Shown: piece after piece, positions 1-64,000 of the stretch
How the letters are laid out: each line of letters starts with the position of its first letter
Position numbering within the stretch: position 1 is the stretch's first letter
Source of the DNA: Myxococcales bacterium
Lineage (GTDB): Bacteria > Myxococcota_A > Polyangia > Polyangiales > Houyiibacteriaceae
NCBI GenBank assembly: GCA_029861865.1
Contig: JAOTYL010000011.1
Location: 1 to 64,000 of the forward strand
Reading direction: 5' to 3'
Length of the DNA stretch: 64,000 bases
Translations under genes and position numbers: made by a program
Notes under the pieces: model-generated
What the model was told of the DNA's origin: nothing
Seen by the model: only the letters and a program-made list of their open reading frames with translations
The model's database searches: none

Positions 1-844
1 AGCCAGCTCCGCAAGGCCGATTGAACACGGGGCCGGCCCATTGGGCACCGCCGTCGGGGATACATGCGGGCGCGCCGCCTGTGCCGCCCATGCCCATGCC
101 GCCTGTGCCGCCCATGCCCATGCCGCCTGCGCCGCCCATGCCGCCGTCCATGCCCATGCCGTCACCGATGCATTCGATGTCGACGCTACGGCTGTCCATG
201 CAGTGCTCGGCGTCGGAGACACTGATCGTGATCGACTGAACGCCTTCCTGTTCGCAGGTGTAGGTGGTCTCCTGCGCGGTCGGGTTTGCAATGCTGCCGC
301 CGGTGGCCGTCCAGAGGTAGTTGATCGGATCCCCGTCTTTATCGGTCGCCATCGCCGAGACTTGGATCGAGCCTCCCACCGAAGTTGTCAGCGACGACAC
401 GACGATCATGTTCAGCTGCGCACAGATGTTGATCTCCGTGCCCACGCGCACCGCGCCGCGGTCCGGATCGGTCTTGCACTGGAGCATTACGTGTAACTCG
501 GTGACGACCCCGATCGCGATGTCGAACTGGGTCGAGCCTTCGCAAGTGGTCCCGCCGTCCTTGGACGTCGCCGAGAGATGGATGACGTAGGGTCCCCCCG
601 GGGGGAGCCCGTAGGCCTCTACCGATGCGGTCGAGCCCGGTGCGCTGGTGTTGACGCTGCCCTCCTTCAGAAGCTTGTCGCCGTCGGTGATCCGCCAATC
701 GACCTGGTTGATCGACTCTCCGCCCTCGAGCACGAGCTCCAAAGACAGGCCGCTCGAAGGGCCGCCGTCGGAGCTGCAGCCGGCCGCCGTAAGAACGCCA
801 GCGAGGCACCAGCCAAACCAACTCAGGGGTCTGCGTACGAACAT
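1..844 (-). CDS. Surface lipoprotein, C-terminus cut off by window edge
   Basis: An open frame runs from an ATG at 844 to the left edge without a stop, about 281 codons. The start follows a GAAGGAAG Shine-Dalgarno-like stretch. The N-terminus has a hydrophobic segment ending in AAGC followed by SSDGG, a lipoprotein signal, so the mature protein is probably lipid-anchored and exposed. A middle stretch around residues 160-215 (MATDKDGDPINYLWTATGG) looks like an Ig/PKD-type or cadherin-like beta-sandwich. It is followed by a Gly/Met-rich low-complexity tract of GMGG and GTGG repeats, probably a flexible linker. Function is unknown; cell-surface binding or structure is an inference. The G/C-rich repeats create spurious open frames on the other strand. 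Confidence 0.75.
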   Translation of the reverse strand, partial: MFVRRPLSWFGWCLAGVLTAAGCSSDGGPSSGLSLELVLEGGESINQVDWRITDGDKLLKEGSVNTSAPGSTASVEAYGLPPGGPYVIHLSATSKDGGTTCEGSTQFDIAIGVVTELHVMLQCKTDPDRGAVRVGTEINICAQLNMIVVSSLTTSVGGSIQVSAMATDKDGDPINYLWTATGGSIANPTAQETTYTCEQEGVQSITISVSDAEHCMDSRSVDIECIGDGMGMDGGMGGAGGMGMGGTGGMGMGGTGGAPACIPDGGAQWAGPVFNRPCGAG

Positions 845-864
845 CGTGCTTCCTTCGGGCGTCT

Positions 865-893
865 CCCGCGGCCAGGGGGCTAGCGGCCGCGGG
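865..893 (-). promoter_or_regulatory. GC-rich hairpin in the leader of the surface lipoprotein
   Basis: A perfect 9-bp inverted repeat (CCCGCGGCC and GGCCGCGGG) with an 11-nt loop sits about 20 nt upstream of the lipoprotein start, just ahead of its ribosome-binding site. It could be a leader structure influencing translation or mRNA stability. There is no T-tract after it on the minus strand, so it is not an obvious intrinsic terminator. No riboswitch family is recognised. Confidence 0.3.
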
Positions 894-1049
894 CTTGGGG
901 GGGAAGCGACGATATCACAGCTCGTCCACCGCCCGACTCGCTTTTTTTGCCCGAGAGAGGAGAATTGTTCGCGTATTCACCAATATTTGTAGGGCTCCTC
1001 ACAGGATCCCAAACGCGCCCCTAGGCAAACACCGACACCAGCGCCCACG

Positions 1050-1186
1050 CTGACGCTGACACTGGCGCTGGCGCTGACACTGACACTGGCGCTGGCACTG
1101 GCACTGGCACTGTCGCTGACATTGGCGCTGGCACTGACACTGTCGCTGGCACTGTCGCTGACACTGTCGCTGGCGCTGACACTGTC
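1050..1186. repeat. Degenerate hexamer array, CTGNC(G/A)
   Basis: About 23 tandem copies of a 6-bp unit (CTGACA, CTGGCG, CTGGCA, CTGTCG and close variants) fill the space immediately 3' of the PCMT stop codon. Two flanking stretches, 894-1049 and the bases before the array, hold no gene I can support. Similar arrays occur at 23335, 44606 and 45513. The open frame that crosses the array on the plus strand (Ala-Leu-Thr-Leu repeats) is an artefact of the repeat. Confidence 0.85.
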
Positions 1187-1190
1187 CCCG

Positions 1191-1907
1191 TCACCGTTCC
1201 TGCGCCTTTCCCGTCATCGGCACAAACCTTACCGGAGCGACCGAGCGATCCCGAAAGCCCTTTTCGGTCCTGGTGACCACCTTCAACCGCTGGAAATAGT
1301 CCCCGACGGGGATCACCAAATGTCCACCGACTTTGAGTTGTTGCTTCAAAGGCTCCGGAATCTTTGGGGGAGCCGCGGTGACCACGATGGCGTCGAAAGG
1401 GGCGTGGGCGGGCCAGCCGGCGTAACCGTCACCATGGCGCACCTCCACGCGCTTTGCGTATCCGAGGGCATCCAGGGTCTTCTTGGCCCGCTTGGCCAAC
1501 GGCTCGACGATCTCGATCGAAAAGACCTCGACGCCCATCTCCGCAAGAACGGCCGCCTGGTAGCCGGACCCGGTGCCCACCTCGAGGACGCGGTCCCCAG
1601 GTTTCACGTTCGCGAGCTCGGTCATGAGGGCGACGATGTAGGGCTGGCTGATCGTTTGGCGATGACCGATCGGCAAGGGTCGGTCTTGATAGGCGAAGCG
1701 GCGCTCGGCCTCGGGCACAAAGAGATGACGAGGAACTTTCCGCATGGCGTCGAGGACACGAGGGTCTCGAACGTCGCGTGCCTCGATTTGGCGACTCACC
1801 ATATGGAGCCGCTCCTCCCTGCGGTCATCGTCGTCGGAAGGGCGGGCCTGCGCGTTGTGGTCGCACGCGACGATAACAAGCAGCAGCACGCCGAGGAGAC
1901 GCCACAT
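1191..1907 (-). CDS. pcm: Protein-L-isoaspartate O-methyltransferase family lipoprotein
   Basis: PCMT enzymes transfer a methyl group from SAM to L-isoaspartyl residues in damaged proteins. The SAM-binding motif VLEVGTGSGYQAAVLAEMG and the family segments RHLFVP, QTISQPYIVALMTE and FDAIVVTAA are all present, covering the whole catalytic domain. The start at 1907 gives the hydrophobic leader LGVLLLVIVAC followed by D, a lipoprotein signal; an upstream start at 1946 only adds basic residues. An Asp right after the lipid Cys is the classical inner-membrane retention signal in enterobacteria. Export of a SAM-dependent enzyme is puzzling because SAM is cytoplasmic. Family assignment is secure; location is inferred from the leader. 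Confidence 0.9.
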   Translation of the reverse strand: MWRLLGVLLLVIVACDHNAQARPSDDDDRREERLHMVSRQIEARDVRDPRVLDAMRKVPRHLFVPEAERRFAYQDRPLPIGHRQTISQPYIVALMTELANVKPGDRVLEVGTGSGYQAAVLAEMGVEVFSIEIVEPLAKRAKKTLDALGYAKRVEVRHGDGYAGWPAHAPFDAIVVTAAPPKIPEPLKQQLKVGGHLVIPVGDYFQRLKVVTRTEKGFRDRSVAPVRFVPMTGKAQER

Positions 1908-1981
1908 CGCACAGGACCGTACCTCAGTTCTGCGGCGCTGTCGCACGGGCTATCAGAAGTGGTACAAGTGAGCGGTACGCG

Positions 1982-3040
1982 ATGCCGGCCAAGATTCTCC
2001 TGTACGGGTCCTACGGCTACACGGGCGAGTTGATCGCGCGGTTCGCCAAGCAGGACGGGGTGGAGATCGTTCTCTCTGGCCGCAACCCGCATCGACTACG
2101 CGAGCAAGCCGAAACGCACGGCTTCGAATCGATCGCTGCAGACCTCGACGATCAGCAGTCGATTCGAAACGCGCTCCGCGGTATCGACGTCGTGATCCAT
2201 TGCGCCGGGCCTTTTGTGCACACGTACGAAGCGATGGCCAAGGCCTGCATGGAGACGCAGACGCACTACACCGACATCACCGGCGAGGCCGAGGTGTTCG
2301 AAGGGCTCTGGGCCATGGATGGCGCGGCGAAGAACGCCGGAGTCATGTTGCTCCCGGGCACGGGGGCCGATGTGGTTCCTTCCGATTGTCTCGCGGCGCA
2401 TCTGAAGTCTCGCTGCCCGGATGCCACGCACCTGGAGCTTGCGATTCGAGGTCGTGGAGGCGGCGTTTCGCACGGGACAGCCACCACGATCGCCGAGAAC
2501 ATTCATCGTGGCGGGATGGTGCGACAGGACGGTCGGCTGACGCGCGTCGCGACCGCCTGGAAGACACGCGACATCGACTTCGGCGACGGCAAGCCCGCGC
2601 ACTGCATGACGATTCCGTTGGGAGATGTGGTGACGGCGTACAAGAGCACCGGCATCCCCAACATCATGGTCTACACGGCCGTCCCGGAGACGGCAGCGCG
2701 CATCTTGCGGCTCGTTCGGCCGGTGTTGCCGATCCTCGGGACCCGGCCCGCACAAGCGATCCTCAAGAAGCGCATCGATGCGGCGCCCGCGGGGCCCAGC
2801 GACCGATCGCGCGAAAAGGGAATCAATCAGTTTTGGGGCGAAGCGCGCGGCGCGGACGGCAAGACCGTCGTCTCGCGGCTTCGCACCCCCGAGGGATACA
2901 CGCTCACTGCCCGGATGGCCCTCCGCATCGCTTCGAAGGTCTGCTCAGGGGAGCTGACACCGGGTTTTCAGACCCCATCGACAGCGTACGGCAAAGACCT
3001 GATCCTCGAGCTGCCCGGCACCGAGCGGATGGACGCATAA
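1982..3040 (+). CDS. Saccharopine dehydrogenase-family NAD(P)-dependent enzyme
   Basis: The 352-residue protein opens with the Rossmann motif LYGSYGYTGELIARF, as in saccharopine dehydrogenase-like and trans-acting enoyl reductase proteins. It continues with DVVIHCAGPF and HYTDITGEAEVF, typical of the family's NAD(P)-binding half. The C-terminal half is the usual alpha/beta catalytic-like domain. The substrate cannot be told from sequence; relatives range from lysine metabolism to lipid reductases, and the absence of lysine-catabolic neighbours argues against true saccharopine dehydrogenase. The next gene, lysC, is in the same direction 63 bp away, so co-transcription is possible but unproven. 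Confidence 0.8.
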   Translation: MPAKILLYGSYGYTGELIARFAKQDGVEIVLSGRNPHRLREQAETHGFESIAADLDDQQSIRNALRGIDVVIHCAGPFVHTYEAMAKACMETQTHYTDITGEAEVFEGLWAMDGAAKNAGVMLLPGTGADVVPSDCLAAHLKSRCPDATHLELAIRGRGGGVSHGTATTIAENIHRGGMVRQDGRLTRVATAWKTRDIDFGDGKPAHCMTIPLGDVVTAYKSTGIPNIMVYTAVPETAARILRLVRPVLPILGTRPAQAILKKRIDAAPAGPSDRSREKGINQFWGEARGADGKTVVSRLRTPEGYTLTARMALRIASKVCSGELTPGFQTPSTAYGKDLILELPGTERMDA

Positions 3041-3103
3041 GCACGCGCGAGCCTGTCAAGCGCTGGTTGCTCGGGACAAGAGCGCCGCTATCCTTCGCCG
3101 CCC

Positions 3104-4327
3104 ATGGCCCTGGTAGTACAAAAATATGGCGGCACGAGCGTCGGTTCGCTCGACCGGATCCGCATCGTGGCGGAGCGGGTCGCGGAGACGTACCGCGAAG
3201 GCCATCAGGTGATCGTCGTCGTGAGCGCGATGGCAGGGGAGACCGACCGGCTCTTGAGCATGGGGTGGGAGCTCTGCAGCCATCCGGCCGAGCGGGAGAT
3301 GGACGTGCTTGTCTCGAGTGGCGAGCAGGTGAGCGCCGCGCTCTTGGCGATTCAGCTGAACGAGATCGGGGTCCCGGCCCGCTCCATGCTGGGTCATCAG
3401 GCCCGCATCGTGACCGACAGCGTGCACACCAAGGCGCGGATTCGCACGATCGATGGGACGGGGCTTCGATCGACCCTCGAGAACGGCCACGTCTTGGTGG
3501 TCGCGGGCTTTCAGGGCACCGATGCGTACGGCAACATCACGACTTTGGGACGCGGGGGGTCTGATACATCGGCGGTTGCGGTCGCGGCCGCGGTGAAGGC
3601 CGACGTGTGCGAAATCTGCACCGACGTAGACGGTGTGTACACGACCGATCCGAGCGTCTGTCCAAACGCTCGCAAGATCGACCGCATCAGTTACGAGGAG
3701 ATGCTCGAGCTCTCCTCGTTGGGAGCCAAAGTGCTACAGATACGTTCGGTAGAGCTTGCGATGAAGCATGGCATGCCGCTGCACGTGCGCTCGAGTTTCT
3801 CGAACTCGGAGGGAACGATCGTGACCGACGAAGAACACTTGCTCGAAAGAGTCGTCGTGGCGGGCGTCGCTGCAGACAAAAAGACGGTGAAGTTGACCGT
3901 GCGCGCGCTCCCCGACCATCCGGGGGTCGTCGCGAGCGTTTTCGAGCCGCTCGCCGAGGCGAACATCTCGGTCGACATGATCATCCAAAACGTGTCGAAG
4001 GAAGGGCACACGGACCTCACGTTTACCGTGAGCCGCGAAGAGGCCGACCGCGCCGAAGCGATAGCCACCCGAGTCGTCGATAGTGTCGATGCGGAGGGGG
4101 TCACCCGCGACGACGAGGTCGCCAAGGTCTCGATCGTCGGCGTCGGGATGCGCAACCACGCGGGCATCGCGGCACGCATGTTTCGACTGCTCGCCGACGC
4201 CGACATCAACATCGAGGCGATCAGCACCAGCGAGATCAAGACTTCGTGCCTCATCGAGGACCAGCACGCAGACCGCGCCGTCGTGGTGCTTCACGACGGT
4301 TTCGAGCTCGGAGACCCTGCCAGCTAA
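3104..4327 (+). CDS. lysC: Aspartate kinase
   Basis: Catalyses ATP-dependent phosphorylation of aspartate, the first step to lysine, threonine, methionine and diaminopimelate. The N-terminus has the signature VQKYGGTSVG (residues 5-14), and the kinase domain includes GFQGTDAYGNITTLGRGGSD and EICTDVDGVYTTDP. Two ACT domains follow (from about residue 265, VKLTVRALPDHPGVVASVFE, and from about 345, VSIVGVGMRNHAGIAARMF), the arrangement of lysine/threonine-feedback-controlled enzymes. At 407 residues it matches monofunctional aspartokinases. The ATG at 3104 begins right at the domain. Confidence 0.97.
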   Translation: MALVVQKYGGTSVGSLDRIRIVAERVAETYREGHQVIVVVSAMAGETDRLLSMGWELCSHPAEREMDVLVSSGEQVSAALLAIQLNEIGVPARSMLGHQARIVTDSVHTKARIRTIDGTGLRSTLENGHVLVVAGFQGTDAYGNITTLGRGGSDTSAVAVAAAVKADVCEICTDVDGVYTTDPSVCPNARKIDRISYEEMLELSSLGAKVLQIRSVELAMKHGMPLHVRSSFSNSEGTIVTDEEHLLERVVVAGVAADKKTVKLTVRALPDHPGVVASVFEPLAEANISVDMIIQNVSKEGHTDLTFTVSREEADRAEAIATRVVDSVDAEGVTRDDEVAKVSIVGVGMRNHAGIAARMFRLLADADINIEAISTSEIKTSCLIEDQHADRAVVVLHDGFELGDPAS

Positions 4328-4369
4328 GCCCTCCGGCAACACCGTAGCCAACACGACCGATAGAGCCTC

Positions 4370-4888
4370 GTGCCCGAGGCTCGGTCTGCATCCCCAACTC
4401 GGTCGGCCGCAGCGGTCGTCCTGCTCCTCTGCTGCTGCGCTCTTGGCTCCAACACTGCCCTCGAAATCCCCCAACGCAAAAAGGGGACTGTCCCCTTTTT
4501 CAACACACCTCCCAGTGCGACCTCGGAATTAACCCCGCAGAAAAGGGGACTGTCCCCTTTAGTGGATGTCAATCGGGCTTCGGTGGGGGAGCTCGAGGCG
4601 TTGTCGGGGATTGGGCCGGTGATCGCACGACGGATCGTCGTGCATCGGGAGGAGACGGGTCCATTTCGCCAGGTGGCGGATTTGATCCGTGTCCGAGGCA
4701 TCGGCCCGGCAAAGCTCGCAGGGCTTCGGGGCAGGGTGTCAGCGAGTGTCGAATCGCACCCCGACGCGGGCCGCGACGGTGACGATGAAAGGGTCGAGGA
4801 AGCTGTTCGCGTTGGTGGCCACCCAATAGCCGCGCGCGGCGAGCCCGACCAACCAACGGTCGCTGATCAGATAGTCGAAGCCCACTAG
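4370..4888 (+). CDS. ComEA-like helix-hairpin-helix protein carrying in-frame repeat insertions
   Basis: A GTG start gives a 172-residue protein with a hydrophobic N-terminal anchor (residues about 13-27, with CCC). A tandem HhH domain lies at residues 66-123 (VDVNRASVGELEALSGIGPV, then IRVRGIGPAKLAGL), as in the DNA receptor ComEA used in natural transformation. Between anchor and HhH, two palindromic repeats are read through in frame, giving KKGTVPF at 37-43 and KRGLSPL at 58-64. The HhH domain ends near 4740, yet the frame stays open to 4888 and overlaps the convergent gene at 4739-5299 by 150 bp, so the tail after about residue 125 may be non-native. The DNA-binding role is inferred from family. 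Confidence 0.7.
   Translation: MPEARSASPTRSAAAVVLLLCCCALGSNTALEIPQRKKGTVPFFNTPPSATSELTPQKRGLSPLVDVNRASVGELEALSGIGPVIARRIVVHREETGPFRQVADLIRVRGIGPAKLAGLRGRVSASVESHPDAGRDGDDERVEEAVRVGGHPIAARGEPDQPTVADQIVEAH
4478..4560. repeat. Paired GGGGACTGTCCCC palindromes inside the HhH gene
   Basis: Two palindromes, 4478-4500 and 4541-4560, share the core AAAAGGGGACTGTCCCCTTT. The second is preceded by ATTAACCCC at 4528-4536. The same composite (palindrome, spacer with ATTAACCCC, palindrome) occurs at 33644-33703. The shape suggests a REP/MITE-like mobile palindrome; no RAYT-type transposase is visible in the window. Both copies keep the surrounding reading frame open. Confidence 0.85.
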
Positions 4889-5299
4889 GGCATGCAGGGC
4901 GAAATCGCCTCTCGTCCTGTGGGCGCGCCCGCTCACCATGCCATCGAGCCCGAAACCGAACAACGGCACGAATCGGACGATGTCGAGAAGGTAGATCGCC
5001 TCGAGCCCAGCCACCCCCATCTGAAGACGTCGTTCATCGGGAAACACGTTGTAGCTGACGACGCCTTGGATTCCCCAGGCATCGGTGATTCCGAAGCCAG
5101 CGCTGAGACCTACATCGATGCCGTTGCGGGGAAGGGTGCTCGAGCTCGGGATTCCGGCCCACCCGACTTCGAGCGCGAGCGTCGCCTGGTCTTCATAAGC
5201 CGCGGCGGTCGACGGAACGCAAACGAGCGCGACGAGGGTCGCGCAGACCGAGGCAGTGCTCCGCACAGCGAGCGCTCTAGCACGGGCGTCGCGCCGCAT
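4739..5299 (-). CDS. Small outer-membrane-type protein with signal peptide
   Basis: A 186-residue protein with a basic N-terminus, a hydrophobic core and the cleavage-like site STAAA before YEDQ. The mature part alternates polar and aromatic/hydrophobic residues (VGLSAGFGITDAWGIQGVVS, LVGLAARGYWVATNAN) and ends VGVRFDTR. This pattern fits an 8-stranded outer-membrane beta-barrel such as OmpA/OmpW-like porins. No catalytic motif is seen. It is convergent with the HhH gene and overlaps its last 150 bp. Assignment to a specific barrel family would be a guess. Confidence 0.7.
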   Translation of the reverse strand: MRRDARARALAVRSTASVCATLVALVCVPSTAAAYEDQATLALEVGWAGIPSSSTLPRNGIDVGLSAGFGITDAWGIQGVVSYNVFPDERRLQMGVAGLEAIYLLDIVRFVPLFGFGLDGMVSGRAHRTRGDFALHALVGFDYLISDRWLVGLAARGYWVATNANSFLDPFIVTVAARVGVRFDTR

Positions 5300-5381
5300 G
5301 CGAGGCTACGTTGACTGCCTCGGGGCCACGTGTATAGTCGGCAACCGATTTGCCCGGATTTCCGGGTCCTTGGAGGAAGCT

Positions 5382-6239
5382 TTGGCCAACGATCCCGCGG
5401 AGAACCAGAAACAAGCGCCCCTCACTCCGGGACAGCGCCTCGCGGCGGCGCGCGCGGCAAAATCTGCCCGCAAGGCCGCTGAACGCGGGCGTCAGGCCGA
5501 GCTCGTCGAGGACAAGGCCCTCGCCCAGGCCGCGGTCGCGAAAGACTGGCTGGCCGAGAACCTCAAGCCGCTCGGGCTCGCGGCCGGCGGTGTGCTTCTC
5601 GTCGCTGCGATCGGAATCGCATGGTCGACGTTTGCCGAAAGCAAGAGCGAAGCGGCGGGCAAGGAGCTCGCCGCGGTCCTCGACGCCAACATCTACGACG
5701 ACGCAGAGCTGGCCGAACTGTACGCCGCCGTCGTGCGCGACCACGAGGGCACGGTCGCCGCGACTTGGGCGCTGCTGGGGGAAGCCCGGGCACTTTACGG
5801 ACAGGGCAAGCTCGAGCAAGCACGCGACGCCTACGAGGCCGCGCTCGAAAGCACCGACGACGAAAACCTCAAGTGGGCCGCGCTCGAAGGCATCGCCTAT
5901 ACACTCGAAGCGGAGCAGTCCTTCGAACAGGCGCTCGAGCAGCTCGATGCGTTGCGCACGCTCAGCAAGGAAGTCGCGCCGATCGCCAGCTACCACCAGG
6001 CGCGCATCCTGATGCAGCAGGGCAAGATGGACGAGGCGAAGGTCAAGCTTCGCGGCATCTTGGCCGACCTCCGTCAACCCAATGCTCCATCGCTTCCGTT
6101 CACGCGCGCGGAGGCGGAGTCACGGCTCGCACTCATCGACCCAAGCCTAGCGCCGGCGCCCGGCCCCGACATGAGAGGGCTGCAGGAGCAGCTCAACGAA
6201 ATGATTCGTCAGCAACAGTCGGGTCAGCCCGCTCCCTGA
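5382..6239 (+). CDS. YfgM-like single-span membrane protein with TPR-like periplasmic domain
   Basis: The TTG at 5382 is preceded by a strong TTGGAGGAAG ribosome-binding site; an ATG at 5256 would add 42 unlikely residues. The protein has a basic/Ala-rich cytoplasmic N-terminus, a transmembrane helix at about residues 65-83 (GLAAGGVLLVAAIGIAW), then helical repeats (ALLGEARALYGQGKLEQARD, YHQARILMQQGKMDEAKVKL) typical of TPR-like folds. The topology and the BamB-like gene 3 bp downstream match the yfgM-bamB pairing of proteobacteria, where YfgM acts at the Sec translocon/periplasmic chaperone network. The pairing supports a role in envelope protein biogenesis. Confidence 0.8.
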   Translation: MANDPAENQKQAPLTPGQRLAAARAAKSARKAAERGRQAELVEDKALAQAAVAKDWLAENLKPLGLAAGGVLLVAAIGIAWSTFAESKSEAAGKELAAVLDANIYDDAELAELYAAVVRDHEGTVAATWALLGEARALYGQGKLEQARDAYEAALESTDDENLKWAALEGIAYTLEAEQSFEQALEQLDALRTLSKEVAPIASYHQARILMQQGKMDEAKVKLRGILADLRQPNAPSLPFTRAEAESRLALIDPSLAPAPGPDMRGLQEQLNEMIRQQQSGQPAP

Positions 6240-6242
6240 GCA

Positions 6243-7433
6243 ATGGTCGTCCACCGCGCCGCGCTGATCGTCCTCGTCCTTTCCCTCGCATGCCCTGGGT
6301 GTGGGGCCGCGAGAAGAGCCAACAAGGCGGATACGTTTGGTTGGGTGGCCGAGGGCGAGAACTACGCGCCTCCGGGGGAGGGCGGGTTCAACGTGCGGTG
6401 GTCCAAGCAGCTGACCAACCGGGGCGATGCGCGATACATACCCGTACAGCTCGCGACCGCTGGCTTCGATTCTCGGCAGAAGCGCGTCTATATCGGAACG
6501 ACCGACGGGAACTTCTTCGCATTCCGGGTCGACGGACGAAGGCTATGGCTATACGACACCGACGCCCAAATCGAGTCGCAGCCAGCCATCGACGAAGATA
6601 CAGGCGAGCTTTACCTGCCATCTGTGGACGGCTTCGTGCACGCCCTCGACGTCGAAGGGGACGTGCGTTGGAAATCCAAGGTTTCGGGGACTCTTCGCAC
6701 GACGCCGGTGCTCACGGCGGACGCCATGTACATCGTCGGCGAGAACGACGTCATCACGGCCCTCGCACGTGACGACGGCCGAGTGCTCTGGGTCTACGAG
6801 AAGGAGCCTACCGACGAGATCACGATCTCTGGGCACGCTGGGCTTCTGCTCGAAGAAGGGCGCCTGTACGCGGCGTTCACCGATGGTGCCGTCGCGGCCA
6901 TCAACCCCTTGGACGGACGGCTCCTGTGGGAGCTCGAAACCGCAACCGATGTCGAGCGGCGACCTGGCAACGTGCCCCAGTTTTTCGACGTCGACACGAC
7001 GCCGATCATCTACCGGGGCACACTCCTCATCGCCTCGTTCACTGCGGGCCTCTATGCACTCGACGCGAAGAGCGGAACGGTCGAATGGCGCGACTCGACG
7101 TTCAAGGGGGTAACCGGGCTGGCGCTGGCGGGACGAATGCTGGTCGTGTCGTCGGCGCGCCGTGGCGTTTTCATGCTCGATCTTCGATCACGCGAAGTGA
7201 AGTGGGAGAAGTCGCCCGAGCGAGGGGCACCCACGCCACCGGTGGTGACTCCCACCGGGACGGTCATCTATGGGGAAACCCAGGGCTCGCTTTTCGCGTT
7301 GGCGTTGTCGGACGGACGCGAGGTGGCACGCGCCGAGGGCGGCTCTGGTTTTTCGGCGACGCCCGCAGTGTCCGGTGCTTTCGGCGGCGCGCTGTCGAAT
7401 GGCGGCCAGTTCCTCTTCCTGCGGGTGAACTGA
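6243..7433 (+). CDS. bamB: BamB-like PQQ-repeat beta-propeller lipoprotein
   Basis: The 396-residue protein begins with a lipoprotein signal (LIVLVLSLACPGC). It contains successive PQQ-type blades, for example GRRLWLYDTDAQIESQPAID, EGDVRWKSKVSGTLRTTPVL, DGRVLWVYEKEPTDEITISG and DGRLLWELE, enough for a seven- or eight-bladed propeller. BamB is the outer-membrane lipoprotein of the BAM complex that helps insert beta-barrels. Placement directly behind the YfgM-like gene supports the bamB call, although other PQQ-propeller lipoproteins look alike. A 3-bp gap suggests translational coupling. Confidence 0.8.
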   Translation: MVVHRAALIVLVLSLACPGCGAARRANKADTFGWVAEGENYAPPGEGGFNVRWSKQLTNRGDARYIPVQLATAGFDSRQKRVYIGTTDGNFFAFRVDGRRLWLYDTDAQIESQPAIDEDTGELYLPSVDGFVHALDVEGDVRWKSKVSGTLRTTPVLTADAMYIVGENDVITALARDDGRVLWVYEKEPTDEITISGHAGLLLEEGRLYAAFTDGAVAAINPLDGRLLWELETATDVERRPGNVPQFFDVDTTPIIYRGTLLIASFTAGLYALDAKSGTVEWRDSTFKGVTGLALAGRMLVVSSARRGVFMLDLRSREVKWEKSPERGAPTPPVVTPTGTVIYGETQGSLFALALSDGREVARAEGGSGFSATPAVSGAFGGALSNGGQFLFLRVN

Positions 7434-7443
7434 GCGATCACGT

Positions 7444-8136
7444 TCAGCCGTCGCCGGCGACCATCGGGTAGACCACGCCCGCCAAGGCACCGCCAACGAT
7501 CGGTGCGACCCAGAACAACCAAAGCTGCTCGAGAGCCCACCCACCGGCAACGACGGCGGTACCCGTGCTTCGCGCGGGGTTCACCGAGAGGTTGTCGACG
7601 GGGATGCCCACCAAGTGGATGACGATCAGCCCAAGACCGATCGCGATGGGGGCGATCCCGGTCGGAGCGCGCTTGTCCGTCGCACCGAGGATGATGAAGA
7701 GGAAGATAAACGTGAGAACAATCTCGGCGAGAAGGGCCGCGGTCATTGAGTAGCCGCCGGGGGAATGCTCGCCGTAGCCATTGGATGCAAAGCCGCCCAC
7801 CTCGAAGCCAGCCTTGCCGGACGCGATGACATAGAGGACACCCGCCGCCGCAATCGCACCAAGGACCTGCGCGATGATATAAGGAACGAGCTCGGACGCG
7901 GGAAACCGCCTGCCGACCAAGAGGCCAACCGAGACGGCCGGATTGATGTGACACCCGGAGATGTGGCCGATCGCATAGACCATCGTCAGGAGCGAAAGCC
8001 CAAACGCGAGCGAGACGCCTACAAAGCCGATCCCAAGCTCGGGAAACGCGGCCGCAAGCACCGCGCTGCCACAACCGCCAAAGACCAGCCAAAACGTTCC
8101 GACAAACTCCGCCGCGACTTTGTTTCCTAGCGCCAT
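7444..8136 (-). CDS. aqpZ: Aquaporin Z
   Basis: Water channel of the MIP family with six transmembrane helices and two half-helix NPA loops: HINPAVS and VNPARS. The segment [20 protein letters not shown] is characteristic of AqpZ rather than glycerol facilitators: the His and the Arg belong to the narrow water-selective filter, and the residue following the second NPA is Arg, not the Asp-containing loop of GlpF. The ATG at 8136 gives [19 protein letters not shown] and is preceded by GAAGGAGGA; a start at 8184 is less likely. Length (230 residues) is normal. It faces the BamB-like gene tail-to-tail. Confidence 0.95.
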
Positions 8137-8306
8137 GCCGTCCTCCTTCGCCCGCAAATGCCGGGGCGTCGGCGATATTCGCATCGGGGAGGGAGGATGT
8201 ACAGGGTCAGTAGGGGCAGTGTCCGTGTCCCTCCGAGTAGACGACTATCGCTGTTGTTGCTGCATCGCCAACCCCCGGATGACGAATCGTGTACCATCGG
8301 CCCGGC

Positions 8307-9032
8307 ATGCCCGTCCGGTCCTTGATCGTGACACCCACCTACAACGAGCGTGACAACCTGGAAATGCTGGTGGCAGGTGTTTTGGAGGTTCTCCCGCAGG
8401 CACATGTCCTGGTGGTCGACGATGCGTCGCCCGACGGCACCGGAGCACTGGCTGACGAGATGGCCGCGCGCGATCCGCGGGTTCACGTACTGCACCGCGC
8501 GGGGAAGCAGGGCCTCGGCACGGCCTATCTCGCGGGCTTCGCCTGGGGATTGGAGCGCGACTACGAGTACCTCTTTGAGATGGACGCAGACCTCTCGCAC
8601 GATCCGAAGTACCTGCCGAGCTTCGTCGAGGCCCTCGATCGGGGCGCGGACCTAGTGATCGGCTCTAGAAACGTGCCGGGCGGCGACGTGAAGGGATGGG
8701 GCCCCGTTCGCCGCTTCATCTCCAAGGGCGGCAGCTTCTACAGTCGCTCGATCCTCGGCCTGCAGGTGCGGGACCTCACGAGCGGGTTCAAGGGATTCAG
8801 ACGCGAGGTGCTCGAAACGATCGGGTTGGATCGGGTGCAATCCGAAGGGTATTCGTTTCAAATCGAGCTCACCTATCGAGCGATTCTCAAAGGCTTCCGC
8901 GTGGTGGAAATTCCAATCGTGTTCGTCGATCGACGCGTCGGACAGAGCAAGATGTCGGGGAGCATTTTCGTCGAGGCGATTTGGATGGTTCCACGGCTTC
9001 GCTGGAACGCAGGTCGAGGGCGCCTCGGCTAA
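8307..9032 (+). CDS. GT2 polyprenol-phosphate mannosyltransferase-like protein (DPM1 type)
   Basis: A family 2 glycosyltransferase, with LIVTPTYNERDNLEMLV at the N-terminus, the nucleotide-binding VLVVDDASPDGTG, and the metal-binding DxD region FEMDADLSHDPKYLP. The following GSRNVPGGDVKGW and the C-terminal VVEIPIVFVDRRVGQSKMSG are hallmarks of dolichol-phosphate mannose synthase-like enzymes, which transfer a sugar from GDP-mannose or a related donor to polyprenyl phosphate. It lacks extra C-terminal membrane helices, as in yeast Dpm1-like or actinobacterial Ppm1 catalytic domains. The ATG at 8307 places the start directly at the domain; a GTG at 8289 adds six residues. No lipoprotein N-acyltransferase or mannosyltransferase partner is adjacent. 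Confidence 0.88.
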   Translation: MPVRSLIVTPTYNERDNLEMLVAGVLEVLPQAHVLVVDDASPDGTGALADEMAARDPRVHVLHRAGKQGLGTAYLAGFAWGLERDYEYLFEMDADLSHDPKYLPSFVEALDRGADLVIGSRNVPGGDVKGWGPVRRFISKGGSFYSRSILGLQVRDLTSGFKGFRREVLETIGLDRVQSEGYSFQIELTYRAILKGFRVVEIPIVFVDRRVGQSKMSGSIFVEAIWMVPRLRWNAGRGRLG

Positions 9033-9060
9033 CGCTGCAGGTTGCTAGTTCGACATTCTC

Positions 9061-11556
9061 CTATGCTCCTTGACGACGTCGGCGTCGCGACCAGAGCGAG
9101 AACAACCCAGCGAGCAGGAGCAGGTCCCAAAGGTCGATTTGGCCCGTGGGAATCGCACTGCATCCACCCAAAAGCTGGGTCGGGCGCGGTTCTTCCGTGA
9201 TGCTGCTTTCACTTGCCGTGAACCGGTCGGCATCGCCCTCGAGCAAGTTCAAGTCCCCGTTGGCGTCCACTTCGATCAACCAACACCTCGCCTCCCCATC
9301 GCCCAAAGAAGCGCAGAGCTCGTAGGTTTCGTGTAGCGAGAAGCAGGCGGGCAGCCGTCCGCTCTTCGACTTCGAGTTCCCATGGGTCACGACCGCTTCC
9401 TCGACCACATTCCATGCTCCCGCGGCCGTCCGTGCGTCGTCCATGTCGATGGCGAAAAACTCCCAGACGACATCGCAACCGTCGGGTAAAGGAGCGCTTT
9501 CGAGAGTGAGCGCCTTTCGGTTATTCCCCTTGCCTTTGGAACCACCGATGCCGCCTTTGGACACGACGCGAATCTTCGCGCAGTCCGTGGCGATTGCGCC
9601 CTGGTCGTCGGTCACCGTGACGCAAGCGTTGTAACGGCCCTTTTGCGTGTAGGTGTGAGAGGTCGCATTCGTCGTGGTCTCTTCCGAGCTTCCGTCGCCG
9701 AATGACCAGGCGTAGGCAACGACCTGACCGTCGGCGTCGGAGGCCGCTGCCTCGACCGCAACGTCGAGCGGTGCCTCGCCCGAGGTGCTACTCACGCTCA
9801 GGGACACGAGTGGCGCCCGATTTCCACCGGGAGGCGGGAGCTCGCACGATGCGCCTGTATAGCCATCAATGCATTCGCACGCATAGGAGCTCAGCCCATC
9901 GAAACAGGTGCCGCCGTTTTGGCAGGGATTCGGCGTGCAATCGTCGGTGTCGATTTCACAGTGCGTGCCTTCAAAGCCCAGGGCGCAGTCACAGGTGTAG
10001 CCCGCCACATCATCCACACAGATGCCGCCGTTCTGGCAAGGATTGTCGGCGCAGTCGTTGACGTTGGTCTCACAGTGAGCCCCCGTGAAGCCCATGGGGC
10101 ACTCACAGGTGTAAGAGTCGACTCCGTCGACACAGAGGCCGCCGTTTTGACACACCACCGACGCACAATCATCGATGTTGATTTCGCAAAACGCTCCGGC
10201 AAAGCCCGCGGCACAAAGACAAGACCCGGCGTCACAGGTGCCACCGTTTTGGCAGACCACACCGGCACATGGATCGCTCGAGGCCCCATCAAACGAAACC
10301 GAAAACGTGGAGCCGTTGGGCGAGTGGCTGAGCTGGGTGAATGTGATTCCGTTGACGGCGTCGTAAAAGCTTTCCCCGTCCGGGAGCAGCGCTAGAAGAT
10401 ACGTTTTCTGACTGGTCGCTCCGTCGCCCTCGTGCACGCTCAGGCGGTTGAGATAAATCGAGGACAGGTTGGCGTCAAAGCCGGTCGCGGTTCTAAACGA
10501 CAGGTAATAGAAGTCGCCCGTGTCGGGCTTTGCGATCTTGAAAGATTGATGCGCGCCAACTTGACTGGGGTCAGGCGCCAACGGCGCCACTTGATAGGTT
10601 CCGCCCGAAGTGATGGTCGTAGCTGGCAGCCAGCCCATCTGCTCCTTGTGGGGAGCATTGACCTGGCGCAGCCGATTGTAAGCGAGACCCATGAAGTCGG
10701 TGTTGTCGCCGTAGTCGTATTCCGGGGTTGAGGCGTGTTGCATGCCGAGGTTGTGGCCGAGCTCGTGCGCATAGACATCTGGGATCCCACACCGAAAGAT
10801 CCAGGCCCGGCTCGGGTTTCCCCCGTGGGTCCCGGATCCAACCGCCGGACAAACGTTGGGCGGCAAGACGTAGACCTTGCGCATGTAGGTGTCGGGGTCG
10901 ATGCCACTCGCCCTCGCAGCGGCATCGGTCGCCTCAGACCAGCCCGCGACATCGCAAGTGGAGCTCGAGTAACCGATGTCGAAGGGGCCCACCGTGTCCC
11001 CCGTGAACCAGACCTCGCCGAACGAAGTCTCCCGGTAAAGGTCGTCGATGGACCCGTCGGACGGATCTGTGAACATGAGATCCTGTACCGCGTCCACGGA
11101 ACAACTCACATCGGCGTCCTGGAAGTTCGCGATCATCACGAGCGTGCGCTGCTCTCCAGAGACCATGAGCTGACCCGCCGCGATCGTCGTGACGCCCGCC
11201 CCACCGCTTCCGTTGGCGTCTACGATGAGCTCCTTGCCGCTCGGGAGACCACGCGCACGAACCCTCGCTCCGGTCATCAGGCCCTGAGGTGCTTCTTGTT
11301 CGAAGCGGAGCTCCCAGCGCTTGCCGGTTACCGACTCCTCGAGCGTGAAACGTCGCTCTGCCTGTCCGCGCTCGAAGTCATCGCTGACGATGACCTCCAG
11401 CTTGCCCTCCACAGCGACGACTTGCCCGCGTTTCCCGGGCGCCGCGATCCCGGTCCGCGGCGCCAGTAGCAAGGCGATGCTGAGCGCGACGAGCCATACG
11501 AGATGCACGCGCGCGGCGCGACCGGAGAGCAGTACCTCCGCTGATTTTCTGGACAT
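9061..11556 (-). CDS. Secreted zinc metalloprotease with four EGF-like repeats, PKD domain and C-terminal anchor
   Basis: An 831-residue exported protein. Residues 17-39 form a signal peptide. The zinc site HELGHNLGMQH (His264, Glu265, His268, His274) and a downstream Met-containing DFMGL fit the metzincin-like gametolysin/M11 fold. Four EGF-like modules follow (about 430-457, 462-495, 500-533, 538-571), each with CQNGGxC, and three opening with a D-D/N-C calcium-binding-type signature. Residues 580-665 form a PKD domain (YAWSFGDGSSEETT). The C-terminus has GGCSA, a hydrophobic helix (WDLLLLAGLFSLW) and RRRRRQ, resembling the MYXO-CTERM sorting signal of Myxococcota. Substrate unknown; a predatory, matrix or developmental role is speculation. 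Confidence 0.92.
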   Translation of the reverse strand: MSRKSAEVLLSGRAARVHLVWLVALSIALLLAPRTGIAAPGKRGQVVAVEGKLEVIVSDDFERGQAERRFTLEESVTGKRWELRFEQEAPQGLMTGARVRARGLPSGKELIVDANGSGGAGVTTIAAGQLMVSGEQRTLVMIANFQDADVSCSVDAVQDLMFTDPSDGSIDDLYRETSFGEVWFTGDTVGPFDIGYSSSTCDVAGWSEATDAAARASGIDPDTYMRKVYVLPPNVCPAVGSGTHGGNPSRAWIFRCGIPDVYAHELGHNLGMQHASTPEYDYGDNTDFMGLAYNRLRQVNAPHKEQMGWLPATTITSGGTYQVAPLAPDPSQVGAHQSFKIAKPDTGDFYYLSFRTATGFDANLSSIYLNRLSVHEGDGATSQKTYLLALLPDGESFYDAVNGITFTQLSHSPNGSTFSVSFDGASSDPCAGVVCQNGGTCDAGSCLCAAGFAGAFCEINIDDCASVVCQNGGLCVDGVDSYTCECPMGFTGAHCETNVNDCADNPCQNGGICVDDVAGYTCDCALGFEGTHCEIDTDDCTPNPCQNGGTCFDGLSSYACECIDGYTGASCELPPPGGNRAPLVSLSVSSTSGEAPLDVAVEAAASDADGQVVAYAWSFGDGSSEETTTNATSHTYTQKGRYNACVTVTDDQGAIATDCAKIRVVSKGGIGGSKGKGNNRKALTLESAPLPDGCDVVWEFFAIDMDDARTAAGAWNVVEEAVVTHGNSKSKSGRLPACFSLHETYELCASLGDGEARCWLIEVDANGDLNLLEGDADRFTASESSITEEPRPTQLLGGCSAIPTGQIDLWDLLLLAGLFSLWSRRRRRQGA

Positions 11557-11674
11557 CCCCCTACTCCTTAAGGGCTAATCTGGCCGTTGAGTCGGGAGGT
11601 GGCAACCCCTAAAGCGCAGGCAATCGCGCAGATCGACAAACCTGTGAGCCGCAGCACTGAAAGTGTCGACCGAT

Positions 11675-11714
11675 TGTCGCTACTTGTGGCGACGTGTCGC
11701 TGCTCGCAGCGACA
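11675..11714. promoter_or_regulatory. Two adjacent inverted repeats upstream of the metalloprotease
   Basis: In the 220-bp gap upstream of the metalloprotease gene, two small hairpins lie head-to-tail: TGTCGC/GCGACG (11675-11693) and TGTCGCTG/CAGCGACA (11695-11714). The arm TGTCGCT is repeated, so they could be tandem operator sites or an RNA structure. The rest of the gap (11557-11674, 11715-11776) shows no gene. Function is a guess. Confidence 0.3.
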
Positions 11715-11776
11715 TGTCAGCACGCATTGTGCGCGAGACCCCTGCGAAAGCGTTGCCGCCGCGGTCCGCGCCAGAG

Positions 11777-13459
11777 CTACCGGAGTTCCTCGAGCCTTAC
11801 CCCTCGCAGTATCAGCTGAGCGCCCGGCGCTGTAGGGAGGAGGCCCGCGCTGCCCACCAGAGTGACGCCGCCCGCGCCACGGGCGTCGAGCGTCAGCTCT
11901 CCACGAACCTCGGGCAGCGCCCGGTCCAGCATCAGGCGCCGTACAGCGGCAAACACACGCGAGTCGAAGCGGATTAAATCCGGCCCTTCGGTGGCGTTGG
12001 CCAGCTCGATGGCGCCGCGTAAGGGGCAGTCGTTGGCGGCCCGCGTGCAAGCCCGCAACTCGAGATCGACTACCGTGTCCACCTCGAGCACAGCAAAGGC
12101 TTGACGCTCGAAGGCACCGATGTCGGTGATGCCCGCAACCCTCCGAGGATCGCCACGACCGCGCTGGTCCCAGCGGAGGGGCTCGCCGCGCTCATCGACG
12201 GCCGACGCATTGTCGCCCAAGTTGATCGCGGGGCTCCCCCCGCTGAGCGGAAGGGTTTGCGTGGGCCCGTTATAGCCCCCGAGCTTGCCGAGCCTTGGAT
12301 CTGCGCGGCTGATTGGCTCGGCGCACCCGTCGTTCGCCTCGATGAGATTGTGGACGCTTTTCGCGTCAACCGGCCCGGCAGCCGCGCAGTCCGCGCTGCC
12401 GCCCTCGCTGTTGGCCACGATGGTGTTGCGCAGCAGCATCGGGCCCTCGCTGTAGATCCCGCCCCCGACCCGGGCGCTGTTGCCGGAGAACGTGCAGTTG
12501 GTGACCGTAAGGGGGGCCTCGCTGGCCAAGCCGCCCCCGGCTTTCCCCGCTCGGTTGCCGACGAACGTGCTGTTGATGACGACGAGGCTGCCGCCCACGT
12601 GCGCAATGCCGCCGCCATCTGAAGAGGCGCGGTTGCGAAAGAAGGTAACGCCCTTGACCACCAAATCTCCCCGGTTGACGATCCCGCCGCCCTTCTCTGA
12701 ATGACCCGCCGAGATCGTGAGGTGCTTCAACGTGACCTTCGCTCCCTCAGCTAAAAAAAACACGCGGCGTTGATGTTCCCCGCTCACGGTCACGCCACTC
12801 GGTTTCCAGAGCCTGCCTTCGATGTACCCGTCGATGGTGACCTCGCCGACTAAAGCCGGCAAGTCGGTCGCCAGCGCGATCTTCTGCGGCGTTGCAAAGG
12901 GACCGGCCGTCGAATCGAACGTGATGCTATCCGGACCCTGAAGAGCGTTGGCATTCAGAATCGCCTGGCGCAACGAACCCTCACCTGCGTCGGCGACCGT
13001 CGTCACGACGAAATCGTTCTGTGGGATTCTCAAGGTCGTACGGCCTGCAGATCGATCGATCGAATAGGCATCTGACGCCTCGAGATTCAGGATGACGGTT
13101 TCAGCAGCTTCCGCCGCAACGTCATCGAGGGCTTCGAGGACCAACTCGATGAAGGCTTGTCCAGCGGGGATGATTGCAGACACCGTATTGGCATCAACTT
13201 CATCCGCACCGCGGACGGCGTAATCCGCTTCGAAGACAGCGTCTCCGCCGATCGAAAGAGTCACCGCCAGGTCCCCCGCGGTTCGGTCGCGTTGGATTCG
13301 GACCCTTGCGCGCTTGCCCTCGGGGACGACGTGCTCGAGTGCGGTGATACTCAGTTTCGCCTTTGGCCCTTGCGCTGAGCTGGTCGAGCTAAGACATCCG
13401 CCGCATGCCAGGCTGAGGATAAGCACGGCACACTTCAGAAAGAAAAAGGGCCCGGCCAT
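11777..13459 (-). CDS. Lipoprotein with Calx-beta domain and right-handed beta-helix
   Basis: The 560-residue protein has a lipoprotein leader (AVLILSLACGGC). A Calx-beta domain (about 35-150) contains DYAVRG and AETVILNLEASD. A parallel beta-helix follows, introduced by a CSLREA-like motif (GEGSLRQAILNAN) and built of polymorphic-outer-membrane-protein-type repeats such as GGGIVNRGDL, SDGGGIAHVGG and CTFSGNSARVGGGIY. A second CSLREA-like motif (NDCPLRGAIELAN) near residue 480 opens another helix, but the protein stops only about 80 residues later, so the second helix looks truncated. The ATG lies in the loop of a strong terminator hairpin; a GTG 33 bp downstream, which still keeps part of the signal peptide, is an alternative start. 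Likely a surface adhesin-like protein; no enzyme motif. Confidence 0.8.
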   Translation of the reverse strand: MAGPFFFLKCAVLILSLACGGCLSSTSSAQGPKAKLSITALEHVVPEGKRARVRIQRDRTAGDLAVTLSIGGDAVFEADYAVRGADEVDANTVSAIIPAGQAFIELVLEALDDVAAEAAETVILNLEASDAYSIDRSAGRTTLRIPQNDFVVTTVADAGEGSLRQAILNANALQGPDSITFDSTAGPFATPQKIALATDLPALVGEVTIDGYIEGRLWKPSGVTVSGEHQRRVFFLAEGAKVTLKHLTISAGHSEKGGGIVNRGDLVVKGVTFFRNRASSDGGGIAHVGGSLVVINSTFVGNRAGKAGGGLASEAPLTVTNCTFSGNSARVGGGIYSEGPMLLRNTIVANSEGGSADCAAAGPVDAKSVHNLIEANDGCAEPISRADPRLGKLGGYNGPTQTLPLSGGSPAINLGDNASAVDERGEPLRWDQRGRGDPRRVAGITDIGAFERQAFAVLEVDTVVDLELRACTRAANDCPLRGAIELANATEGPDLIRFDSRVFAAVRRLMLDRALPEVRGELTLDARGAGGVTLVGSAGLLPTAPGAQLILRGVRLEELR

Positions 13460-13477
13460 GTGGCCGGGCCCCTTTTT
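13443..13477 (-). terminator. Strong intrinsic terminator of the DUF11-type gene, overlapping the next start codon
   Basis: A perfect 11-bp stem (GGGCCCGGCCA with TGGCCGGGCCC) has a two-base loop. It is flanked by AAAAA on one side and CTTTTT on the other, so it can act in both directions. It lies 18 bp past the stop codon at 13495. The ATG of the next lipoprotein gene (13459) falls exactly at the loop. Confidence 0.85.
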
Positions 13478-13494
13478 CAGCTCAAAGCGCTGAT

Positions 13495-16400
13495 TTACGG
13501 TACGCAGAGCGTTCCGTTGTTGTAGGAATCGAGGATCCCGGCCAGTTCGTTGGCTTCTTGCTTGGTCCGGCTGTTGATCTCAGTGGTTCCTTTGGAGAAG
13601 TAGTCACCCGTGCCGGTGAAGCCGATATCCACGAGCAACATCTGCCCATCGATCACGGCCTGCCCGGCTTCCGGACACACCCCAGCGCCAGCGGTGTCGT
13701 TGGCGATTGCCGCCAACAGCTGAGCCGCCAGCCCATAGGCTGCGTCGTTGGCCTTCTTCTTGCCACTCGCGATGTCTCGCTTGTCGAGGATGTTGACCGC
13801 ATCCTGGGTGCCCTGGTCGCAGTCAAAGACGTCATCGTCTGCGATCATGTTCAGCAATCCGACCGTGATCCCCGGGGCTTGCAAAACATCATCAAGCAGC
13901 GCATTGCCACTGCCGAGGCGCTCTGCGGGCGTTCCACCGCCATTTTCGATGGCCGTGTCGACCTGGCCGCCACCGGAGCAGGAGTCCCAGTTCTTCCAGT
14001 AGCCGATGGTGCGCGGCTCACCGCCTGGGAACTCGTTGTTGATCTCGAAGACCTCTGTTGCTCCGGCGTCAGCGACGAAGTTGATGCATCGCTCATCGTT
14101 TGAATAGATGGCCGGTGGCGGCGCGTACATCGGATCGAAGACATTGCTCCAGCCCGGCGGCACGGCAACCGGATCGTCATTGACGGCCGGTACGAACGGA
14201 ATGAGCGTCTCCGGAGTCCCGTCGTCGTTGGCGTCGCCCATCCAGGTGTTCGTCCAGGCAGCGGGAATCGCCACCTCGCAGAGCCGATACACCCGGTACG
14301 GATCCAACTGGTATGGGACGAGGTCCGCATCGAATGCCACCATCGAAGGTGGCGACATGACCGTTCCGATGACCGGATCGTCCTGTGTGCAGCCATTAAC
14401 CCCGCAGTCTTGGAGTTGGAACACCCAATTCTGCGTCGCTGGGTTTGGTGACTCGTTGGGTTCGCCCTGGGTCAGCTTGATGATCTTGGCCTCACCCGCC
14501 ACGACGCAGGTGTCCGAAGCCATCGCCTCGTCCGTATTGGGCAAACCGGTGAATTCCGGCAGCACCCACGAGGCCGTCACGGTGTTGCTCACGGTTGCTT
14601 GTCCTGCGAACGGACCCGGCTTGCTCACATCGAAATCCTTTGAATCGCCAGCCGCCAGCGGGAAGGTCCCGATGCCGTCATCTGCGGTCACGATCAGCTC
14701 CACATCGCCGGTGTTCGCGATGGTGACCAAGAACGTCGCCGGCCCGTCCTGCGGCACAGGCTCGTTCGTGCAGGTCTTCGTTACCGTGAAGCTGGGATCG
14801 ATGAGATCAACCGTATGCCCGTCCGTCAGCGTACCGGAGCCACCAAATCCATCGCTGAATTCCACGGTTACCGTGTTCAACAGTGGATCGGGGTCATCGA
14901 TCTGCACCACGTATTCGTAGGTGATGGTGCAGGACTCACCGATCAGCAGCTTGGTTGGCGCCACGGGGCAGTCAAACGATGTAATCGCCCCGTTGGTGGT
15001 GCCATCGGTCAGATCCCCAACCAGGCTGTCGGTGATGGAATCCAGTGTCAGGTCGAGCGCACCGATGTTGTTGATGCTCACCGTGTATTCGACCGTGTCG
15101 CCGGCCTTGGAGATTTCCGGCCCATTCTTTGCGACCGAAAGCGCCTGCTCCTCTGGAATCACAGTGATCGTGACGGAATCCTCGCCTGAAAGCTCATTCG
15201 GAAAACCCTCTGGCGAACAGAGCACCGTAGCGGTGTTCGTGCACTCGATGTCGCCGTCGAAGCTGCATGACGGATCGTTCGCAGGATCACTGAACATCTT
15301 GCCTTTCATGATCACTTCGGTGTCACCCGGCATCAGCATCACACCCTTCCGATCAATCTCGAGCACGGGATCGCTGATGTCGCACACCAGCGTCGGAGTG
15401 TCGCCCGAGCTCGTATTCTCGAGTGTCAACGTATAGTCGACATTGCCACCGATCAGGAGCAGCGTCGGAGACGCTGACTTGCCGGTAGCGACGCAGTCCG
15501 GGTCATCGCCGCCGAAGCAGATCGACGGCTGGAACAGGTTCGTTTCCGCATCATCGCTGTCCGTGAACTCGAGCGAGGTGGGATCGGCGAACTCGGTGTA
15601 GACGATGTCAACCGTGTTTACGAGTGGATCGTCATCACCTTCTTCCACAGTCCGGCTGTAGGTGATCGTGCAGCTCGCGCCGGGAGCGAGTGACGCGCCG
15701 CAATCAGAGTTGGCCGCGTTCGTCAGATCTCCTGCGAGGCTGTCGGTGATGCTCTGCTTGTAGAGCGTCGCGCGGCCGGTGTTCTCGACGGTGACCGAAT
15801 AGTTGACGTCATCGCCCACCTTGGAGAGTTCATCGGCCTCTTTGGTCACCTCGATGCCGCAGACCGGGAACGCGCCGAGGGCGAAGTCTTTGAGCTGCGC
15901 CGTTAGCGACTGAGACGAACGGGTCTCAGCCACGAACGAGCTGAAGCAGCCGATGTCCTGTCCGAGCAGCGCCGTGATGTCGAGTCCGAACTCAGCGAAA
16001 ACCGCCGGGTCGTACTCCGTGTTGCCGTCCTTGTCGAGATACGGGAAAACTGGGTCCCCCGTCTTGGTTGTCTCGTTGATCACGCCGCAGACGTCATCTC
16101 CTGCCGCTACGTTTGCGCAATCGGCTCCACCGACGAGCAGGACTGGACCCACCGGCTTGTTGCCGGGCCCAATTGTGTTGTCCCATCGGTACACCTGGAT
16201 GGCGCCCACGCCGCCGCCCATGGTGAACTCGGCCGCAACGAAGATATCCCCGTCGCTGTGGTCACCGATGAACGTTCCCGGTGTGTTGTCGTCGTCGGTG
16301 CCGAGTATGCCGTCATTGCCTGCGACGGGATCGCCGTCCGCGGTCTGCCCCGACAAGGTCACCGGCTGCCGAAAGAACCAGAAACCCACGTTGTTGGAGC

Positions 16401-16986
16401 CCTGCTCCGCGTACGTGTCGAGCCCGAAATAGAAAATGGTATGCCCGTCGTTCGGGTCGTCGTAGGCCGCAGCGAACGCATTGACGATGTCATTCTTGTC
16501 GGGCACTTGGTCGTTGAACGTGTCGTACAGCCACGGGCCGCCCGCTCCGTCCGCCGGGTCACTTGCACCGGGTCCGCAAGGATCCTGCAAGCATTCGGTG
16601 TCCTTGGACCCGCCGCCCGTGAAGAAGCTGATCTCGGGCGTTCTCCCTTCGAAGGGGCCCGGGATTTCGTTATTTGCGAACGTATCTTGGATAAACGCAG
16701 TGGCAAACGCACCGGACGTACCATTGAAGACGTTCTCCCAGTCGTCGCCCGGTACCAGAACGTCGTCCATGGTGTTGCCGTCTCCCGTGCCATCGACGAC
16801 ATCGAGCTCAAAGAGTCCGACGTCGTGAACCGCCTGCACGGAACTGCCCACACTCTCGTCGCCTCCGCTGGTACAGCCGAGCGCGGTAACACCCGACAGA
16901 CCGAGTAGTGCCACGCTCGTCAAAAAGCGCCGCGCGAACGCAACACTGCGCTTGTGTATAACAACCTTGTTTCGTTCCATCTCCAA
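13495..16986 (-). CDS. Large surface lipoprotein with DUF11-type repeats
   Basis: A 1163-residue lipoprotein: an n-region of Lys/Arg, a hydrophobic stretch and the lipobox TALGC (Cys38). Residues about 50-380 form an acidic Asp/Gly-rich N-domain. Then come repeated DUF11/conserved-repeat domains with the pattern sVTKxAdxxxxGDxVxYxVTVxNxG (e.g. KVGDDVNYSVTVENTG, KAGDTVEYTVSINNIG), each with the TNTVTV-like edge strand. The C-terminal region contains RTIGYWKNWDSC, a motif frequent in secreted repeat proteins. AAGGAG precedes the ATG at 16986. No catalytic motif; likely a cell-surface stalk or matrix protein. It is acidic and compositionally distinct from cytoplasmic neighbours. Confidence 0.85.
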   Translation of the reverse strand: MEMERNKVVIHKRSVAFARRFLTSVALLGLSGVTALGCTSGGDESVGSSVQAVHDVGLFELDVVDGTGDGNTMDDVLVPGDDWENVFNGTSGAFATAFIQDTFANNEIPGPFEGRTPEISFFTGGGSKDTECLQDPCGPGASDPADGAGGPWLYDTFNDQVPDKNDIVNAFAAAYDDPNDGHTIFYFGLDTYAEQGSNNVGFWFFRQPVTLSGQTADGDPVAGNDGILGTDDDNTPGTFIGDHSDGDIFVAAEFTMGGGVGAIQVYRWDNTIGPGNKPVGPVLLVGGADCANVAAGDDVCGVINETTKTGDPVFPYLDKDGNTEYDPAVFAEFGLDITALLGQDIGCFSSFVAETRSSQSLTAQLKDFALGAFPVCGIEVTKEADELSKVGDDVNYSVTVENTGRATLYKQSITDSLAGDLTNAANSDCGASLAPGASCTITYSRTVEEGDDDPLVNTVDIVYTEFADPTSLEFTDSDDAETNLFQPSICFGGDDPDCVATGKSASPTLLLIGGNVDYTLTLENTSSGDTPTLVCDISDPVLEIDRKGVMLMPGDTEVIMKGKMFSDPANDPSCSFDGDIECTNTATVLCSPEGFPNELSGEDSVTITVIPEEQALSVAKNGPEISKAGDTVEYTVSINNIGALDLTLDSITDSLVGDLTDGTTNGAITSFDCPVAPTKLLIGESCTITYEYVVQIDDPDPLLNTVTVEFSDGFGGSGTLTDGHTVDLIDPSFTVTKTCTNEPVPQDGPATFLVTIANTGDVELIVTADDGIGTFPLAAGDSKDFDVSKPGPFAGQATVSNTVTASWVLPEFTGLPNTDEAMASDTCVVAGEAKIIKLTQGEPNESPNPATQNWVFQLQDCGVNGCTQDDPVIGTVMSPPSMVAFDADLVPYQLDPYRVYRLCEVAIPAAWTNTWMGDANDDGTPETLIPFVPAVNDDPVAVPPGWSNVFDPMYAPPPAIYSNDERCINFVADAGATEVFEINNEFPGGEPRTIGYWKNWDSCSGGGQVDTAIENGGGTPAERLGSGNALLDDVLQAPGITVGLLNMIADDDVFDCDQGTQDAVNILDKRDIASGKKKANDAAYGLAAQLLAAIANDTAGAGVCPEAGQAVIDGQMLLVDIGFTGTGDYFSKGTTEINSRTKQEANELAGILDSYNNGTLCVP

Positions 16987-17251
16987 CTCCTTGCGAAACG
17001 ATTGGTTCCTTCCCGTTCCGTGCCCGGCTTGAGCAAGCGCAAACGGTTCTGAACGCGGCTAGTCACCCGTCCAGTACGGTGGACGACCGCTATACCGCTA
17101 GGGGGCTGAAGTTGTCTATACTTAAAGTTACTTCTCGGTTCGCTCTGAACGCGAGGCAAGCGCCACTACAATACAGGCAATGGCACTTCCGTGAGCAATG
17201 CGAACAACGTGAGCCAAAAGGCCTACGTCGGTTTGACGGGCGTCGCACCTC
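16987..17251. other. Intergenic region upstream of the DUF11-type gene
   Basis: This 265-bp stretch is lower in GC than its surroundings (for example around 17110-17130, CTATACTTAAAGTTAC). It probably holds the promoter of the large lipoprotein gene, but I cannot place -35/-10 boxes with confidence. No reading frame here has recognisable protein features. Confidence 0.4.
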
Positions 17252-17502
17252 AGATGCGTAGCGGCTGCTCGACGACGGCTTTGTGCTCCTCGGGGCAGTG
17301 CGTCGCGTCGGCTCGCCATTCGGCCGCACAATTCGCAGCGGCGGCGCTCATGCCGTGTGCAAACACGCTTGCAAGGACGGTGAGGATCACGACGTCGAAG
17401 ACCAGGTCGCCGTGGGGGAGGGCGGCCTCTTCCAAGATCAGGATCGCAAACAACAGCGACGCCAGGCCGCGCGGGCCCGAACCAGCCGAGGAACAGGACG
17501 CT
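17252..17502 (-). pseudogene. Truncated, frameshifted copy of the CPA1 antiporter 3' end
   Basis: The translated piece (GPRGLASLLFAILILEEAAL through HCPEEHKAVVEQPLR) is nearly identical to the C-terminus of the complete antiporter at 20142-21398. DNA similarity runs from about 17252 to 17502 against 20144-20398. One extra G in GCGGG at 17473-17475 (GCGG in the intact gene) breaks the frame; upstream of it the other frame still encodes VLFLGWF. The rest of the gene is missing. It lies in direct orientation relative to the intact copy, on the other side of the caspase-like gene. The remaining 17503-17681 shows nothing recognisable. Confidence 0.88.
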
Positions 17503-17681
17503 CGGTGCACGATGTCCGATTCCGACCGTCGAAGGGACATCGCACGCGCAAGGTCGGCACCCGGCGTGGGTCCGATGGGTAGCTCGCCGTCTGGATCGCC
17601 GCGATGTGGCGGCTGCTGGCTGTGCTCGCGCCGCTTTGCGCGCCTAGGAGAGTATGAGAGTCTAGCGATTGAGCGATCGTC

Positions 17682-20108
17682 ATGACGCAACCACGAAATG
17701 TGTACCCTTGGCGTTGGGGTGCGGGTGTTGCGCTAGCCGCCTTTTGGTTGCTCACCGCGCTCCTGGTGGGGAACGCCCTCGCCGCCCTTTGGTTGGTCCA
17801 GGGACTGCTGACGGGAGACGACGCGACGAAAGCGCGCGTCCCCGAGGCCGTTGCCACCGAAGAGGGCGTCACCCACGCCCTGCTGATCAACGGCGGCTCC
17901 CGGCCCGAGTCGAACTACCAGAGCCATCTGCACCACCTGCAAGAGATGGTGCAGGTGCTCCTGGCGCGTGGCCTGCCCCGCGACCGGATTCACATCTTCT
18001 CTGCCGACGGTGCGGACGAGGCGCCGGATCTCGCGGTTCGCGATACGCAACCTGACGGCTTTTGGCTCATCGAGGGGACGCGCATCGGCAAGAAGCTCAA
18101 GCCGCAGACCGAGGTCACCGATACCCGTTGGCCTGGAGTGACCCTGCATCCGGCCAGAAAGGAAGCCCTGGAAAAGTGGTTCGCCGATGCGGAAGACCTG
18201 TTGCCAGGCGATCGGCTGTTGGTCTTTGTGACCGACCATGGGACGCAGAATCGCCAGCAACCGGACAACGGCGCCATCTCGCTGTGGCGAGAGAAGCTGA
18301 CGGTGGAGGAGTTCAAGGGGCTCCTTGGACAGCTTAGGCCGGGTGTCCAGACGGTGATGGTGATGAGCCAGTGCTACTCGGGCACGTTTGCGGCCACCAT
18401 CTACGACGATCTCTCCGGCGAGCCCGGCGGCGATGCCTGCGGCTTTTTCTCGACGACGCGCGATCGCCAGGCCTACGGCTGCTATCCGGAAGGGCGCGAT
18501 CGGGACCGAATCGGTCACGCGTTCCGCTTTATCGACGCGCTCGACCGCAACCCGACCACCGACGAGGCCCATCTCGACGTGCTGCTCACCGATAGCACTC
18601 CGGATGTCCCGATGCGCACCAGCGACTTGTATCTCGAGCGGCTGGTTGCCGAGGAGTCTGCGGCTCGTGGGGTAGGGTTGGAGTCGCTGGTCGATTCGCT
18701 GCTCGCCAAGGCATGGCAGGAACGCGCAGCCTGGGAGCCCGAGATCCGGCTTCTCGACGGGATCGGCGAGGCGTTTGGCACGTTCAGTCCGCGCAGTCTC
18801 GCGGAGTTGAAGGGCTACGAAGGCGAGCTCCGGCCGCTCGCGGACAAGATGAAGGACTTCTCCGAGCGATGGAAGGGGACCCTGGTCGACGTCAAGGAAG
18901 AGACCCTGCGGAAGTTCATGCGGGAGCTGCCCGAGTGGCAAGAGCTCCTCCAGCAAGCCCATTTGCAGAAGCTCGACGCCGAGCAAAGGGGCGTCCTTCT
19001 CGCTGAGCTGCTGTCCGAGCTCGAGCCGTTCGTGCGCGACCGACAGGAGATCTGGGAACGACTCGAAGGGCTCCGCGAGCGCGCGCGCGGGGCGTCGCAG
19101 GCACGGTGGCGGCTGGACGTTCGGGGTGGGGCCCTGCACCGGATGCGGTCCGTACTGATGGCCGTCGCGGGTCGAGTCCTGCTCGCCGAGCGTGCGACCG
19201 TAGAGGCCGAAGCCGAGCGCCGCCGGAACCAACAGCAGGCCCTGGATTCCCTCTTGAGCTGCGAAGCGTTTGAGCCTGGTGAGCTTCGGCGGCGGTGGTT
19301 CGCGCTCGAGCCACCCCTGGTCGACCCCTTCCCGCCGCTCAGCGACGAGCGCAAGCTGCTGGAGGACGTTCTGCCGTCGTGGCTCGGTGTGAAGTACGCG
19401 GCGGTGCCCCAAGGGGTGCGCGCTGGCCGCCAGATACCGGCCGGCGCCAGCTGGCTGCAGGCGGTCTTTCCCCGATCACCGGCCCTGGAGGCGGGTCTCG
19501 CGGTCGGCGACGTCGTGTTGGGACCTCCGGATAGAACGTTCGACTTCTACGGTCAGCTTCGTGAATGGACGATGACCTCTCCGCGGAACACGCCGATGCC
19601 GTTGCGGGTGATCCGCCCCGGTCCGGAGCGCGACGAGGACGTTGAGTTCGTCGCCTCGCCGGTCTTGCGCCCGCTCCCGCTCGAATGGCCCGAGCTGCCT
19701 GGACCGCCGAAGCTCGGAGAGCTGGCGCCTTCGCTGCCGACCGGTCTCGAGCAGGTCGGCGGCGGCAGCCTGCCTGATCTGGAGGGTCGATCTCATCTCC
19801 TGTTCTTCTGGGCCACCTGGTGTCTGCCCTGCAAGAAGGCGGTACCCGAAGTGATCGCCTTTGCGCACGCGCAGGGCATTCCAGTGTTGGCGATCACCGA
19901 CGAGGACAGCGACAGGGTCGCCAGCTTTCTCGATACGCACCCAGAGGAGTTCTTCTCGCTAATCGCCACCGACCGGCTGCGCGCCAGCTTTCTCGCTTAT
20001 GGGGTGAGCGGTACCCCAACCTTGGTTCTGATGGACAAGGACAACGTCGTGCGGCAGCGCCAGGTGGGGTACAAGCCCGGGGAAGGGCTGAGCCTCCACG
20101 GTTGGTAG
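17682..20108 (+). CDS. Membrane-anchored caspase-like peptidase / PDZ-like / thioredoxin fusion
   Basis: An 808-residue multidomain protein. Residues 16-42 form an N-terminal transmembrane anchor. Residues 62-310 look like a clan CD (legumain C13/caspase-like) peptidase: HALLINGGSRPESNY, the His motif VFVTDHGTQN (His186) and the Cys motif TVMVMSQCYSGTF (Cys231). Charged helical segments follow (about 370-530). A PDZ-like segment at 575-660 contains SPALEAGLAVGDVVLG. The C-terminus is a thioredoxin/TlpA-like domain with FFWATWCLPCKKAVPE (Cys714, Cys717) and cis-Pro at GTPTL. The anchor implies an extracytoplasmic position for all domains. It is flanked by duplicated antiporter sequence. Substrate unknown; redox-controlled proteolysis is my inference. 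Confidence 0.85.
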   Translation: MTQPRNVYPWRWGAGVALAAFWLLTALLVGNALAALWLVQGLLTGDDATKARVPEAVATEEGVTHALLINGGSRPESNYQSHLHHLQEMVQVLLARGLPRDRIHIFSADGADEAPDLAVRDTQPDGFWLIEGTRIGKKLKPQTEVTDTRWPGVTLHPARKEALEKWFADAEDLLPGDRLLVFVTDHGTQNRQQPDNGAISLWREKLTVEEFKGLLGQLRPGVQTVMVMSQCYSGTFAATIYDDLSGEPGGDACGFFSTTRDRQAYGCYPEGRDRDRIGHAFRFIDALDRNPTTDEAHLDVLLTDSTPDVPMRTSDLYLERLVAEESAARGVGLESLVDSLLAKAWQERAAWEPEIRLLDGIGEAFGTFSPRSLAELKGYEGELRPLADKMKDFSERWKGTLVDVKEETLRKFMRELPEWQELLQQAHLQKLDAEQRGVLLAELLSELEPFVRDRQEIWERLEGLRERARGASQARWRLDVRGGALHRMRSVLMAVAGRVLLAERATVEAEAERRRNQQQALDSLLSCEAFEPGELRRRWFALEPPLVDPFPPLSDERKLLEDVLPSWLGVKYAAVPQGVRAGRQIPAGASWLQAVFPRSPALEAGLAVGDVVLGPPDRTFDFYGQLREWTMTSPRNTPMPLRVIRPGPERDEDVEFVASPVLRPLPLEWPELPGPPKLGELAPSLPTGLEQVGGGSLPDLEGRSHLLFFWATWCLPCKKAVPEVIAFAHAQGIPVLAITDEDSDRVASFLDTHPEEFFSLIATDRLRASFLAYGVSGTPTLVLMDKDNVVRQRQVGYKPGEGLSLHGW

Positions 20109-20141
20109 TGATCGTGCGACGCGATCGAGCGGCCGCGTCTC

Positions 20142-21398
20142 TCACATGCGAAGCGGTTGCTCGACGACGGCCTTGTGCTCTTCGGGGCAGTGCGCCGCAT
20201 CGCTTGCCGCCCGGCCGTACCACCGCGCTGCGGGCGCAGCGCTCATGCCGTGTGCGAACACGCTTGCCAGCACGGTGAGGATCACGACGTCGAAAACCAA
20301 GGGACCGTGGGGGAGGGCGGCTTCTTCCAAGATCAGGATCGCAAACAAAAGTGACGCCAGGCCGCGCGGCCCGAACCAGCCCAGGAAGACCACGCTTGGA
20401 GCGCGCAATCCACTTCCCATCATCGAAATCGCAACGGGCACCATTCGAACCACCGTCAGGCTCAGAACGACGTAGAGCCACATGCGGCCGCTGCCCTCGG
20501 CGATCGTCGGCCAGGCGAGGTGCACGCCGAGTAGCAGAAACACCAGGAGAACCAGCAGCTGCCCCTCGGCTTCGAGGAACTGGTAGAGATACTCGCACTG
20601 ACCTCGTTGGCTGTTGCCGAGGGTCATGCCCGCCACGAACGCGGCGATGAAGCCGTTGCCCCCGATCTGCTCGGCACCGGTGAAGGCGAGGAGGGCGAGG
20701 GCGATCCCGGCGAGCCGCCCGAAGTTGCCGCTCATCCACTCCCGGCTCTGCGAGGCGTTGATCAACCGGCCGCCGATCCACGCCACCGCAACGCCTGCCA
20801 ACGGCCCGAGGGTGACCTGCCGCGCTGCAAACCAAACCCACTCGGAGGCAGTGCGCGCTTCGCCTCCGCCCATGCTGGCAAGCGCGGCAAAGATCAACAC
20901 GACCGGCAGTGCGATGCCGTCGTTCAATCCGCTCTCCACGTTCAGGGCCTGGCGGATGCGGAGCGGCACAGAAGGCGTGCTGACCACGGCTTGACCGAGC
21001 GCGGCGTCGGTTGGTGCAAGGATCGCACCGAGCACCGCGGCTTCGAGCCAGGTCGTCTGCGGGAATAGGAGCTTGGCGGCGAGGGCACCCGCGATGATGG
21101 TAAGCGGCATGCCGATCCCGAGGAGGCGCGCCGGCAGCCCGAGCTCGTTCCGCAACACGCGAAGGTCGATGCGCGCCGCATCGCCAAACAGCACGAGCAC
21201 GAGGGTCAGCTCGGCAAGCACGTGAATCACCCCTTGGTCGATGTGCATGCTGAGCGCCGCCAAGCTTCCGCTACCAAAGAGCAGCCCAAGGGTCACGAAC
21301 ACCATCGGAGGTGTGACGATGGTCCGCTCGAGCCGCTTCGATACCAACCCGTAGCCGAGGACGAAGAGCGCTATCCACATGAAGGTCGTCGCGTCCAC
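20142..21398 (-). CDS. CPA1-type Na+/H+ antiporter
   Basis: A 418-residue polytopic membrane protein with about 12 helices. It has the CPA1/NhaP-type motifs LGAILAPTDAALGQAV and NVESGLNDGIALPVVL, where the Asn-Asp pair is the ion-binding site of electroneutral antiporters. It exchanges H+ for Na+ or another monovalent cation across the inner membrane. There is no cytoplasmic RCK/TrkA-N domain; a short His/Glu-rich tail (CPEEHKAVVEQPLR) follows the last helix. Tail-to-tail with the caspase-like gene; a broken copy of its 3' end lies beyond that gene at 17252-17502. Confidence 0.9.
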   Translation of the reverse strand: MDATTFMWIALFVLGYGLVSKRLERTIVTPPMVFVTLGLLFGSGSLAALSMHIDQGVIHVLAELTLVLVLFGDAARIDLRVLRNELGLPARLLGIGMPLTIIAGALAAKLLFPQTTWLEAAVLGAILAPTDAALGQAVVSTPSVPLRIRQALNVESGLNDGIALPVVLIFAALASMGGGEARTASEWVWFAARQVTLGPLAGVAVAWIGGRLINASQSREWMSGNFGRLAGIALALLAFTGAEQIGGNGFIAAFVAGMTLGNSQRGQCEYLYQFLEAEGQLLVLLVFLLLGVHLAWPTIAEGSGRMWLYVVLSLTVVRMVPVAISMMGSGLRAPSVVFLGWFGPRGLASLLFAILILEEAALPHGPLVFDVVILTVLASVFAHGMSAAPAARWYGRAASDAAHCPEEHKAVVEQPLRM

Positions 21399-21500
21399 AG
21401 GACGGGTATTATCCGCTCAATCCTCTGTTGCGCCGGTGTTTTCGTGTGTCTCGCCGTCAACGAGACCTTTTTGGGGGACGCGAGTCCCATTCGCTGTGTA

Positions 21501-23330
21501 ATGTCGGCCTTCGTGCATCTGACGCATATCTATCGCAGGCGGCGCCAGCAGCTGTCTATCGAGGCCATGGGATGTTTGCTTCTGATGTCTTCGGTGGCGA
21601 GCGGCGCACATGCCGCGCCGCCGAACATCGTGCTCATTCTCGCTGACGACCTCGGGTTCAGCGACACGGCGCCCTACGGAGGCGAGATCCCAACCCCGAC
21701 GATCAGCACGCTGGCGGAGCAGGGCCTCATGTTCACCAACTACCACACGGCTGCGAGCTGTGCGCCTACGCGTGGAATGCTACTGACGGGCGTCGACAGC
21801 CATCTCAACGGGGTCCCGAACATCCCCGAAGCAATCCCTCCGGTTCAGGCCGAGGAATCGTCGAACTATCGGGGCACGTTGGGTGACAACGTCGTCACGA
21901 TCGCAACGCTCCTAAAGGATGCGGGCTACCACACGTACATGTCCGGCAAGTGGCATCTCGGAAAGACCCCGGAGCTCCTGCCCAGTCGCCGCGGCTTCGA
22001 GCGCACCATTGCCATGGCTGACACCGGCGCCGACAACTGGGAACAAAAGCCGTACCTGCCGATGTACAAGAAGGCGAACTGGTTCGGCGATGGCAAAGAG
22101 ATCGAGCTGCCGAAGGACTTCTATTCCTCGAAGTTCTTGGTCGACAAAATGATCGAGTTCATCGAGTCGAACCGCGCAGACGGCAAGCCTTTCTTCGCCT
22201 ATGTCCCGTTTCAAGCCGTGCACATGCCGGTTCAAGCGCCCCAGGAATACACCGACAAATACATGGGCGACTACGACGAAGGTTGGAGTTCGCTCCGAGA
22301 GCGCCGCCTCGAACGCGCCAAAGCCCTCGGTGTGGTGCCAATCGACACGAAGCTCGCGCCGGTGTCGAGCACGGCGGACTGGGATTCACTCACCGACGAA
22401 GACAAGAAATACAAGTCCAAAGAGATGGCCGTGTACGCGGGCATGATCGATGCGATGGATCACCACATGGGACGCCTCCTCGAGTACCTCGAGGACACGG
22501 ATCAATACGACAACACCGTGTTCATTTTCACCTCGGACAACGGTCCCGAGGGGACCGAGGTGTTGACCGGCGCGCGGGCGATTTACCTTCGGCTGTGGTT
22601 CGCGACCCACGGCTACAACATGGACTACGAGACGCTCGGCACTCGCGGTAGCTTCGTCGACATCGGCCCGAGCTTTGGCAACGCAGCCGCATCGCCGTTG
22701 GCTTATTACAAGTTCTTCGCTCACGAAGGCGGCATGCGGGTCCCCATGATCATCGCCGGGAGCATGGTCGCCAAAACGGGGAGCGTTTCGAACGCCTTCG
22801 CGTACGTGACCGACCTTGCGCCGACGATTCTCGAGATCGCCGAAGTGAAGCCACCCGCCGGAGACTACGAAGGCCGGGAGGTCGAGCACATCAGCGGAAC
22901 GAGCTTGATGCCGCTAGTGACTGGACAAACCGACAGAGCGCACGAGCCGGACGAAACCATCGGATACGAGCTCGCCGGCAACGCCGCCTTGTTCAAAGGG
23001 GACTACAAGATCGTCATCGATCGAGGGCCGGTGGGCGACGGCGAATGGCATCTCTTCAACTTCATCACTGACCCGGGCGAGGCGTCGGACCTCAAAGAGG
23101 AGATGCCCGAGTTATTCGCCGAGATGATGGAGGGCTACCGGAGCTACGTGCGCGACTTCCAGGTGTTGCCAGTCCCCGATGGCTACGACCAGCGAAAAGA
23201 GGTCTTTCGTTACGTCCTTCGCAATAACCCAGACCCGCTGCTCCTTTCGATCGTGGCCGGTTTGGGCCTGCTGATTCTCTTTCTCGCATGGCGCGGAGTC
23301 CACGCGATTCGAAAGCGGAGGTCGGCGTAG
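21501..23330 (+). CDS. Arylsulfatase-family sulfatase with C-terminal membrane anchor
   Basis: Sulfatases hydrolyse sulfate esters using a formylglycine made from Cys or Ser. The site CAPTRG (Cys87) fits C-x-P-x-R. Metal ligands are seen in IVLILADDLGFSD, KWHLGK and FTSDNGPEG. A signal peptide ends AHAA|PPN. The C-terminus has a transmembrane helix (LLLSIVAGLGLLILFLAW) and a basic tail RKRR, unusual for the family and implying the enzyme is tethered. The ATG at 21501 gives an Arg-rich n-region; 21567 is an alternative giving a shorter signal. A frame open from 21222 overlaps the antiporter and is not credible. No formylglycine-generating enzyme is nearby. Confidence 0.9.
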   Translation: MSAFVHLTHIYRRRRQQLSIEAMGCLLLMSSVASGAHAAPPNIVLILADDLGFSDTAPYGGEIPTPTISTLAEQGLMFTNYHTAASCAPTRGMLLTGVDSHLNGVPNIPEAIPPVQAEESSNYRGTLGDNVVTIATLLKDAGYHTYMSGKWHLGKTPELLPSRRGFERTIAMADTGADNWEQKPYLPMYKKANWFGDGKEIELPKDFYSSKFLVDKMIEFIESNRADGKPFFAYVPFQAVHMPVQAPQEYTDKYMGDYDEGWSSLRERRLERAKALGVVPIDTKLAPVSSTADWDSLTDEDKKYKSKEMAVYAGMIDAMDHHMGRLLEYLEDTDQYDNTVFIFTSDNGPEGTEVLTGARAIYLRLWFATHGYNMDYETLGTRGSFVDIGPSFGNAAASPLAYYKFFAHEGGMRVPMIIAGSMVAKTGSVSNAFAYVTDLAPTILEIAEVKPPAGDYEGREVEHISGTSLMPLVTGQTDRAHEPDETIGYELAGNAALFKGDYKIVIDRGPVGDGEWHLFNFITDPGEASDLKEEMPELFAEMMEGYRSYVRDFQVLPVPDGYDQRKEVFRYVLRNNPDPLLLSIVAGLGLLILFLAWRGVHAIRKRRSA

Positions 23331-23334
23331 ACAC

Positions 23335-23380
23335 AGTGCCACTGTCGCTGACCCTGTCACTGACGCTGCCACTGCCACTG
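23335..23380. repeat. CTGNC(G/A) hexamer array after the sulfatase
   Basis: About seven degenerate units (CTGTCG, CTGACC, CTGTCA, CTGACG, CTGCCA) start four bases past the sulfatase stop and end just before the 3' end of the convergent small lipoprotein gene. Same family as the array at 1050-1186. Confidence 0.7.
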
Positions 23381-23385
23381 CTTCG

Positions 23386-23664
23386 CTACTCTGATTCCTT
23401 GCCGGGCTCCGGCTCCGGCTCCAAGTCGGGTCCGGGCGGAGGCTGACGCCGCTCGAGGTCGACTTGGAGCACAGGTGGCGGGTCGGGTTGGTCGAGCGGT
23501 CCTGAGGTTCGGTCGATGTTGCCTTGGGGCGGTTCCACCTTGGTCTCGGGCTCATACTCCTCAGCTTGCATCATTTCAGTGCCTTGCCCGCCGCTCACCC
23601 GACCGGTCCCGCACGCCGCGGTGAGAGCGAAAATGCAAGCAAAGAGCGCGACGTACCGTTTCAT
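23386..23664 (-). CDS. Small proline/glutamate-rich lipoprotein
   Basis: A 92-residue product starting MKRYVALFACIFALTAACG, a clear lipoprotein signal with lipobox TAAC. The mature part is low complexity, rich in Pro, Glu and Gln (PPVLQVDLERRQPPPGPDL, EPEPEPG), and probably disordered. No domain is recognised. The ATG at 23664 fits better than a codon three residues upstream. It ends next to a hexamer repeat array shared with the sulfatase gene. Confidence 0.6.
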   Translation of the reverse strand: MKRYVALFACIFALTAACGTGRVSGGQGTEMMQAEEYEPETKVEPPQGNIDRTSGPLDQPDPPPVLQVDLERRQPPPGPDLEPEPEPGKESE

Positions 23665-23807
23665 GATGCCCAATCATGCGCTGTCGGAGCGTACATTCCA
23701 AGACCCGGTGCGACACCGACTCAACAATTACGTAAAACACGCAAAAGTTGTCGCGCGGTAGCCGCGCAGTAACTCGGCGGCTGGATGCGCTTGGGCCGCT
23801 TTGCGCG

Positions 23808-23860
23808 CTGCACCATCTGCAGGAGATGGTACGTCTGCTCGTGGAGCTGATCGATGGGCC
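23808..23860 (+). pseudogene. Short relic resembling the caspase-like gene
   Basis: Twenty-one of 23 bases at 23808-23830 match 17928-17950 of the caspase-like gene. The reading frame gives LHHLQEMVRLLVEL beside LHHLQEMVQVLLARG of the intact protein. The similarity fades after about 23860 and the frame leads nowhere. It looks like the debris of a second caspase-like gene, but the segment is short, so chance cannot be fully excluded. Nothing else is recognised between 23665 and 23807. Confidence 0.4.
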
Positions 23861-23879
23861 CTCATCTCGAACGAGCTTG

Positions 23880-24076
23880 GGCGAGTCGCATGGGATGACG
23901 CCGTGAGTGATTGCTTTGGTTGGGTCAAAGCAAAGCTCGAACGGGCCGGTCGGCTCATCGAGGACTTCGACATCGCGATCGCCGCTCACGCCATCGCATG
24001 GGATGCGACCCTCGTCAGCGCCAACACGAAGCACTTCACGGGAATCGAAGAGCTTAGACTCGAAACCTGGGCCTAA
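23880..24076 (+). pseudogene. VapC-like PIN-domain toxin, C-terminal remnant
   Basis: The last about 65 residues (for example LIEDFDIAIAAHAIAWDATL followed by VSANTKHFTGIEELRLETW) are a typical VapC PIN-domain C-terminus: the D-x-x-IA-x-x-A helix, the TLVSANTKHF active-site strand and the terminal L-x-L-E-x-W. The N-terminal half with the first catalytic Asp and Glu is absent, and no VapB antitoxin lies upstream. Intact VapC proteins are about 130 residues. Therefore this is the relic of a toxin-antitoxin locus, not a working RNase. Confidence 0.75.
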
Positions 24077-24197
24077 GGCCGGCATGCCGGGCGTAAGCGC
24101 AACCCCGCGGTCTCGTTCTACACACCAATTTCGCAGAAGATATATTATGTAAACTTTTTACTGTGAGGCTGCGAAACCAGGCCTCGAACGCACTTGT

Positions 24198-26231
24198 TTG
24201 ACGCCCTGTCGTGCTTGGGCAGAGACTCGACCGGTGCCGCGGGGAGTCGTGTCTGGGAGTGCGTGGGCGTCGGCACTGGCCTTCTTCCTTACCGGGCTTT
24301 TTCCGTTTTTCAACGCCGATGGGTATGGCCACCTGGCGCAGGGTCGCCAGATCGCGGAGCTCGGCCGGGTTCCGACCGTGGACCTGTTTTCGTTCTGGAA
24401 GCCTACGCCCCAGCCATGGACCAACTACGAATGGGGATACGACCTCGTTACCTGGCTGATCTATGACGCCCTCGGCGCAAACGGGCTGATTCTTCTGAAA
24501 TGCGGCGCGCTCGGCCTGCTCGCCTACGCGTTGGTCTGGTTGGCCTACCGCTTGGCTGCAGGCGCGACGGTGGCGGCCCCCCTGACGCTTGCCGCGCTTC
24601 TCCTCGTTCTTCCGATCGCGCGATTCCGTTTCACGGTGAGACCGCAGATCCTCGGTTTGGTATTTCCCGCGGTCTTGCTCCTCGGCGTGAGCACCCTCTA
24701 CTCGGAACGAAGCTCTAGTCGAAAGAAGGCATGGATCCTCGTCGGCCTCGGTTTGATGCACGTCGTGTGGGTCAATGCGCACGGCTCCCATCTCTTTGGC
24801 GCCCTGATCGCGCTGATCTTTCTGGTGCTCGCCTGGCGGACGCCCGCTTTTTGGTGGATGGCGGCGCTGTTGGCGCTTCAAGCCATCGCCACCGGGTGCA
24901 CGCCGTTTGGGTTCTCGATCGTGACCGACGCCGTGTCCCACCTGGCCCGCGCTGAGTTCCGCGAGGTCGTCGTCGAATGGGCGCCGTGGTCCCCCAAGGA
25001 CCCAGCTCGGCTCTTGATCGGACCCATCGTGACGTCCCTCTTGGTGCTGGTTGCGCTCAGGCCCGTGGTCCGCACAGGACGGTTCGGCCTCGGCTACGCG
25101 GTGTTTTGCGTGTTGCTCTGCCTGATGGCGTTTCGCTCGACTCGATTCGTCGCGCATCAGGTCCTGTTCACCACGCCCTTCATTGCCGCAGGCCTGTCGG
25201 TGCGGTCCCCGGTTCGCGACATGGGCAAGAGCATGGCCGTCGTCGTAGGCCTCGCCATTCTCGCGAACGTCGCCTGGACCTCGCGGCTGGTGCCCGCGTT
25301 TGGATTCGGCCTCGGCGAGGCCCGAAGGGATTACCCATGGGCGTCGGCGGAAGTCATCGATCGCGAAGTCGAAAACCCGCGCGTCGTCGCGACGATACAA
25401 GACAGCTGGGCGATGATGTTTGCCGTCCCGAAGGCGCGCTTTCTCGTCGACGGACGAGTGCCCTTCTACGGGCCCGAATTCGTCGCGAAAGTCACCCACA
25501 GCTTTGCAGATCCCGTCGCCTTCGCCGACCAGCTCAGGGGCTTTGACGTGAACACGGTGGTCGTCGACCACACACGCGCCGATCACATCCCCGCAACCGA
25601 GTTGCTGAGCCAAAGCCCCGCTTGGAAGCTCGCGTTCGTCGAGGACGGACATTCGCTGTTCGTCCGAGAGGATGCGGCCCCTGCCCTGGCGCCTTTTCGG
25701 ATCGTGGGCCCCGGCTACCGAACTAGAGGCCTACTCGAGCCCAGCTATTCGGATGCCGAGGTCGCTGTCGAGCTCTCGCGACTCGACGCGCGCTCGAACG
25801 GCGGCCCGATGCGCGGATGGCTTCGCGGACTTCAAAGCCTGCGGCCGCTCGCCAGGGACGGCGAGCGTGCTGGGTTGCGGAGGAGCTCGAACGCGAGCGA
25901 GCGAGCACGGGCGCGCGAGGCCTACGCCCTCCTCACCGGAGCCGCGAACATCTACCCAGGCTTTACGTCGATCGAGCTCTTTCGCGCGATGGCGGCGCTT
26001 TCGGCGTGCGACATCGACGATGCCCGCGAAGCTCTCGGCCGTGCGCGGCTCGCCGGGGAAACCCGAGGCACGACCCTCGTGGCCCTCGAGGTGGCGCTCC
26101 GTGCGGGTGACGATGCTGAACGCCAAGCCGCCATGCAGCACCTCGAGCGACTGCGCAGGCAACCACAGACGCGGGACGACCCCTGGGTGACGGCGATTGC
26201 CGCCGAGGTCGAAGTCCGCTGCCCCGAGTAG
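24198..26231 (+). CDS. Polytopic membrane protein with C-terminal soluble helical domain
   Basis: A 677-residue protein with about ten transmembrane helices in residues 15-390. The loop FFNADGYGHLAQGRQIAELG after the first helix carries the Asp/His-rich first extracytoplasmic loop seen in GT-C-type and PMT-like membrane proteins. NYEWGYDLVTWLIYDALG follows. The C-terminal about 280 residues contain a soluble region (FLVDGRVPFYGPEF) and TPR-like helices rich in Ala/Arg. The family is not certain; a membrane glycosyltransferase-like role is inference. Start could be TTG at 24198 or GTG at 24234. The opposite-strand open frame 24054-25652 is rejected as a GC-bias shadow. Confidence 0.7.
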   Translation: MTPCRAWAETRPVPRGVVSGSAWASALAFFLTGLFPFFNADGYGHLAQGRQIAELGRVPTVDLFSFWKPTPQPWTNYEWGYDLVTWLIYDALGANGLILLKCGALGLLAYALVWLAYRLAAGATVAAPLTLAALLLVLPIARFRFTVRPQILGLVFPAVLLLGVSTLYSERSSSRKKAWILVGLGLMHVVWVNAHGSHLFGALIALIFLVLAWRTPAFWWMAALLALQAIATGCTPFGFSIVTDAVSHLARAEFREVVVEWAPWSPKDPARLLIGPIVTSLLVLVALRPVVRTGRFGLGYAVFCVLLCLMAFRSTRFVAHQVLFTTPFIAAGLSVRSPVRDMGKSMAVVVGLAILANVAWTSRLVPAFGFGLGEARRDYPWASAEVIDREVENPRVVATIQDSWAMMFAVPKARFLVDGRVPFYGPEFVAKVTHSFADPVAFADQLRGFDVNTVVVDHTRADHIPATELLSQSPAWKLAFVEDGHSLFVREDAAPALAPFRIVGPGYRTRGLLEPSYSDAEVAVELSRLDARSNGGPMRGWLRGLQSLRPLARDGERAGLRRSSNASERARAREAYALLTGAANIYPGFTSIELFRAMAALSACDIDDAREALGRARLAGETRGTTLVALEVALRAGDDAERQAAMQHLERLRRQPQTRDDPWVTAIAAEVEVRCPE

Positions 26232-26302
26232 AACCGAGCCCGCCTCACTCGTGCGGCGCAATCCCGCCAGGCACGGGGTCGAGTTCATTCTGGACAACGA
26301 AA

Positions 26303-27757
26303 CTAGGCGTCGTCTTCGAGACAATTGTGGCGCGCCAAGAAGTGCTTCTCGATTGGGCGCGTCTTTCCGTCTGGGAGCGTGAACTCTTCCATGAAGTACA
26401 CGCTGACGGACCGAACCAGTTGATTCGTACCGAGGTGTTTTTCGTTCCAACGCTGGCAAAGGTAACCCAGGTAGTATGGAAGATGCTGCTTGGAGCCCGG
26501 GTCGCGGAGATGAAGGACGTATTTGCGCCACCGGTCGTTCGGAAAGTCATCGGTGACTCGGTCCGGCTTTGCGAAGCGGACCGGTGCACCACCGCGGAAG
26601 AGGTCCACGGTCTCTCCGTTGACCAGCTCCCCTGGCATCACGTACCAGCCGTCTCCCAGGTGTGGCCGTGGCGCGAACACTCCCCAGTTCTGCTTGAGAT
26701 TGAGTACGGTGCCAAAAGCGTTCGCGGGCCGGGAGACGACCGCCCAATAGTTCTGGGGATCACTGACGCGAAGGTTGTATAGAAGGATGTACACGAGCGC
26801 CGCGGCGGTGATGCTTTGCCCCGCAACCGCACGCGCGCGACTGAACGTCGTAGCCGGGTCGGCGAGATGGGGACCTTCAGGTGATGAGCCGGTTGTCACG
26901 CCGATTTTATCCCAAAAAACGCCAGGAATGAAGACCCACCAGCCCACCCACATCACGAACGGAAAGAGGCCGATGGTGAGGGCCAGTCCCATCCCCAAGT
27001 GGAGCATCATCATCGCCAGGATCACCACCATCCGAACCCAAGCAGTATAAAATGGTGTGAACACGAGGATCGGGGCTGCAGCTTCGAGCGATATGGTGAT
27101 GACTGTGAGCGCCTTCATTAGACCTGGATAGGAACGAAGGGCGAGCCCAATCGACGTCGCCATGTCGTCGAGCGACAGCGCGTAATAGATAGCCGTAAAG
27201 TCTTCTCGCCATGCCGGGTCGCTCTTCTGGATCACCGTGAAGATGTAAATGAAGGCGAGCTGCGCCATGAACCCCACGCCTGCGACCGAGAGATATGGGT
27301 TGCGATGGCGCTTCGGATGAAGCAGCTGATCCACGGACCACACTGCCCCGAGCGGCATGAACATCGACCAAAACAAGAACAGACGTAGAGCGTTATCGAC
27401 AGCGGGACAAATCGCGGGATTCCTCGTCTGTAGCGAGCAGAGGAGGACCCACGTGGTCACTGTCGCTATTCGAGTCTTGTAGCCGACGAGCATCGCCAAC
27501 GCGAAGGTGGCGGCGACAAGGAACAGCATGGCTTGAAAGGCAGCCGTTCCATTGAACAAGTGGAACGACCAACTCCAGCGCGTTAGGAAGTCCGTGATCA
27601 AGGCAGACCTCGGCAGGATTCCCTGATCGGTGTAGTGGGCCGACAAATCACGCGCCCTGAGACCGAGGTCGAGCAGCACGAGGAAAGCCAGTCCTATCCG
27701 CAACCACGCAAGCGTCCGCAGATCGATACCGAAGAGCTGGCTCAGGCGCGATTTCAT
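26303..27757 (-). CDS. HTTM-domain membrane protein (vitamin K-dependent carboxylase-like)
   Basis: The 484-residue protein begins LRTLAWLRIGLAFLVLLDL, the characteristic first helix of HTTM (horizontally transferred transmembrane) proteins, relatives of vitamin K-dependent gamma-carboxylase. It then has DNALRLFLFWSMFMPLGAVW, LAFIYIFTVIQKSDPAW and further helices, ending in a soluble C-terminal part (LKQNWGVFAPRPHLGDGWYV). The NWGVFAP segment is usual in bacterial HTTM proteins. Biochemical function of the bacterial members is mostly unknown. The ATG at 27757 is chosen because the extension to 28330 overlaps the next gene and lacks membrane features. It lies 20 bp downstream of the AgmX/PglI-like gene in the same direction. 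Confidence 0.85.
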   Translation of the reverse strand: MKSRLSQLFGIDLRTLAWLRIGLAFLVLLDLGLRARDLSAHYTDQGILPRSALITDFLTRWSWSFHLFNGTAAFQAMLFLVAATFALAMLVGYKTRIATVTTWVLLCSLQTRNPAICPAVDNALRLFLFWSMFMPLGAVWSVDQLLHPKRHRNPYLSVAGVGFMAQLAFIYIFTVIQKSDPAWREDFTAIYYALSLDDMATSIGLALRSYPGLMKALTVITISLEAAAPILVFTPFYTAWVRMVVILAMMMLHLGMGLALTIGLFPFVMWVGWWVFIPGVFWDKIGVTTGSSPEGPHLADPATTFSRARAVAGQSITAAALVYILLYNLRVSDPQNYWAVVSRPANAFGTVLNLKQNWGVFAPRPHLGDGWYVMPGELVNGETVDLFRGGAPVRFAKPDRVTDDFPNDRWRKYVLHLRDPGSKQHLPYYLGYLCQRWNEKHLGTNQLVRSVSVYFMEEFTLPDGKTRPIEKHFLARHNCLEDDA

Positions 27758-27777
27758 GACGTCACTACGAGTGTCGC

Positions 27778-28176
27778 TCAGTCCTGAGGCGTGAACACGA
27801 ACGGGAATGTGAACCGCACGCTCTTTCCCGTTCGCCGACGCGGAAATCGCAGGGTGCTGACCACCCGCGCTACGCAGCGCTCCACTGAGGCATTCCCAGT
27901 CGTGTTCTCGACGACGCGGACGCCCTTCACGTAGCCCGTCCGGATGACCGCAAACCGCACCGAGACCTTTCCCTCGAGCTCCGGCTCGTACCGCAGCGCC
28001 GACTCGTAGCATCGATTGATCTTCGGAAGGTCCTTGTGGATCTTGTCGCGGACGACGAAGGCATCGATGGTTCTCGGGTACGCGCCAGCCCCAGCATGCG
28101 CCACGTCGGAAGAGCTCAGCAAGAGCAGGCTGGCCAAGAGCCCCACGCCAATTGTCCGAAAGGAGGGAGGGTCCAT
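27778..28176 (-). CDS. Exported AgmX/PglI C-terminal domain protein
   Basis: A 132-residue protein with a signal peptide (LLASLLLLSSSDVAHA). The mature part has the TonB-C-like AgmX/PglI domain: INRCYESALRYEPELEGKVS, VRFAVIRTGYVKGVRVVENT and CVARVVSTLRFPRR. This domain is named after Myxococcus gliding-motility proteins but is common in Myxococcota lipoproteins of unknown role. Here it is alone, without the usual FHA, TonB or zinc-ribbon partner domain. The ATG at 28176 has GAGG just upstream; the longer frame to 28263 adds a basic region without support. Two Cys (in RCY and RCVA) could form a disulfide. Confidence 0.85.
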   Translation of the reverse strand: MDPPSFRTIGVGLLASLLLLSSSDVAHAGAGAYPRTIDAFVVRDKIHKDLPKINRCYESALRYEPELEGKVSVRFAVIRTGYVKGVRVVENTTGNASVERCVARVVSTLRFPRRRTGKSVRFTFPFVFTPQD

Positions 28177-28284
28177 CCTCGATTGGATACGATCCCCCAC
28201 GGACCGACCGCAAAAAAACCGCCAAATCCCGATAAACGTCAAGAAGCGGCGTGGTCTGGTCACCCATGATACATATGCTCAGGT

Positions 28285-29319
28285 ATGCGCAGGAACCGGC
28301 CACAAAACTCTTGGGTCCGCCGCGCCACACGCCGGCTCCGGGACACAGCCCAGTCTCTGATCGCCCGCGGCTTTTTCGGCGGCCTCTCGAGGATTGGGCG
28401 TCTTCACCCGCGCGCGAAGCCCGAAGCGCACGGCGTCGAGGTCATCCATAACATCGAGTACAAGCGCACCGGTAACCCGCGGCATCGCCTCGACATCTAC
28501 CGTCCCATCGATCGCAAGGGTCCCCTGCCGATCGTGATGTACGTGCACGGGGGTGGGTTTCACCTTCTGTCCAAGAACACGCATTGGCTGATGGGTTTGG
28601 CATTCGCCCGCGCCGGGTACCTCGTATTCAACGTCGACTACCGCCTCGCTCCTCAAAACCCGTTCCCGGCCGCGGTCTCTGACGTGTGCGCGGCCCTCGA
28701 ATGGATCGCCGAGCATGGCGAGGCCTACGGTGGCGATTTGAGTCGCCTGGTGTTCGCCGGAGAGTCGGCGGGTGGAAACCTCGCGACCGCCCTCACGATC
28801 TGTTGCTGTTATCGGCGCCCGGAACCTTTCGCGCAGCGTGCGTTCGCTACGGGGTTGGTCCCGACTGTGGTCGCTCCCGCCTGTGCACCGCTCCAGGTCA
28901 CGGACCCCGGTCGTTTGAACCGACGTCGAAAGCTCCCGCGCTGGGTGAACCAAATCCTCGAAGGGATGCGAGACTCGTATCTACTCGGTCTTCGGGATCC
29001 GACCCCGGGCGAGCTCGAGCTCGCGGACCCCTTGCACGTGTTCGAGCGCAAGGAGCGCCCCGATCGCCCCCTCCCCGGTTTTTTTGTCCCGATCGGGACG
29101 CGCGATCCGCTGCTCGACGATACCCGTCGGCTTGAACGCGCGCTGCGGGCGATGGGTGTCGAGTGCGAGGCCCGTTATTACGAAGGGGAGCTCCACGCGT
29201 TCCACGCATTTGTGTGGCGGCGCCAGGCGAGGCGTTGCTGGCGCGAGCAACTCTCTTTTATCAACCGCCTCCTTCGGCAGCCGCGCGAGCCCTACCAAGA
29301 CTTCGTCGCGAGCGCATAG
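28285..29319 (+). CDS. HSL-type alpha/beta-hydrolase (esterase)
   Basis: A 344-residue serine hydrolase of the hormone-sensitive-lipase/carboxylesterase type. The oxyanion motif HGGG is at 88-91 (VMYVHGGGFHLL), the nucleophile elbow GESAGG has Ser161, the acid is probably Asp274 in GTRDPLLDD, and the His is His304 in GELHAFHAF. It lacks a signal peptide, so cytoplasmic. The substrate is unknown; short-chain esters or lipid derivatives are usual in the family. It is divergent from the AgmX/PglI-like gene, sharing a 108-bp intergenic region. The N-terminal 55 basic residues precede the hydrolase fold. Confidence 0.9.
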   Translation: MRRNRPQNSWVRRATRRLRDTAQSLIARGFFGGLSRIGRLHPRAKPEAHGVEVIHNIEYKRTGNPRHRLDIYRPIDRKGPLPIVMYVHGGGFHLLSKNTHWLMGLAFARAGYLVFNVDYRLAPQNPFPAAVSDVCAALEWIAEHGEAYGGDLSRLVFAGESAGGNLATALTICCCYRRPEPFAQRAFATGLVPTVVAPACAPLQVTDPGRLNRRRKLPRWVNQILEGMRDSYLLGLRDPTPGELELADPLHVFERKERPDRPLPGFFVPIGTRDPLLDDTRRLERALRAMGVECEARYYEGELHAFHAFVWRRQARRCWREQLSFINRLLRQPREPYQDFVASA

Positions 29320-29435
29320 GCGTCTGTGTCGGGGACTATGCGTCGAGGTCCGGCTCCCGTCCTTCGCTGAGTGCGATGAGTCGCCCCGCAAGGGAGCGGA
29401 AGCGGGCGTGCTAAAAGGTCCATTCGAGCCTCCGG

Positions 29436-29987
<552 letters not shown>

Positions 29988-30051
29988 GCTGGCGGCCTAC
30001 CCCGAAGATCCACGCTTGACCAGCGCTCAACCCGCGTCAAAGCTCCGCCGC

Positions 30052-30336
30052 ATGGAACGTTCTACGCTCGAGGCAATGCTCGAAGCCGCCGCCGGCATCG
30101 ACCGAAACGGCGATGACTACACTGTCAGCGAGGGCTACCGACTTTCGGTGTATGTCGGAGAGCCCGGCCAAGCGATGGAGGTCTCCGAAGTCCTATCCCT
30201 TCAGCTAAAAGAGGCCTTTTGCGAGGCCACCTCGGGCGAGCACAATGCGGTCTACTTCGTGGAATACAGGAGCCTACACGGCCTGTCGGTGCGTCCCCCG
30301 AGCGGTGGCGGGGCGCGTCGAGCCGGCTTCAGCTGA
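30052..30336 (+). CDS. Conserved-looking small protein, function unknown
   Basis: A 94-residue soluble protein (MERSTLEAMLEAAAGIDRNG, then YRLSVYVGEPGQAMEVSEVL, ending in a Gly/Arg-rich tail). I recognise no family. The acidic beginning and beta-rich middle look like a genuine domain. The ATG at 30052 avoids the overlap with the GbsR gene that a start at 29893 would produce. It lies 61 bp upstream of the PilR-like gene in the same direction, so it may belong to the pilin regulon. Confidence 0.6.
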   Translation: MERSTLEAMLEAAAGIDRNGDDYTVSEGYRLSVYVGEPGQAMEVSEVLSLQLKEAFCEATSGEHNAVYFVEYRSLHGLSVRPPSGGGARRAGFS

Positions 30337-30397
30337 GCCGCGCAACTCTCGTGGCCGGCCCCGCGATATGCCGTAGGATGTAATCGGGGTTCGAACC

Positions 30398-31783
30398 GTG
30401 TCAGCGCGCATTCTTGTTTGTGACGACGAAGCCGGCCTTCGCGAGATGCTGCAGATTCTCCTGCGCCGCGAGGGTTACGAGGTGGACGCCGTCGATGGTG
30501 TGCACGCTGCTCGCGATCAGCTGGGAAGCGCCGACCCATACGATGCGGTCATCACCGACCTTGCCATGCCCGACGGGAGCGGCATGGAGGTGCTCGACGC
30601 CGTTCGGTCGCGGGCGGCTAACACCCAGACTCTGATGATCACGGCCTACGGGACGACCGAACAAGCGGTCGAGGCGATGCGCAAGGGGGCTTACGACTAC
30701 GTCCAAAAGCCCTTCAAGAATCAGGAGCTTCTCGCCACGCTCGAAAAAGCCCTCGAGAAGCGCGCGATCGTCGCCGAGAACGAATCTCTTCGGGCACAGG
30801 TGAAGTCGCGCTGGACCGAGGGGCAGCTCATCGGCAAGAGCGCCACGATGCAAGCTCTCCGCGAGCTCGTAAAGCGGGTCGCGGACTCGACGACGAGCGT
30901 CTTGATCACCGGCGAGAGTGGCACGGGCAAGGAAATGGTGGCACGGGCGCTCCACTTTCAGAGCCCGCGCGCGGATCGACCCTTCGTGGTGTTGAACTGC
31001 GGCGCCGTCCCTGAAAATCTCATCGAAAGCGAGCTGTTCGGGCATGTGAAGGGCGCATTTACGGGAGCAACCACGTCAAAGGAAGGCCTCTTCCGTGCTG
31101 CGGACGGGGGGACGTTGTTCCTAGACGAGGTCGGCGAGCTCCCTCCAGCCCTGCAAGTGAGTTTGCTGCGGGTGCTGCAGGATCGAAGGGTTCGGCCGGT
31201 GGGCGGGAGCTCCGAGATCGAAGTCGACGTTCGGGTTTTGGCGGCCACGAACCGCGATGTCGAAGTCGAGGTCGAGGCGGGGAGCTTTCGCGAGGACTTG
31301 TTCTATCGGCTCAACGTCATCCGCATCGAGGTCCCGCCACTGAGGGACCGTCCTGAGGACATCCTGGTCCTTGCCGAGTACTTCCTCGGCAAACATGCCG
31401 CCCTCCAAGGTCGACGGATCGAGCTCGCCCCGGAGGCCATCCGGTGGCTCGCGCAACAGCCCTTCGCCGGCAACGTTCGTGAGCTGGAAAACATCATCGA
31501 GCGCGGCGTCACTTTGGCAGCGGGGAGCACGATCACCCGGGAGGATTTGGGCGATAGCCATCCTTCGAGGAAGGCCATGGCGTTGTCGCGAATCCCCGAA
31601 GGTCGCTTCGACTTGGACGCGTACCTCACCCAGGTCGAAAAGGAGCTCCTTCTTCGCGCGCTCGACCAAGCGGGCGGTGTGCGCAAGAAAGCTGCCGAGC
31701 TGCTCGGGATGAGCTTTCGGCAATTTCGGTATCGCTTGGCGAAGCACATCGCCCCCGAAGTGGGCGATGCCGCCAGCGATTGA
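30398..31783 (+). CDS. pilR: Sigma-54-dependent response regulator, PilR-like
   Basis: A 461-residue NtrC-family activator. The receiver domain has Asp54 ([10 protein letters not shown]) as phospho-acceptor. The AAA+ domain has Walker A GESGTGKE (172-179), the sigma-54 contact loop GAFTGA (219-224) and Walker [13 protein letters not shown]. The C-terminus has a Fis-type helix-turn-helix ([20 protein letters not shown]). FRQFRYRL is typical of PilR. The gene lies 12 bp before a pilin gene and within 1.2 kb of a sigma-54 promoter for pilA, so it is the likely activator. No partner PilS kinase is visible. GTG start at 30398; an in-frame upstream codon is not better. Confidence 0.9.
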
Positions 31784-31795
31784 TATACTAGGAGG

Positions 31796-32329
31796 ATGTC
31801 TTCCTTTTCATCTCGAAGCCGCTCTGGCTTCACCCTGATGGAGCTCATGATCGGCGTGGTGATCGTCGGAGTGCTTGCGGCGCTCGCGATTCCATCTTTC
31901 AAGGGCTACGTCTACAGGGGCCGTGTGAGCGAGGCCGTGACGATGCTCAACGAGATCAAATCACGGCAGGAATCGTACCGCAGCAAGTACGGCCAATACG
32001 CCGCGGTGAGCGGCACAGGCAACTGGAGTGGAGCCGCGTATACGCCGTCGACACTGCCAGGCGCCAACGCTGTCGCTTGGCCGACCAACGCCAACTGGGA
32101 AGCGCTCGGCATCAGCCCTCCTGGGGCGGTCCGATTTCAGTATGCTACCGTCGCCGGCGGCCCGGGAAGCACGCCCCCGGCTGGGAGCAATCTCCGGAAC
32201 GATGATTTTTGGTATGCGGCCCAAGCCGTCGGGGACCTCAACGACGACGGTGTGACCTTCATCCTGGAGGTCTATTCGCAGTCGCCCCGGATGTACAACA
32301 GCGCCTCTGCCGAGGGAGGATGGAAATGA
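31796..32329 (+). CDS. Type IV pilin, minor pilin 1
   Basis: A 177-residue prepilin. The leader is MSSFSSRSRSG and cleavage occurs after Gly11, before FTLMELMI; Glu16 is the conserved +5 Glu for assembly. The hydrophobic helix follows (VVIVGVLAALAIPSF). The globular domain ends with GDLNDDG (146-152) and SQSPRMYNSASAEGGWK. AGGAGG precedes the ATG. It is followed by a paralogous pilin with a 4-bp overlap, and the two share about the same C-terminal pattern. A TATACT hexamer lies at 31784-31789 just upstream. Confidence 0.92.
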   Translation: MSSFSSRSRSGFTLMELMIGVVIVGVLAALAIPSFKGYVYRGRVSEAVTMLNEIKSRQESYRSKYGQYAAVSGTGNWSGAAYTPSTLPGANAVAWPTNANWEALGISPPGAVRFQYATVAGGPGSTPPAGSNLRNDDFWYAAQAVGDLNDDGVTFILEVYSQSPRMYNSASAEGGWK

Positions 32330-32838
32330 AACGCAGGACCCAAGGCTTCACCATTACAGAGCTCATGATCGCGATTGTGATCATCGGAGTCCTCGCGGCC
32401 CTCGCCATTCCTGGCTTTGCGTCGTACATCTACAGGTCTCGCGTCACGGAGGCGACGACGTTCCTCGGCGAGATCAAGCAGCGACAGGAGTCCTACCGAG
32501 ACGAGTTTGGACGCTACTGCGGGGTCAACGGGACCGACTGGGGGAACTACAACCCGACGACGATCCCCGGACTCGATCCAGTGGCCTGGACGCCGAACGC
32601 GGCGTGGACCCAGCTTGGGGCGAGCCCAGATGGCCCAATTCGGTTCCAATACGCGACGGTGGCCGACGTTCCAGGAACCTCGGTTCCCACGGGGAGCAAT
32701 CTCGACAACGCCGACCACTGGTTTGCGGCGCGAGCCCAGGGGGATCTCAACGAAGACGGGACCCCTTTCCATCTCGAGATCTACTCCCAATCGAACCATA
32801 TCTATAACAGTGCTGCTGGAAAAGGCGGCTGGGAGTGA
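32326..32838 (+). CDS. Type IV pilin, minor pilin 2
   Basis: A 170-residue prepilin cleaved after Gly7 (MKRRTQG|FTITELMI), Glu12 being the +5 Glu. The C-terminal half resembles the preceding pilin (WTQLGASPDGPIRFQYATVA; GDLNEDG at 139-145; SQSNHIYNSAAGKGGW), so they arose by tandem duplication. The ATG overlaps the previous stop (ATGA), giving translational coupling; GAGGGAGG sits 6-13 bases upstream within the first gene. An in-frame ATG two codons earlier is too close to that ribosome-binding site. Confidence 0.9.
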   Translation: MKRRTQGFTITELMIAIVIIGVLAALAIPGFASYIYRSRVTEATTFLGEIKQRQESYRDEFGRYCGVNGTDWGNYNPTTIPGLDPVAWTPNAAWTQLGASPDGPIRFQYATVADVPGTSVPTGSNLDNADHWFAARAQGDLNEDGTPFHLEIYSQSNHIYNSAAGKGGWE

Positions 32839-32948
32839 CAAATTACGTCACCTGCCGGTGACGAAAACTGTCCTCGAGCGCCCGAGTGCGGGAGCCTGAA
32901 CCTCTGAATTGCCAAGGATTCCAGGGGCGACCGGGATTTCGTCAGAAT

Positions 32949-32964
32949 CGGCACGGGCGTTGCA
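32949..32964 (+). promoter_or_regulatory. Sigma-54 (-24/-12) promoter of pilA
   Basis: The sequence CGGCACGGGCGTTGCA matches the consensus TGGCACG-N4-TTGC(A/T) at every fixed position except the first T. The GG (-24) and GC (-12) are intact with exact spacing. Transcription would start near 32975, giving a leader of about 50 nt before the pilA ATG at 33025. The upstream 110 bp (32839-32948) contains CACCTGCCGGTG, a possible half of an enhancer site; this is not established. A PilR-like activator is encoded 1.2 kb upstream. Confidence 0.85.
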
Positions 32965-33024
32965 TGGTCCTAGGGCAACCAAGATTAGGCGGGCGTAGGG
33001 CCCGGGGGAAAGGAAACCAACGAA

Positions 33025-33585
33025 ATGAACAAGTTACTCTCGAAGAAAGAGGGATTCACCCTCATCGAGCTGATGATCGTCGTCGCTATCATCGGCATTC
33101 TTGCCGCGATCGCGATCCCGGCATTCATCAACTACGTGAAGCGTTCGAAGACCTCGGAGGCGGGTGCGAACCTGAAGTCACTCTTCCAGGGCGCTGCCGC
33201 GTACTATGAGCAGGAGAACTGGACCCAGGGTGTGGTCACCGCTGCTTCGACCGCCGCCGCTTCGACTCACTGCGTCGTTTCGGCCGCGACCGCGAGCTGG
33301 AGCGCCGACGACGAGAAGTACGTTCCGAACTGGTCGACTGAGGCTGCCTCCTACACCGCGTTGAACTTTGCTCCGGCAGACCCGCTCTACTTCGAGTATC
33401 ACATCACCTCGGGTGGTTCAGTTTGCGGTAACTCGGCGAACGACACCACGGTCTACACCTTCACCGCGAACGGTGATCTCGACGGTGACAACACGGAGTC
33501 GACCTTCCAGCTTGCTGCGGGCTCGAACCCCGACAACGCGCTTTTCCGCGCGCCTGGCATCTTCACCGCCAGCCCGCTCGAGTAA
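33025..33585 (+). CDS. pilA: Major type IV pilin
   Basis: A 186-residue prepilin: [20 protein letters not shown] with cleavage after Gly10 and Glu15 at mature +5. The N-terminal helix continues [20 protein letters not shown]. Two Cys (83 and 134) could form the pilin disulfide. An acidic DLDGDN loop lies at 151-156. It is expressed from its own sigma-54 promoter, has a GGAAAGGAAACC leader before the ATG and a terminator after the stop. These traits make it the likely major subunit; the two upstream pilins are probably minor. Confidence 0.93.
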
Positions 33586-33610
33586 TCGAACGGAGACTCA
33601 CGACGCAACG

Positions 33611-33637
33611 GGCCGCGGCTTCATGTCGCGGCCTTTT
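33611..33637 (+). terminator. Intrinsic terminator of pilA
   Basis: A GGCCGCG/CGCGGCC stem with a 9-nt loop is followed by TTTT, 26 bp past the pilA stop codon. This would isolate the highly expressed pilA transcript from the next gene. Confidence 0.75.
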
Positions 33638-33643
33638 GCATTT

Positions 33644-33703
33644 AAAGGGGACCGTCCCCTTTTCCCGATTAACCCCCTGGAAAAGGGGACTGTCCCCTTT
33701 TTT
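33644..33703. repeat. Second paired GGGGAC(C/T)GTCCCC palindrome
   Basis: Palindromes at 33644-33662 (AAAGGGGACCGTCCCCTTT) and 33681-33703 flank ATTAACCCC at 33668-33676, the same layout as at 4478-4560. Translated on the minus strand it gives KGDSPLF and KGTVPF fragments. It sits between the pilA terminator and the start of the TPR gene. Confidence 0.85.
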
Positions 33704-33717
33704 CGGTATACTCGGGT

Positions 33718-34569
33718 TTGGTGAAGGGTTTTGCGCGAGTGACTGCGTTGGCGGTGTTGATCGGAAGCATCGCGGGGGTGTGGACGCTTCGGGGGCGCGC
33801 AATGGATCACTACCTCGGGACGCAGACGTACGAGGACATCTACTATTTGCCTCCGCCCCAATGGTTGCAGGTGATGAGCCTCGGCTACAGGCGCGCGCTT
33901 GCCGACTTGGTATGGCTTCGTGCCCTCATCTATTTCGGCGACGAGTTCGAAAACCGCGGCGCCGTGAAGCACGTGTTCAACTATGGCGATTCGATGCTCG
34001 CGCTCGACCCGGACTTCGAGCGCGTATACCGCTGGGTCGGCGTCGCAGGCGTCTACACTCCCACGGGAAGCCCGGTCGAGTACCTCGAGCGCGCGGTTTC
34101 CGTGCTCCGAGATGGCACCCAGAGGTTTCCCGACAACGGACAGCTCGCCTGGGACACTGGCGCGACCATTGCGTACGAGCTCCTTCCTCGGCTCCCCAAA
34201 GACCATCCCAACCGCGAGCAGCTTCAACTCGAAGCCAACGACCACATGATGGCGGCCGCGCGCCTCGGCGAAGGCCCCGAATGGCTCGTCCTCACCAATG
34301 CGACGCTGTTGAGCAAGCTCGGCCAGTCGGAGCGCGAGCAGCGGCATCTCGAAGAAATGTACGCCATCGTGCGGAACCCCGAGGTCAAAGCCCAGATCGA
34401 GCGCCGGCTGTCGAGGCTTCGCGATGAGACTTACGCCGAAGCCTTCCGCAACGCGAACGCCGAGTTCGAGGAACGCCGGCGACGGGAGTTCCCCTACATG
34501 CCTTCATCCCTCTACTTCTTCGTCGCTGAGCCCATTCAAACCGCCCCTGACGCCCCGGGTCCCGGTTAG
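33718..34569 (+). CDS. TPR-like protein with N-terminal membrane anchor
   Basis: A 283-residue protein beginning with TTG at 33718 or GTG at 33721. A hydrophobic segment (VTALAVLIGSIAGVWTL) is followed by YYLPPPQWLQVMSLGYRRAL, a sequence that recurs in TPR-containing myxobacterial proteins near pilins. Helical repeats follow (ALDPDFERVYRWVGVAGVY, AVSVLRDGTQRFPDNGQLAW). The topology suggests a periplasmic scaffolding domain. A TATACT -10-like hexamer at 33707-33712 lies 5-8 bp ahead of the start, so the transcript may be leaderless. Role in pilus biogenesis is inferred from position only. Confidence 0.75.
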   Translation: MVKGFARVTALAVLIGSIAGVWTLRGRAMDHYLGTQTYEDIYYLPPPQWLQVMSLGYRRALADLVWLRALIYFGDEFENRGAVKHVFNYGDSMLALDPDFERVYRWVGVAGVYTPTGSPVEYLERAVSVLRDGTQRFPDNGQLAWDTGATIAYELLPRLPKDHPNREQLQLEANDHMMAAARLGEGPEWLVLTNATLLSKLGQSEREQRHLEEMYAIVRNPEVKAQIERRLSRLRDETYAEAFRNANAEFEERRRREFPYMPSSLYFFVAEPIQTAPDAPGPG

Positions 34570-34610
34570 AGCTTGCAAAGCGCAAAGCCTGCCGGCAGAG
34601 TCCCGCCGCG

Positions 34611-35147
34611 GTGTCGCGTGATCGCCCGAGATTGAGCCTGCTCGAGGCCGCCCTCCTGCTCTGCATCGTCGGCATCGCGCTGGCAGTGTTCTCACCGACC
34701 TTTGTGCGTCAGGTACGAACCAACAAGATCCTCGAGGCATCGGAGCTCTTGCAGGAGCTCAACGATCGCACGGCAGCGTACTACGGGACGTCGTGGGACG
34801 GCGGATACCGTCGTTGCCTGCCGCCGGGGGCAGGCCCCACGCCCACCGAGCCGACCGTCGAGCCCGAAGACGTCGACTTCTTCGCACCGACCACCGAGGG
34901 GCACGAGACCTGGAAGGCACTCGGGTTCCAGCCGGAGCGCGCGATACGGTACAGCTATCGCTACATGCTCTCTGAGTCTGGCTGTGGTCTCGGCGGCGAC
35001 GGCAAAGACGCGCCGATCACCTTTCGAGCCGAAGGAGACCTCGACGGCGACGGCGTACGTTCGCGTTTTGAAAGGCAGGCAAGGCCCAATCTCGATGGAA
35101 CGCTGCAACCCATCGGAGAGCTCCACGTGCATCAACGGGTGGAGTGA
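34611..35147 (+). CDS. Divergent type IV pilin-like protein
   Basis: A 178-residue protein with MSRDRPR|LSLLEAALLLCIVGIALAVF at its N-terminus. The Glu12 would be mature +5, as in pilins, and SPTFVRQVRTNKILEASELL continues like the pilin alpha-1 helix. The residue before the expected cleavage is Arg instead of the near-invariant Gly. The globular part has Cys69 and Cys125, WKALGFQPERAIRYSYRYML (compare WEALGISPPGAVRFQYATV in pilin 1) and GDLDGDG (142-148). Relationship to the other pilins is clear from these shared segments. GTG start at 34611. Function could be an uncleaved or specialised minor pilin. Confidence 0.75.
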   Translation: MSRDRPRLSLLEAALLLCIVGIALAVFSPTFVRQVRTNKILEASELLQELNDRTAAYYGTSWDGGYRRCLPPGAGPTPTEPTVEPEDVDFFAPTTEGHETWKALGFQPERAIRYSYRYMLSESGCGLGGDGKDAPITFRAEGDLDGDGVRSRFERQARPNLDGTLQPIGELHVHQRVE

Positions 35148-35153
35148 CCTCGC

Positions 35154-35981
35154 CTACTTGGCGCAGTTCGACGCGATGCGGGCCTCGGCATCGACCAACG
35201 CGGTGACGATCTCGCCGGAGGCCCGCCGAAGCGCAGGTGGCGTCTCCTCGCCGAATCGGTCGGGGTGCAGATCTTTGACGAGCTTTCGGAGGGCGCGCCG
35301 CGCGTCTCGACCTCCCGCGCCCTCCGGGAGATCCAGCAGCACGTGGGCTGACGCTTGCTGTCGAAGCTGCTGACGCTTGCGGAGCAACAGTGGATAGGAA
35401 CCCCCGTTCCTCGGCGCGGCAGCTCCCAAGAGCTTGAGACTGCAGAGGAAGCGGTAGCCTGCAAGCCCGCATCCTGGGAGCGTCTCCACATCCTCTGCGC
35501 GCACGCCCCGACGAAGCCAAAAGGAGACGGCCTTCTCCTCGGGTTGCAGAGGAAGTGGATCGAGGAGCTCCTCACCGGCGCTGGTGAGTCGATACATCCC
35601 TTGGCGGAGCTCCGCACGCACCGAGGCGGCGTCCATCACCTTTACCGCACGACGCATGGTCTGAAGAGCGAGGGCGCGCGCACGGATTGGGTCGTCCAAT
35701 CGCCAGCATCCCGGCCCCCCGCCGTCCTGCACGAACTCGAGGACGACCTGCTCCCACCCGCACATTCGGTAGAGCCCCTCGAGCACTTGCCCGGACGCTG
35801 TCGCAACCCGCCGATCGATGTTGGCGCCCACGATATAGCCGGCGCTCAGCCACAGCGAACCCTGTCGTCCAAGGCCGCGAAGCCGCAACGTTCCCGATGC
35901 GCGACCTCGATCGAGGCCGACGAGAACACGGCAGACCGTCGTCGCGCTCGGTAGCGCACGCATGCACTCCGGATAAGCCAT
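35154..35981 (-). CDS. J-domain protein with N-terminal DUF4388-like region
   Basis: A 275-residue cytoplasmic protein. The first 90 residues (ASGTLRLRGLGRQGSLWLSA, then GYIVGANIDR) resemble the DUF4388/PATAN fold common in Myxococcota signalling proteins. The C-terminus has a J-domain-like segment: RRALRKLVKDLHPDRFGE with the HPD motif at 239-241, the residues that stimulate Hsp70 ATPase. It lacks the Gly/Phe and zinc-finger regions of DnaJ, so it is a class III type co-chaperone. It ends 6 bp past the divergent pilin gene on the opposite strand. Substrate is unknown. Confidence 0.75.
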   Translation of the reverse strand: MAYPECMRALPSATTVCRVLVGLDRGRASGTLRLRGLGRQGSLWLSAGYIVGANIDRRVATASGQVLEGLYRMCGWEQVVLEFVQDGGGPGCWRLDDPIRARALALQTMRRAVKVMDAASVRAELRQGMYRLTSAGEELLDPLPLQPEEKAVSFWLRRGVRAEDVETLPGCGLAGYRFLCSLKLLGAAAPRNGGSYPLLLRKRQQLRQQASAHVLLDLPEGAGGRDARRALRKLVKDLHPDRFGEETPPALRRASGEIVTALVDAEARIASNCAK

Positions 35982-36002
35982 CGGCGAAGCCGTGGCCAGT
36001 TT

Positions 36003-36938
36003 TCAGCGGACGGCGGCGTAGCGCGGATCGCCAGGCCGAAGCGCAAGCGCATTGCGGATCTGAGCGAAACGCGCGGACACGGAAGCGGGAGCCACCCCGT
36101 ACCGGCGCGCGACCTCGGCTTGGGTGCAACCAGGGCGTCGTTCGACCACGCCGATCGAATACTCGAGCGCGGCGGCGAGCACCTCGGGTTTCGTGATCCG
36201 CAGCTCGCATCGGTCCTGCATGTCGGCCCAAAGCTCCTTGGCGCGTTCGATCTGGGCGCGTGAAAACCCAGCTTCGCGCATTTTCACCTGTAGCGCCTGG
36301 ACCACGCGGTCGCCTTGCGGTCGGCGCACGTTTGTCTTCGCGGCCGGAGCCTCAATGGCACCGGCTTCGATCCATTCGATCAGAATTCGATGATCAGGAT
36401 TGCAGGGCCCCTTTTCTTGGGCGAGCTTTGCGAGCCGTTTCGCTTGTTTGAGATTCCCGAGACGAGCCACGCAGTGCGCAAGCGAACCGATGATTTCGTC
36501 ATGCTCCGGCTCGAGCTCGTAGGCGCGCCGCAAATGTCGCTCTGCGCCCGCCGGATCGCTCAGCGCAACGTCCATCAGATGCCCCAGATTGTGGTGGTAC
36601 CAAGGGGTCAAAGGCGCGAGCTGCGAAGCATCGCGATACGACCGCACTGCGACGCGGTAGTTTCCAAGCAGTGCGTGGCACAGCCCCATGAGCGCATGAA
36701 GAACGTCGTCGTCGCCACAATAGGTGAGCACGCGCCGGAGTTGCAAAGCCGCCTTCCAAGGGTTGCGCTCGAGATTGAGCTCGGCGAGATGACGGTAGGC
36801 GAACAACGAGGCATCGCTGCCCTCCTCGGCCTTGGATGCGAGCTTGGTGAGCAGGGCTTCGGCACGCTTCGAGGACGCTTCGAGTGCCTCTTCGGCCTCG
36901 ACCCACAACTCTTCGATCGTGCGAACACCGTGATCCAT
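36003..36938 (-). CDS. TPR protein with C-terminal helix-turn-helix-like domain
   Basis: A 311-residue protein; the ATG at 36938 is preceded by TATAGGAGTAAAG. The middle has TPR motifs (WKAALQLRRVLTYCGDDDVL, LGNYRVAVRSYRDASQLAPL, AERHLRRAYELEPEHDEIIG). The C-terminus (LAAALEYSIGVVERRPGCTQ then AEVARRYGVAPASVSARFAQI) looks like a helix-turn-helix of the type seen in cyclin/TFIIB-like or DUF6398 regions; I cannot decide between them. A protein-interaction platform that binds DNA is the likeliest reading. It is 20 bp upstream of the J-domain gene on the same strand, so the two are probably cotranscribed. Confidence 0.7.
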   Translation of the reverse strand: MDHGVRTIEELWVEAEEALEASSKRAEALLTKLASKAEEGSDASLFAYRHLAELNLERNPWKAALQLRRVLTYCGDDDVLHALMGLCHALLGNYRVAVRSYRDASQLAPLTPWYHHNLGHLMDVALSDPAGAERHLRRAYELEPEHDEIIGSLAHCVARLGNLKQAKRLAKLAQEKGPCNPDHRILIEWIEAGAIEAPAAKTNVRRPQGDRVVQALQVKMREAGFSRAQIERAKELWADMQDRCELRITKPEVLAAALEYSIGVVERRPGCTQAEVARRYGVAPASVSARFAQIRNALALRPGDPRYAAVR

Positions 36939-37024
36939 CTTTACTCCTATACCTGTTGCCTTTTTTGAAAGCAAGACTCGTTCGTCAAGAGTGCTTGCGC
37001 AAAACGGCAACCAGGAGGCCACTC

Positions 37025-37135
37025 ATGCGCCGAAGCATCGAACGCGATGCCTGCAGCTCGAGCCTCGTCAACGCTTTTGGAGAGCCACGAATGTCGATGC
37101 AACTTGGCGAGTGGCATGACGACGAAAACTCCTAG
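37025..37135 (+). CDS. Possible 36-residue small protein
   Basis: An ATG at 37025 lies 6 bp after a perfect AGGAGG (37013-37018 region) and opens a 36-codon frame ending at 37135. The product has no recognisable domain. The 378-bp gap 36939-37316 otherwise shows no gene on either strand, although a TTGACC sequence at 37281 may be a -35 element for the next gene. I list it only because of the ribosome-binding site. Confidence 0.25.
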   Translation: MRRSIERDACSSSLVNAFGEPRMSMQLGEWHDDENS

Positions 37136-37316
37136 GGTTGGGCGAAACACACCAACGCTTTGTACCTGCGCGTCACTTCGAACTCACCGTCCTAGAATGG
37201 GAGGTCAAAAGAAGGGCGATTCGCGCCCACCGCGCGGACGAACACGCCATCCGCAGGCGCATGAGGTATGCTACGAGGGCTTGACCCCCGACACCCGGGG
37301 CGATAGCCAAACTACA

Positions 37317-37802
37317 ATGCCTGACGAGTTCGAAGAAGAAACGCCGACAGGGGCCGAAGAAGGCGAGCGCGAGCGACGCTGGTCCGAGGGCGTGCTCCGC
37401 GACACCTTCCGCAGAGCCGTCGAAAAGGGCATCGAAGCGGGCGTGGGCACGCTGCGAAGCGCCGATAGCGTCGTGCGCGGCGTGACCCAGGATGGACGCC
37501 TCCCCAAAGAGGTCATCGGCTACGTCTTCGCGCAGATCGACGAAACGAAGAACGCCCTGGTCCGCGGTGTAGCCAACGAGGTACGCGACTTCCTCGAGGC
37601 TACAGACATGGCGGGCGAGTTCTATCGGGCGCTTACCTCGCTCTCGTTCGAAGTGAAGACCGAGATCCGTTTCATCCCGAACGAAGCTGGTGGCGTGCGG
37701 CCGCAGGTCAAGGCGCGTGCCGTTCAAAAGCGGTCGCGGCGCAAGGCCGCCGGCCGCAAGCCAAAGGATGCTCCGCACCCGGACGACACCGGTGAAACCT
37801 AA
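37317..37802 (+). CDS. Acidic/basic two-ended helical protein, unknown function
   Basis: A 161-residue cytoplasmic protein. It has a Glu-rich N-terminus (EFEEETPTGAEEGERE), a helical middle (VLRDTFRRAVEKGIEAGVG, EVIGYVFAQIDETKNALVRG) and a Lys/Arg-rich tail (RSRRKAAGRKPKD). The central VANEVRDFLEATDMAGEFY region resembles phasin-like or polymer-binding helical bundles, but I cannot name a family. The ATG at 37317 is chosen because the longer frame starts inside low-quality sequence. It is 5 bp upstream of the tetrapyrrole gene on the same strand. Confidence 0.6.
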   Translation: MPDEFEEETPTGAEEGERERRWSEGVLRDTFRRAVEKGIEAGVGTLRSADSVVRGVTQDGRLPKEVIGYVFAQIDETKNALVRGVANEVRDFLEATDMAGEFYRALTSLSFEVKTEIRFIPNEAGGVRPQVKARAVQKRSRRKAAGRKPKDAPHPDDTGET

Positions 37803-37807
37803 GCGGC

Positions 37808-39346
37808 ATGCCCGCACCCGGCAAAGTCTATTTGGTGGGCGCTGGGCCAGGTGACCCCGAGCTGATCACCGCACGTGGCCTTCGTCGACTTCGAGAAGCC
37901 GACCTGGTGTTATATGATGCGTTGGTGCACCCCGATCAGCTCGCCGCGGCTAAGCCCGGAGCCGAGCTCGTCTTCGTCGGCAAACGCGCGCGCCGCGTTT
38001 GCGAGCGTCAGGCTCAAATCAACGCACGCCTCATCGAAGCGGCGCGGAGCGGCAAGGTCGTCGTTCGCCTCAAGGGTGGCGACCCCTACCTCTTTGGGCG
38101 CGGGTCCGAAGAGGCAGAGCTCCTCGCGCACGAAGGGATTCCTTTCGAAGTGGTGCCCGGGGTCCCCTCCCCGCTCGCCGCAACGGCCTATGCGGGCCTT
38201 TCACTCACGCACCGCAACCTTGCGTCGAGCGTCGGCTACGTGACGGCGACCGAGTCTGTCGAAAAGGACCGAACTGCCCACGATTGGTCGAAGCTGGCCA
38301 CGGCGACCCAAACTTTGGTGATCTTCATGGGCATGCGCAAATTGGAGTCGCTCATGAAGCTGCTGATCGCCTACGGGCGCCCCGCTGATACGCCGGCGGC
38401 AGTGGTACAGTGGGCCTCTCTTCCACAGCAGCGGACGGTCGTGGGGACGGTCGCCGATATTCATGAACGGGCATCCAGGGCGGGCCTGCATCTGCCCGCG
38501 ATCACGATCATCGGAGAGGTGGTGCGACTCCGCGAATCGCTGCGGTGGTTCGACTCGAAGCCCCTCTTTGGCAAGCGTGTTTTGATCACCCGCGCGGTCC
38601 AGCAAGCCGGCTCGCTCGCACAGCTTCTCCGGGACGAAGCGGCTCAGCCCATCCTCGCCCCCACGATTCGGCTCGAGCCTCCGGTCGATCTTGGGCCGCT
38701 ACGCGACGCGGTCAGTCATTTCGATTGCTACGGCTGGATCCTCTTCACGAGCAGCAACACGGTCGACGCCGTCTTTACGCAAATGCATCGCGCGGGGCTC
38801 GATGCACGAGCGATGTGTAACGCAAAGGTCTGTGCCATCGGTTCGAAGACACGTGAGGCCCTGATCCGACATGGCGTGGCAGCGGACCTCGTTCCAGAAG
38901 ACGCACGCGCCGAAGGGATCGTCGAAGCGCTTCGGTCCGAGCTGACCGAGGGCACCCGGATCCTGCTGCCGCGGGCGGAGGTCGGGCGCGAGGTCCTCCC
39001 AGACGCCTTGCGCAAACAGGGCGCTGAAGTCGACGTGGTGCCTGCATACCGCACGCTCCCTCCGGAGCCGCGCGAGGCCGAGCGCATTCGCGCCCTGGTG
39101 GACCCGAAGGAAATCGACGCAGTGCTGTTCACGTCGTCGTCGACCGTGCAGAATCTAGTCGACGTTCTCGGGGACGGGGCGACTCGACAACTCGCCAACG
39201 TCGACCTTTTTTCGATCGGGCCGATCACCACGCAAACGGCGGAGACCCTCGGTCTAGAGATTCGTGCCACATCGCCGGAACAGACGATCGAATCACTGGT
39301 CGCGACCCTCCGCGCGTACTATGCCAACGGGGATGCGGTTGCGTAG
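37808..39346 (+). CDS. cobA-hemD: Fused uroporphyrinogen-III C-methyltransferase / uroporphyrinogen-III synthase
   Basis: A 512-residue bifunctional enzyme. The N-terminal half is SUMT (CobA): YLVGAGPGDPELITARGLR, LKGGDPYLFGRGSEEAELL and VVPGVPSPLAATAYAGLSLT. It methylates uroporphyrinogen III at C2 and C7 using SAM, towards siroheme and cobalamin. The C-terminal half (from about 250) is HemD: KRVLITRAVQQAGSLAQLLR, DCYGWILFTSSNTVDAVFTQ and IDAVLFTSSSTVQNLVDVL. It closes the tetrapyrrole ring. Such fusions are known in Firmicutes and Deltaproteobacteria. It overlaps the following lipoprotein gene by 14 bp. Confidence 0.95.
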   Translation: MPAPGKVYLVGAGPGDPELITARGLRRLREADLVLYDALVHPDQLAAAKPGAELVFVGKRARRVCERQAQINARLIEAARSGKVVVRLKGGDPYLFGRGSEEAELLAHEGIPFEVVPGVPSPLAATAYAGLSLTHRNLASSVGYVTATESVEKDRTAHDWSKLATATQTLVIFMGMRKLESLMKLLIAYGRPADTPAAVVQWASLPQQRTVVGTVADIHERASRAGLHLPAITIIGEVVRLRESLRWFDSKPLFGKRVLITRAVQQAGSLAQLLRDEAAQPILAPTIRLEPPVDLGPLRDAVSHFDCYGWILFTSSNTVDAVFTQMHRAGLDARAMCNAKVCAIGSKTREALIRHGVAADLVPEDARAEGIVEALRSELTEGTRILLPRAEVGREVLPDALRKQGAEVDVVPAYRTLPPEPREAERIRALVDPKEIDAVLFTSSSTVQNLVDVLGDGATRQLANVDLFSIGPITTQTAETLGLEIRATSPEQTIESLVATLRAYYANGDAVA

Positions 39347-39722
39347 AATATCAGTCGTGGCGCTCTTGGCTCTGGCGGCCGGTTGCGGGGACTCGGGCGG
39401 TGATACGATCGAGGTGAGCCTCGCCGACCTGCCCTGCCAGATGCAAAGCGCGCAGGGGATATGGGAATCCGCCCCACTCCCTCCGATCACAGACGAGCAG
39501 TGCCTCTGGTTTCTCTTTCGGGCCAACAACACCTACGTTTTCGAGCATCCGTTGGAGCGCGTCCCATTCGAGGTGACCGGATACATCGCCTTCAACTCCA
39601 ACGGGACCGCCTCGACGATCGCCAGCGGTAACGCGTTCCTCGTCGACGCGGCCGACGATTCGACGATCACCCTCAGGAACGGCCAGAATCAGGACTTTTG
39701 GCTCCGATTGGTCCTCGAGTGA
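39333..39722 (+). CDS. Small lipoprotein of unknown function
   Basis: A 129-residue product with the lipoprotein leader MRLRRISVVALLALAAGCGD. The mature domain has FRANNTYVFEHPLERVPFEV and TLRNGQNQDFWLRLVLE, suggesting a small beta-rich fold. No family recognised. It overlaps the end of the tetrapyrrole gene by 14 bp, so is translationally linked. Confidence 0.7.
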   Translation: MRLRRISVVALLALAAGCGDSGGDTIEVSLADLPCQMQSAQGIWESAPLPPITDEQCLWFLFRANNTYVFEHPLERVPFEVTGYIAFNSNGTASTIASGNAFLVDAADDSTITLRNGQNQDFWLRLVLE

Positions 39723-39815
39723 CCCTAGCGCTGAGGGCCGACGAGCCTTAGGTTCGGGGCACGTGCGGAGGCGCGGCGGGCTGGGCTCGATGGAAGAAAG
39801 CGCTAAAATAGGTAT

Positions 39816-40145
39816 ATGGCCGACCAGTTCGAAAATGATGCCGGGACGATCACCCGAGTCAAGCCAGAGAAGAAGCTCAAGCGGCCGCGGCTCTATCGGG
39901 TTCTTCTGCACAACGATGATTACACCACGCGGGAGTTCGTAGTTCTGGTTCTACACCATGTTTTTCACCTCGATGAGCAAAGCGCGATTCGCATCATGCT
40001 CCACGTCCACAACAACGGCGTCGGGGTGGCTGGGGTATTCACTCGCGAGGTCGCAGAAACCAAAATCAAGAAGGTCGAAAGGATGGCGCGCGAGCAAGAG
40101 TTCCCCTTGCGTTTGACGATGGAGCCTGAAGAGGAAGACGCTTAG
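39816..40145 (+). CDS. clpS: ClpS adaptor
   Basis: ClpS binds N-degron substrates (Leu, Phe, Trp, Tyr at the N-terminus) and delivers them to ClpAP. The 109-residue protein has the family core YRVLLHNDDYTTREFVVLVL, HHVFHLDEQSAIRIMLHVHN and GVAGVFTREVAETKIKKVE. The Asn-Asp-Asp and His residues shape the N-degron pocket. It lies 2 bp before clpA and upstream of aat, making a complete N-degron module. A TAAAAT hexamer at 39804-39809 ends six bases before the ATG. Confidence 0.95.
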   Translation: MADQFENDAGTITRVKPEKKLKRPRLYRVLLHNDDYTTREFVVLVLHHVFHLDEQSAIRIMLHVHNNGVGVAGVFTREVAETKIKKVERMAREQEFPLRLTMEPEEEDA

Positions 40146-40147
40146 AC

Positions 40148-42448
<2,301 letters not shown>

Positions 42449-42499
42449 TCGGTAGTGCGGGGGCGGGACAGCTGGCTGCGCTAGCCTACGGCCATCCCT

Positions 42500-43225
42500 A
42501 TGCCTGTATACCTCCTCGGCAAAGAGCTGGCGTTTCCCCGGCCTGAAGAAGCCAACGAAGAAGGCATCGTTGCGGTGGGAGGCGACGTTTCGCCGGAGCG
42601 CCTGCTCGTCGCGTATCAGAACGGGATCTTTCCGTGGCCCGCAAAGGGTTACCCGCTGCTCTGGTTCTCGCCAGATCCGCGTTTCGCCTTGGTGCCGGCC
42701 GAGGCACACGTCTCCCGCTCTTTGCGGAAGGCGATTCGCCGAGGGCAACTGAGCGTGACGGCCGACACCGCGTTTGGAGAGGTGATGGCGGCTTGTGCTC
42801 GAGTGCCGCGGCCTCACCAGCAAGGCACCTGGATCACGAACGAGCTCCAGGAAGGTTATCTCGGCCTGCACGAGCTGGGATACGCTCACAGTATCGAGGC
42901 TTGGAGGAACGACGAGCTCGTTGGCGGACTCTACGGCGTGTCCCTCGGCCGCACGTTCGCAGGTGAGTCGATGTTCGCGTCCGAGCCCGATGCCTCCAAG
43001 ATCGCGTTCACGACGCTTCTCGGCCACCTCGCAGCCTGGGGGTTCAGCACGGTCGACTGCCAAGTGTACACCGAGCATCTCGCACGCTTCGGCGCAACGA
43101 TGTGGCCTCGTAAACGATTTCTATCCGAGTGGCGGCAAGCGACGAGTGAGCCCAGCCGTCTAGCCCCGTGGAAGCTCACCCTGACTCCCGAGGAAGCTCT
43201 TGCAGAGCTGCGGCAGGAAATGTGA
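42500..43225 (+). CDS. aat: Leucyl/phenylalanyl-tRNA-protein transferase
   Basis: Aat attaches Leu or Phe to proteins with N-terminal Lys or Arg, creating N-degrons for ClpS. The 241-residue protein has EGIVAVGGDVSPERLLVAYQ, NGIFPWPAKGYPLLWFSPDP, RVPRPHQQGTWITNELQEGY, and GGLYGVSLGRTFAGESMFAS, all family signatures, and ends TPEEALAELRQ. It follows clpA by 51 bp in the same direction, so the three genes form the complete N-degron operon. Confidence 0.95.
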   Translation: MPVYLLGKELAFPRPEEANEEGIVAVGGDVSPERLLVAYQNGIFPWPAKGYPLLWFSPDPRFALVPAEAHVSRSLRKAIRRGQLSVTADTAFGEVMAACARVPRPHQQGTWITNELQEGYLGLHELGYAHSIEAWRNDELVGGLYGVSLGRTFAGESMFASEPDASKIAFTTLLGHLAAWGFSTVDCQVYTEHLARFGATMWPRKRFLSEWRQATSEPSRLAPWKLTLTPEEALAELRQEM

Positions 43226-43241
43226 CGCTGTGCGCTCCATG

Positions 43242-44602
43242 ATGATTAAGATACGTCTCGAGTGGGTCCTCCTTGCGCCCGTCGTCGCGACTCTCGCCAC
43301 CGGCCTCGCGTCACCCTGCCGTACGGCTGCGCAGGGGGCCCCAAGCGCCGACGCCGGCGCTGCTCTGATGCTGGCGCCGGGGAGACTGCCACCGTTGCGG
43401 ACGAGCCGCTCGAAGGCGCGTCCGACGCCGAGCGAATCGTCCGGATTCGTCGCGGCATCAAGCTCGACAAAGAGAAGCTTCGCGGTCTTGGCATAGAGCT
43501 CCGCTCGCGTGTGAGGTGGTTCGAAGACCTCGCCGAGGGAATGACCGAGGTCGCGGCGGAGCTGAACGAGAACAAAGAGGCCCTCGAGCGCCTTGGGAAG
43601 GACACGGACCCCGAGCAAACCAAAGAGCTGCAGTTACGAATCGCGGAGCTTCAAGAGGACTACGACCTCTACAACCGACAAACCGACCTCGCGCTCACCG
43701 CAGAGAGAAAGACCAAAGACCAGATCAAGGCGCTGACTGCCAAGATCGAGACGGATCAGCGTTCGCTCGCCGAGCTGACCGGCGACGCTCCGATCGCCCC
43801 ACGCGTGCGGGCCGTCGAACCTGCGCCCGCCCCCGCTGCCGAGGCGGCCCCAGATATGTCGACCGCACCCGTCATGTCACCTGGCATCCCTGCGCCGGCA
43901 GCACCACGACCGCCCAAAGAGGGTTCATCGGCCGCGACCGCGGCACAGCTGCGAGCCCAAAAAGTCCTCGCGGACAAGGAGCAGGAGCTCGAGCGGGCCC
44001 GGAACGAAGTCGAAGACTATGTCGAGCGCCGGCGGGCGATCGAAACTCAGCTAGAGCTCGAGGAGGGTCTTGCCAAGACAGAGACCGACGAGATCGAAAA
44101 CCTCGAACAAGCCCTCGAGATTTGGCAAAAGCGTCTCGCCCTAGCGACCGAAGCGGGCGACGAGGAACGCGCTGCGCGGAGCGCCCGGGCGATCGATGGT
44201 CTCGCCGACATCATCGAGGAGGCGAAAAGGGCAACGGCCGTTCGCGCCGAGTATCGAGCATCCCTGCGCAAACGACTCGAGCTCGCCGAGCAGGAGGGAC
44301 TTCGCGTCAACTCCGTGGCGGACCAAAGGCGCAAAGAGCTCGAAAGCGCCCGGCGGAGCCTCGTCTGGCTAGAAAGCCCCGTCCATCCTCAGAACGTCGC
44401 ACATTGGGCAGTCCAACGAGGCCCACGCATCTTGCTCGTGATCGCAATGATCGCGGTCTTGCTGATTCTTCTCCAGGTGAGCGCACGTGGCGTCGCGCGG
44501 ACGTTCGTTCGACGCCGACGCGGAGGTCGCTCGGAGCTAGGCATCCAAATCTCGGTGCCGCATCGGCTGATCATGCACGACAAGACCGACTCAGAAGCCT
44601 GA
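43242..44602 (+). pseudogene. Broken coiled-coil membrane protein, MscS-family-like N-terminal half
   Basis: The signal peptide (MIKIRLEWVLLAPVVATLAT) starts at 43242 in one frame, but the coiled-coil body (GIKLDKEKLRGLGIELRSR to RKELESARRSLVWL) is in another. A one-base loss or two-base gain between about 43350 and 43385 explains this. The body has long Glu/Arg/Leu helices, a transmembrane helix (LLVIAMIAVLLILLQVSA) and RRRRGGRSEL. Large MscS channels have this N-terminal layout, but the pore domain that should follow is missing: the protein ends 25 residues after the helix. Frameshift and truncation together argue for a degraded gene. The family call is tentative. Confidence 0.55.
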
Positions 44603-44605
44603 CGC

Positions 44606-44672
44606 CGGCGCTCGCACTGACACTGTCGCTGGCACTGTCGCTGGCACTGGCACCGACGCTGACACTAACGCT
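44606..44672. repeat. CTGNC(G/A) hexamer array after the broken coiled-coil gene
   Basis: About eleven degenerate units (CTGACA, CTGTCG, CTGGCA, CTAACG) begin three bases after the stop at 44602 and end shortly before the ATG at 44685. Confidence 0.75.
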
Positions 44673-44684
44673 ACACTGACCCCC

Positions 44685-45512
44685 ATGCGATGGGGGTTGA
44701 TCGGGGCGACGGTGTTCGTCCTTGCCGGCTGTGAGGATGACGCTGCGGTGAAGCAGACGGAGGAGAGAATCCGGACTGTCGACCTCGCGCGGGTCGAAGA
44801 GCTCATCGAGCAGGACCTCGAGAAGCACCGCGCGGGGGTCGTCAAAGCCGCAAGCAGGCTGAAGCCTGGATTCAACGTCTCCGACCCTGCCCAGCGCGAA
44901 TCGCAAATGCGAGTGGCGTTGAGGATTCTTCAGCAACCAAAGAGAGGTATTGACGAATTCGTTGCCTCTCCGATGTCGTTTCTCGCCGTCCTAGACGTCG
45001 ATGGCGTGGTGATAGCGCGGGACCGAAGCCCCGACCGGATGAAGGGACAGGACTACAAGGAGCGCTTCTCGGTAGTCCAAGAGGCGCTCGGGGGCAGCAC
45101 CGCCACCGGTCTTGGCGAATTCTTCGCCGAAGACCCGAGCGAACCATCATCGTGGTCGATTCTCTTTGCGGCCCCAGCCGTCGAGGGCAGCCGCGTTGTC
45201 GGGATTGTGTTGGCTGGAATCCCTTTGTCACGGCTGGCCCAGCGCCTCAGCCGTCAGCTCCGCGTAGAGCAAGCGCAGGGCGACCCGGTTTGGGTTTACC
45301 TCTACAAGGGCGACCGCGTGTTCCACTGGGACACGCCACCGCTGATCGATGAGCTAGTTCCGAGCGCCGAGCGACGCGCCAAGGTGCTGGCCGCCTCCCC
45401 GAGTGGCTACACCGACAAAGTGCGGTTGCAGGGGGAGCTCGAGGCGTACGGTGTATTCCCGATCCGGCTGCTTGGACCAGATGTCGGCACGGTGATCTTC
45501 CGGTCGCCGTAA
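44685..45512 (+). CDS. Cache-like lipoprotein (extracytoplasmic sensor domain)
   Basis: A 275-residue lipoprotein with leader MRWGLIGATVFVLAGC (Cys16) followed by EDDA. The mature domain has SFLAVLDVDGVVIARDRSPD, KGQDYKERFSVVQEALGGST and SWSILFAAPAVEGSRVVGIV, an arrangement like the double-Cache sensor fold. No kinase, methyl-accepting or diguanylate cyclase domain follows, so ligand binding would have to be passed to a partner. Orphan Cache lipoproteins are not well described. Both ends touch hexamer repeat arrays. Confidence 0.7.
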   Translation: MRWGLIGATVFVLAGCEDDAAVKQTEERIRTVDLARVEELIEQDLEKHRAGVVKAASRLKPGFNVSDPAQRESQMRVALRILQQPKRGIDEFVASPMSFLAVLDVDGVVIARDRSPDRMKGQDYKERFSVVQEALGGSTATGLGEFFAEDPSEPSSWSILFAAPAVEGSRVVGIVLAGIPLSRLAQRLSRQLRVEQAQGDPVWVYLYKGDRVFHWDTPPLIDELVPSAERRAKVLAASPSGYTDKVRLQGELEAYGVFPIRLLGPDVGTVIFRSP

Positions 45513-45572
45513 CAGTGTCAGCGGCAGTGCCAGTGTCAGCGGCAGTGCCAGTGTCAGCGGCAGTGCCAGTGT
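45513..45572. repeat. Exact 18-bp tandem repeat
   Basis: Three perfect copies of CAGTGTCAGCGGCAGTGC (45513-45566) plus a partial fourth begin right after the stop codon. The unit is itself built of the CTGNC(G/A) hexamer read on the minus strand. It fills the convergent gap between the Cache-like lipoprotein and the MoeB fusion. The perfect copies suggest recent expansion by slippage. Confidence 0.9.
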
Positions 45573-45575
45573 GTC

Positions 45576-46742
45576 TCAACTGCCGGCGCAGAAGTGTTCG
45601 TAGTCGATGTACTCGGTGATCGTGGGGTGATCACCGCATACCGGGCACTCCTTGTTGCGCCGGAGCTTGAAGGTTCGGAAAGTCATCCCGAGCGAGTCGT
45701 ATTGGAGCAAGCGACCGACGAGCGGGTCGCCGCGTTCGAGGACGATCTTCACCGCCTCGGTGGCCTGAAGCGTTCCGATGGCGCCCGGCAGGACACCGAG
45801 CACGCCCGCCTCGGCGCACGAAGGAGCGAGGTGCGGAGGCGGGGGCTCGGGGTATAAGCAACGGTAGCAAGGGCCGTGGTGAGGCCAGAAGGTGGTCACC
45901 TGACCGTCGAATCTGAAGATCGAACCGTGGACCACTGGGATGTCTTTCCATACACTCGCGTCGTTGACCAAATAGCGTGTCGCAAAGTTATCGAGGCCGT
46001 CGACGATGACGTCCCAATCCTGGTCGAAAATGCGATCGACGTTTTGGCGGGTGAGCCGCTCGTTGAAGGGGATCACGTTGACGTCGGGGTTGAGGTTCTT
46101 GATCGTCCGCATTCCACTTTCGACCTTGGACTCCCCTACCCGATCGAGGCCGTGTAAGACCTGACGTTGGAGGTTCGACTCGTCGACGACATCGCCATCG
46201 ACGAGGCCGATCGTGCCGACGCCGGCCGCTGCAAGATACAGCGCCGCAGGCGATCCAAGACCGCCGGCCCCAAGCAACAGAACGCGGCCTTGAAGGAGCT
46301 TGGCCTGACCCTGCTCGCCGACTTCCGGTAGCAAGAGGTGTCGCGAGTAGCGATTGAGCTGTGCATCGGTAAAGGCAAACGGTTGCGTCGTCGGGAAGCC
46401 CTGATCCTTCCACTGTGTGAAACCAGGGTTCGCGGACTCGACGCTGGTGTACCCGAGATCCTGCAGCGCCTTGGCGGCAAACGCGGAACGGATGCCCGCA
46501 GCACAGATGGTGACGATCTTCGCATCCTTGTCGGGTAGCCGAGACCCGACTTGCATTTCGAGAAAACCCCGGGGGATGTGTACCGCCCCCGGGACGTGTC
46601 CCTGTCGCCACTCGTCCTTTTCACGGACGTCGACGAGGATCAGATCCTCACCCGCGTCGAGGCGCTCTTTCAGGTCCTCGAGAGAGACCTGCCGGATGGC
46701 AGCCTTGACCTCCTGAAGCAGGTCCGCGTATGTTTTCGCCAT
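45576..46742 (-). CDS. moeB: Rhodanese-MoeB/ThiF sulfur-carrier adenylyltransferase fusion
   Basis: MoeB/ThiF enzymes adenylate the C-terminal Gly of MoaD or ThiS for sulfur transfer. Here an N-terminal rhodanese domain (about 20-110; ILVDVREKDEWRQGHVPGAV, with the active-site Cys in TICAAGIRSA) precedes the E1-like domain (VLLLGAGGLGSPAALYLAAA, then GVGTIGLVDGDVVDESNLQR). Zinc ligands are CYRC and CPVC. In human MOCS3 the rhodanese is C-terminal; N-terminal fusions are less common. The Cys could supply persulfide directly. ATG at 46742, a TTG nine bases further upstream is less likely. No moaD/thiS is adjacent. Confidence 0.9.
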   Translation of the reverse strand: MAKTYADLLQEVKAAIRQVSLEDLKERLDAGEDLILVDVREKDEWRQGHVPGAVHIPRGFLEMQVGSRLPDKDAKIVTICAAGIRSAFAAKALQDLGYTSVESANPGFTQWKDQGFPTTQPFAFTDAQLNRYSRHLLLPEVGEQGQAKLLQGRVLLLGAGGLGSPAALYLAAAGVGTIGLVDGDVVDESNLQRQVLHGLDRVGESKVESGMRTIKNLNPDVNVIPFNERLTRQNVDRIFDQDWDVIVDGLDNFATRYLVNDASVWKDIPVVHGSIFRFDGQVTTFWPHHGPCYRCLYPEPPPPHLAPSCAEAGVLGVLPGAIGTLQATEAVKIVLERGDPLVGRLLQYDSLGMTFRTFKLRRNKECPVCGDHPTITEYIDYEHFCAGS

Positions 46743-46853
46743 GCCCGCCAATATGTAACTTTGGGGAGATTCGTCAAGGCTCCCGGGCCCTTAGCCCATA
46801 TCTTATGGTTTTCACATCGGTTTTGTCGGGTATTTTGGCGCGGGGCCTCAAAC

Positions 46854-47372
46854 CTAGGCGGCCGACCGTCCGAGCCCTTGCTTGGCGGCGTAGCCCTCGA
46901 GCGCCCCCCTGAGCCGCTTTCGACCCCGGTGGAGCCGCGACATCACGGTCCCGACGGGGCAGTCGAGACGCGCCGCGGCGGCCTGATAAGACAGCTCTCC
47001 GAGGTCGACCAGCTCGACGGCCTTTCGGAACTCGGGTTGCAGCGCGCCAAGCGCGGCAACGACCTCGTCGCCAAAGCCCTCGTGCGGCGGACGCACGCTT
47101 TTGTAGGACAGACCACGAATCTCTTCGAGAGCTTGGCGCTCGCGCTTTCTTTTTCGGTAGTGGTTGATGTAGGTGTTGAAAAGGATGCGGTGGGTCCACG
47201 CGCGTGCGTTGGTGCCGGGCTGAAAGCTCGAACGCGACTGCCAGGCGCGGGTCAGGGTCTCTTGCACGAGGTCGTCCGCAAGGGCGGTGCTACGAGCCAA
47301 TCGCAGAGCGGTGCGGGATAGCTCGGGCACGCAGGGAAGGATTTCTTGGGTGTACTGTTGCTCGGTTTGCAT
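46854..47372 (-). CDS. ECF-type RNA polymerase sigma factor
   Basis: A 172-residue sigma-70 family protein. Region 2 has RLARSTALADDLVQETLTRA and NARAWTHRILFNTYINHYRK; region 4 has LGELSYQAAAARLDCPVGTV and MSRLHRGRKRLRGALEGY. The RHLIPHRL-type C-terminal extension of larger ECF groups is absent. No anti-sigma factor gene lies on either side, so how it is controlled is unknown. The ATG at 47372 removes 27 codons of unsupported sequence. An inverted repeat lies at 47476-47495 upstream. Confidence 0.9.
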   Translation of the reverse strand: MQTEQQYTQEILPCVPELSRTALRLARSTALADDLVQETLTRAWQSRSSFQPGTNARAWTHRILFNTYINHYRKRKRERQALEEIRGLSYKSVRPPHEGFGDEVVAALGALQPEFRKAVELVDLGELSYQAAAARLDCPVGTVMSRLHRGRKRLRGALEGYAAKQGLGRSAA

Positions 47373-47475
47373 GGATTTGGTCTCCACACCGACTTCAATG
47401 CAACGGGGATGCCATACACAAAACCTAGCGTTTTGGGGCTCGAAAACGGTCAAGGGCCGTCAGCTTGTCCCCGGA

Positions 47476-47495
47476 TTGACACAGTGTCGTGTCAA
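47476..47495. promoter_or_regulatory. TTGACAC inverted repeat upstream of the ECF sigma gene
   Basis: TTGACAC and its exact complement GTGTCAA are separated by 6 bp, 104-124 bp upstream of the sigma-factor ATG and just past the NAD(P)HX gene stop codon. It is a good candidate operator for a dimeric regulator, and the TTGACA could also serve as a -35 element on either strand. No regulator is assigned. Confidence 0.35.
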
Positions 47496-47509
47496 GCTGT
47501 CGCCGTGAT

Positions 47510-49045
47510 TCAGCGCGATCGCTCGAGGACGACCGGCACCGCGTCGGCAACCTCGGATGCGATGAGACCTCGATCTCCGATGGCGGCTTCGCTTCCCGCG
47601 AGCGCATGAAGAAGCGCACCCGCGATCGCAGCGTCGAGCGGCTGAAGCGTCATCGAGAGCGCTCCCACCACGCCGCTGAGCACGTCACCAGTGCCTGCTA
47701 CGCCGAGGGCCGGGGTGCCTTCGCCGCAAACGCGAAGCTCGTTGGTGGTGCCCACGATGCTACGCGCACCTTTCAGAATCACGACCTGCCCCGAAAGCTC
47801 CGCTATCGCGGTGCTGGCGGCATAGCGGTCGGCCTGGACGTCGGCGCTAGCTCGCGTCAACAGCCGGCCCGCTTCACCGGGGTGCGGCGTGAGAATCCGA
47901 GGCGCTGCGGCGGCGCGAAGCGACTCGACGCCCTCCTCCGCCATGTTGGTGAGCGCGTCCGCATCGATAACGGTGGGCACCGGAGCATGGAGAGCGAAGG
48001 CGCGCGTCCACGCTTTACCGATTTCGTCGAGCCCCAAACCGGGCCCCAACACGACCCCTCGCTTGCCTTCACAAAGCGACTCCACCGCGGCCTTGCTTGC
48101 ATTTGCCGGGAGCTCAGTGGTCATCAGCTCGATCACCTTTTGCTCGAGCGCGGTTCGCGCATCGGCTCTTGCTCCGATCGTGACCAAGCCCGCACCCGCA
48201 CGAAACGCGGCGCGCCCCGCAAGGACCGCCGCGCCCGTCTTTCCCGGAGCACCTCCAATCACGAGTAGGTGTCCGTTCGTCCCTTTGTGTGCGTCGCCTG
48301 CGCGCGGTGCGATCAACGCGCCTAGGTCGTCTGCGCCCCAGACGCTTGCCCGGCCCGCACTCGCGACCGGGATTCCGATGTCTGCTACGCGAATCTCCCC
48401 GGCGTGCGCGACGCCCGGGTACTGATGAAGCCCCCGTTTGAGACCAGCAAAGGTGACTGTGAGCTCGGCATGCGGCGCGACTCCGAGGATGCCACCGGTG
48501 TCCGCATTGAGGCCGCTCGGAAGATCGAGCGAAACGACGGGGGCTGAGGCCGCGTCGATCGCACTGATCGCTTCGGCATAGCCGCCCTCGACAGGTCGAT
48601 CGAGACCGGTCCCGAATAGCCCGTCCACGATGAGGCTCGCGTCGGACAAGAGCGTGGTCAAACCGCCAGCCTGGTCGGCCGAAAGCTCTGTCGCATCGAT
48701 AGACAGTTTCCGGAGGAGCGCCCAATTCGTTTTCGCATCGCCCTTCAGCCGTGACGCTTGCCCGATCAGCACCGCTGAAGGCGTGTGCCCGAGCAGGCTG
48801 AGTCGGCGCGCGATCACCCAAGCGTCACCGCCGTTCTGCCCGGGGCCCCCAACGAGGACGACCCGCCCCAGCCGGTCCCCGAATCGATCGAGGATCGCAT
48901 CCGTCGCGCCCCGCCCGGCGTTCTCCATCAACACGAGACTCACGAGCCCGAGGTCTTTGATCGCCCCACGATCGACTTCGCGCGACTCTTGCCGGTTGAA
49001 AAGCCAGTGCACGGGCCGATTATGCCCCGAAACCGAGTTTGACAC
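47510..49045 (-). CDS. nnr: Bifunctional NAD(P)HX epimerase / ADP-dependent dehydratase
   Basis: Repairs hydrated NAD(P)H. The N-terminal epimerase domain (1-215) has MENAGRGATDAILDRF and VVLVGGPGQNGGDAWVIARR. The C-terminal dehydratase (225-505) belongs to the ribokinase-like NnrD family: GHLLVIGGAPGKTGAAVLA, ILTPHPGEAGRLLTR and GVAGTGDVLSGVVGALS. This fused order is the bacterial Nnr. Start GTG at 49045 gives 511 residues; a GTG at 49012 (VHWLFNRQESREVD) is a plausible shorter start, as the domain begins there. Confidence 0.94.
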   Translation of the reverse strand: MSNSVSGHNRPVHWLFNRQESREVDRGAIKDLGLVSLVLMENAGRGATDAILDRFGDRLGRVVLVGGPGQNGGDAWVIARRLSLLGHTPSAVLIGQASRLKGDAKTNWALLRKLSIDATELSADQAGGLTTLLSDASLIVDGLFGTGLDRPVEGGYAEAISAIDAASAPVVSLDLPSGLNADTGGILGVAPHAELTVTFAGLKRGLHQYPGVAHAGEIRVADIGIPVASAGRASVWGADDLGALIAPRAGDAHKGTNGHLLVIGGAPGKTGAAVLAGRAAFRAGAGLVTIGARADARTALEQKVIELMTTELPANASKAAVESLCEGKRGVVLGPGLGLDEIGKAWTRAFALHAPVPTVIDADALTNMAEEGVESLRAAAAPRILTPHPGEAGRLLTRASADVQADRYAASTAIAELSGQVVILKGARSIVGTTNELRVCGEGTPALGVAGTGDVLSGVVGALSMTLQPLDAAIAGALLHALAGSEAAIGDRGLIASEVADAVPVVLERSR

Positions 49046-49233
49046 ACCAAACGCGCCAACCCGAGCAACCCTTGGAGCCGGGCTCCGCCCCGCGGACCAA
49101 TCGTGCGATTGCTCACCCGGCGCGCAAAATCTTCACTTTGTCGGTGAGCTCGACGGCTTGCCCCAAAGCTGGCGCCAACGTTAAGTTGCTGCTTACATAT
49201 CTAGACACGATATCGAAGCCTAGGGAGTCACAG

Positions 49234-50154
49234 ATGAGCGCCATATTGGTCGACCCGAAACTGAGTGACGAAGAACGCCGCCGAGCCCTGTACTCCGGCG
49301 ACACCGTCATGTTTACGCCCCGTAAGAGCGTCAAAGCGCTTTGCGACTTGGCCTGGGAGTTGATCGAAGAAGCATTTCACCCGATCGATCCCCAACGAGC
49401 GCAGTTCGAGATGCCCGTCGAGGAGTTCGTCGACATCATCGCGCCGCTCAAGCCTCGGTTTACTCATCATGCCCGGGCCAAAGACCTCATGCGGAATCTG
49501 CTCGAAGACCTCGACTGCGATCCGGAGAACACCTATTTCGACGTTCCAAAGCTCAGGATCGTGACGCACGGAGGTTACCTGACGGCTGGCGTCGGCTACG
49601 CCTACAAGAAGCACCGCGACATCTGGTATGCGTGTCCGCCCTGCCAGATCAACTGGTGGACTCCGATTACCGAGATTGAAGAGCGATGCGGGCTCGTCCT
49701 TCATCCCGCCTATTTCGATCAACCCGTGAAGAACAATTCGAACCAGTTCGACGCTTACCAATGGAACGCCGACGGGCGCAAGAACGCCGCAACCTTCATT
49801 CATGAAGATCCTCGACCGCATCCACACCTTCAAGAGGCGCGTGACCTCGACCGGCAGGTCATCGTCGGTCAACCGGGCTCGTTGATTCTCTTTTCGGCGC
49901 AACAGCTCCATGCGACCATTCCGAATGACTCGGGGCGCACGCGCTTCAGCATCGATTTTCGCACGGTGAATCGAGACGACATCCTTGAGCACGCAGGCGC
50001 GAGGGTCATCGACTCGTCCGCGACCGGCACCACGCTCCGCGACTTCCTGCGCGCGACCGACCACCAGCAATTCGAGCCCGAAGTGGTCGCAACCTACGAA
50101 ACAGGCGAAGCACCGGCCGGTGGTGTGCTGGTCTTCGACCCAAACGCCCAGTAG
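49234..50154 (+). CDS. Fe(II)/2-oxoglutarate-type oxygenase
   Basis: A 306-residue protein with possible iron ligands His127-x-Asp129 (KKHRDIWY), a distal His226 (QLHATIP) and Arg235 or 237 (GRTRFSIDF), the jelly-roll 2OG-oxygenase pattern. Substrates are unknown; proteins of this kind often hydroxylate or desaturate sugars, lipids or amino acids in biosynthetic loci. The start at 49234 has TAGGGAG seven bases upstream; the frame open from 49039 overlaps the neighbouring gene and has poor features. It opens the glycan locus in the opposite direction to the phosphatase gene. Confidence 0.75.
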   Translation: MSAILVDPKLSDEERRRALYSGDTVMFTPRKSVKALCDLAWELIEEAFHPIDPQRAQFEMPVEEFVDIIAPLKPRFTHHARAKDLMRNLLEDLDCDPENTYFDVPKLRIVTHGGYLTAGVGYAYKKHRDIWYACPPCQINWWTPITEIEERCGLVLHPAYFDQPVKNNSNQFDAYQWNADGRKNAATFIHEDPRPHPHLQEARDLDRQVIVGQPGSLILFSAQQLHATIPNDSGRTRFSIDFRTVNRDDILEHAGARVIDSSATGTTLRDFLRATDHQQFEPEVVATYETGEAPAGGVLVFDPNAQ

Positions 50155-50165
50155 CACCGCCCCGG

Positions 50166-50966
50166 CTAACCAGGGATTTTGCGGCGGGCCTCCCGAATCA
50201 GCTTGAGCACCGACTCGTGTAGCACCCCGTTCGTTGCCACCAGGGCGCCGGAGCGTGGGTCAGCGGGTGACCCATCGTAGCTCGACAGGGTACCACCCGC
50301 CTCGGAGACGATCAGAGCCCCAGCGCAGATGTCCCAGGGCTTCAAAGCACGCTCCCAATACACATCGAACGTTCCGTCCCCCACCAAGGCGAGGTCGAGC
50401 GCAGCCGAGCCGCAACGTCGGACACCACGAGCGTGGCGGAGGAACAGGGCTAGCTCGGCCTCGTTCGTATCCCGCGTGTTTGCGACGTTCCCGGGGAAGC
50501 CCGTCGTGCAGAGCGCTTCATCGAGAGTCGACCGTTCGGAGACGACACACCGGTGGCCGTCGCGAAACGCGCCCGCGCCCTTGGCCGCTTTCCACGTATT
50601 CCCGAGCGCCGGCGCATGAACGACACCTACCAGGCCCTCGGCCTCCCGGTAGAGACCGATCGAGATGCCAAAGTATGGATGCCCATGGGCGAAGTTGACC
50701 GTCCCGTCGATCGGATCGATGTACCACACCATCTCACCTTCGCCGGTCGCTTCCCCTTCTTCGCCGACGATCCGGTGCTCCGGAAACGCAGCCTCGATGC
50801 GCTCTCGAATCAAGCGCTCGCTCGCGAGGTCGAATTCGGTGACCAAGTCGAACCGCCCTTTTCGAGACACCCGGGCGCTCAAGCGAAAGCCCTCCATGAT
50901 GAGCGCACCCGCCTCCAACGCGGCCCGCTCTGCGACCTCTAGAGCGTGTTGCCAATCGTCGGGCAT
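50166..50966 (-). CDS. Inositol monophosphatase-family phosphatase
   Basis: A 266-residue Mg2+-dependent phosphatase. Metal-binding motifs are VGEEGEATGEGE, WYIDPIDGTVNFAHGHPYFG and the C-terminal PWDICAGALIVSEAGGTLS. This family includes SuhB, histidinol phosphatase and nucleotidase-like enzymes, which cannot be separated by sequence alone. The gene is 18 bp downstream of the SDR gene in the same direction, hinting at sugar-phosphate dephosphorylation in the glycan locus. Confidence 0.92.
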   Translation of the reverse strand: MPDDWQHALEVAERAALEAGALIMEGFRLSARVSRKGRFDLVTEFDLASERLIRERIEAAFPEHRIVGEEGEATGEGEMVWYIDPIDGTVNFAHGHPYFGISIGLYREAEGLVGVVHAPALGNTWKAAKGAGAFRDGHRCVVSERSTLDEALCTTGFPGNVANTRDTNEAELALFLRHARGVRRCGSAALDLALVGDGTFDVYWERALKPWDICAGALIVSEAGGTLSSYDGSPADPRSGALVATNGVLHESVLKLIREARRKIPG

Positions 50967-50983
50967 GTGTCTCTCGCGGGGGC

Positions 50984-52012
50984 TCAGCTCACCCAGCGTA
51001 GCGTCGAATCGAGGGCGCCGCGATCGAGAAGGCCCTGCACGGTCTTGAGCCTATAGTACCGCGGCCCTAGGAATTCATCTTCGGTCAGCTCGGCCTTCGT
51101 ATAAGCCTCGTAAAGCTCCTCGATGCCAGCGCGGAGGGTCCATTTCGGCGTGAAGCCCGGCAGCTTCGTTTCGATTTTCGTAAAATCCACGCGGTAGTTG
51201 CGAATGTCCGCCGACGCTCCCTCCGCAAACGCAACTTCGCAGTTGGGCACGACTTCGGCGACCATGTTGGCAACGTCTCGAATGCGGTAGTTCTCGCCGT
51301 TCTTTCCGACATTGAATGCTTGGTCATGAATGGCGTCTTTCGGAGCGGCCAACGCAGCGGAGAATGCGCCGATGATGTCTCCTATGTGAACGAGCGGCCG
51401 CCATGGGGTGCCATCGCTCTTGAGGAGGACCTTGCCAGTCGTCACCGCGTAGCCGACGAGGTTGTTGACGACGATGTCGGCTCGCAGGCGGCGCGAGACC
51501 CCATACGCCGTGGCGTTTCGGAAGTACGTCGGCGAAAAGCCGTCATCGCCAAGGCGCGACAGCTCTTGCTCGACCCGAATCTTGGATTCGCCGTAGGGCG
51601 TCACCGGATTGAAGGCCGCGCTTTCGTCGAGGAACCCGTCCGATCCTGCCCCGTATAGGCTGCAAGAAGATGAAAAGAGAAACCGCGAGACGCCCGCCTC
51701 TTTGGCCGCGCGGGCGAGTGCGATCGAACCCTCCAAATTGATATCGTACGTCAAGCTGGGGTTCAGATCGCCGAGTGGGTCGTTCGAGAGGGCCGCCAAA
51801 TGGACCACCGCGTCGAGCCCTTCGAGGTGCTCGGCTCTGACGTCCCTGAAATCGCCGATCGCCAAGACAGGCACCTCGTCGGGGGGTGCGGCGAAGTCAC
51901 ACTCGTTGTAGAGCCCGGTGTCCAAGCCGACGATCTCGTGTCCGGCGGCGCGAAGGACCGGAACCGCTTCTACCCCGATGTAGCCCAGATGGCCCGTGAC
52001 CAATACTCTCAT
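50984..52012 (-). CDS. NAD-dependent nucleotide-sugar epimerase/dehydratase (SDR)
   Basis: A 342-residue extended SDR. The NAD site is MRVLVTGHLGYIGVEAVPVL, followed by VVHLAALSNDPLGDLNP, the catalytic Ser region FSSSCSLYG, and YGESKIRVEQ with the YxxxK pair. Family members catalyse epimerisation, 4,6-dehydration or reduction of nucleotide sugars. Given the CDP-sugar gene next door (divergent, 158 bp), it may act on CDP-4-keto-6-deoxyglucose or a similar intermediate; this is inference. No other CDP-glucose dehydratase (RfbG) gene is seen. Confidence 0.88.
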   Translation of the reverse strand: MRVLVTGHLGYIGVEAVPVLRAAGHEIVGLDTGLYNECDFAAPPDEVPVLAIGDFRDVRAEHLEGLDAVVHLAALSNDPLGDLNPSLTYDINLEGSIALARAAKEAGVSRFLFSSSCSLYGAGSDGFLDESAAFNPVTPYGESKIRVEQELSRLGDDGFSPTYFRNATAYGVSRRLRADIVVNNLVGYAVTTGKVLLKSDGTPWRPLVHIGDIIGAFSAALAAPKDAIHDQAFNVGKNGENYRIRDVANMVAEVVPNCEVAFAEGASADIRNYRVDFTKIETKLPGFTPKWTLRAGIEELYEAYTKAELTEDEFLGPRYYRLKTVQGLLDRGALDSTLRWVS

Positions 52013-52169
52013 AATCCGCTTCTCGCCTCCAAAACAGCCACCAAGCTAGCGGAGGCGAGGGTCGCGCGCAAACGCGTCCAGGCGCTCGAGGATGACTCGC
52101 CCGTTGGTCGTGGACGTTGCGACTATGTTAAGCTTTGGACGACTCCCAACCCCTATCGAGGATGAAAGA

Positions 52170-52946
52170 ATGAAAGCGGTAATTCTGGCTGGCGGTCGCG
52201 GGACCCGGATCAGCGAGGAATCTGGCCTGCGCCCGAAGCCCATGATCGAGATCGGAGGCAAGCCGATCCTTTGGCACATCATGAAGCTCTATTCCACGGC
52301 CGGCGTCAACGACTTCGTGATTTGTCTTGGCTACAAGGGCTACATGATCAAGGAGTACTTCGCGAATTACTTTCTCCATACGTCCGACGTCACGTTCCAC
52401 GTCAAAGACAACAAAATGGAAGTTCATTCGAAGAAGGCCGAGCCATGGCGAGTCACGCTGGTGGACACGGGGGCTGCGACGATGACGGGAGGCCGTATCA
52501 AACGTGTCGCGCGCTATATCGGGGACGAGGATTTCTGCATGACTTACGGCGACGGGGTCAGTGACCTAGACATCCGCAAGTTGGTGGAGTTCCACCGCAA
52601 GCATGGCCGTCCGGCCACTGTGACTGCGGTTCAACCCCAAGGTCGGTTTGGCTCGGTTTGCGTCGAGGGCGAAGATGGGCTGGTCACCGAGTTCCAGGAG
52701 AAGCCCATCGGAGACGGTCGGTGGATCAATGCCGGCTTTTTTGTACTGTCGCCGAAGGTACTCAAGTATGTGGATGACGATGATACGATCTGGGAGCGGG
52801 GGCCGATGGAGGAAATGACCCGAAACGACGAGCTCTCGGCTTTCACGCACGAAGGTTTTTGGCACGCCATGGACACGATGCGCGACAAGGCTCACTTGGA
52901 AGATCTCTGGAGATCTGGAAAAGCGCCTTGGAAAACGTGGAGTTGA
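52170..52946 (+). CDS. rfbF: Glucose-1-phosphate cytidylyltransferase
   Basis: Makes CDP-glucose from CTP and glucose-1-phosphate. The 258-residue protein has MKAVILAGGRGTRISEESGL and RPKPMIEIGGKPILWHIMKL at the N-terminus, typical of RfbF/AscA, and later CMTYGDGVSDLDI, GRFGSVCVEGE and NAGFFVLSPKVLKYVDDDD. The ATG at 52170 has GAGGATGAAAG just upstream; the extension to 52092 adds 26 residues without features. It shows the locus makes CDP-activated sugars for a surface glycan. Confidence 0.94.
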   Translation: MKAVILAGGRGTRISEESGLRPKPMIEIGGKPILWHIMKLYSTAGVNDFVICLGYKGYMIKEYFANYFLHTSDVTFHVKDNKMEVHSKKAEPWRVTLVDTGAATMTGGRIKRVARYIGDEDFCMTYGDGVSDLDIRKLVEFHRKHGRPATVTAVQPQGRFGSVCVEGEDGLVTEFQEKPIGDGRWINAGFFVLSPKVLKYVDDDDTIWERGPMEEMTRNDELSAFTHEGFWHAMDTMRDKAHLEDLWRSGKAPWKTWS

Positions 52947-52966
52947 ACGAGGGAACCGGGCAGCTC

Positions 52967-54199
52967 ATGTCGCCAACCTGTAGACATTGTGATAGCCGGC
53001 TCGAAGTGTCGTTCTGCGACTTGGGGATGTCGCCGCTCGCCAATTCCTATCTGTCCGCCGAACAACTCGACCGAATGGAGCCGTTCTACCCGCTCCACGC
53101 CTATGTGTGTGCCGAGTGTTTCCTGGTTCAGCTCCAGGAGTTCGAAACGCCGGAACAGATCTTCACCGAGTATGCCTATTTCTCATCCTACTCGGACAGT
53201 TGGGTTGCTCATGCCAAGGCGTACGTCGATCAAATGACCGCTCGGTTTGGTTTCGATGACAGTAGCCAGGTGATCGAGATCGCGAGTAACGATGGCTACC
53301 TGCTCCAGTTCTTCAAAGAAAGGGGCGTTCCGGTCCTCGGTATCGAGCCTGCAGCCAACGTGGCGGCTGCCGCTCAAGAAAAGGGCATCGAAACCCTGGT
53401 TCAGTTCTTCAACCCCGAAACCGCCGAATCGCTCGGCCGGCGTGGCATCAAGGCCGATCTGCTCTTGGGCAACAACGTCTTGGCGCACGTGCCAGCGCTC
53501 AATGATTTCGTCCGCGCCATGAAGATCGCGCTAAAGCCCAGTGGAATCATCACGATGGAGTTTCCCCATCTGCTTCAGTTGATGCGTGAAAATCAGTTCG
53601 ACACGATTTACCATGAGCACTTCTCGTACCTGTCTCTAAGCACGGTCGAGCGTGTCTTTGAGAAGTTTGGTCTTCGTGTCTTCGACGTCGATCAGCTTCC
53701 GACGCACGGCGGCTCGCTTCGTATCTATGCGACGCACGTCGAAAACGATGCGCGGCCGGTGGGCGAAAACATCATCGCGCTCAAGAAAGAGGAAGCGGAC
53801 GCGGGTCTCGGGGGTCTCAGTGCGTACACGGCGTTCTCGGATCAAGTCAAAGAAACCAAACGCGCGCTGCTGCGCTTTCTCATCGAGGCGCGCGAAGAGG
53901 GCAAGAGCATCGTTGGCTATGGCGCACCCGCCAAGGGGAACACGTTACTGAACTATTGCGGGATTCGAACCGACTTGGTCGACTACACGGTCGATCGAAG
54001 CCCTCACAAACAAGATCGATTCCTACCCGGGGTGCACCTGCCGATCCACTCCCCGGACAGGATTCGCGAGACGAAGCCCGATTACGTGCTGATCCTTCCC
54101 TGGAACATCAAGGAAGAGGTCATGAAGCAGATGTCTTACATACGCGACTGGGGCGGTCGGTTTGTCGTACCCATCCCCCGGGCCCGAGTGCTGCCGTGA
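52967..54199 (+). CDS. SAM-dependent sugar C-methyltransferase-like protein
   Basis: A 410-residue methyltransferase of the NDP-hexose C-methyltransferase type. Zinc ligands CRHC and CxxC (VCAEC) form the N-terminal zinc-binding domain (CRHCDSRLEVSFCDLGMSPL). The SAM domain has VIEIASNDGYLLQFFKERG. The C-terminal domain (GYGAPAKGNTLLNYCGIRTD) is the usual third domain of this family (TylCIII-like). It starts at 52967, 20 bp past rfbF, and overlaps the aminotransferase gene by 4 bp (GTGA), so it is in one operon with both. It probably adds a methyl branch to a keto sugar. Confidence 0.88.
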   Translation: MSPTCRHCDSRLEVSFCDLGMSPLANSYLSAEQLDRMEPFYPLHAYVCAECFLVQLQEFETPEQIFTEYAYFSSYSDSWVAHAKAYVDQMTARFGFDDSSQVIEIASNDGYLLQFFKERGVPVLGIEPAANVAAAAQEKGIETLVQFFNPETAESLGRRGIKADLLLGNNVLAHVPALNDFVRAMKIALKPSGIITMEFPHLLQLMRENQFDTIYHEHFSYLSLSTVERVFEKFGLRVFDVDQLPTHGGSLRIYATHVENDARPVGENIIALKKEEADAGLGGLSAYTAFSDQVKETKRALLRFLIEAREEGKSIVGYGAPAKGNTLLNYCGIRTDLVDYTVDRSPHKQDRFLPGVHLPIHSPDRIRETKPDYVLILPWNIKEEVMKQMSYIRDWGGRFVVPIPRARVLP

Positions 54200-55329
54200 G
54201 CGAGCGAATCCCGATTGCGGGGCCTTGGATTACCGAGAAAGAGGTTGCATACGCCGCCGAGGCTGCAGCCGATGGGTGGTACGAGCGGGCTGGATTTTAC
54301 GTTCAACGGTTCGAGGAAGCCTTCGCAAAATACCTGGGAATCGAGCATGCGGTGGCGGTCCCCCACTGCACGTCGGCCATCCATCTCTCGCTGGCGGGGC
54401 TCGGCATCGGCCCGGACGACGAAGTCATCGTCCCCGACATCACGTGGATTGCGAGCGCTGCCCCCACGCACTACGTGGGTGCCACCCCGGTCTTTGCGGA
54501 CATCGATGAGACCACATGGTGCATATCGGCCGAGTCCGTTCGGAAATGCATCACGAACCGAACGAAGGCGATCATCCCCGTCGGCCTGTACGGTCTGACA
54601 CCCGACATGGACGCCCTTCGAGATGTCGCGCAAGAACATGGCCTTCGCATCATCGAGGACGCCGCCCAGACCATCGGCAGCAAATACAAAGGGCAGCTCG
54701 CCGGCACGTTTGGTGACGCTGGCGTCTTCAGCTTCCACGGCACGAAGACGATGACTACTGGCGAGGGTGGCATGTTCGTCACCGATGACGACGAGCTATA
54801 TGACCGCGTGCAGGTGCTTCGAGACCATGGGCGAACCAAGGCCAACTTCCGCAACTTCTACAACACCGAAGTCGCCTTCAAGTACCGAATGAGCAGTCTT
54901 CAAGCTGCCTTTGGTTTCGGCCAGCTCGAGCGTATCGACGAGCTCGTTGCGAGAAAGAGGGAGATCTTCGGCTGGTACCGAGACCGGCTGGCGGAAGTGC
55001 CCGGTCTTCGGCTCAACGCCGAGCCCCCCGATTACTTCAGCACCTTTTGGATGACGACCGTCATCGTGGAGGCCGACTACGGCCTCACCAACCAAGAGCT
55101 GATGGCGGCGTTCGCTGAGCATGCGATCGACACGCGCCCGTTCTTTCACCCGTTGAGCGCGCTGCCTGCGTTCAGCGACACGCCACAGGCCGCGGATGCT
55201 ACGACGCGCAACACGGTAGCCTACGCTCTCAGCCCGCGCGGGTTGAATCTGCCGTCTGCCATGCGGATCACCGAAACGCAGGTTGACCGTGTCTGCTCGG
55301 TGCTCCGAAAGATCTTAGGTCGGAATTAA
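54196..55329 (+). CDS. DegT/DnrJ/EryC1-family sugar aminotransferase
   Basis: A 377-residue PLP enzyme that transaminates keto sugars (perosamine synthase-like). The pyridoxal Lys184 is in VFSFHGTKTMTTGEGG; the family block IIEDAAQTIGSKYKG and RDHGRTKANFRNFYNTEV, YRMSSLQAAFGFGQLERIDE are present. The GTG overlaps the methyltransferase stop (GTGA at 54196-54199). The sugar product is unknown, but with RfbF and the C-methyltransferase it may be a branched amino sugar. Confidence 0.92.
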   Translation: MSERIPIAGPWITEKEVAYAAEAAADGWYERAGFYVQRFEEAFAKYLGIEHAVAVPHCTSAIHLSLAGLGIGPDDEVIVPDITWIASAAPTHYVGATPVFADIDETTWCISAESVRKCITNRTKAIIPVGLYGLTPDMDALRDVAQEHGLRIIEDAAQTIGSKYKGQLAGTFGDAGVFSFHGTKTMTTGEGGMFVTDDDELYDRVQVLRDHGRTKANFRNFYNTEVAFKYRMSSLQAAFGFGQLERIDELVARKREIFGWYRDRLAEVPGLRLNAEPPDYFSTFWMTTVIVEADYGLTNQELMAAFAEHAIDTRPFFHPLSALPAFSDTPQAADATTRNTVAYALSPRGLNLPSAMRITETQVDRVCSVLRKILGRN

Positions 55330-55339
55330 CCAACCGCCA

Positions 55340-56458
55340 TCACTTCGCGTTTTCGACCTGCTGGGCGCGGCGCGCGAGCTCACCTTGTCGCTCCGTGAGG
55401 GCTGGCTGCCGATCGAGGCCGAGGGTTTCGAGCACGGTCGCCCAACGGTCCGCCCAATCGTGGCGGCGGAGCATGTTGGTGACGTTCGCCTGGCGCGCGC
55501 GACTAACACGATTCGGGTCGGCGTCGAGCTCATCGATCACGTCGGCGATGTCCGTCGAGCCATACTCGAGCGGAATCACGGCATCGGGCCAATCAAAGTA
55601 TGCCTCGAAAGTGTCGCACTTGGGTGTCGCGCCGACCAATACCGAACCAGCGGCCGCTCCCTCGAAGTACCTCGGCCCAAAGACCTGACTGCCTTTGGTC
55701 TGGTCTGGAACATTGGCTTTGGCACGGTCCGCCAGAAAGTATCGGCTGCGTTTGATCAGGCTTGCCGTCCGCTCTCGATGCTCGGCGTGATCCGCCACGA
55801 ACGTCATGGCCCTTGCCGAGTCGTAGAGATAGGTGAATCCCTCTCGCCGCTTGGCGTACTCAAGAAGACTTTGATGCGTAGCAGGCGAGCGCCGTCCGAT
55901 GGAATAGAAGTCGATCATGCGAGCGGGAGGATTCGGATACGGACAGAAGCGAAGCGCGTCGACTCCTGGCGAAAGAAAGCTGCACTTCCGGTCGATGATC
56001 TTCGAAAGAGGAGCGGGTGTGGGGACATGTCCGACGAAGACGTGGTCGAACTGCCGCAACGGTTCCAACAACTTGGTGTACTGAAGCATGTCGACCCAAA
56101 GCTCCTCGACCCAGCAGACCTTCGTTCGGCAACTCTCCTGCCAGCCCTGGATCGAATCGAGGACGAGGAGCTGTCCGGGGGTCATCACGTGGATGAAGAA
56201 GACTTCGTAATCACCCCTTGCGCTGACCTTCTTCGGACGCGGCATGCGTCGAATGTCGATGCCAGCCCACGTCCGCGCCCGCGCCAATAGCTTCTCCTCC
56301 CATGGGAAGGGCTTCGGCTGCACATTCTCCACGGCGACGAGGTCGACATCGTCGACGGCGCAGATGACGTCCTCGAACTCGTAGCCGCTTGCCCAGCTCA
56401 CAATGGGCTCGAGGAGCCGATAGGTGGGCATCAGCACGCGTGGATTGGATTCTTTCAT
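55340..56458 (-). CDS. Glycosyltransferase-like protein (GT-B type C-terminal domain)
   Basis: About 372 residues from MKESNPRVLMPTYRLLEPIV. The C-terminal donor-binding part contains VFGPRYFEGAAAGSVLVGAT, which matches the glycosyltransferase group 1-type motif for sugar-nucleotide binding in spore-coat-like and capsule enzymes. The N-terminal half is less recognisable (VDDVDLVAVENV, HVFVGHVPTPAPLSK). The frame is open to 56545, where an extra basic N-terminus would begin; I choose 56458 because known relatives start near LMPTYRLL. It ends 11 bp past the aminotransferase stop. Confidence 0.75.
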   Translation of the reverse strand: MKESNPRVLMPTYRLLEPIVSWASGYEFEDVICAVDDVDLVAVENVQPKPFPWEEKLLARARTWAGIDIRRMPRPKKVSARGDYEVFFIHVMTPGQLLVLDSIQGWQESCRTKVCWVEELWVDMLQYTKLLEPLRQFDHVFVGHVPTPAPLSKIIDRKCSFLSPGVDALRFCPYPNPPARMIDFYSIGRRSPATHQSLLEYAKRREGFTYLYDSARAMTFVADHAEHRERTASLIKRSRYFLADRAKANVPDQTKGSQVFGPRYFEGAAAGSVLVGATPKCDTFEAYFDWPDAVIPLEYGSTDIADVIDELDADPNRVSRARQANVTNMLRRHDWADRWATVLETLGLDRQPALTERQGELARRAQQVENAK

Positions 56459-56578
56459 CGCCTGAAGACCGAGCTGCCAAGGTAGTCGCCACAGGTCGCG
56501 ACGCAAGGCCGGGCGAGATCGAAATCGAGGTTTCGCGATGGCCAAGCAACGCGGTAGCGGCTAGGAAGCAACCGAGTC

Positions 56579-57139
56579 ATGGCAACCTACCGTCAACCGG
56601 ATGATCCAAGCGTCCCGTCCCCATGGGTCGAGCGCTTTGCGCCGCTCATTCGAGCCAAGGGGACCGTGTTAGACCTCGCCTGCGGCTCCGGGCGTCACTC
56701 ACGGTATCTCAGCGCCTTGGGATACCGCTTAGTCGCAGTAGACATCGATGTTTCCGGCCTGAACGATCTTTCCATCAAAGACCACATGGAGATCATCCAG
56801 GCCGACTTGGAGACCGGTGACTGGTTCTTTCGCGAACGCCGTTTCGACGGGATCGTGGTCACCAACTATCTGCACCGGCCTCACCTTCCCCGGCTCGTGG
56901 AGTCCCTCGCACCCGGCGGGGTGCTGATCTACGAGTCTTTTGCAAAGGGCAATGAGAAGCTCGGTCGTCCCCGCAACCCGGCGTTTCTTCTCGATCCTGC
57001 CGAGCTACTCGAAGCGTTTGGATCCAAGCTCGCGATCGTGGCCTACGAGCACGGCATCGACGAAGAGCCGAGGCCGGCCGTCCGCCAGCGGATCTGTGCG
57101 GTACGAGCATCGGAGCCGGCGCTGGTGGTGCCGGAATGA
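56579..57139 (+). CDS. Small class I SAM-dependent methyltransferase
   Basis: A 186-residue TehB-like methyltransferase with the SAM motif VLDLACGSGRHSRYLSALGY, VVAVDID-type second strand (RLVAVDIDVSG) and FDGIVVTNYLHRPHLPRLVE. The family ranges over tellurite resistance and small-molecule methylation, so the substrate is unknown. It starts 121 bp from the divergent glycosyltransferase gene. The region 57140-57313 that follows shows only a short ACCTTC/GAAGGT hairpin and no gene; it should contain the ATPase operon promoter. Confidence 0.85.
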   Translation: MATYRQPDDPSVPSPWVERFAPLIRAKGTVLDLACGSGRHSRYLSALGYRLVAVDIDVSGLNDLSIKDHMEIIQADLETGDWFFRERRFDGIVVTNYLHRPHLPRLVESLAPGGVLIYESFAKGNEKLGRPRNPAFLLDPAELLEAFGSKLAIVAYEHGIDEEPRPAVRQRICAVRASEPALVVPE

Positions 57140-57313
57140 CTTGCCCCGGGTCAGTGCGGAGCGTGACCTTCCTCACGAAGGTGAGGCGGCATTTTGCGCC
57201 AGCCGACCGGATTGGCCAAAAGGGGGCCTTCTCGGGACCTAGGCTTGTCGCTGATTATCGCGCATTCTTTGCGTGTCACTAGGTCAGCGATGTTCTGATA
57301 CTTTGTTTCGCGG

Positions 57314-57700
57314 GTGATGCGAATGAGGCGACGTGGAAAAGCCGATCCAGCTCTGGCTAGGTCCGAAGCGGTCGGAAAGCTCGGCGGACTTCTTCAGACC
57401 GAAGCAACGCTGGAGGCGATGCTCGACGAGGCAAAGCAGCAGGCCCGGAAGATCGTCGACACCGCGAGGGAAGAGGCCGCGGCGCAGCTCCGCCGGTTCG
57501 AATCGCACCTCGAAAATGAGCATCGGCAGCTCCGCGAACGAATCGAACGGGAACGAGACGAGACGATCGCCTCTATCCGCCAACAAGCAGAGCTGGAGAC
57601 TCGCCGCCTCGCGGACCTGGACGACGACCGGATCCACGGGCTCGCTCACCACGTCCTCGACCTTCTTCTGAAACGCTTAGAACGAGGGGAGCGGCCTTGA
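57314..57700 (+). CDS. V-type ATPase H/G-like peripheral-stalk subunit
   Basis: A 128-residue coiled-coil protein (EAMLDEAKQQARKIVDTARE, RIERERDETIASIRQQAE) of the type that pairs with subunit E to form the peripheral stalk. It opens the operon and overlaps the subunit I gene by 4 bp (TTGA). GTG at 57314 and ATGs at 57317 and 57323 are all possible starts. Confidence 0.8.
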   Translation: MMRMRRRGKADPALARSEAVGKLGGLLQTEATLEAMLDEAKQQARKIVDTAREEAAAQLRRFESHLENEHRQLRERIERERDETIASIRQQAELETRRLADLDDDRIHGLAHHVLDLLLKRLERGERP

Positions 57701-59577
57701 TTCTGGAGATGTCTCGAATTCGGGTGTTAGGCCCCCGCGAAGAGCTTCAATCCGTGCTCGAGCGGATTCAAGACCTCGGTTTGGTACATTTCGTCGATTT
57801 CGCAGAGACCGAAGCGCTCACGCAGCTTGTCCTGACGCCGCAACAAGAGCGACACCTGCGGAACGTCCGTCGGGTCGTCGAAGATGTGAACACCGCGATG
57901 CGGTTGCTCGGTGAAACCCCTGCGCCGTCTCGACGAGCGGCCGAATCGCTCACGTTGCCTCGTGCGGCGTTGATCGCCGGTCGCGCGCGGCGAGCCCTAG
58001 AGGGGCTCGAAGACCGCCGACGACAACTAGAAGAGGAGCGGTCTCTCATTCTCAAGTTCCAGCCCTTCTTCTCCACATTCGACAAGATCTCCACATCGGG
58101 GCTCGATCTCGACGGCATCCGCATCTTTTATTTGGTTCTTCGGGTGGGCGGTGAGCAAGAGCTGCTCCGATTGCGCGCTGCGCTTCGAAGCGCTCTTGGA
58201 GAGGGTTTCGAGCTCTTCAGCCAACCCTCTGCGTCGGGCGAATCGGCGATGATCCTCGCAGTTTCAAGCGTCGACGCAAAGACCGCCGAAGCGCTCTTAA
58301 GCGAGGCTGCAGTGCAACCGCTCGTCCTCCCCGATCAGTTCAGCGAAGGAGGCGCCATCGATACGATCCGACGCATGCAGGCACGACTAAAGGACCTACC
58401 CCGAGATCTGGCAGAGATCGAAGTCGAAAGAAAACGCATTGCATCCGTTCGCGGGCGAGACCTCGTCCGCATTCAAGCGAGCCTTCACGACCACCTGTCG
58501 ACCATCACGACGATGGAGAAGGCCGTGGTTACGCCTCGCGCATTCGTCTTCGAGGGCTGGATCCCGAGCGCTGCACGAGCCGATTTGGAGCGACGGCTTC
58601 AGAAGTCGTTTGGCGGTATGATCGAAGTCGAAACAATTTCCAGAGAGGAGTGGGAGGGAGAGATGGCCCCGGTGGTTCTGAAAAACCCTCGCCTCTTTCG
58701 GCCGTTCGAGGCCATCACTCGAATGATGCCTCTCCCCAGCTATGGGAGCGTCGATCCGACCCCTTTTGTTGCGGTCTTTTTCCCGATGTTTTTCGGCATT
58801 ACGCTTGGAGATGTGGGCTATGGTGCATTGCTCGCCGCAGTCTCACTCTTGATCAGGTTTCGCTCCAGCCCAAACACGAAGCCGCGCGCCGTTTCAGAAA
58901 TCGGCCTGGCGTGCGCCCTGTTCAGCATCGTTTTCGGGTTTCTGTACGGGGAGCTGTTCGGTGACCTCGGGCATCGCCTGGGGCTCCAGCCTATCATTTT
59001 CAATCGTGAGGAGGCGGTTATCCCGTTCTTGGGCCTCGCCCTCGCCCTCGGGTTGGTGCACATCGTGATCGGGCTCAGCCTGGGAGCCGTGCAGCGGTTT
59101 CGAGGCGACAAGCGGCATGCAGTCGGGCGCGCGATGGCGGCGGTCATGGTCATACTCATCGCACTCGCGTTGATGGCCGCTTTCGAGCTGCTTCCGGAAA
59201 GGTTCTTCACGCCGCTGGTGATCACCATCCTGGTCCTGTTCCCCATATTGATCGTGGCAGAAGGGGTATTGGCTCCGATCGAGCTCGTATCGACGATCGG
59301 AAACGTCCTTTCCTACGCGCGTATCATGGCGGTCGGCACCGCATCCGTCATGATGGCCGTCGCAGCCAACAGGATGGCGGGTGCTTTTGGGCCAGTGTTC
59401 GTCGGAATCGTGTTCGCGCTCCTGTTTCATCTCATCAACTTCGTTCTCGGCGTCTTCAGCCCGACGATCCACATGCTTCGACTCCACTACGTGGAGTTCT
59501 TCGGCAAATTCTTCAGTCCGGGCGGGGTCGAGTACGAGCCCCTTCGTCATTGGTCTCCGCGTGAAGGCGCGGTCTAG
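57697..59577 (+). CDS. atpI: V-type ATPase subunit I (a-subunit homologue)
   Basis: A 626-residue protein: a soluble coiled-coil N-half (MSRIRVLGPREELQSVLERI) and a membrane C-half with seven helices, including FPMFFGITLGDVGYGALLAA, LFSIVFGFLYGELFGDLGHR and NVLSYARIMAVGTASVMMA. The Arg in SYARIMAVG is the conserved residue that faces the proteolipid carboxylate. It forms the ion half-channels and the peripheral-stalk anchor. The TTG at 57697 overlaps the preceding stop; an ATG at 57709 is also possible. Confidence 0.92.
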   Translation: MILEMSRIRVLGPREELQSVLERIQDLGLVHFVDFAETEALTQLVLTPQQERHLRNVRRVVEDVNTAMRLLGETPAPSRRAAESLTLPRAALIAGRARRALEGLEDRRRQLEEERSLILKFQPFFSTFDKISTSGLDLDGIRIFYLVLRVGGEQELLRLRAALRSALGEGFELFSQPSASGESAMILAVSSVDAKTAEALLSEAAVQPLVLPDQFSEGGAIDTIRRMQARLKDLPRDLAEIEVERKRIASVRGRDLVRIQASLHDHLSTITTMEKAVVTPRAFVFEGWIPSAARADLERRLQKSFGGMIEVETISREEWEGEMAPVVLKNPRLFRPFEAITRMMPLPSYGSVDPTPFVAVFFPMFFGITLGDVGYGALLAAVSLLIRFRSSPNTKPRAVSEIGLACALFSIVFGFLYGELFGDLGHRLGLQPIIFNREEAVIPFLGLALALGLVHIVIGLSLGAVQRFRGDKRHAVGRAMAAVMVILIALALMAAFELLPERFFTPLVITILVLFPILIVAEGVLAPIELVSTIGNVLSYARIMAVGTASVMMAVAANRMAGAFGPVFVGIVFALLFHLINFVLGVFSPTIHMLRLHYVEFFGKFFSPGGVEYEPLRHWSPREGAV

Positions 59578-59596
59578 CAAAAAGAGGAGCGAAAGA

Positions 59597-59818
59597 ATGG
59601 ACGGGAATTGGCTCTATTTGAGTGCGGCGCTGGCGGTGGGCATCCCCGCCCTCGCAACGGGATGGGCTCAGTCACGTATCGGCCCGGCGGCCGCCGCGAC
59701 TTTGGCCGAGAAGCCCGAGCTGACCGTAACGGTCGTATTGTTGATCGCCATCCCCGAGACGGTTGCCATCCTCGGGTTCGTGGTATCTGTTTTGATCTTG
59801 CTGCAGGGAGGCGGCTGA
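59597..59818 (+). CDS. atpK: V-type ATPase proteolipid subunit K (c-ring)
   Basis: A 73-residue two-helix hairpin: LYLSAALAVGIPALATGW and TVVLLIAIPETVAILGFVVS, with Glu54 (IPET) as the ion-binding carboxylate in helix 2. It is a single hairpin, not the duplicated four-helix form of eukaryotic vacuolar ATPases, so every protomer carries a carboxylate. GAGGAGCGAAAGA precedes the ATG. Na+ versus H+ cannot be told from the short site. Confidence 0.92.
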   Translation: MDGNWLYLSAALAVGIPALATGWAQSRIGPAAAATLAEKPELTVTVVLLIAIPETVAILGFVVSVLILLQGGG

Positions 59819-59825
59819 CGGAGAC

Positions 59826-60407
59826 ATGGACAGGCCCGATCTGACGACCGCGCTTCGCAAGAACGCCGAGGCGACGGCTGCACACATCTTAGAGTCTGCG
59901 CGCCTCGAGGCCGAGCAAGTTCGAACGGAAAGCGAGCGCGAGATCGATAGCAAGCGTGCCGCATCCCTTCGACAAGAAGAGGAAAAATATCGTCTTGCAG
60001 CGCGCTCGGCGATCGCTGCGGAGCGACATGCCTCCATGCGAGCGCTGCTTCTGGCGAGAGTCCAATTGGTCGACCGAGTCTTGGAGTTGGCGACTTCGCT
60101 GCTTCCCGGCGCCTGCGCGACTGAGACATACCGGTCGACCATCGCAGCGCAGCTCGAGGACTCGATGCTCTTCGTAGACAACCAGGGCGCCCGCCTCCTT
60201 TGCTCGCCGGAGCTCATTCCGACTCTGCGCGAGGCTGCAAAGGCCTACGCATCGGTGCTGGTGGAGCCTGACGCCGAGACGCAGAATGGATTCGTCGTCG
60301 TCAGCGCCGACGGCTCGGTCACAGTCGACAAGCGACTAGACACGCAACTTCGACGCATGAGACCAACACTGGCGATCGAAATTCACGAGCGAGCCGAAGA
60401 GCGTTAA
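59826..60407 (+). CDS. atpE: V-type ATPase subunit E
   Basis: A 193-residue peripheral-stalk protein. The N-terminal half is a long helix (HILESARLEAEQVRTESERE), the C-terminal half a small alpha/beta head (QNGFVVVSADGSVTVDKRLD). GGAGAC precedes the ATG. It pairs with the H/G-like subunit encoded first in the operon. Confidence 0.88.
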   Translation: MDRPDLTTALRKNAEATAAHILESARLEAEQVRTESEREIDSKRAASLRQEEEKYRLAARSAIAAERHASMRALLLARVQLVDRVLELATSLLPGACATETYRSTIAAQLEDSMLFVDNQGARLLCSPELIPTLREAAKAYASVLVEPDAETQNGFVVVSADGSVTVDKRLDTQLRRMRPTLAIEIHERAEER

Positions 60408-60410
60408 GTC

Positions 60411-61427
60411 GTGGCGACCTTTTTCGGCGACATCAACGCACGCGCCCGAGGGCTACGCACCCATCTTCTGCCGCCAAGCACCCTAGACAAGCTAGCCAGC
60501 GCTCCGAATCTGTTCGCGCTGCAGCGGGACTTCAGCGCGCTCGGGTTCGTTCGCCCGGACGCCCCTGCAAGCACGGCAGCGTTGGAACAGGCCGTTCGTC
60601 GACACGCGGCTGCGCAAATCTCGCTCTTGAGTCGCTGGAGCGAAGGACCGAGACGGGCCGCTCTGGCGGTCGTCTTCGAAGACGAAGACAGGCGCTCCAT
60701 CCAGGCGGTGGTGCGTGGGGCCCAGCAGGGTGCGCCGGCAGAAGACCGTCTGGCGGGGTTGGTGCCAACAGCAAGCCTCCCGGAAAGGGCTCTACAAGCA
60801 TTGGCGGCTCAACCCACGGTCAAAGATGTCGTTCATTTGTTGGGATGGTGGCAGCATCCGCTGGCGCTCCCCCTGCTCGAACCTGCAGGCAAACCGCATC
60901 CGTCACTATTGCGCATCGAGGTTGCCTTGCATCGCGCGTTTGCTCGTCGCGCAACGCAGGCTGCGAAGAAGGCAGACAGACACCTCGCCGCGTACGTGAC
61001 GCAAGTCATCGACATCATGAACGCCTGGTCCGTTCTGCTGCATTTCGATGAGCACGACCCCGCGATCGTCGATCTCACCTTCATTGAAGGGGGCAGCGCG
61101 CTTCTTCGCGGTCATTTCGAGCAGTTGATGAGCCTTCCGCGATTCGACGAGGCGGGCTCAATGCTGGTGCGGCAGTTTCGCGGCTCGCCGCTATCGAGCG
61201 CCTTTCGTCATGGTGTCGACAACCCCGCGGAGCTCGAATCCGCGATTCTCCGTGCGCAGATCGATCAGCAAAACCGCGCATTGCGCGTCGACCCTGGCGG
61301 GACCGCACCCATCGTCGGCTTCGCGCTCGAGCTCAGAGCACAGGTGGTGAGCCTGAGGCGGATCGTTTGGGGAGTCGCGCTCCGCGCGCCCTCTGCACTT
61401 CTCGTCCCTGGACTGGAGCCCGCATGA
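60411..61427 (+). CDS. atpC: V-type ATPase subunit C (AC39/d-like)
   Basis: A 338-residue helical protein that links the central rotor to the proteolipid ring. Sequence segments ARGLRTHLLPPSTLDKLASA and KKADRHLAAYVTQVIDIMNA (the YVTQVIDIMNAW helix) fit the family, although overall conservation is weak. It lies between subunit E and F genes as usual and overlaps subunit F by 4 bp. GTG start. Confidence 0.82.
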   Translation: MATFFGDINARARGLRTHLLPPSTLDKLASAPNLFALQRDFSALGFVRPDAPASTAALEQAVRRHAAAQISLLSRWSEGPRRAALAVVFEDEDRRSIQAVVRGAQQGAPAEDRLAGLVPTASLPERALQALAAQPTVKDVVHLLGWWQHPLALPLLEPAGKPHPSLLRIEVALHRAFARRATQAAKKADRHLAAYVTQVIDIMNAWSVLLHFDEHDPAIVDLTFIEGGSALLRGHFEQLMSLPRFDEAGSMLVRQFRGSPLSSAFRHGVDNPAELESAILRAQIDQQNRALRVDPGGTAPIVGFALELRAQVVSLRRIVWGVALRAPSALLVPGLEPA

Positions 61428-61753
61428 CGGAAGGGCATTTGGCAGTCATCACGACGCCGCAGTCTAGCGTCGGTTTCGCGCTGGCGGGCGTCTCTGTCTT
61501 CCCGGAAGTCGACGGCGAGCGCGCAGCTCATCGAATCGACCTCCTGATTTCGGAGGCTAAGGCGACCGTCGTGATGATCGAGGAAGCGCTCTACCGTGAA
61601 CTGCCTGAGGAAGTGAAGCGCATGATGCGCCGTCGGGCAACTCCCGTAGTCATCCCGATTCCCGGTCCGAGCTGGGGCGCCGAATCCACGGCACACGACT
61701 ACATCGTCGAAATTCTCCGACGCGCCATCGGCTATCGCGTGAGGCTGCAGTGA
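61424..61753 (+). CDS. atpF: V-type ATPase subunit F
   Basis: A 109-residue Rossmann-like central-stalk protein: HLAVITTPQSSVGFALAGVS, VVMIEEALYRELPEEVKRMM and TPVVIPIPGP. The ATG overlaps the subunit C stop (ATGA) and the gene overlaps subunit A by GTGA, so the three are translationally coupled. Confidence 0.88.
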   Translation: MTEGHLAVITTPQSSVGFALAGVSVFPEVDGERAAHRIDLLISEAKATVVMIEEALYRELPEEVKRMMRRRATPVVIPIPGPSWGAESTAHDYIVEILRRAIGYRVRLQ

Positions 61754-63486
61754 GTGACGCGCGGATCATCCGGGTCGCAGGTGCCATCGCTGAAGCGAGC
61801 CCGATGGGCGACGTCGCGCTCTACGAGCTCGTCGAAGTCGGGGAACGCAAGCTGCTCGGAGAGGTGATCCGGCTGGATGGCCAGGTCGCCACGATTCAGG
61901 TGTTCGAGGAGACGACCGGCCTCGGACTCGACGAGCCCGTCCACCCGACCGCTGGTTCGTTGACGACAGAGCTCGGGCCGGGGTTGCTCGGGTCGATCCT
62001 CGACGGGGTTGGCCGACCGCTACACGCGATGGCCGATCGCTCTGGCGACTTCATCGCACCGGGAATGTCGATTCCTCCCCTCGATCCGAAGGTCCGCTGG
62101 GCCTTCACGCCGACGGTTTCGTCAGGCGCCGAGATCGCCGAGTGCGACGTCCTCGGGACGGTCGAAGAGTCCCCCGGTCTGGTGCATCAGATTCTCGTGC
62201 CGCCGAGCACGCAAGGCCGAGTGGCACAAATCGACGCGGGCACATACACGATCGAGCAAGCGATCGGCGCTCTCGAAGACGGAACCCCGCTTCGGCTTTC
62301 TCACAAGTGGGCGATTCGCAGGCGGCGACCGATGGCACGTCGGCTTGCCGGCGACCGCCCCTTCATCACGGGTCAGCGGGTTTTCGATTTCTTGTTTCCC
62401 GTCGCCGAGGGCGGTTCTGTCGCCGTACCCGGCGGTTTCGGAACGGGCAAGACCGTCATCGAGCAGTCTCTTGCCAAGTTCGCCAGGGCCGATGTGATGG
62501 TTTACATCGGATGTGGCGAGCGAGGAAACGAGATGGCCGATGTCCTTCATGACTTTGGCCGTCTGACCGACCCGCAAACCGGACGACCGATTATGGATCG
62601 TACGGTCCTGATCGTGAACACCTCGAACATGCCGGTCGCGGCGAGGGACGCGTCAGTCTACCTCGGAATGACGATCGCCGAGTACTACCGCGACATGGGC
62701 TATCACGTAGCAGTTCTCGCGGACTCGCTTTCGCGCTGGGCCGAAGCGTTACGGGAGATTGCAGCGAGGCTCCAAGAAATGCCAGGCGAGGAAGGCTATC
62801 CGACCTATTTGGCGAATCGAATGAGCCGGCTTTACGAGCGGGCCGGCCGAGTGGAGACCTTGGGCTCGCCGAGCCGAACCGGAGCCGTGACCTTCATCAG
62901 CGCCGTGTCTCCTCCTGGCGGAGACTTCGCCGAGCCGGTCACCCAAGCATCGCTTCGAGTCGTGGGTGCTCTCTGGGCGCTCGACACCGGTCTTGCGCAT
63001 CAACGGCAGTTTCCTGCCGTCGATTGGGACACCAGCTACAGCCTTTACGTCGAGGCAACTTCGGACTGGTTCTCGAGGGAAGGAAGCTCGGAGTGGTCGA
63101 CGCTTCGATTGCGGACGATGCAACTCTTGCAGCGAGACCGCGAGCTACGTGAAATCGCTGGTTTGGTCGGCGTTGACGCGCTCGCCGATGACGATCGTCT
63201 AATCCTCGAAGGCGCACGTATCGCACGGGAGTTCTTGATCGGCCAAAACGCTTTCCACGAACACGATGCGTTTTCCCCCGTCACCAAGACGCATGCCTTG
63301 GCCAAGCTTCTCTGGGACTTTATGACTCGGGCAGGCTCGATTTTGAGGGATGATGCCGGCTTCGAGAAGCTGGACTTGGCTGCGGTACGCCTGGCGTTTG
63401 GAGCGGTGAAGACCGCGGCACCCACGGACATGGACGCCACGGTTTCGAGGGCGGCCGACGCCATCGCCAACATGGGGGCGACATGA
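61750..63486 (+). CDS. atpA: V-type ATPase catalytic subunit A
   Basis: A 578-residue catalytic subunit. The Walker A is GGFGTGKT (228-235) and the Walker B region lies at LAESLSRWAEALREIAARL-like sequence (LADSLSRWAEALREIAARLQ). The non-homologous insertion typical of V-type A subunits is present (VPGGFGTGKTVIEQSLAKFA follows it). CGERGNEMADVLHDF and VTFISAVSPPGGDFAEPVTQ are family signatures. A GTG start overlaps subunit F by 4 bp. Confidence 0.96.
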   Translation: MSDARIIRVAGAIAEASPMGDVALYELVEVGERKLLGEVIRLDGQVATIQVFEETTGLGLDEPVHPTAGSLTTELGPGLLGSILDGVGRPLHAMADRSGDFIAPGMSIPPLDPKVRWAFTPTVSSGAEIAECDVLGTVEESPGLVHQILVPPSTQGRVAQIDAGTYTIEQAIGALEDGTPLRLSHKWAIRRRRPMARRLAGDRPFITGQRVFDFLFPVAEGGSVAVPGGFGTGKTVIEQSLAKFARADVMVYIGCGERGNEMADVLHDFGRLTDPQTGRPIMDRTVLIVNTSNMPVAARDASVYLGMTIAEYYRDMGYHVAVLADSLSRWAEALREIAARLQEMPGEEGYPTYLANRMSRLYERAGRVETLGSPSRTGAVTFISAVSPPGGDFAEPVTQASLRVVGALWALDTGLAHQRQFPAVDWDTSYSLYVEATSDWFSREGSSEWSTLRLRTMQLLQRDRELREIAGLVGVDALADDDRLILEGARIAREFLIGQNAFHEHDAFSPVTKTHALAKLLWDFMTRAGSILRDDAGFEKLDLAAVRLAFGAVKTAAPTDMDATVSRAADAIANMGAT

Positions 63487-64000
63487 CGCCACGCGCGCCC
63501 ACGGTGCGGACATACTCCGGGGCGGCCTCGGCCGCGGGGCCTCTTCTCTTCGTCCGCTCGACCCTTCGCGCTCAACTTGGAGAGTGGGTGCAGATCGAAA
63601 TTGAAGGCCAGGCGGAGCGCCGTGGCCAAGTGATCGACGTCGGCACCGACATCACCGTAATTCAAGTCTTTGAGGACACGCTCGGCCTGAGGCCTGCCAA
63701 GGCAAGAATCACGCTCACGGGCGAGACGGCAACGACGACCGTTGGCAAGGACCTCCTCGGACGCGCCTTGAGCGGAACCGGGGCTCCTCTGGATCAACTT
63801 CCGATCGCAATCGGCGAGGCTCGCCGGCCGATCTGGGGCGAACCGATCAATCCGGTTAGACGCCGAAACCCTTCGGACTTCATCGAGACCGGAGTGTCGG
63901 CCATCGACGGCATGAACACGCTCGTCCGCGGTCAGAAGCTCCCCGTCTTCTCAGCGCCAGGCCTTCCCGGAATCGAGCTCGCGGCCGACATCGTGGAGAA
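63483..64000 (+). CDS. atpB: V-type ATPase subunit B, C-terminus beyond the window
   Basis: The ATG at 63483 overlaps the subunit A stop. The 172 residues visible have YSGAASAAGPLLFVRSTLRA, QRGQV-type barrel strands and GEPINPVRRRNPSDFIETGV, followed by SAIDGMNTLVRGQKLPVFSA and PGLPGIELAADI, the B-subunit nucleotide-site region without a Walker A. The rest, and probably subunit D, lie outside the window. Confidence 0.95.
   Translation, partial: MTPRAPTVRTYSGAASAAGPLLFVRSTLRAQLGEWVQIEIEGQAERRGQVIDVGTDITVIQVFEDTLGLRPAKARITLTGETATTTVGKDLLGRALSGTGAPLDQLPIAIGEARRPIWGEPINPVRRRNPSDFIETGVSAIDGMNTLVRGQKLPVFSAPGLPGIELAADIVE

Follow-up and report, generated by a model that had tools for sequence, protein, structure and literature searches.

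A predicted surface-anchored M11 metalloprotease with EGF modules, probably gained by horizontal transfer in a member of Myxococcota

The window, that is, the whole stretch of 64,000 nucleotides analysed here, contains on its minus strand an open reading frame for a protein of 831 aa (9061..11556; ATG start, TAG stop included), with AAGGAG, a good ribosome-binding site, 8 bases upstream of the ATG. The protein starts with a signal peptide (aa 1-39, 11440..11556) assigned from hydropathy and a modelled helix, as the hydrophobicity peak of the protein is at aa 16-33 and the model has a helix at 12-31; the cleavage point is putative. It is followed by the pro-region, a beta domain that is mostly confident in the model (aa 40-130, 11167..11439), and by the M11 metzincin catalytic domain (aa 137-379, 10420..11148; PF05548), which includes the zinc site HELGHNLGMQH (aa 264-274, 10735..10767) and the Met-turn methionine M289 (10690..10692). 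Next come four EGF modules: a short-type module 1 (aa 430-457, 10186..10269), seen in EGF_2 and EGF matches, and modules 2 (aa 464-495, 10072..10167), 3 (aa 502-533, 9958..10053) and 4 (aa 540-571, 9844..9939), all with calcium-type residues and delimited by Pfam together with the cysteine and motif pattern. A PKD domain (aa 579-662, 9571..9822; PF18911, PKD_4) is separated from the C-terminal tail by a linker of about 130 residues to which no fold was assigned (aa 663-796, 9169..9570; no Pfam match, mostly low pLDDT). The tail itself (aa 797-831, 9064..9168), GGCSAIPTGQIDLWDLLLLAGLFSLWSRRRRRQGA, consists of a cysteine (Cys 799), a transmembrane helix and an arginine-rich end, and was assigned with a profile of tails from the same genome.

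The preliminary description of this gene had named an M11 protease with the HELGHNLGMQH site, four EGF-like repeats and a PKD domain, and the Pfam search of the reading frame bore out all three: Peptidase_M11 (PF05548) scored 63.6 bits against a cut-off of 21, EGF (PF00008) 101.6 bits in four stretches against 21.5, and PKD_4 60.2 bits against 27. The reading frame is an M11 metzincin joined to four EGF modules, a PKD domain and a Cys-TM-Arg tail.

Both features of M11 membership, the HExxHxxGxxH zinc site and the Met-turn, are present in the protease. In an alignment of 24 sequences of the catalytic unit (the protease and 23 relatives) five residues, H264, E265, H268, H274 and M289, do not vary, and C201 and C236 are nearly invariant. 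The AlphaFold2 model mostly has pLDDT > 90 at approximately aa 45-420; as its confidence is low outside this part, we make no statement on the fold of the EGF modules, the PKD domain and the linker. The best structural match of the model is the zymogen of the M6 protease InhA2 (4yu5, 4yu6; Z 24.4, 3.0 A, 289 residues), but at an identity of 15-16%, followed by adamalysin-type/ADAM metzincins with Z of about 11. Since the M6 profile TIGR03296 yields 39.2 bits, under its cut-off of 110.8, we assign the protease by sequence to M11 rather than M6. The match to the InhA2 zymogen begins at model residue 59, covering a part of the pro-region; as the model gives the latter a defined structure, part of which falls within this match, the protein is likely synthesized as an inactive precursor. 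The beta domain of the pro-region (aa 40-130, 11167-11439) may be OB-like, as it produces weak Foldseek matches to CcmE, with a non-significant E-value.

Relatives of the catalytic unit were found by scanning a genome collection with an alignment of the protease and one relative, which yielded 34 loci. The Pfam count took 24 of them (L080 and L082, in a wrong frame, and L094-L101 were left out), and among the resulting 25 members, the protease included, an M11 match was observed in 22 and NPCBM_assoc/NEW3 in 9, whereas EGF and PKD occurred only in the protease itself and in none of the 24 relatives. The closest relatives come from Gammaproteobacteria (48% identity), Nitrospirae (47%), Methyloprofundus (45%), Desulfocapsa (44%) and Omnitrophota (42%). 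In a tree of 29 rows, built with 23 of the 24 Pfam-scanned loci plus L045, L058, L059, L061 and L064 (the Myxococcota M11 loci L060, L062, L063 and L065 were left out), the protease falls within a mixed bacterial group, without a well-supported sister; the nearest rows by path are those from Gammaproteobacteria, Desulfocapsa, Nitrospirae and Methyloprofundus, and L059, L077 and L092, the Myxococcota relatives, are placed apart from it. In the sampled Myxococcota, PF05548 matches at E <= 1e-5 in only 9 of 377 genomes, and the genome carrying the protease is the sole one in its family and order with such a match; a weaker relative (L045) is found in genome G036 of the same order. We therefore place the catalytic unit, as judged from these alignments, in a family scattered over unrelated bacteria.

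The six-cysteine pattern applied here is found in three of the four EGF modules; as 2000 shuffles of the residues of the protease produced it a single time, chance is excluded. The claim that the modules are of the calcium type held in part. Calcium-ligand motifs before C1 and after C3, in the form used here and with D also accepted at the E/Q position, fit three of the four modules; in turn, the EGF_CA profile (PF07645) gave 12.6 bits, under the cut-off of 27, so that calcium binding rests on the motif residues. Hence we did not accept a Pfam assignment to calcium-binding EGF, though the residues are present. Modules 2-4 were also checked for glycosylation patterns of the Notch type: the O-fucose one fits a single module, and we place no weight on it, and the O-glucose one fits none of the three. 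The array is the only one in its genome, as PF00008 at E <= 1 matches no other protein there, and a search of the genome with the whole protein for a second such protease matched elsewhere solely in the PKD part.

EGF arrays in Myxococcota are not rare, those similar to the array of the protease being present in 34 of 377 genomes (E <= 1e-10). The nearest ones sampled are myxobacterial (L112, L113 and L103), with 66-67% identity over 112 residues. On the animal side, sampled via PDB chains only, the best matches to the array are Notch1 (180 bits) and Delta-like 1 (174 bits), with 45-55% identity in the four alignment blocks that were counted among those obtained. Thus, within these data myxobacteria provide the nearest source, and the link of the EGF modules to animal proteins, suggested in the preliminary description, is weakened; the modules appear, by their similarity, to be of the kind circulating in Myxococcota. 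The match to M11 (E <= 1e-5) and the match to the EGF array (E <= 1e-10) coincide in one of the 377 genomes, that of the protease. Among 29 EGF-bearing frames from 31 loci (L022 and L116, as well as L023 and L117, being identical frames) HExxH was not found within the stretches covered, many of which are cut at the locus end. The combination of EGF modules with a MYXO-CTERM-like tail already exists in five proteins from genomes of the same family (L030, L032, L035, L037 and L043), where, as in the protease, the EGF arrays are followed by the tail; these proteins differ from it in having no protease by Pfam and EGF modules of another subtype. They carry EGF_CA arrays, Temptin_C and cysteine-rich myxo_disulf_rpt repeats. 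The myxobacterial EGF arrays lend themselves to studying whether calcium is bound by EGF modules of bacteria and whether these modules mediate contact between cells.

The tail had been described as MYXO-CTERM-like, and here the evidence is divided. The MYXO-CTERM profile TIGR03901, which the preliminary description itself had named as the criterion, gives 8.3 bits, under the cut-off of 20, so that by this criterion the formal signature is missing; JDVT-CTERM (NF033191) gives 16.9-17.6 bits, also under its cut-off of 27. Scanning the genome with TIGR03901 produced 18 matches at E <= 10, six of them over the cut-off, and the tail of the protease was absent among them. We retained 11 of the 18 matches for an own-genome tail profile, dropping L008 (the frame continues for approximately 200 residues), L013 (without Cys) and L015, L016, L018, L019 and L020 as not tail-like. 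The tails of this genome are mostly of the single-cysteine type, often GGCS. Against 1687 background tails, which included the 11 training tails and a second copy of the protease's own tail, the tail of the protease obtained 25.8 bits with the profile (E 6.3e-7). The other tails outside the training set with E up to about 1e-3 also resemble MYXO-CTERM tails, and the best non-CTERM tails score well apart from that of the protease. With leave-one-out profiles the tail of the protease scored 12.6-26.5 bits, and in 6 of the 11 it ranked above the tail that had been withheld.

The Cys motif, the transmembrane helix, the Arg-rich end and an N-terminal signal peptide, the latter predicted from hydropathy, are all present in the protease, and the order of Gly-Cys, helix and Arg is the same as in other tails of the genome. 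Of the five EGF proteins of same-family genomes that end in a Cys-TM-Arg tail, two are over the cut-off of TIGR03901; as the profile misses the other three, its miss on the tail of the protease weighs little. The genome also encodes the myxosortase MrtC (NF040594; 258.4 bits, cut-off 195), whose function is predicted from the profile match, and the type II secretion secretin GspD (479.8 bits, cut-off 351.35), whereas MrtX reaches only 108.7-110.9 bits, under the cut-off of 180. In Myxococcus xanthus, the protease that cuts MYXO-CTERM is MrtX, the cysteines are required, surface display depends on MrtX and export proceeds via type II secretion (PMC11980579); the paper names MrtC as a candidate from profiling in Chondromyces crocatus. 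The protease shares with MYXO-CTERM proteins of M. xanthus such as TraA (PMC11980579) the signal peptide and the tail of Cys, helix and Arg, and its genome, like the M. xanthus system, has a processing CPBP protease, but the tail is a single-Cys one below the curated cut-off, and it is MrtC, not MrtX, that exceeds the cut-off. Thus, the tail is probably of the MYXO-CTERM type, as judged by its similarity to other tails of this genome, and its cleavage and surface anchoring are predicted. If so, the curated MYXO-CTERM model may miss tails in this lineage, and as the tail qualifies by own-genome likeness, surface proteins of this kind may be undercounted there.

The gene is located in a species-specific block of 8.6 kb (9034..17614), which holds the protease gene and two more large ORFs and is absent from the syntenic sibling species G018. 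The other two ORFs (11777-13459 and 13495-16986, both on the minus strand) encode a choice-of-anchor Q beta-helix protein and a DUF11/DUF7507 protein; these two surface-type neighbours (11777-16986) may share the history of the block. The gene order is kept in G018, most neighbours having 85-92% protein identity. In the slot between the GT2 and thioredoxin-like genes, which in the window contains three large minus-strand ORFs, the protease included, G018 has a single different ORF of 695 aa (L134, 13577-15664) that reads like a multicopper oxidase, as named by eye. Compared with 18 other genomes of the genus, the block matches solely in an exchanger remnant (in G018, G007, G010, G016 and G011) and in stretches of at most 59 bases (in G003, G012 and G011); the protease itself matches these 18 genomes, many of which are incomplete, in the PKD part or nowhere.

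The remnant (17249..17533, minus strand) is the frameshifted 3' end of a Na+/H+ exchanger gene and lies at the right end of the block. It is 83% identical to 20141-20427, and the intact exchanger gene (20142-21398, PF00999) lies 2.6 kb from it. The remnant is a likely trace of the arrival of the block and fits an insertion, by recombination, of DNA that would have carried the end of an exchanger gene. An RNA gene in this repeat (17249-17533) was considered and rejected, as there was no Rfam match, the folding z-score was 0.31, and the repeat is a broken exchanger end. GC3 is lower in the EGF part (0.673) than in the M11 part (0.763). Foreign codon usage of the protease gene was not seen, the usage being ordinary compared to the window, and hence the transfer rests on distribution and synteny. 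From these the species probably gained the block by horizontal transfer.

Taken together, the data lead us to a mosaic, horizontally gained, surface-anchored M11 metalloprotease, with the activity and the anchoring being predicted; we estimate the probability of this reading at roughly 0.7. The preliminary interpretation as a whole is partly supported. The gene product would be a zinc endopeptidase that is synthesized in an inactive form and secreted. It would be exported via Sec and then presumably lose its pro-region, and the M11 domain, as suggested by conservation of the ligands, would cut proteins via zinc held by H264, H268 and H274. Together with the PKD domain, the four disulfide-bonded EGF modules could form a spacer or a binding arm, possibly stiffened by calcium. 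The tail may be handled like a MYXO-CTERM tag, Cys799 being modified and the helix being removed by the intramembrane protease MrtC; the protein would then pass the type II secretion system, the machinery for which is present, and would stay on the outer surface. It would likely serve to degrade proteins on the surface of prey, of neighbouring cells or of matrix. If this is right, a module from unrelated bacteria has been joined in one accessory gene to EGF modules and a lineage-specific sorting tail, and hence the protease family may be re-targeted by swapping of the C-terminal parts.

Two alternatives concern the origin of the protein. If the genus had possessed it from the start and the other species had lost it, instead of this one having gained it, ordinary codon usage would be natural, and the incompleteness of many genus genomes would also favour such a history. 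Vice versa, the different single ORF in the slot of the sibling, the other 18 genomes, which match the PKD part only or nothing, the separate positions of L059, L077 and L092 in the tree, and the extra broken copy of a neighbouring gene at the end of the block all speak against loss, which we consider improbable. Direct acquisition of the EGF modules from an animal or another eukaryote could be suggested by Notch1 and Delta-like 1 being the best PDB matches, but the myxobacterial arrays are closer than these in the four blocks, and such arrays are present in 34 of the 377 Myxococcota genomes sampled, making such a direct source very unlikely. As the animal side consisted of PDB chains only, and as short modules give weak trees, the data leave room for an old eukaryotic origin of the EGF modules of bacteria.

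The other two alternatives concern the function. The C-terminal helix with its five arginines might be an ordinary anchor, so that the protease would act at the inner membrane, facing the periplasm, without a myxosortase. The scores of both TIGR03901 and JDVT-CTERM under the cut-offs agree with that, as does the moderate hydrophobicity of the helix (1.77 for the best 15-mer), whereas the shared order of Gly-Cys, helix and Arg and the own-genome profile do not, and neither do the EGF and PKD modules, which are typical of outer-surface proteins; we regard an ordinary anchor as unlikely. Finally, the catalytic domain could be inactive and the protein an adhesin only, but the protein retains all zinc ligands along with the general-base glutamate and the Met-turn, and we give hardly any credence to this variant. 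The surface-anchored protease is our preferred reading.

Among known systems, the peptidase family M11 of gametolysin, a wall-lytic enzyme of green algae, shares with the protease the metzincin zinc site and the profile match, the protease being a bacterial form with EGF, PKD and the sorting tail. Bacterial M11 proteases whose C-terminal parts are of the NEW3 or Ig-like type (L068-L093) are 25-48% identical to it in the catalytic unit and differ in that no EGF or PKD is seen in the 24 scanned. The combination of domains looks new among what was searched, whereas its parts and the sorting principle are already known; in the literature, with most subscription journals outside the search, the combination was not found for EGF-bearing bacterial M11 or myxobacterial metalloproteases. 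In the animal ADAM/meprin layout, a metzincin is followed by EGF and then by a membrane-linked C-terminus. ADAM17 matches the model in fold with Z 10.9-11.0, and the protease differs from ADAM and meprin in having no disintegrin, MAM or TRAF domain by Pfam. One could speculate that the protein is a bacterial equivalent of the surface sheddases of animals, that is, a metzincin zymogen presented at the outer surface by a calcium-stiffened Notch-like EGF stalk, which would bind prey or partner cells and target the protease, and which would have been shuffled in Myxococcota independently of ADAM and meprin; this idea is doubtful, and we offer it tentatively.

Outside the block, the aquaporin Z gene (7444-8184), situated between a BamB-like gene and the GT2 gene, is missing from this place in G018, which makes it a second variable slot.

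Follow-up and report, generated by a model that had tools for sequence, protein, structure and literature searches.

A conserved one-gene fusion of legumain-type peptidase, PDZ, and thioredoxin domains in Myxococcota and other bacteria

Legumain (MEROPS C13, PF01650) is a cysteine peptidase of the lysosome or vacuole, and it shares its clan CD fold and His/Cys dyad with the metacaspases and orthocaspases (C14). Bacterial envelope proteases of the HtrA/DegP/DegS group are serine peptidases of another fold; the HtrA/DegP-type PDZ domains of periplasmic proteases bind client tails. A further group, comprising ResA, CcmG, StoA, and TlpA, consists of membrane-tethered extracytoplasmic proteins with a thioredoxin fold and a WCxxC motif. 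Here, we describe a gene whose product joins domains related to each of these groups in one polypeptide. It lies in a 64,000-nucleotide stretch of a Myxococcales bacterium genome (hereafter the window; contig JAOTYL010000011.1 of assembly GCA_029861865.1), in which an open reading frame on the plus strand (17,682–20,108) runs from ATG to stop and encodes 808 amino acids. All of its domains come from known families. Our search of the open-access literature returned no description of a C13/legumain peptidase with thioredoxin and PDZ domains, an absence that is weak evidence that the combination is new, and the words thioredoxin, PDZ, and C13 do not occur in a survey of prokaryotic caspase homologs (PMC3501461).

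The window protein resembles legumain in its peptidase fold and in the alignment of its TDHG and catalytic Cys motifs. It departs from legumain in several respects: a Ser occupies the position of the S1-pocket Glu, a helical arm replaces the legumain pro-domain, two additional cysteines (Cys253 and Cys527) are present, a membrane anchor, a PDZ domain, and a thioredoxin domain are attached, and its probable location is the bacterial envelope. Metacaspases and orthocaspases have the clan CD fold and dyad in common with it, but they appear to match it less well than legumain does in both structure and sequence. With HtrA, DegP, and DegS, the protein shares a likely envelope setting and an HtrA-type PDZ domain, whereas its peptidase is of the cysteine rather than the serine class, has a different fold, and is accompanied by a thioredoxin domain. 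It is like ResA, CcmG, StoA, and TlpA in its WCxxC fold and, presumably, in its membrane-tethered extracytoplasmic setting; unlike them, it scores far below the family cutoffs, is fused to a peptidase, and, by simple counting from the CxxC motif, carries Ala in place of ResA Glu80 (a position taken from PDB titles). Stand-alone PDZ-thioredoxin proteins from the same bacterial order (L098 and L101) correspond to the same half of the protein and are likewise exported, but they have no peptidase.

Domain composition of the 808-residue protein

An AlphaFold2 model of the protein, built from an alignment of 31 homologs that span its length at 28–90% identity, has a mean pLDDT of 87 and a pTM of 0.77 and contains the expected peptidase, PDZ, and thioredoxin folds behind a helix at residues 10–43. 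That helix (17,709–17,810; this and all further feature coordinates of the gene are on the plus strand) is hydrophobic in sequence and bears out the N-terminal membrane anchor proposed in a first-pass annotation of the window. Several homologs have a lipobox-type Cys instead of the helix, and both features fit membrane-tethered envelope proteins; we infer a periplasmic location for this exported, membrane-anchored protein. Comparison of the window copy with that of a congeneric genome (G018) indicates purifying selection in every domain. The whole-gene dN/dS is 0.26, with values of 0.17 for the peptidase domain (the strongest constraint), 0.20 for PDZ, 0.38 for thioredoxin, and 0.49 for the anchor (the weakest).

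The peptidase domain (residues ~62–310; 17,865–18,611) is, by its sequence and predicted fold, of legumain (C13) rather than caspase (C14) type. The first-pass annotation had described a caspase-like peptidase of clan CD; the clan stands, and legumain fits better than caspase. The Pfam model Peptidase_C13 matches residues 175–281 of the window protein with 22.3 bits (E 1e-4) against a cutoff of 22.8, reaches 23.7 bits, above the cutoff, in a genome-wide search, and detects 29 of the 31 homologs (best E 1.8e-9), while no C14 match appears among the Pfam models listed for the window protein and its homologs. In a profile search of residues 62–348 against PDB sequences, human legumain ranks first (E 1.7e-4), its TDHG motif and catalytic Cys aligning with the His186 and Cys231 motifs. 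The AlphaFold model likewise superimposes on human legumain (7fqj) with a Z score of 20.7 over 217 residues (rmsd 3.0 Å); further structural matches are plant asparaginyl ligases (Z ~19–20), PIG-K (18.9), and metacaspases (~18; 18.4), among them metacaspases 9 and 4. A search of the window genome found no further C13 proteins.

Conservation of the catalytic residues was assessed in a larger alignment of 57 sequences, 48 of them from the protein's own clade (three identical pairs, hence 45 distinct) and 9 from a sister clade. The His186/Cys231 pair picked out at first reading, in VTDHG (18,228–18,242) and SQCYSG contexts (MSQC, 18,363–18,374), is retained in the predicted fold, and the clan CD dyad contexts His186-Gly187 and Cys231-x-x-Gly234 occur in all 57 rows. 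Every named motif is also invariant in the 31-sequence alignment, far beyond chance. Two residues before the catalytic Cys, Ser229 is found in each of the 48 clade rows and is replaced by Thr in all nine sister-clade rows. The corresponding −2 residue in plant legumain, Glu217 of AtLEGγ, belongs to the S1 pocket (PMC5995516). With Ser in place of this Glu, specificity for Asn or Asp is not to be assumed; the bipolar S1 pocket that marks asparaginyl endopeptidases lacks its Glu here, which makes an asparaginyl endopeptidase proper less likely and leaves the assignment as a C13-type peptidase unaffected.

Three more cysteines accompany Cys231 in 57 of 57 rows: Cys253 (18,438–18,440), Cys267 (18,480–18,482), and Cys527, which with Glu528 (19,260–19,265) marks the end of a helical arm. 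Cys267 aligns with the Cys of the human legumain SYAC motif, and the other two have no legumain counterpart. All three being invariant, the 57 rows hold no joint loss that would be informative for pairing them. These cysteines went unmentioned in the first-pass annotation, as did the arm itself, a fourth module (residues ~311–535; 18,612–19,286) that forms long antiparallel helices in the AlphaFold models. The structural match to legumain covers model residues 62–534, a range that suggests that the last arm helix (508–528) packs back onto the legumain-like core and that the intervening helices are an insertion. Compared on its own with the PDB, the arm gave generic long-helix matches only (best Z 8.4, rmsd >11, none at E <0.1).

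The PDZ domain (residues ~565–660; 19,374–19,661) is weakly matched by Pfam PDZ in the window protein (residues 595–654, E 0.1). The NCBIfam DegP/HtrA model TIGR02037 matches residues 563–655 with an E value of 1.8e-5 and recognizes 27 of the 31 homologs, and PDZ_2 is found in 26 of the 31 (best E 3.6e-11), which upholds the earlier reading of this segment as PDZ-like. The domain is missing from four homologs that make up one branch of the tree (L022, L024, L036, and L039) and from a second copy in genome G300.

C-terminal to it lies a thioredoxin domain (residues ~676–808; 19,707–20,105) with a WCLPC redox motif at residues 713–717 (Cys714 and Cys717; 19,818–19,832). The Pfam models Redoxin and AhpC-TSA score above cutoff over residues 693–800, and thioredoxin-type models match all 31 homologs. 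The domain superimposes on a DsbE-like protein of Chlorobium (3gl3) with a Z score of 17.6 (rmsd 1.9 Å over 128 residues), and ResA and CcmG match as well, in agreement with the TlpA/ResA-like domain recognized initially. Its scores fall below every named subfamily cutoff (44.7 bits against 170 for ResA and 43.4 against 123 for dsbE, with TlpA likewise below), and so we place it in the general fold family only. Both the CxxC motif and the cis-proline, Pro779, are kept in 46 of the 48 clade rows.

Distribution and natural variants of the family

A scan of species genomes identified ~35 loci that match most of the protein, in addition to partial ones at contig ends. At E <1e-20, a match is present in 20 of 284 sampled genomes of the phylum, representing 17 of 188 genera (~7% of the genomes). 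Carriers belong mainly to Myxococcota/Deltaproteobacteria and also to Acidobacteriota, Binatota, and others, with the qualification that most homologs come from metagenome bins of somewhat doubtful taxonomy; one homolog record bears the name Klebsiella pneumoniae. The closest relative from outside the genus, in an Acidobacteria bin, is 55% identical. Within the genus, 18 other genomes yielded an intact full-length copy only in G018 (90% identical), pointing to a patchy distribution; another, G017, holds a diverged copy whose parts lie on two contigs. The same domain order, which the first-pass annotation had suggested looking for in other Myxococcota, recurs there and beyond the phylum too. 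The gene therefore represents a conserved, real enzyme family in which a one-gene fusion has been kept across many lineages, and this bacterial branch of the legumain family would be large enough to be compared with the eukaryotic enzymes.

Related proteins contain one half or the other. Nine proteins from the same phylum (L088, L096, L099, L135, L137, L138, L140, L141, and L143) form the sister clade; they consist of peptidase and arm, lack PDZ and thioredoxin domains, and end 6–13 residues past the CE motif. In a tree of the core, the split between the two C13 clades is fully supported. Rooted between them, the tree does not tell gain of the thioredoxin half from its loss; either way, the composite architecture has persisted for a long time. 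The converse arrangement, an exported stand-alone PDZ-thioredoxin protein, is seen in L085, L087, L098, and L101, and inspection by eye of the few genomes listed revealed no clear pattern of co-occurrence between such proteins and thioredoxin-less C13 proteins.

Two members of the composite clade depart from the rule at the thioredoxin domain. L106, from genome G288, is full-length with the dyad and additional cysteines intact, and its WCxxC motif reads WSGKG in frame. In L130, the thioredoxin domain is gone and the peptidase dyad is kept. A redox-dead and a domain-less protein that both retain the dyad argue that the redox chemistry of the thioredoxin domain, though usual, is not indispensable for keeping the peptidase. 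Together with the homologs that lack PDZ, these natural variants offer a direct way to test what each part contributes.

Candidate mechanisms

Starting from the domain order, folds, dyad, CxxC motif, membrane anchor, and lineage-wide fusion described above, the reading that we favor, at slightly less than even confidence, is that of an exported, tethered protease whose thioredoxin domain keeps either the active site or disulfide-bonded clients reduced. The C13-type cysteine peptidase, held at the membrane, would cut envelope clients that the PDZ domain probably helps to catch. The C-terminal thioredoxin would serve as a built-in reductase for the peptidase or for disulfide-bonded clients, enabling their cleavage, and would draw its electrons from a DsbD-like protein. 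Proteolytic activity, client capture, the direction of the redox reaction, and its coupling to cleavage are thus predicted properties. If this is correct, a single envelope-protease chain would unite client capture, disulfide reduction, and cleavage.

The genomic redox setting is compatible with this proposal. The window genome (G000) encodes a DsbD-like electron carrier with a C-terminal thioredoxin domain of its own. Neither DsbB nor VKOR was matched in this genome, which is estimated to be 100% complete; the combination speaks for reduction rather than oxidation by the thioredoxin domain of the fusion protein. By sequence and fold, the domain would also sit in the reducing ResA/CcmG/StoA group, and the invariance of the peptidase hallmarks in 48 rows, alongside a CxxC motif in 46, is consistent with a tethered reductase. 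Against such a role speak the dyads maintained in L106 and L130, the sister clade, which manages without a thioredoxin domain, and the fact that no partner gene is conserved alongside across the family.

Several of the same observations bear on other explanations. The two halves might be independent modules with only the anchor in common, the peptidase processing an envelope protein and the PDZ-thioredoxin half reducing other clients. Stand-alone PDZ-thioredoxin and stand-alone C13-helical proteins in the same order are what such a division would produce, and the peptidase is retained where PDZ has been lost and in the two cases of lost thioredoxin function; yet a one-gene fusion kept across many families and other phyla would be unusual for unrelated halves, and we regard this reading as possible but distinctly less probable than a tethered reductase. 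We are more doubtful of a redox switch in which a reversible disulfide among Cys231, Cys253, Cys267, and Cys527, set by the thioredoxin domain, toggles the peptidase. The invariance of the three added cysteines next to the catalytic one speaks for it, as does their odd number, which leaves at least one unpaired and able to pair with Cys231. However, these cysteines do not vary in the thioredoxin-less sister clade either, and they persist in L106 with its Cys-less thioredoxin; the thioredoxin domain is therefore not what they are conserved for, and they may be structural. The disulfide-sensing peptidase switch envisaged in the first-pass annotation is accordingly possible but weakened, since the sister clade, L106, and L130 all keep the dyad without a working thioredoxin. 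Marginally more doubtful still is the full version of this idea, a self-contained redox-gated envelope protease in which the thioredoxin domain would make or break a disulfide among the four cysteines and so switch the cleavage of PDZ-bound clients; were it true, the redox state of the envelope would decide whether clients are cleaved.

The remaining two explanations concern the nature of the C13 domain and of the fusion itself. Plant peptide asparaginyl ligases and PIG-K, the latter from GPI transamidase, are close structural matches, at the Z scores given above, and in principle the domain could act as these enzymes do, joining or transferring peptides as a ligase or transamidase instead of cleaving them as a protease. 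We consider this improbable: the legumain S1 Glu corresponds to the invariant Ser229, making the same Asn/Asp recognition unlikely, and to our knowledge these bacteria have no GPI-like acceptor system. The probability that the three-domain fusion is a chance event or an assembly error is negligible. A duplicated antiporter fragment flanking the gene shows that the region has been rearranged, but full-length homologs with the same domain order, 28–90% identical and drawn from dozens of independent genomes, refute an artefactual origin.

Genomic surroundings

Comparison of the neighborhoods of the homologs revealed no neighbor gene shared across the family. Downstream in the window, a convergent Na+/H+ antiporter gene occupies 20,142–21,398 on the minus strand, and it is adjacent in G018 too. 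The segment 17,249–17,533 duplicates the 3′ end of this antiporter gene (20,141–20,427) at up to 91% identity, and the fusion gene thus sits between the intact antiporter gene and, upstream, a partial copy of it. The upstream position in the sister species G018 is taken by a gene resembling a multicopper oxidase instead of the antiporter fragment.

Other members of the family have different upstream neighbors. By eye, a gene for a Crp/Fnr-like regulator lies directly upstream of L007, L008, and L013, abutting or overlapping the start codon. An AcrB-type RND transporter gene precedes L157, L158, L037, and L162, which come mainly from one lineage, and in three of these four it touches or overlaps the start of the peptidase-thioredoxin gene. 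A frame of 2638/2982 amino acids in G157 that would join the gene to its upstream partner was set aside, as it looked like a spurious open frame of high-GC DNA. In the window, the gene is also adjoined by a minus-strand gene (13,495–16,986) for a large, secreted-looking protein with DUF11/DUF7507 repeats.
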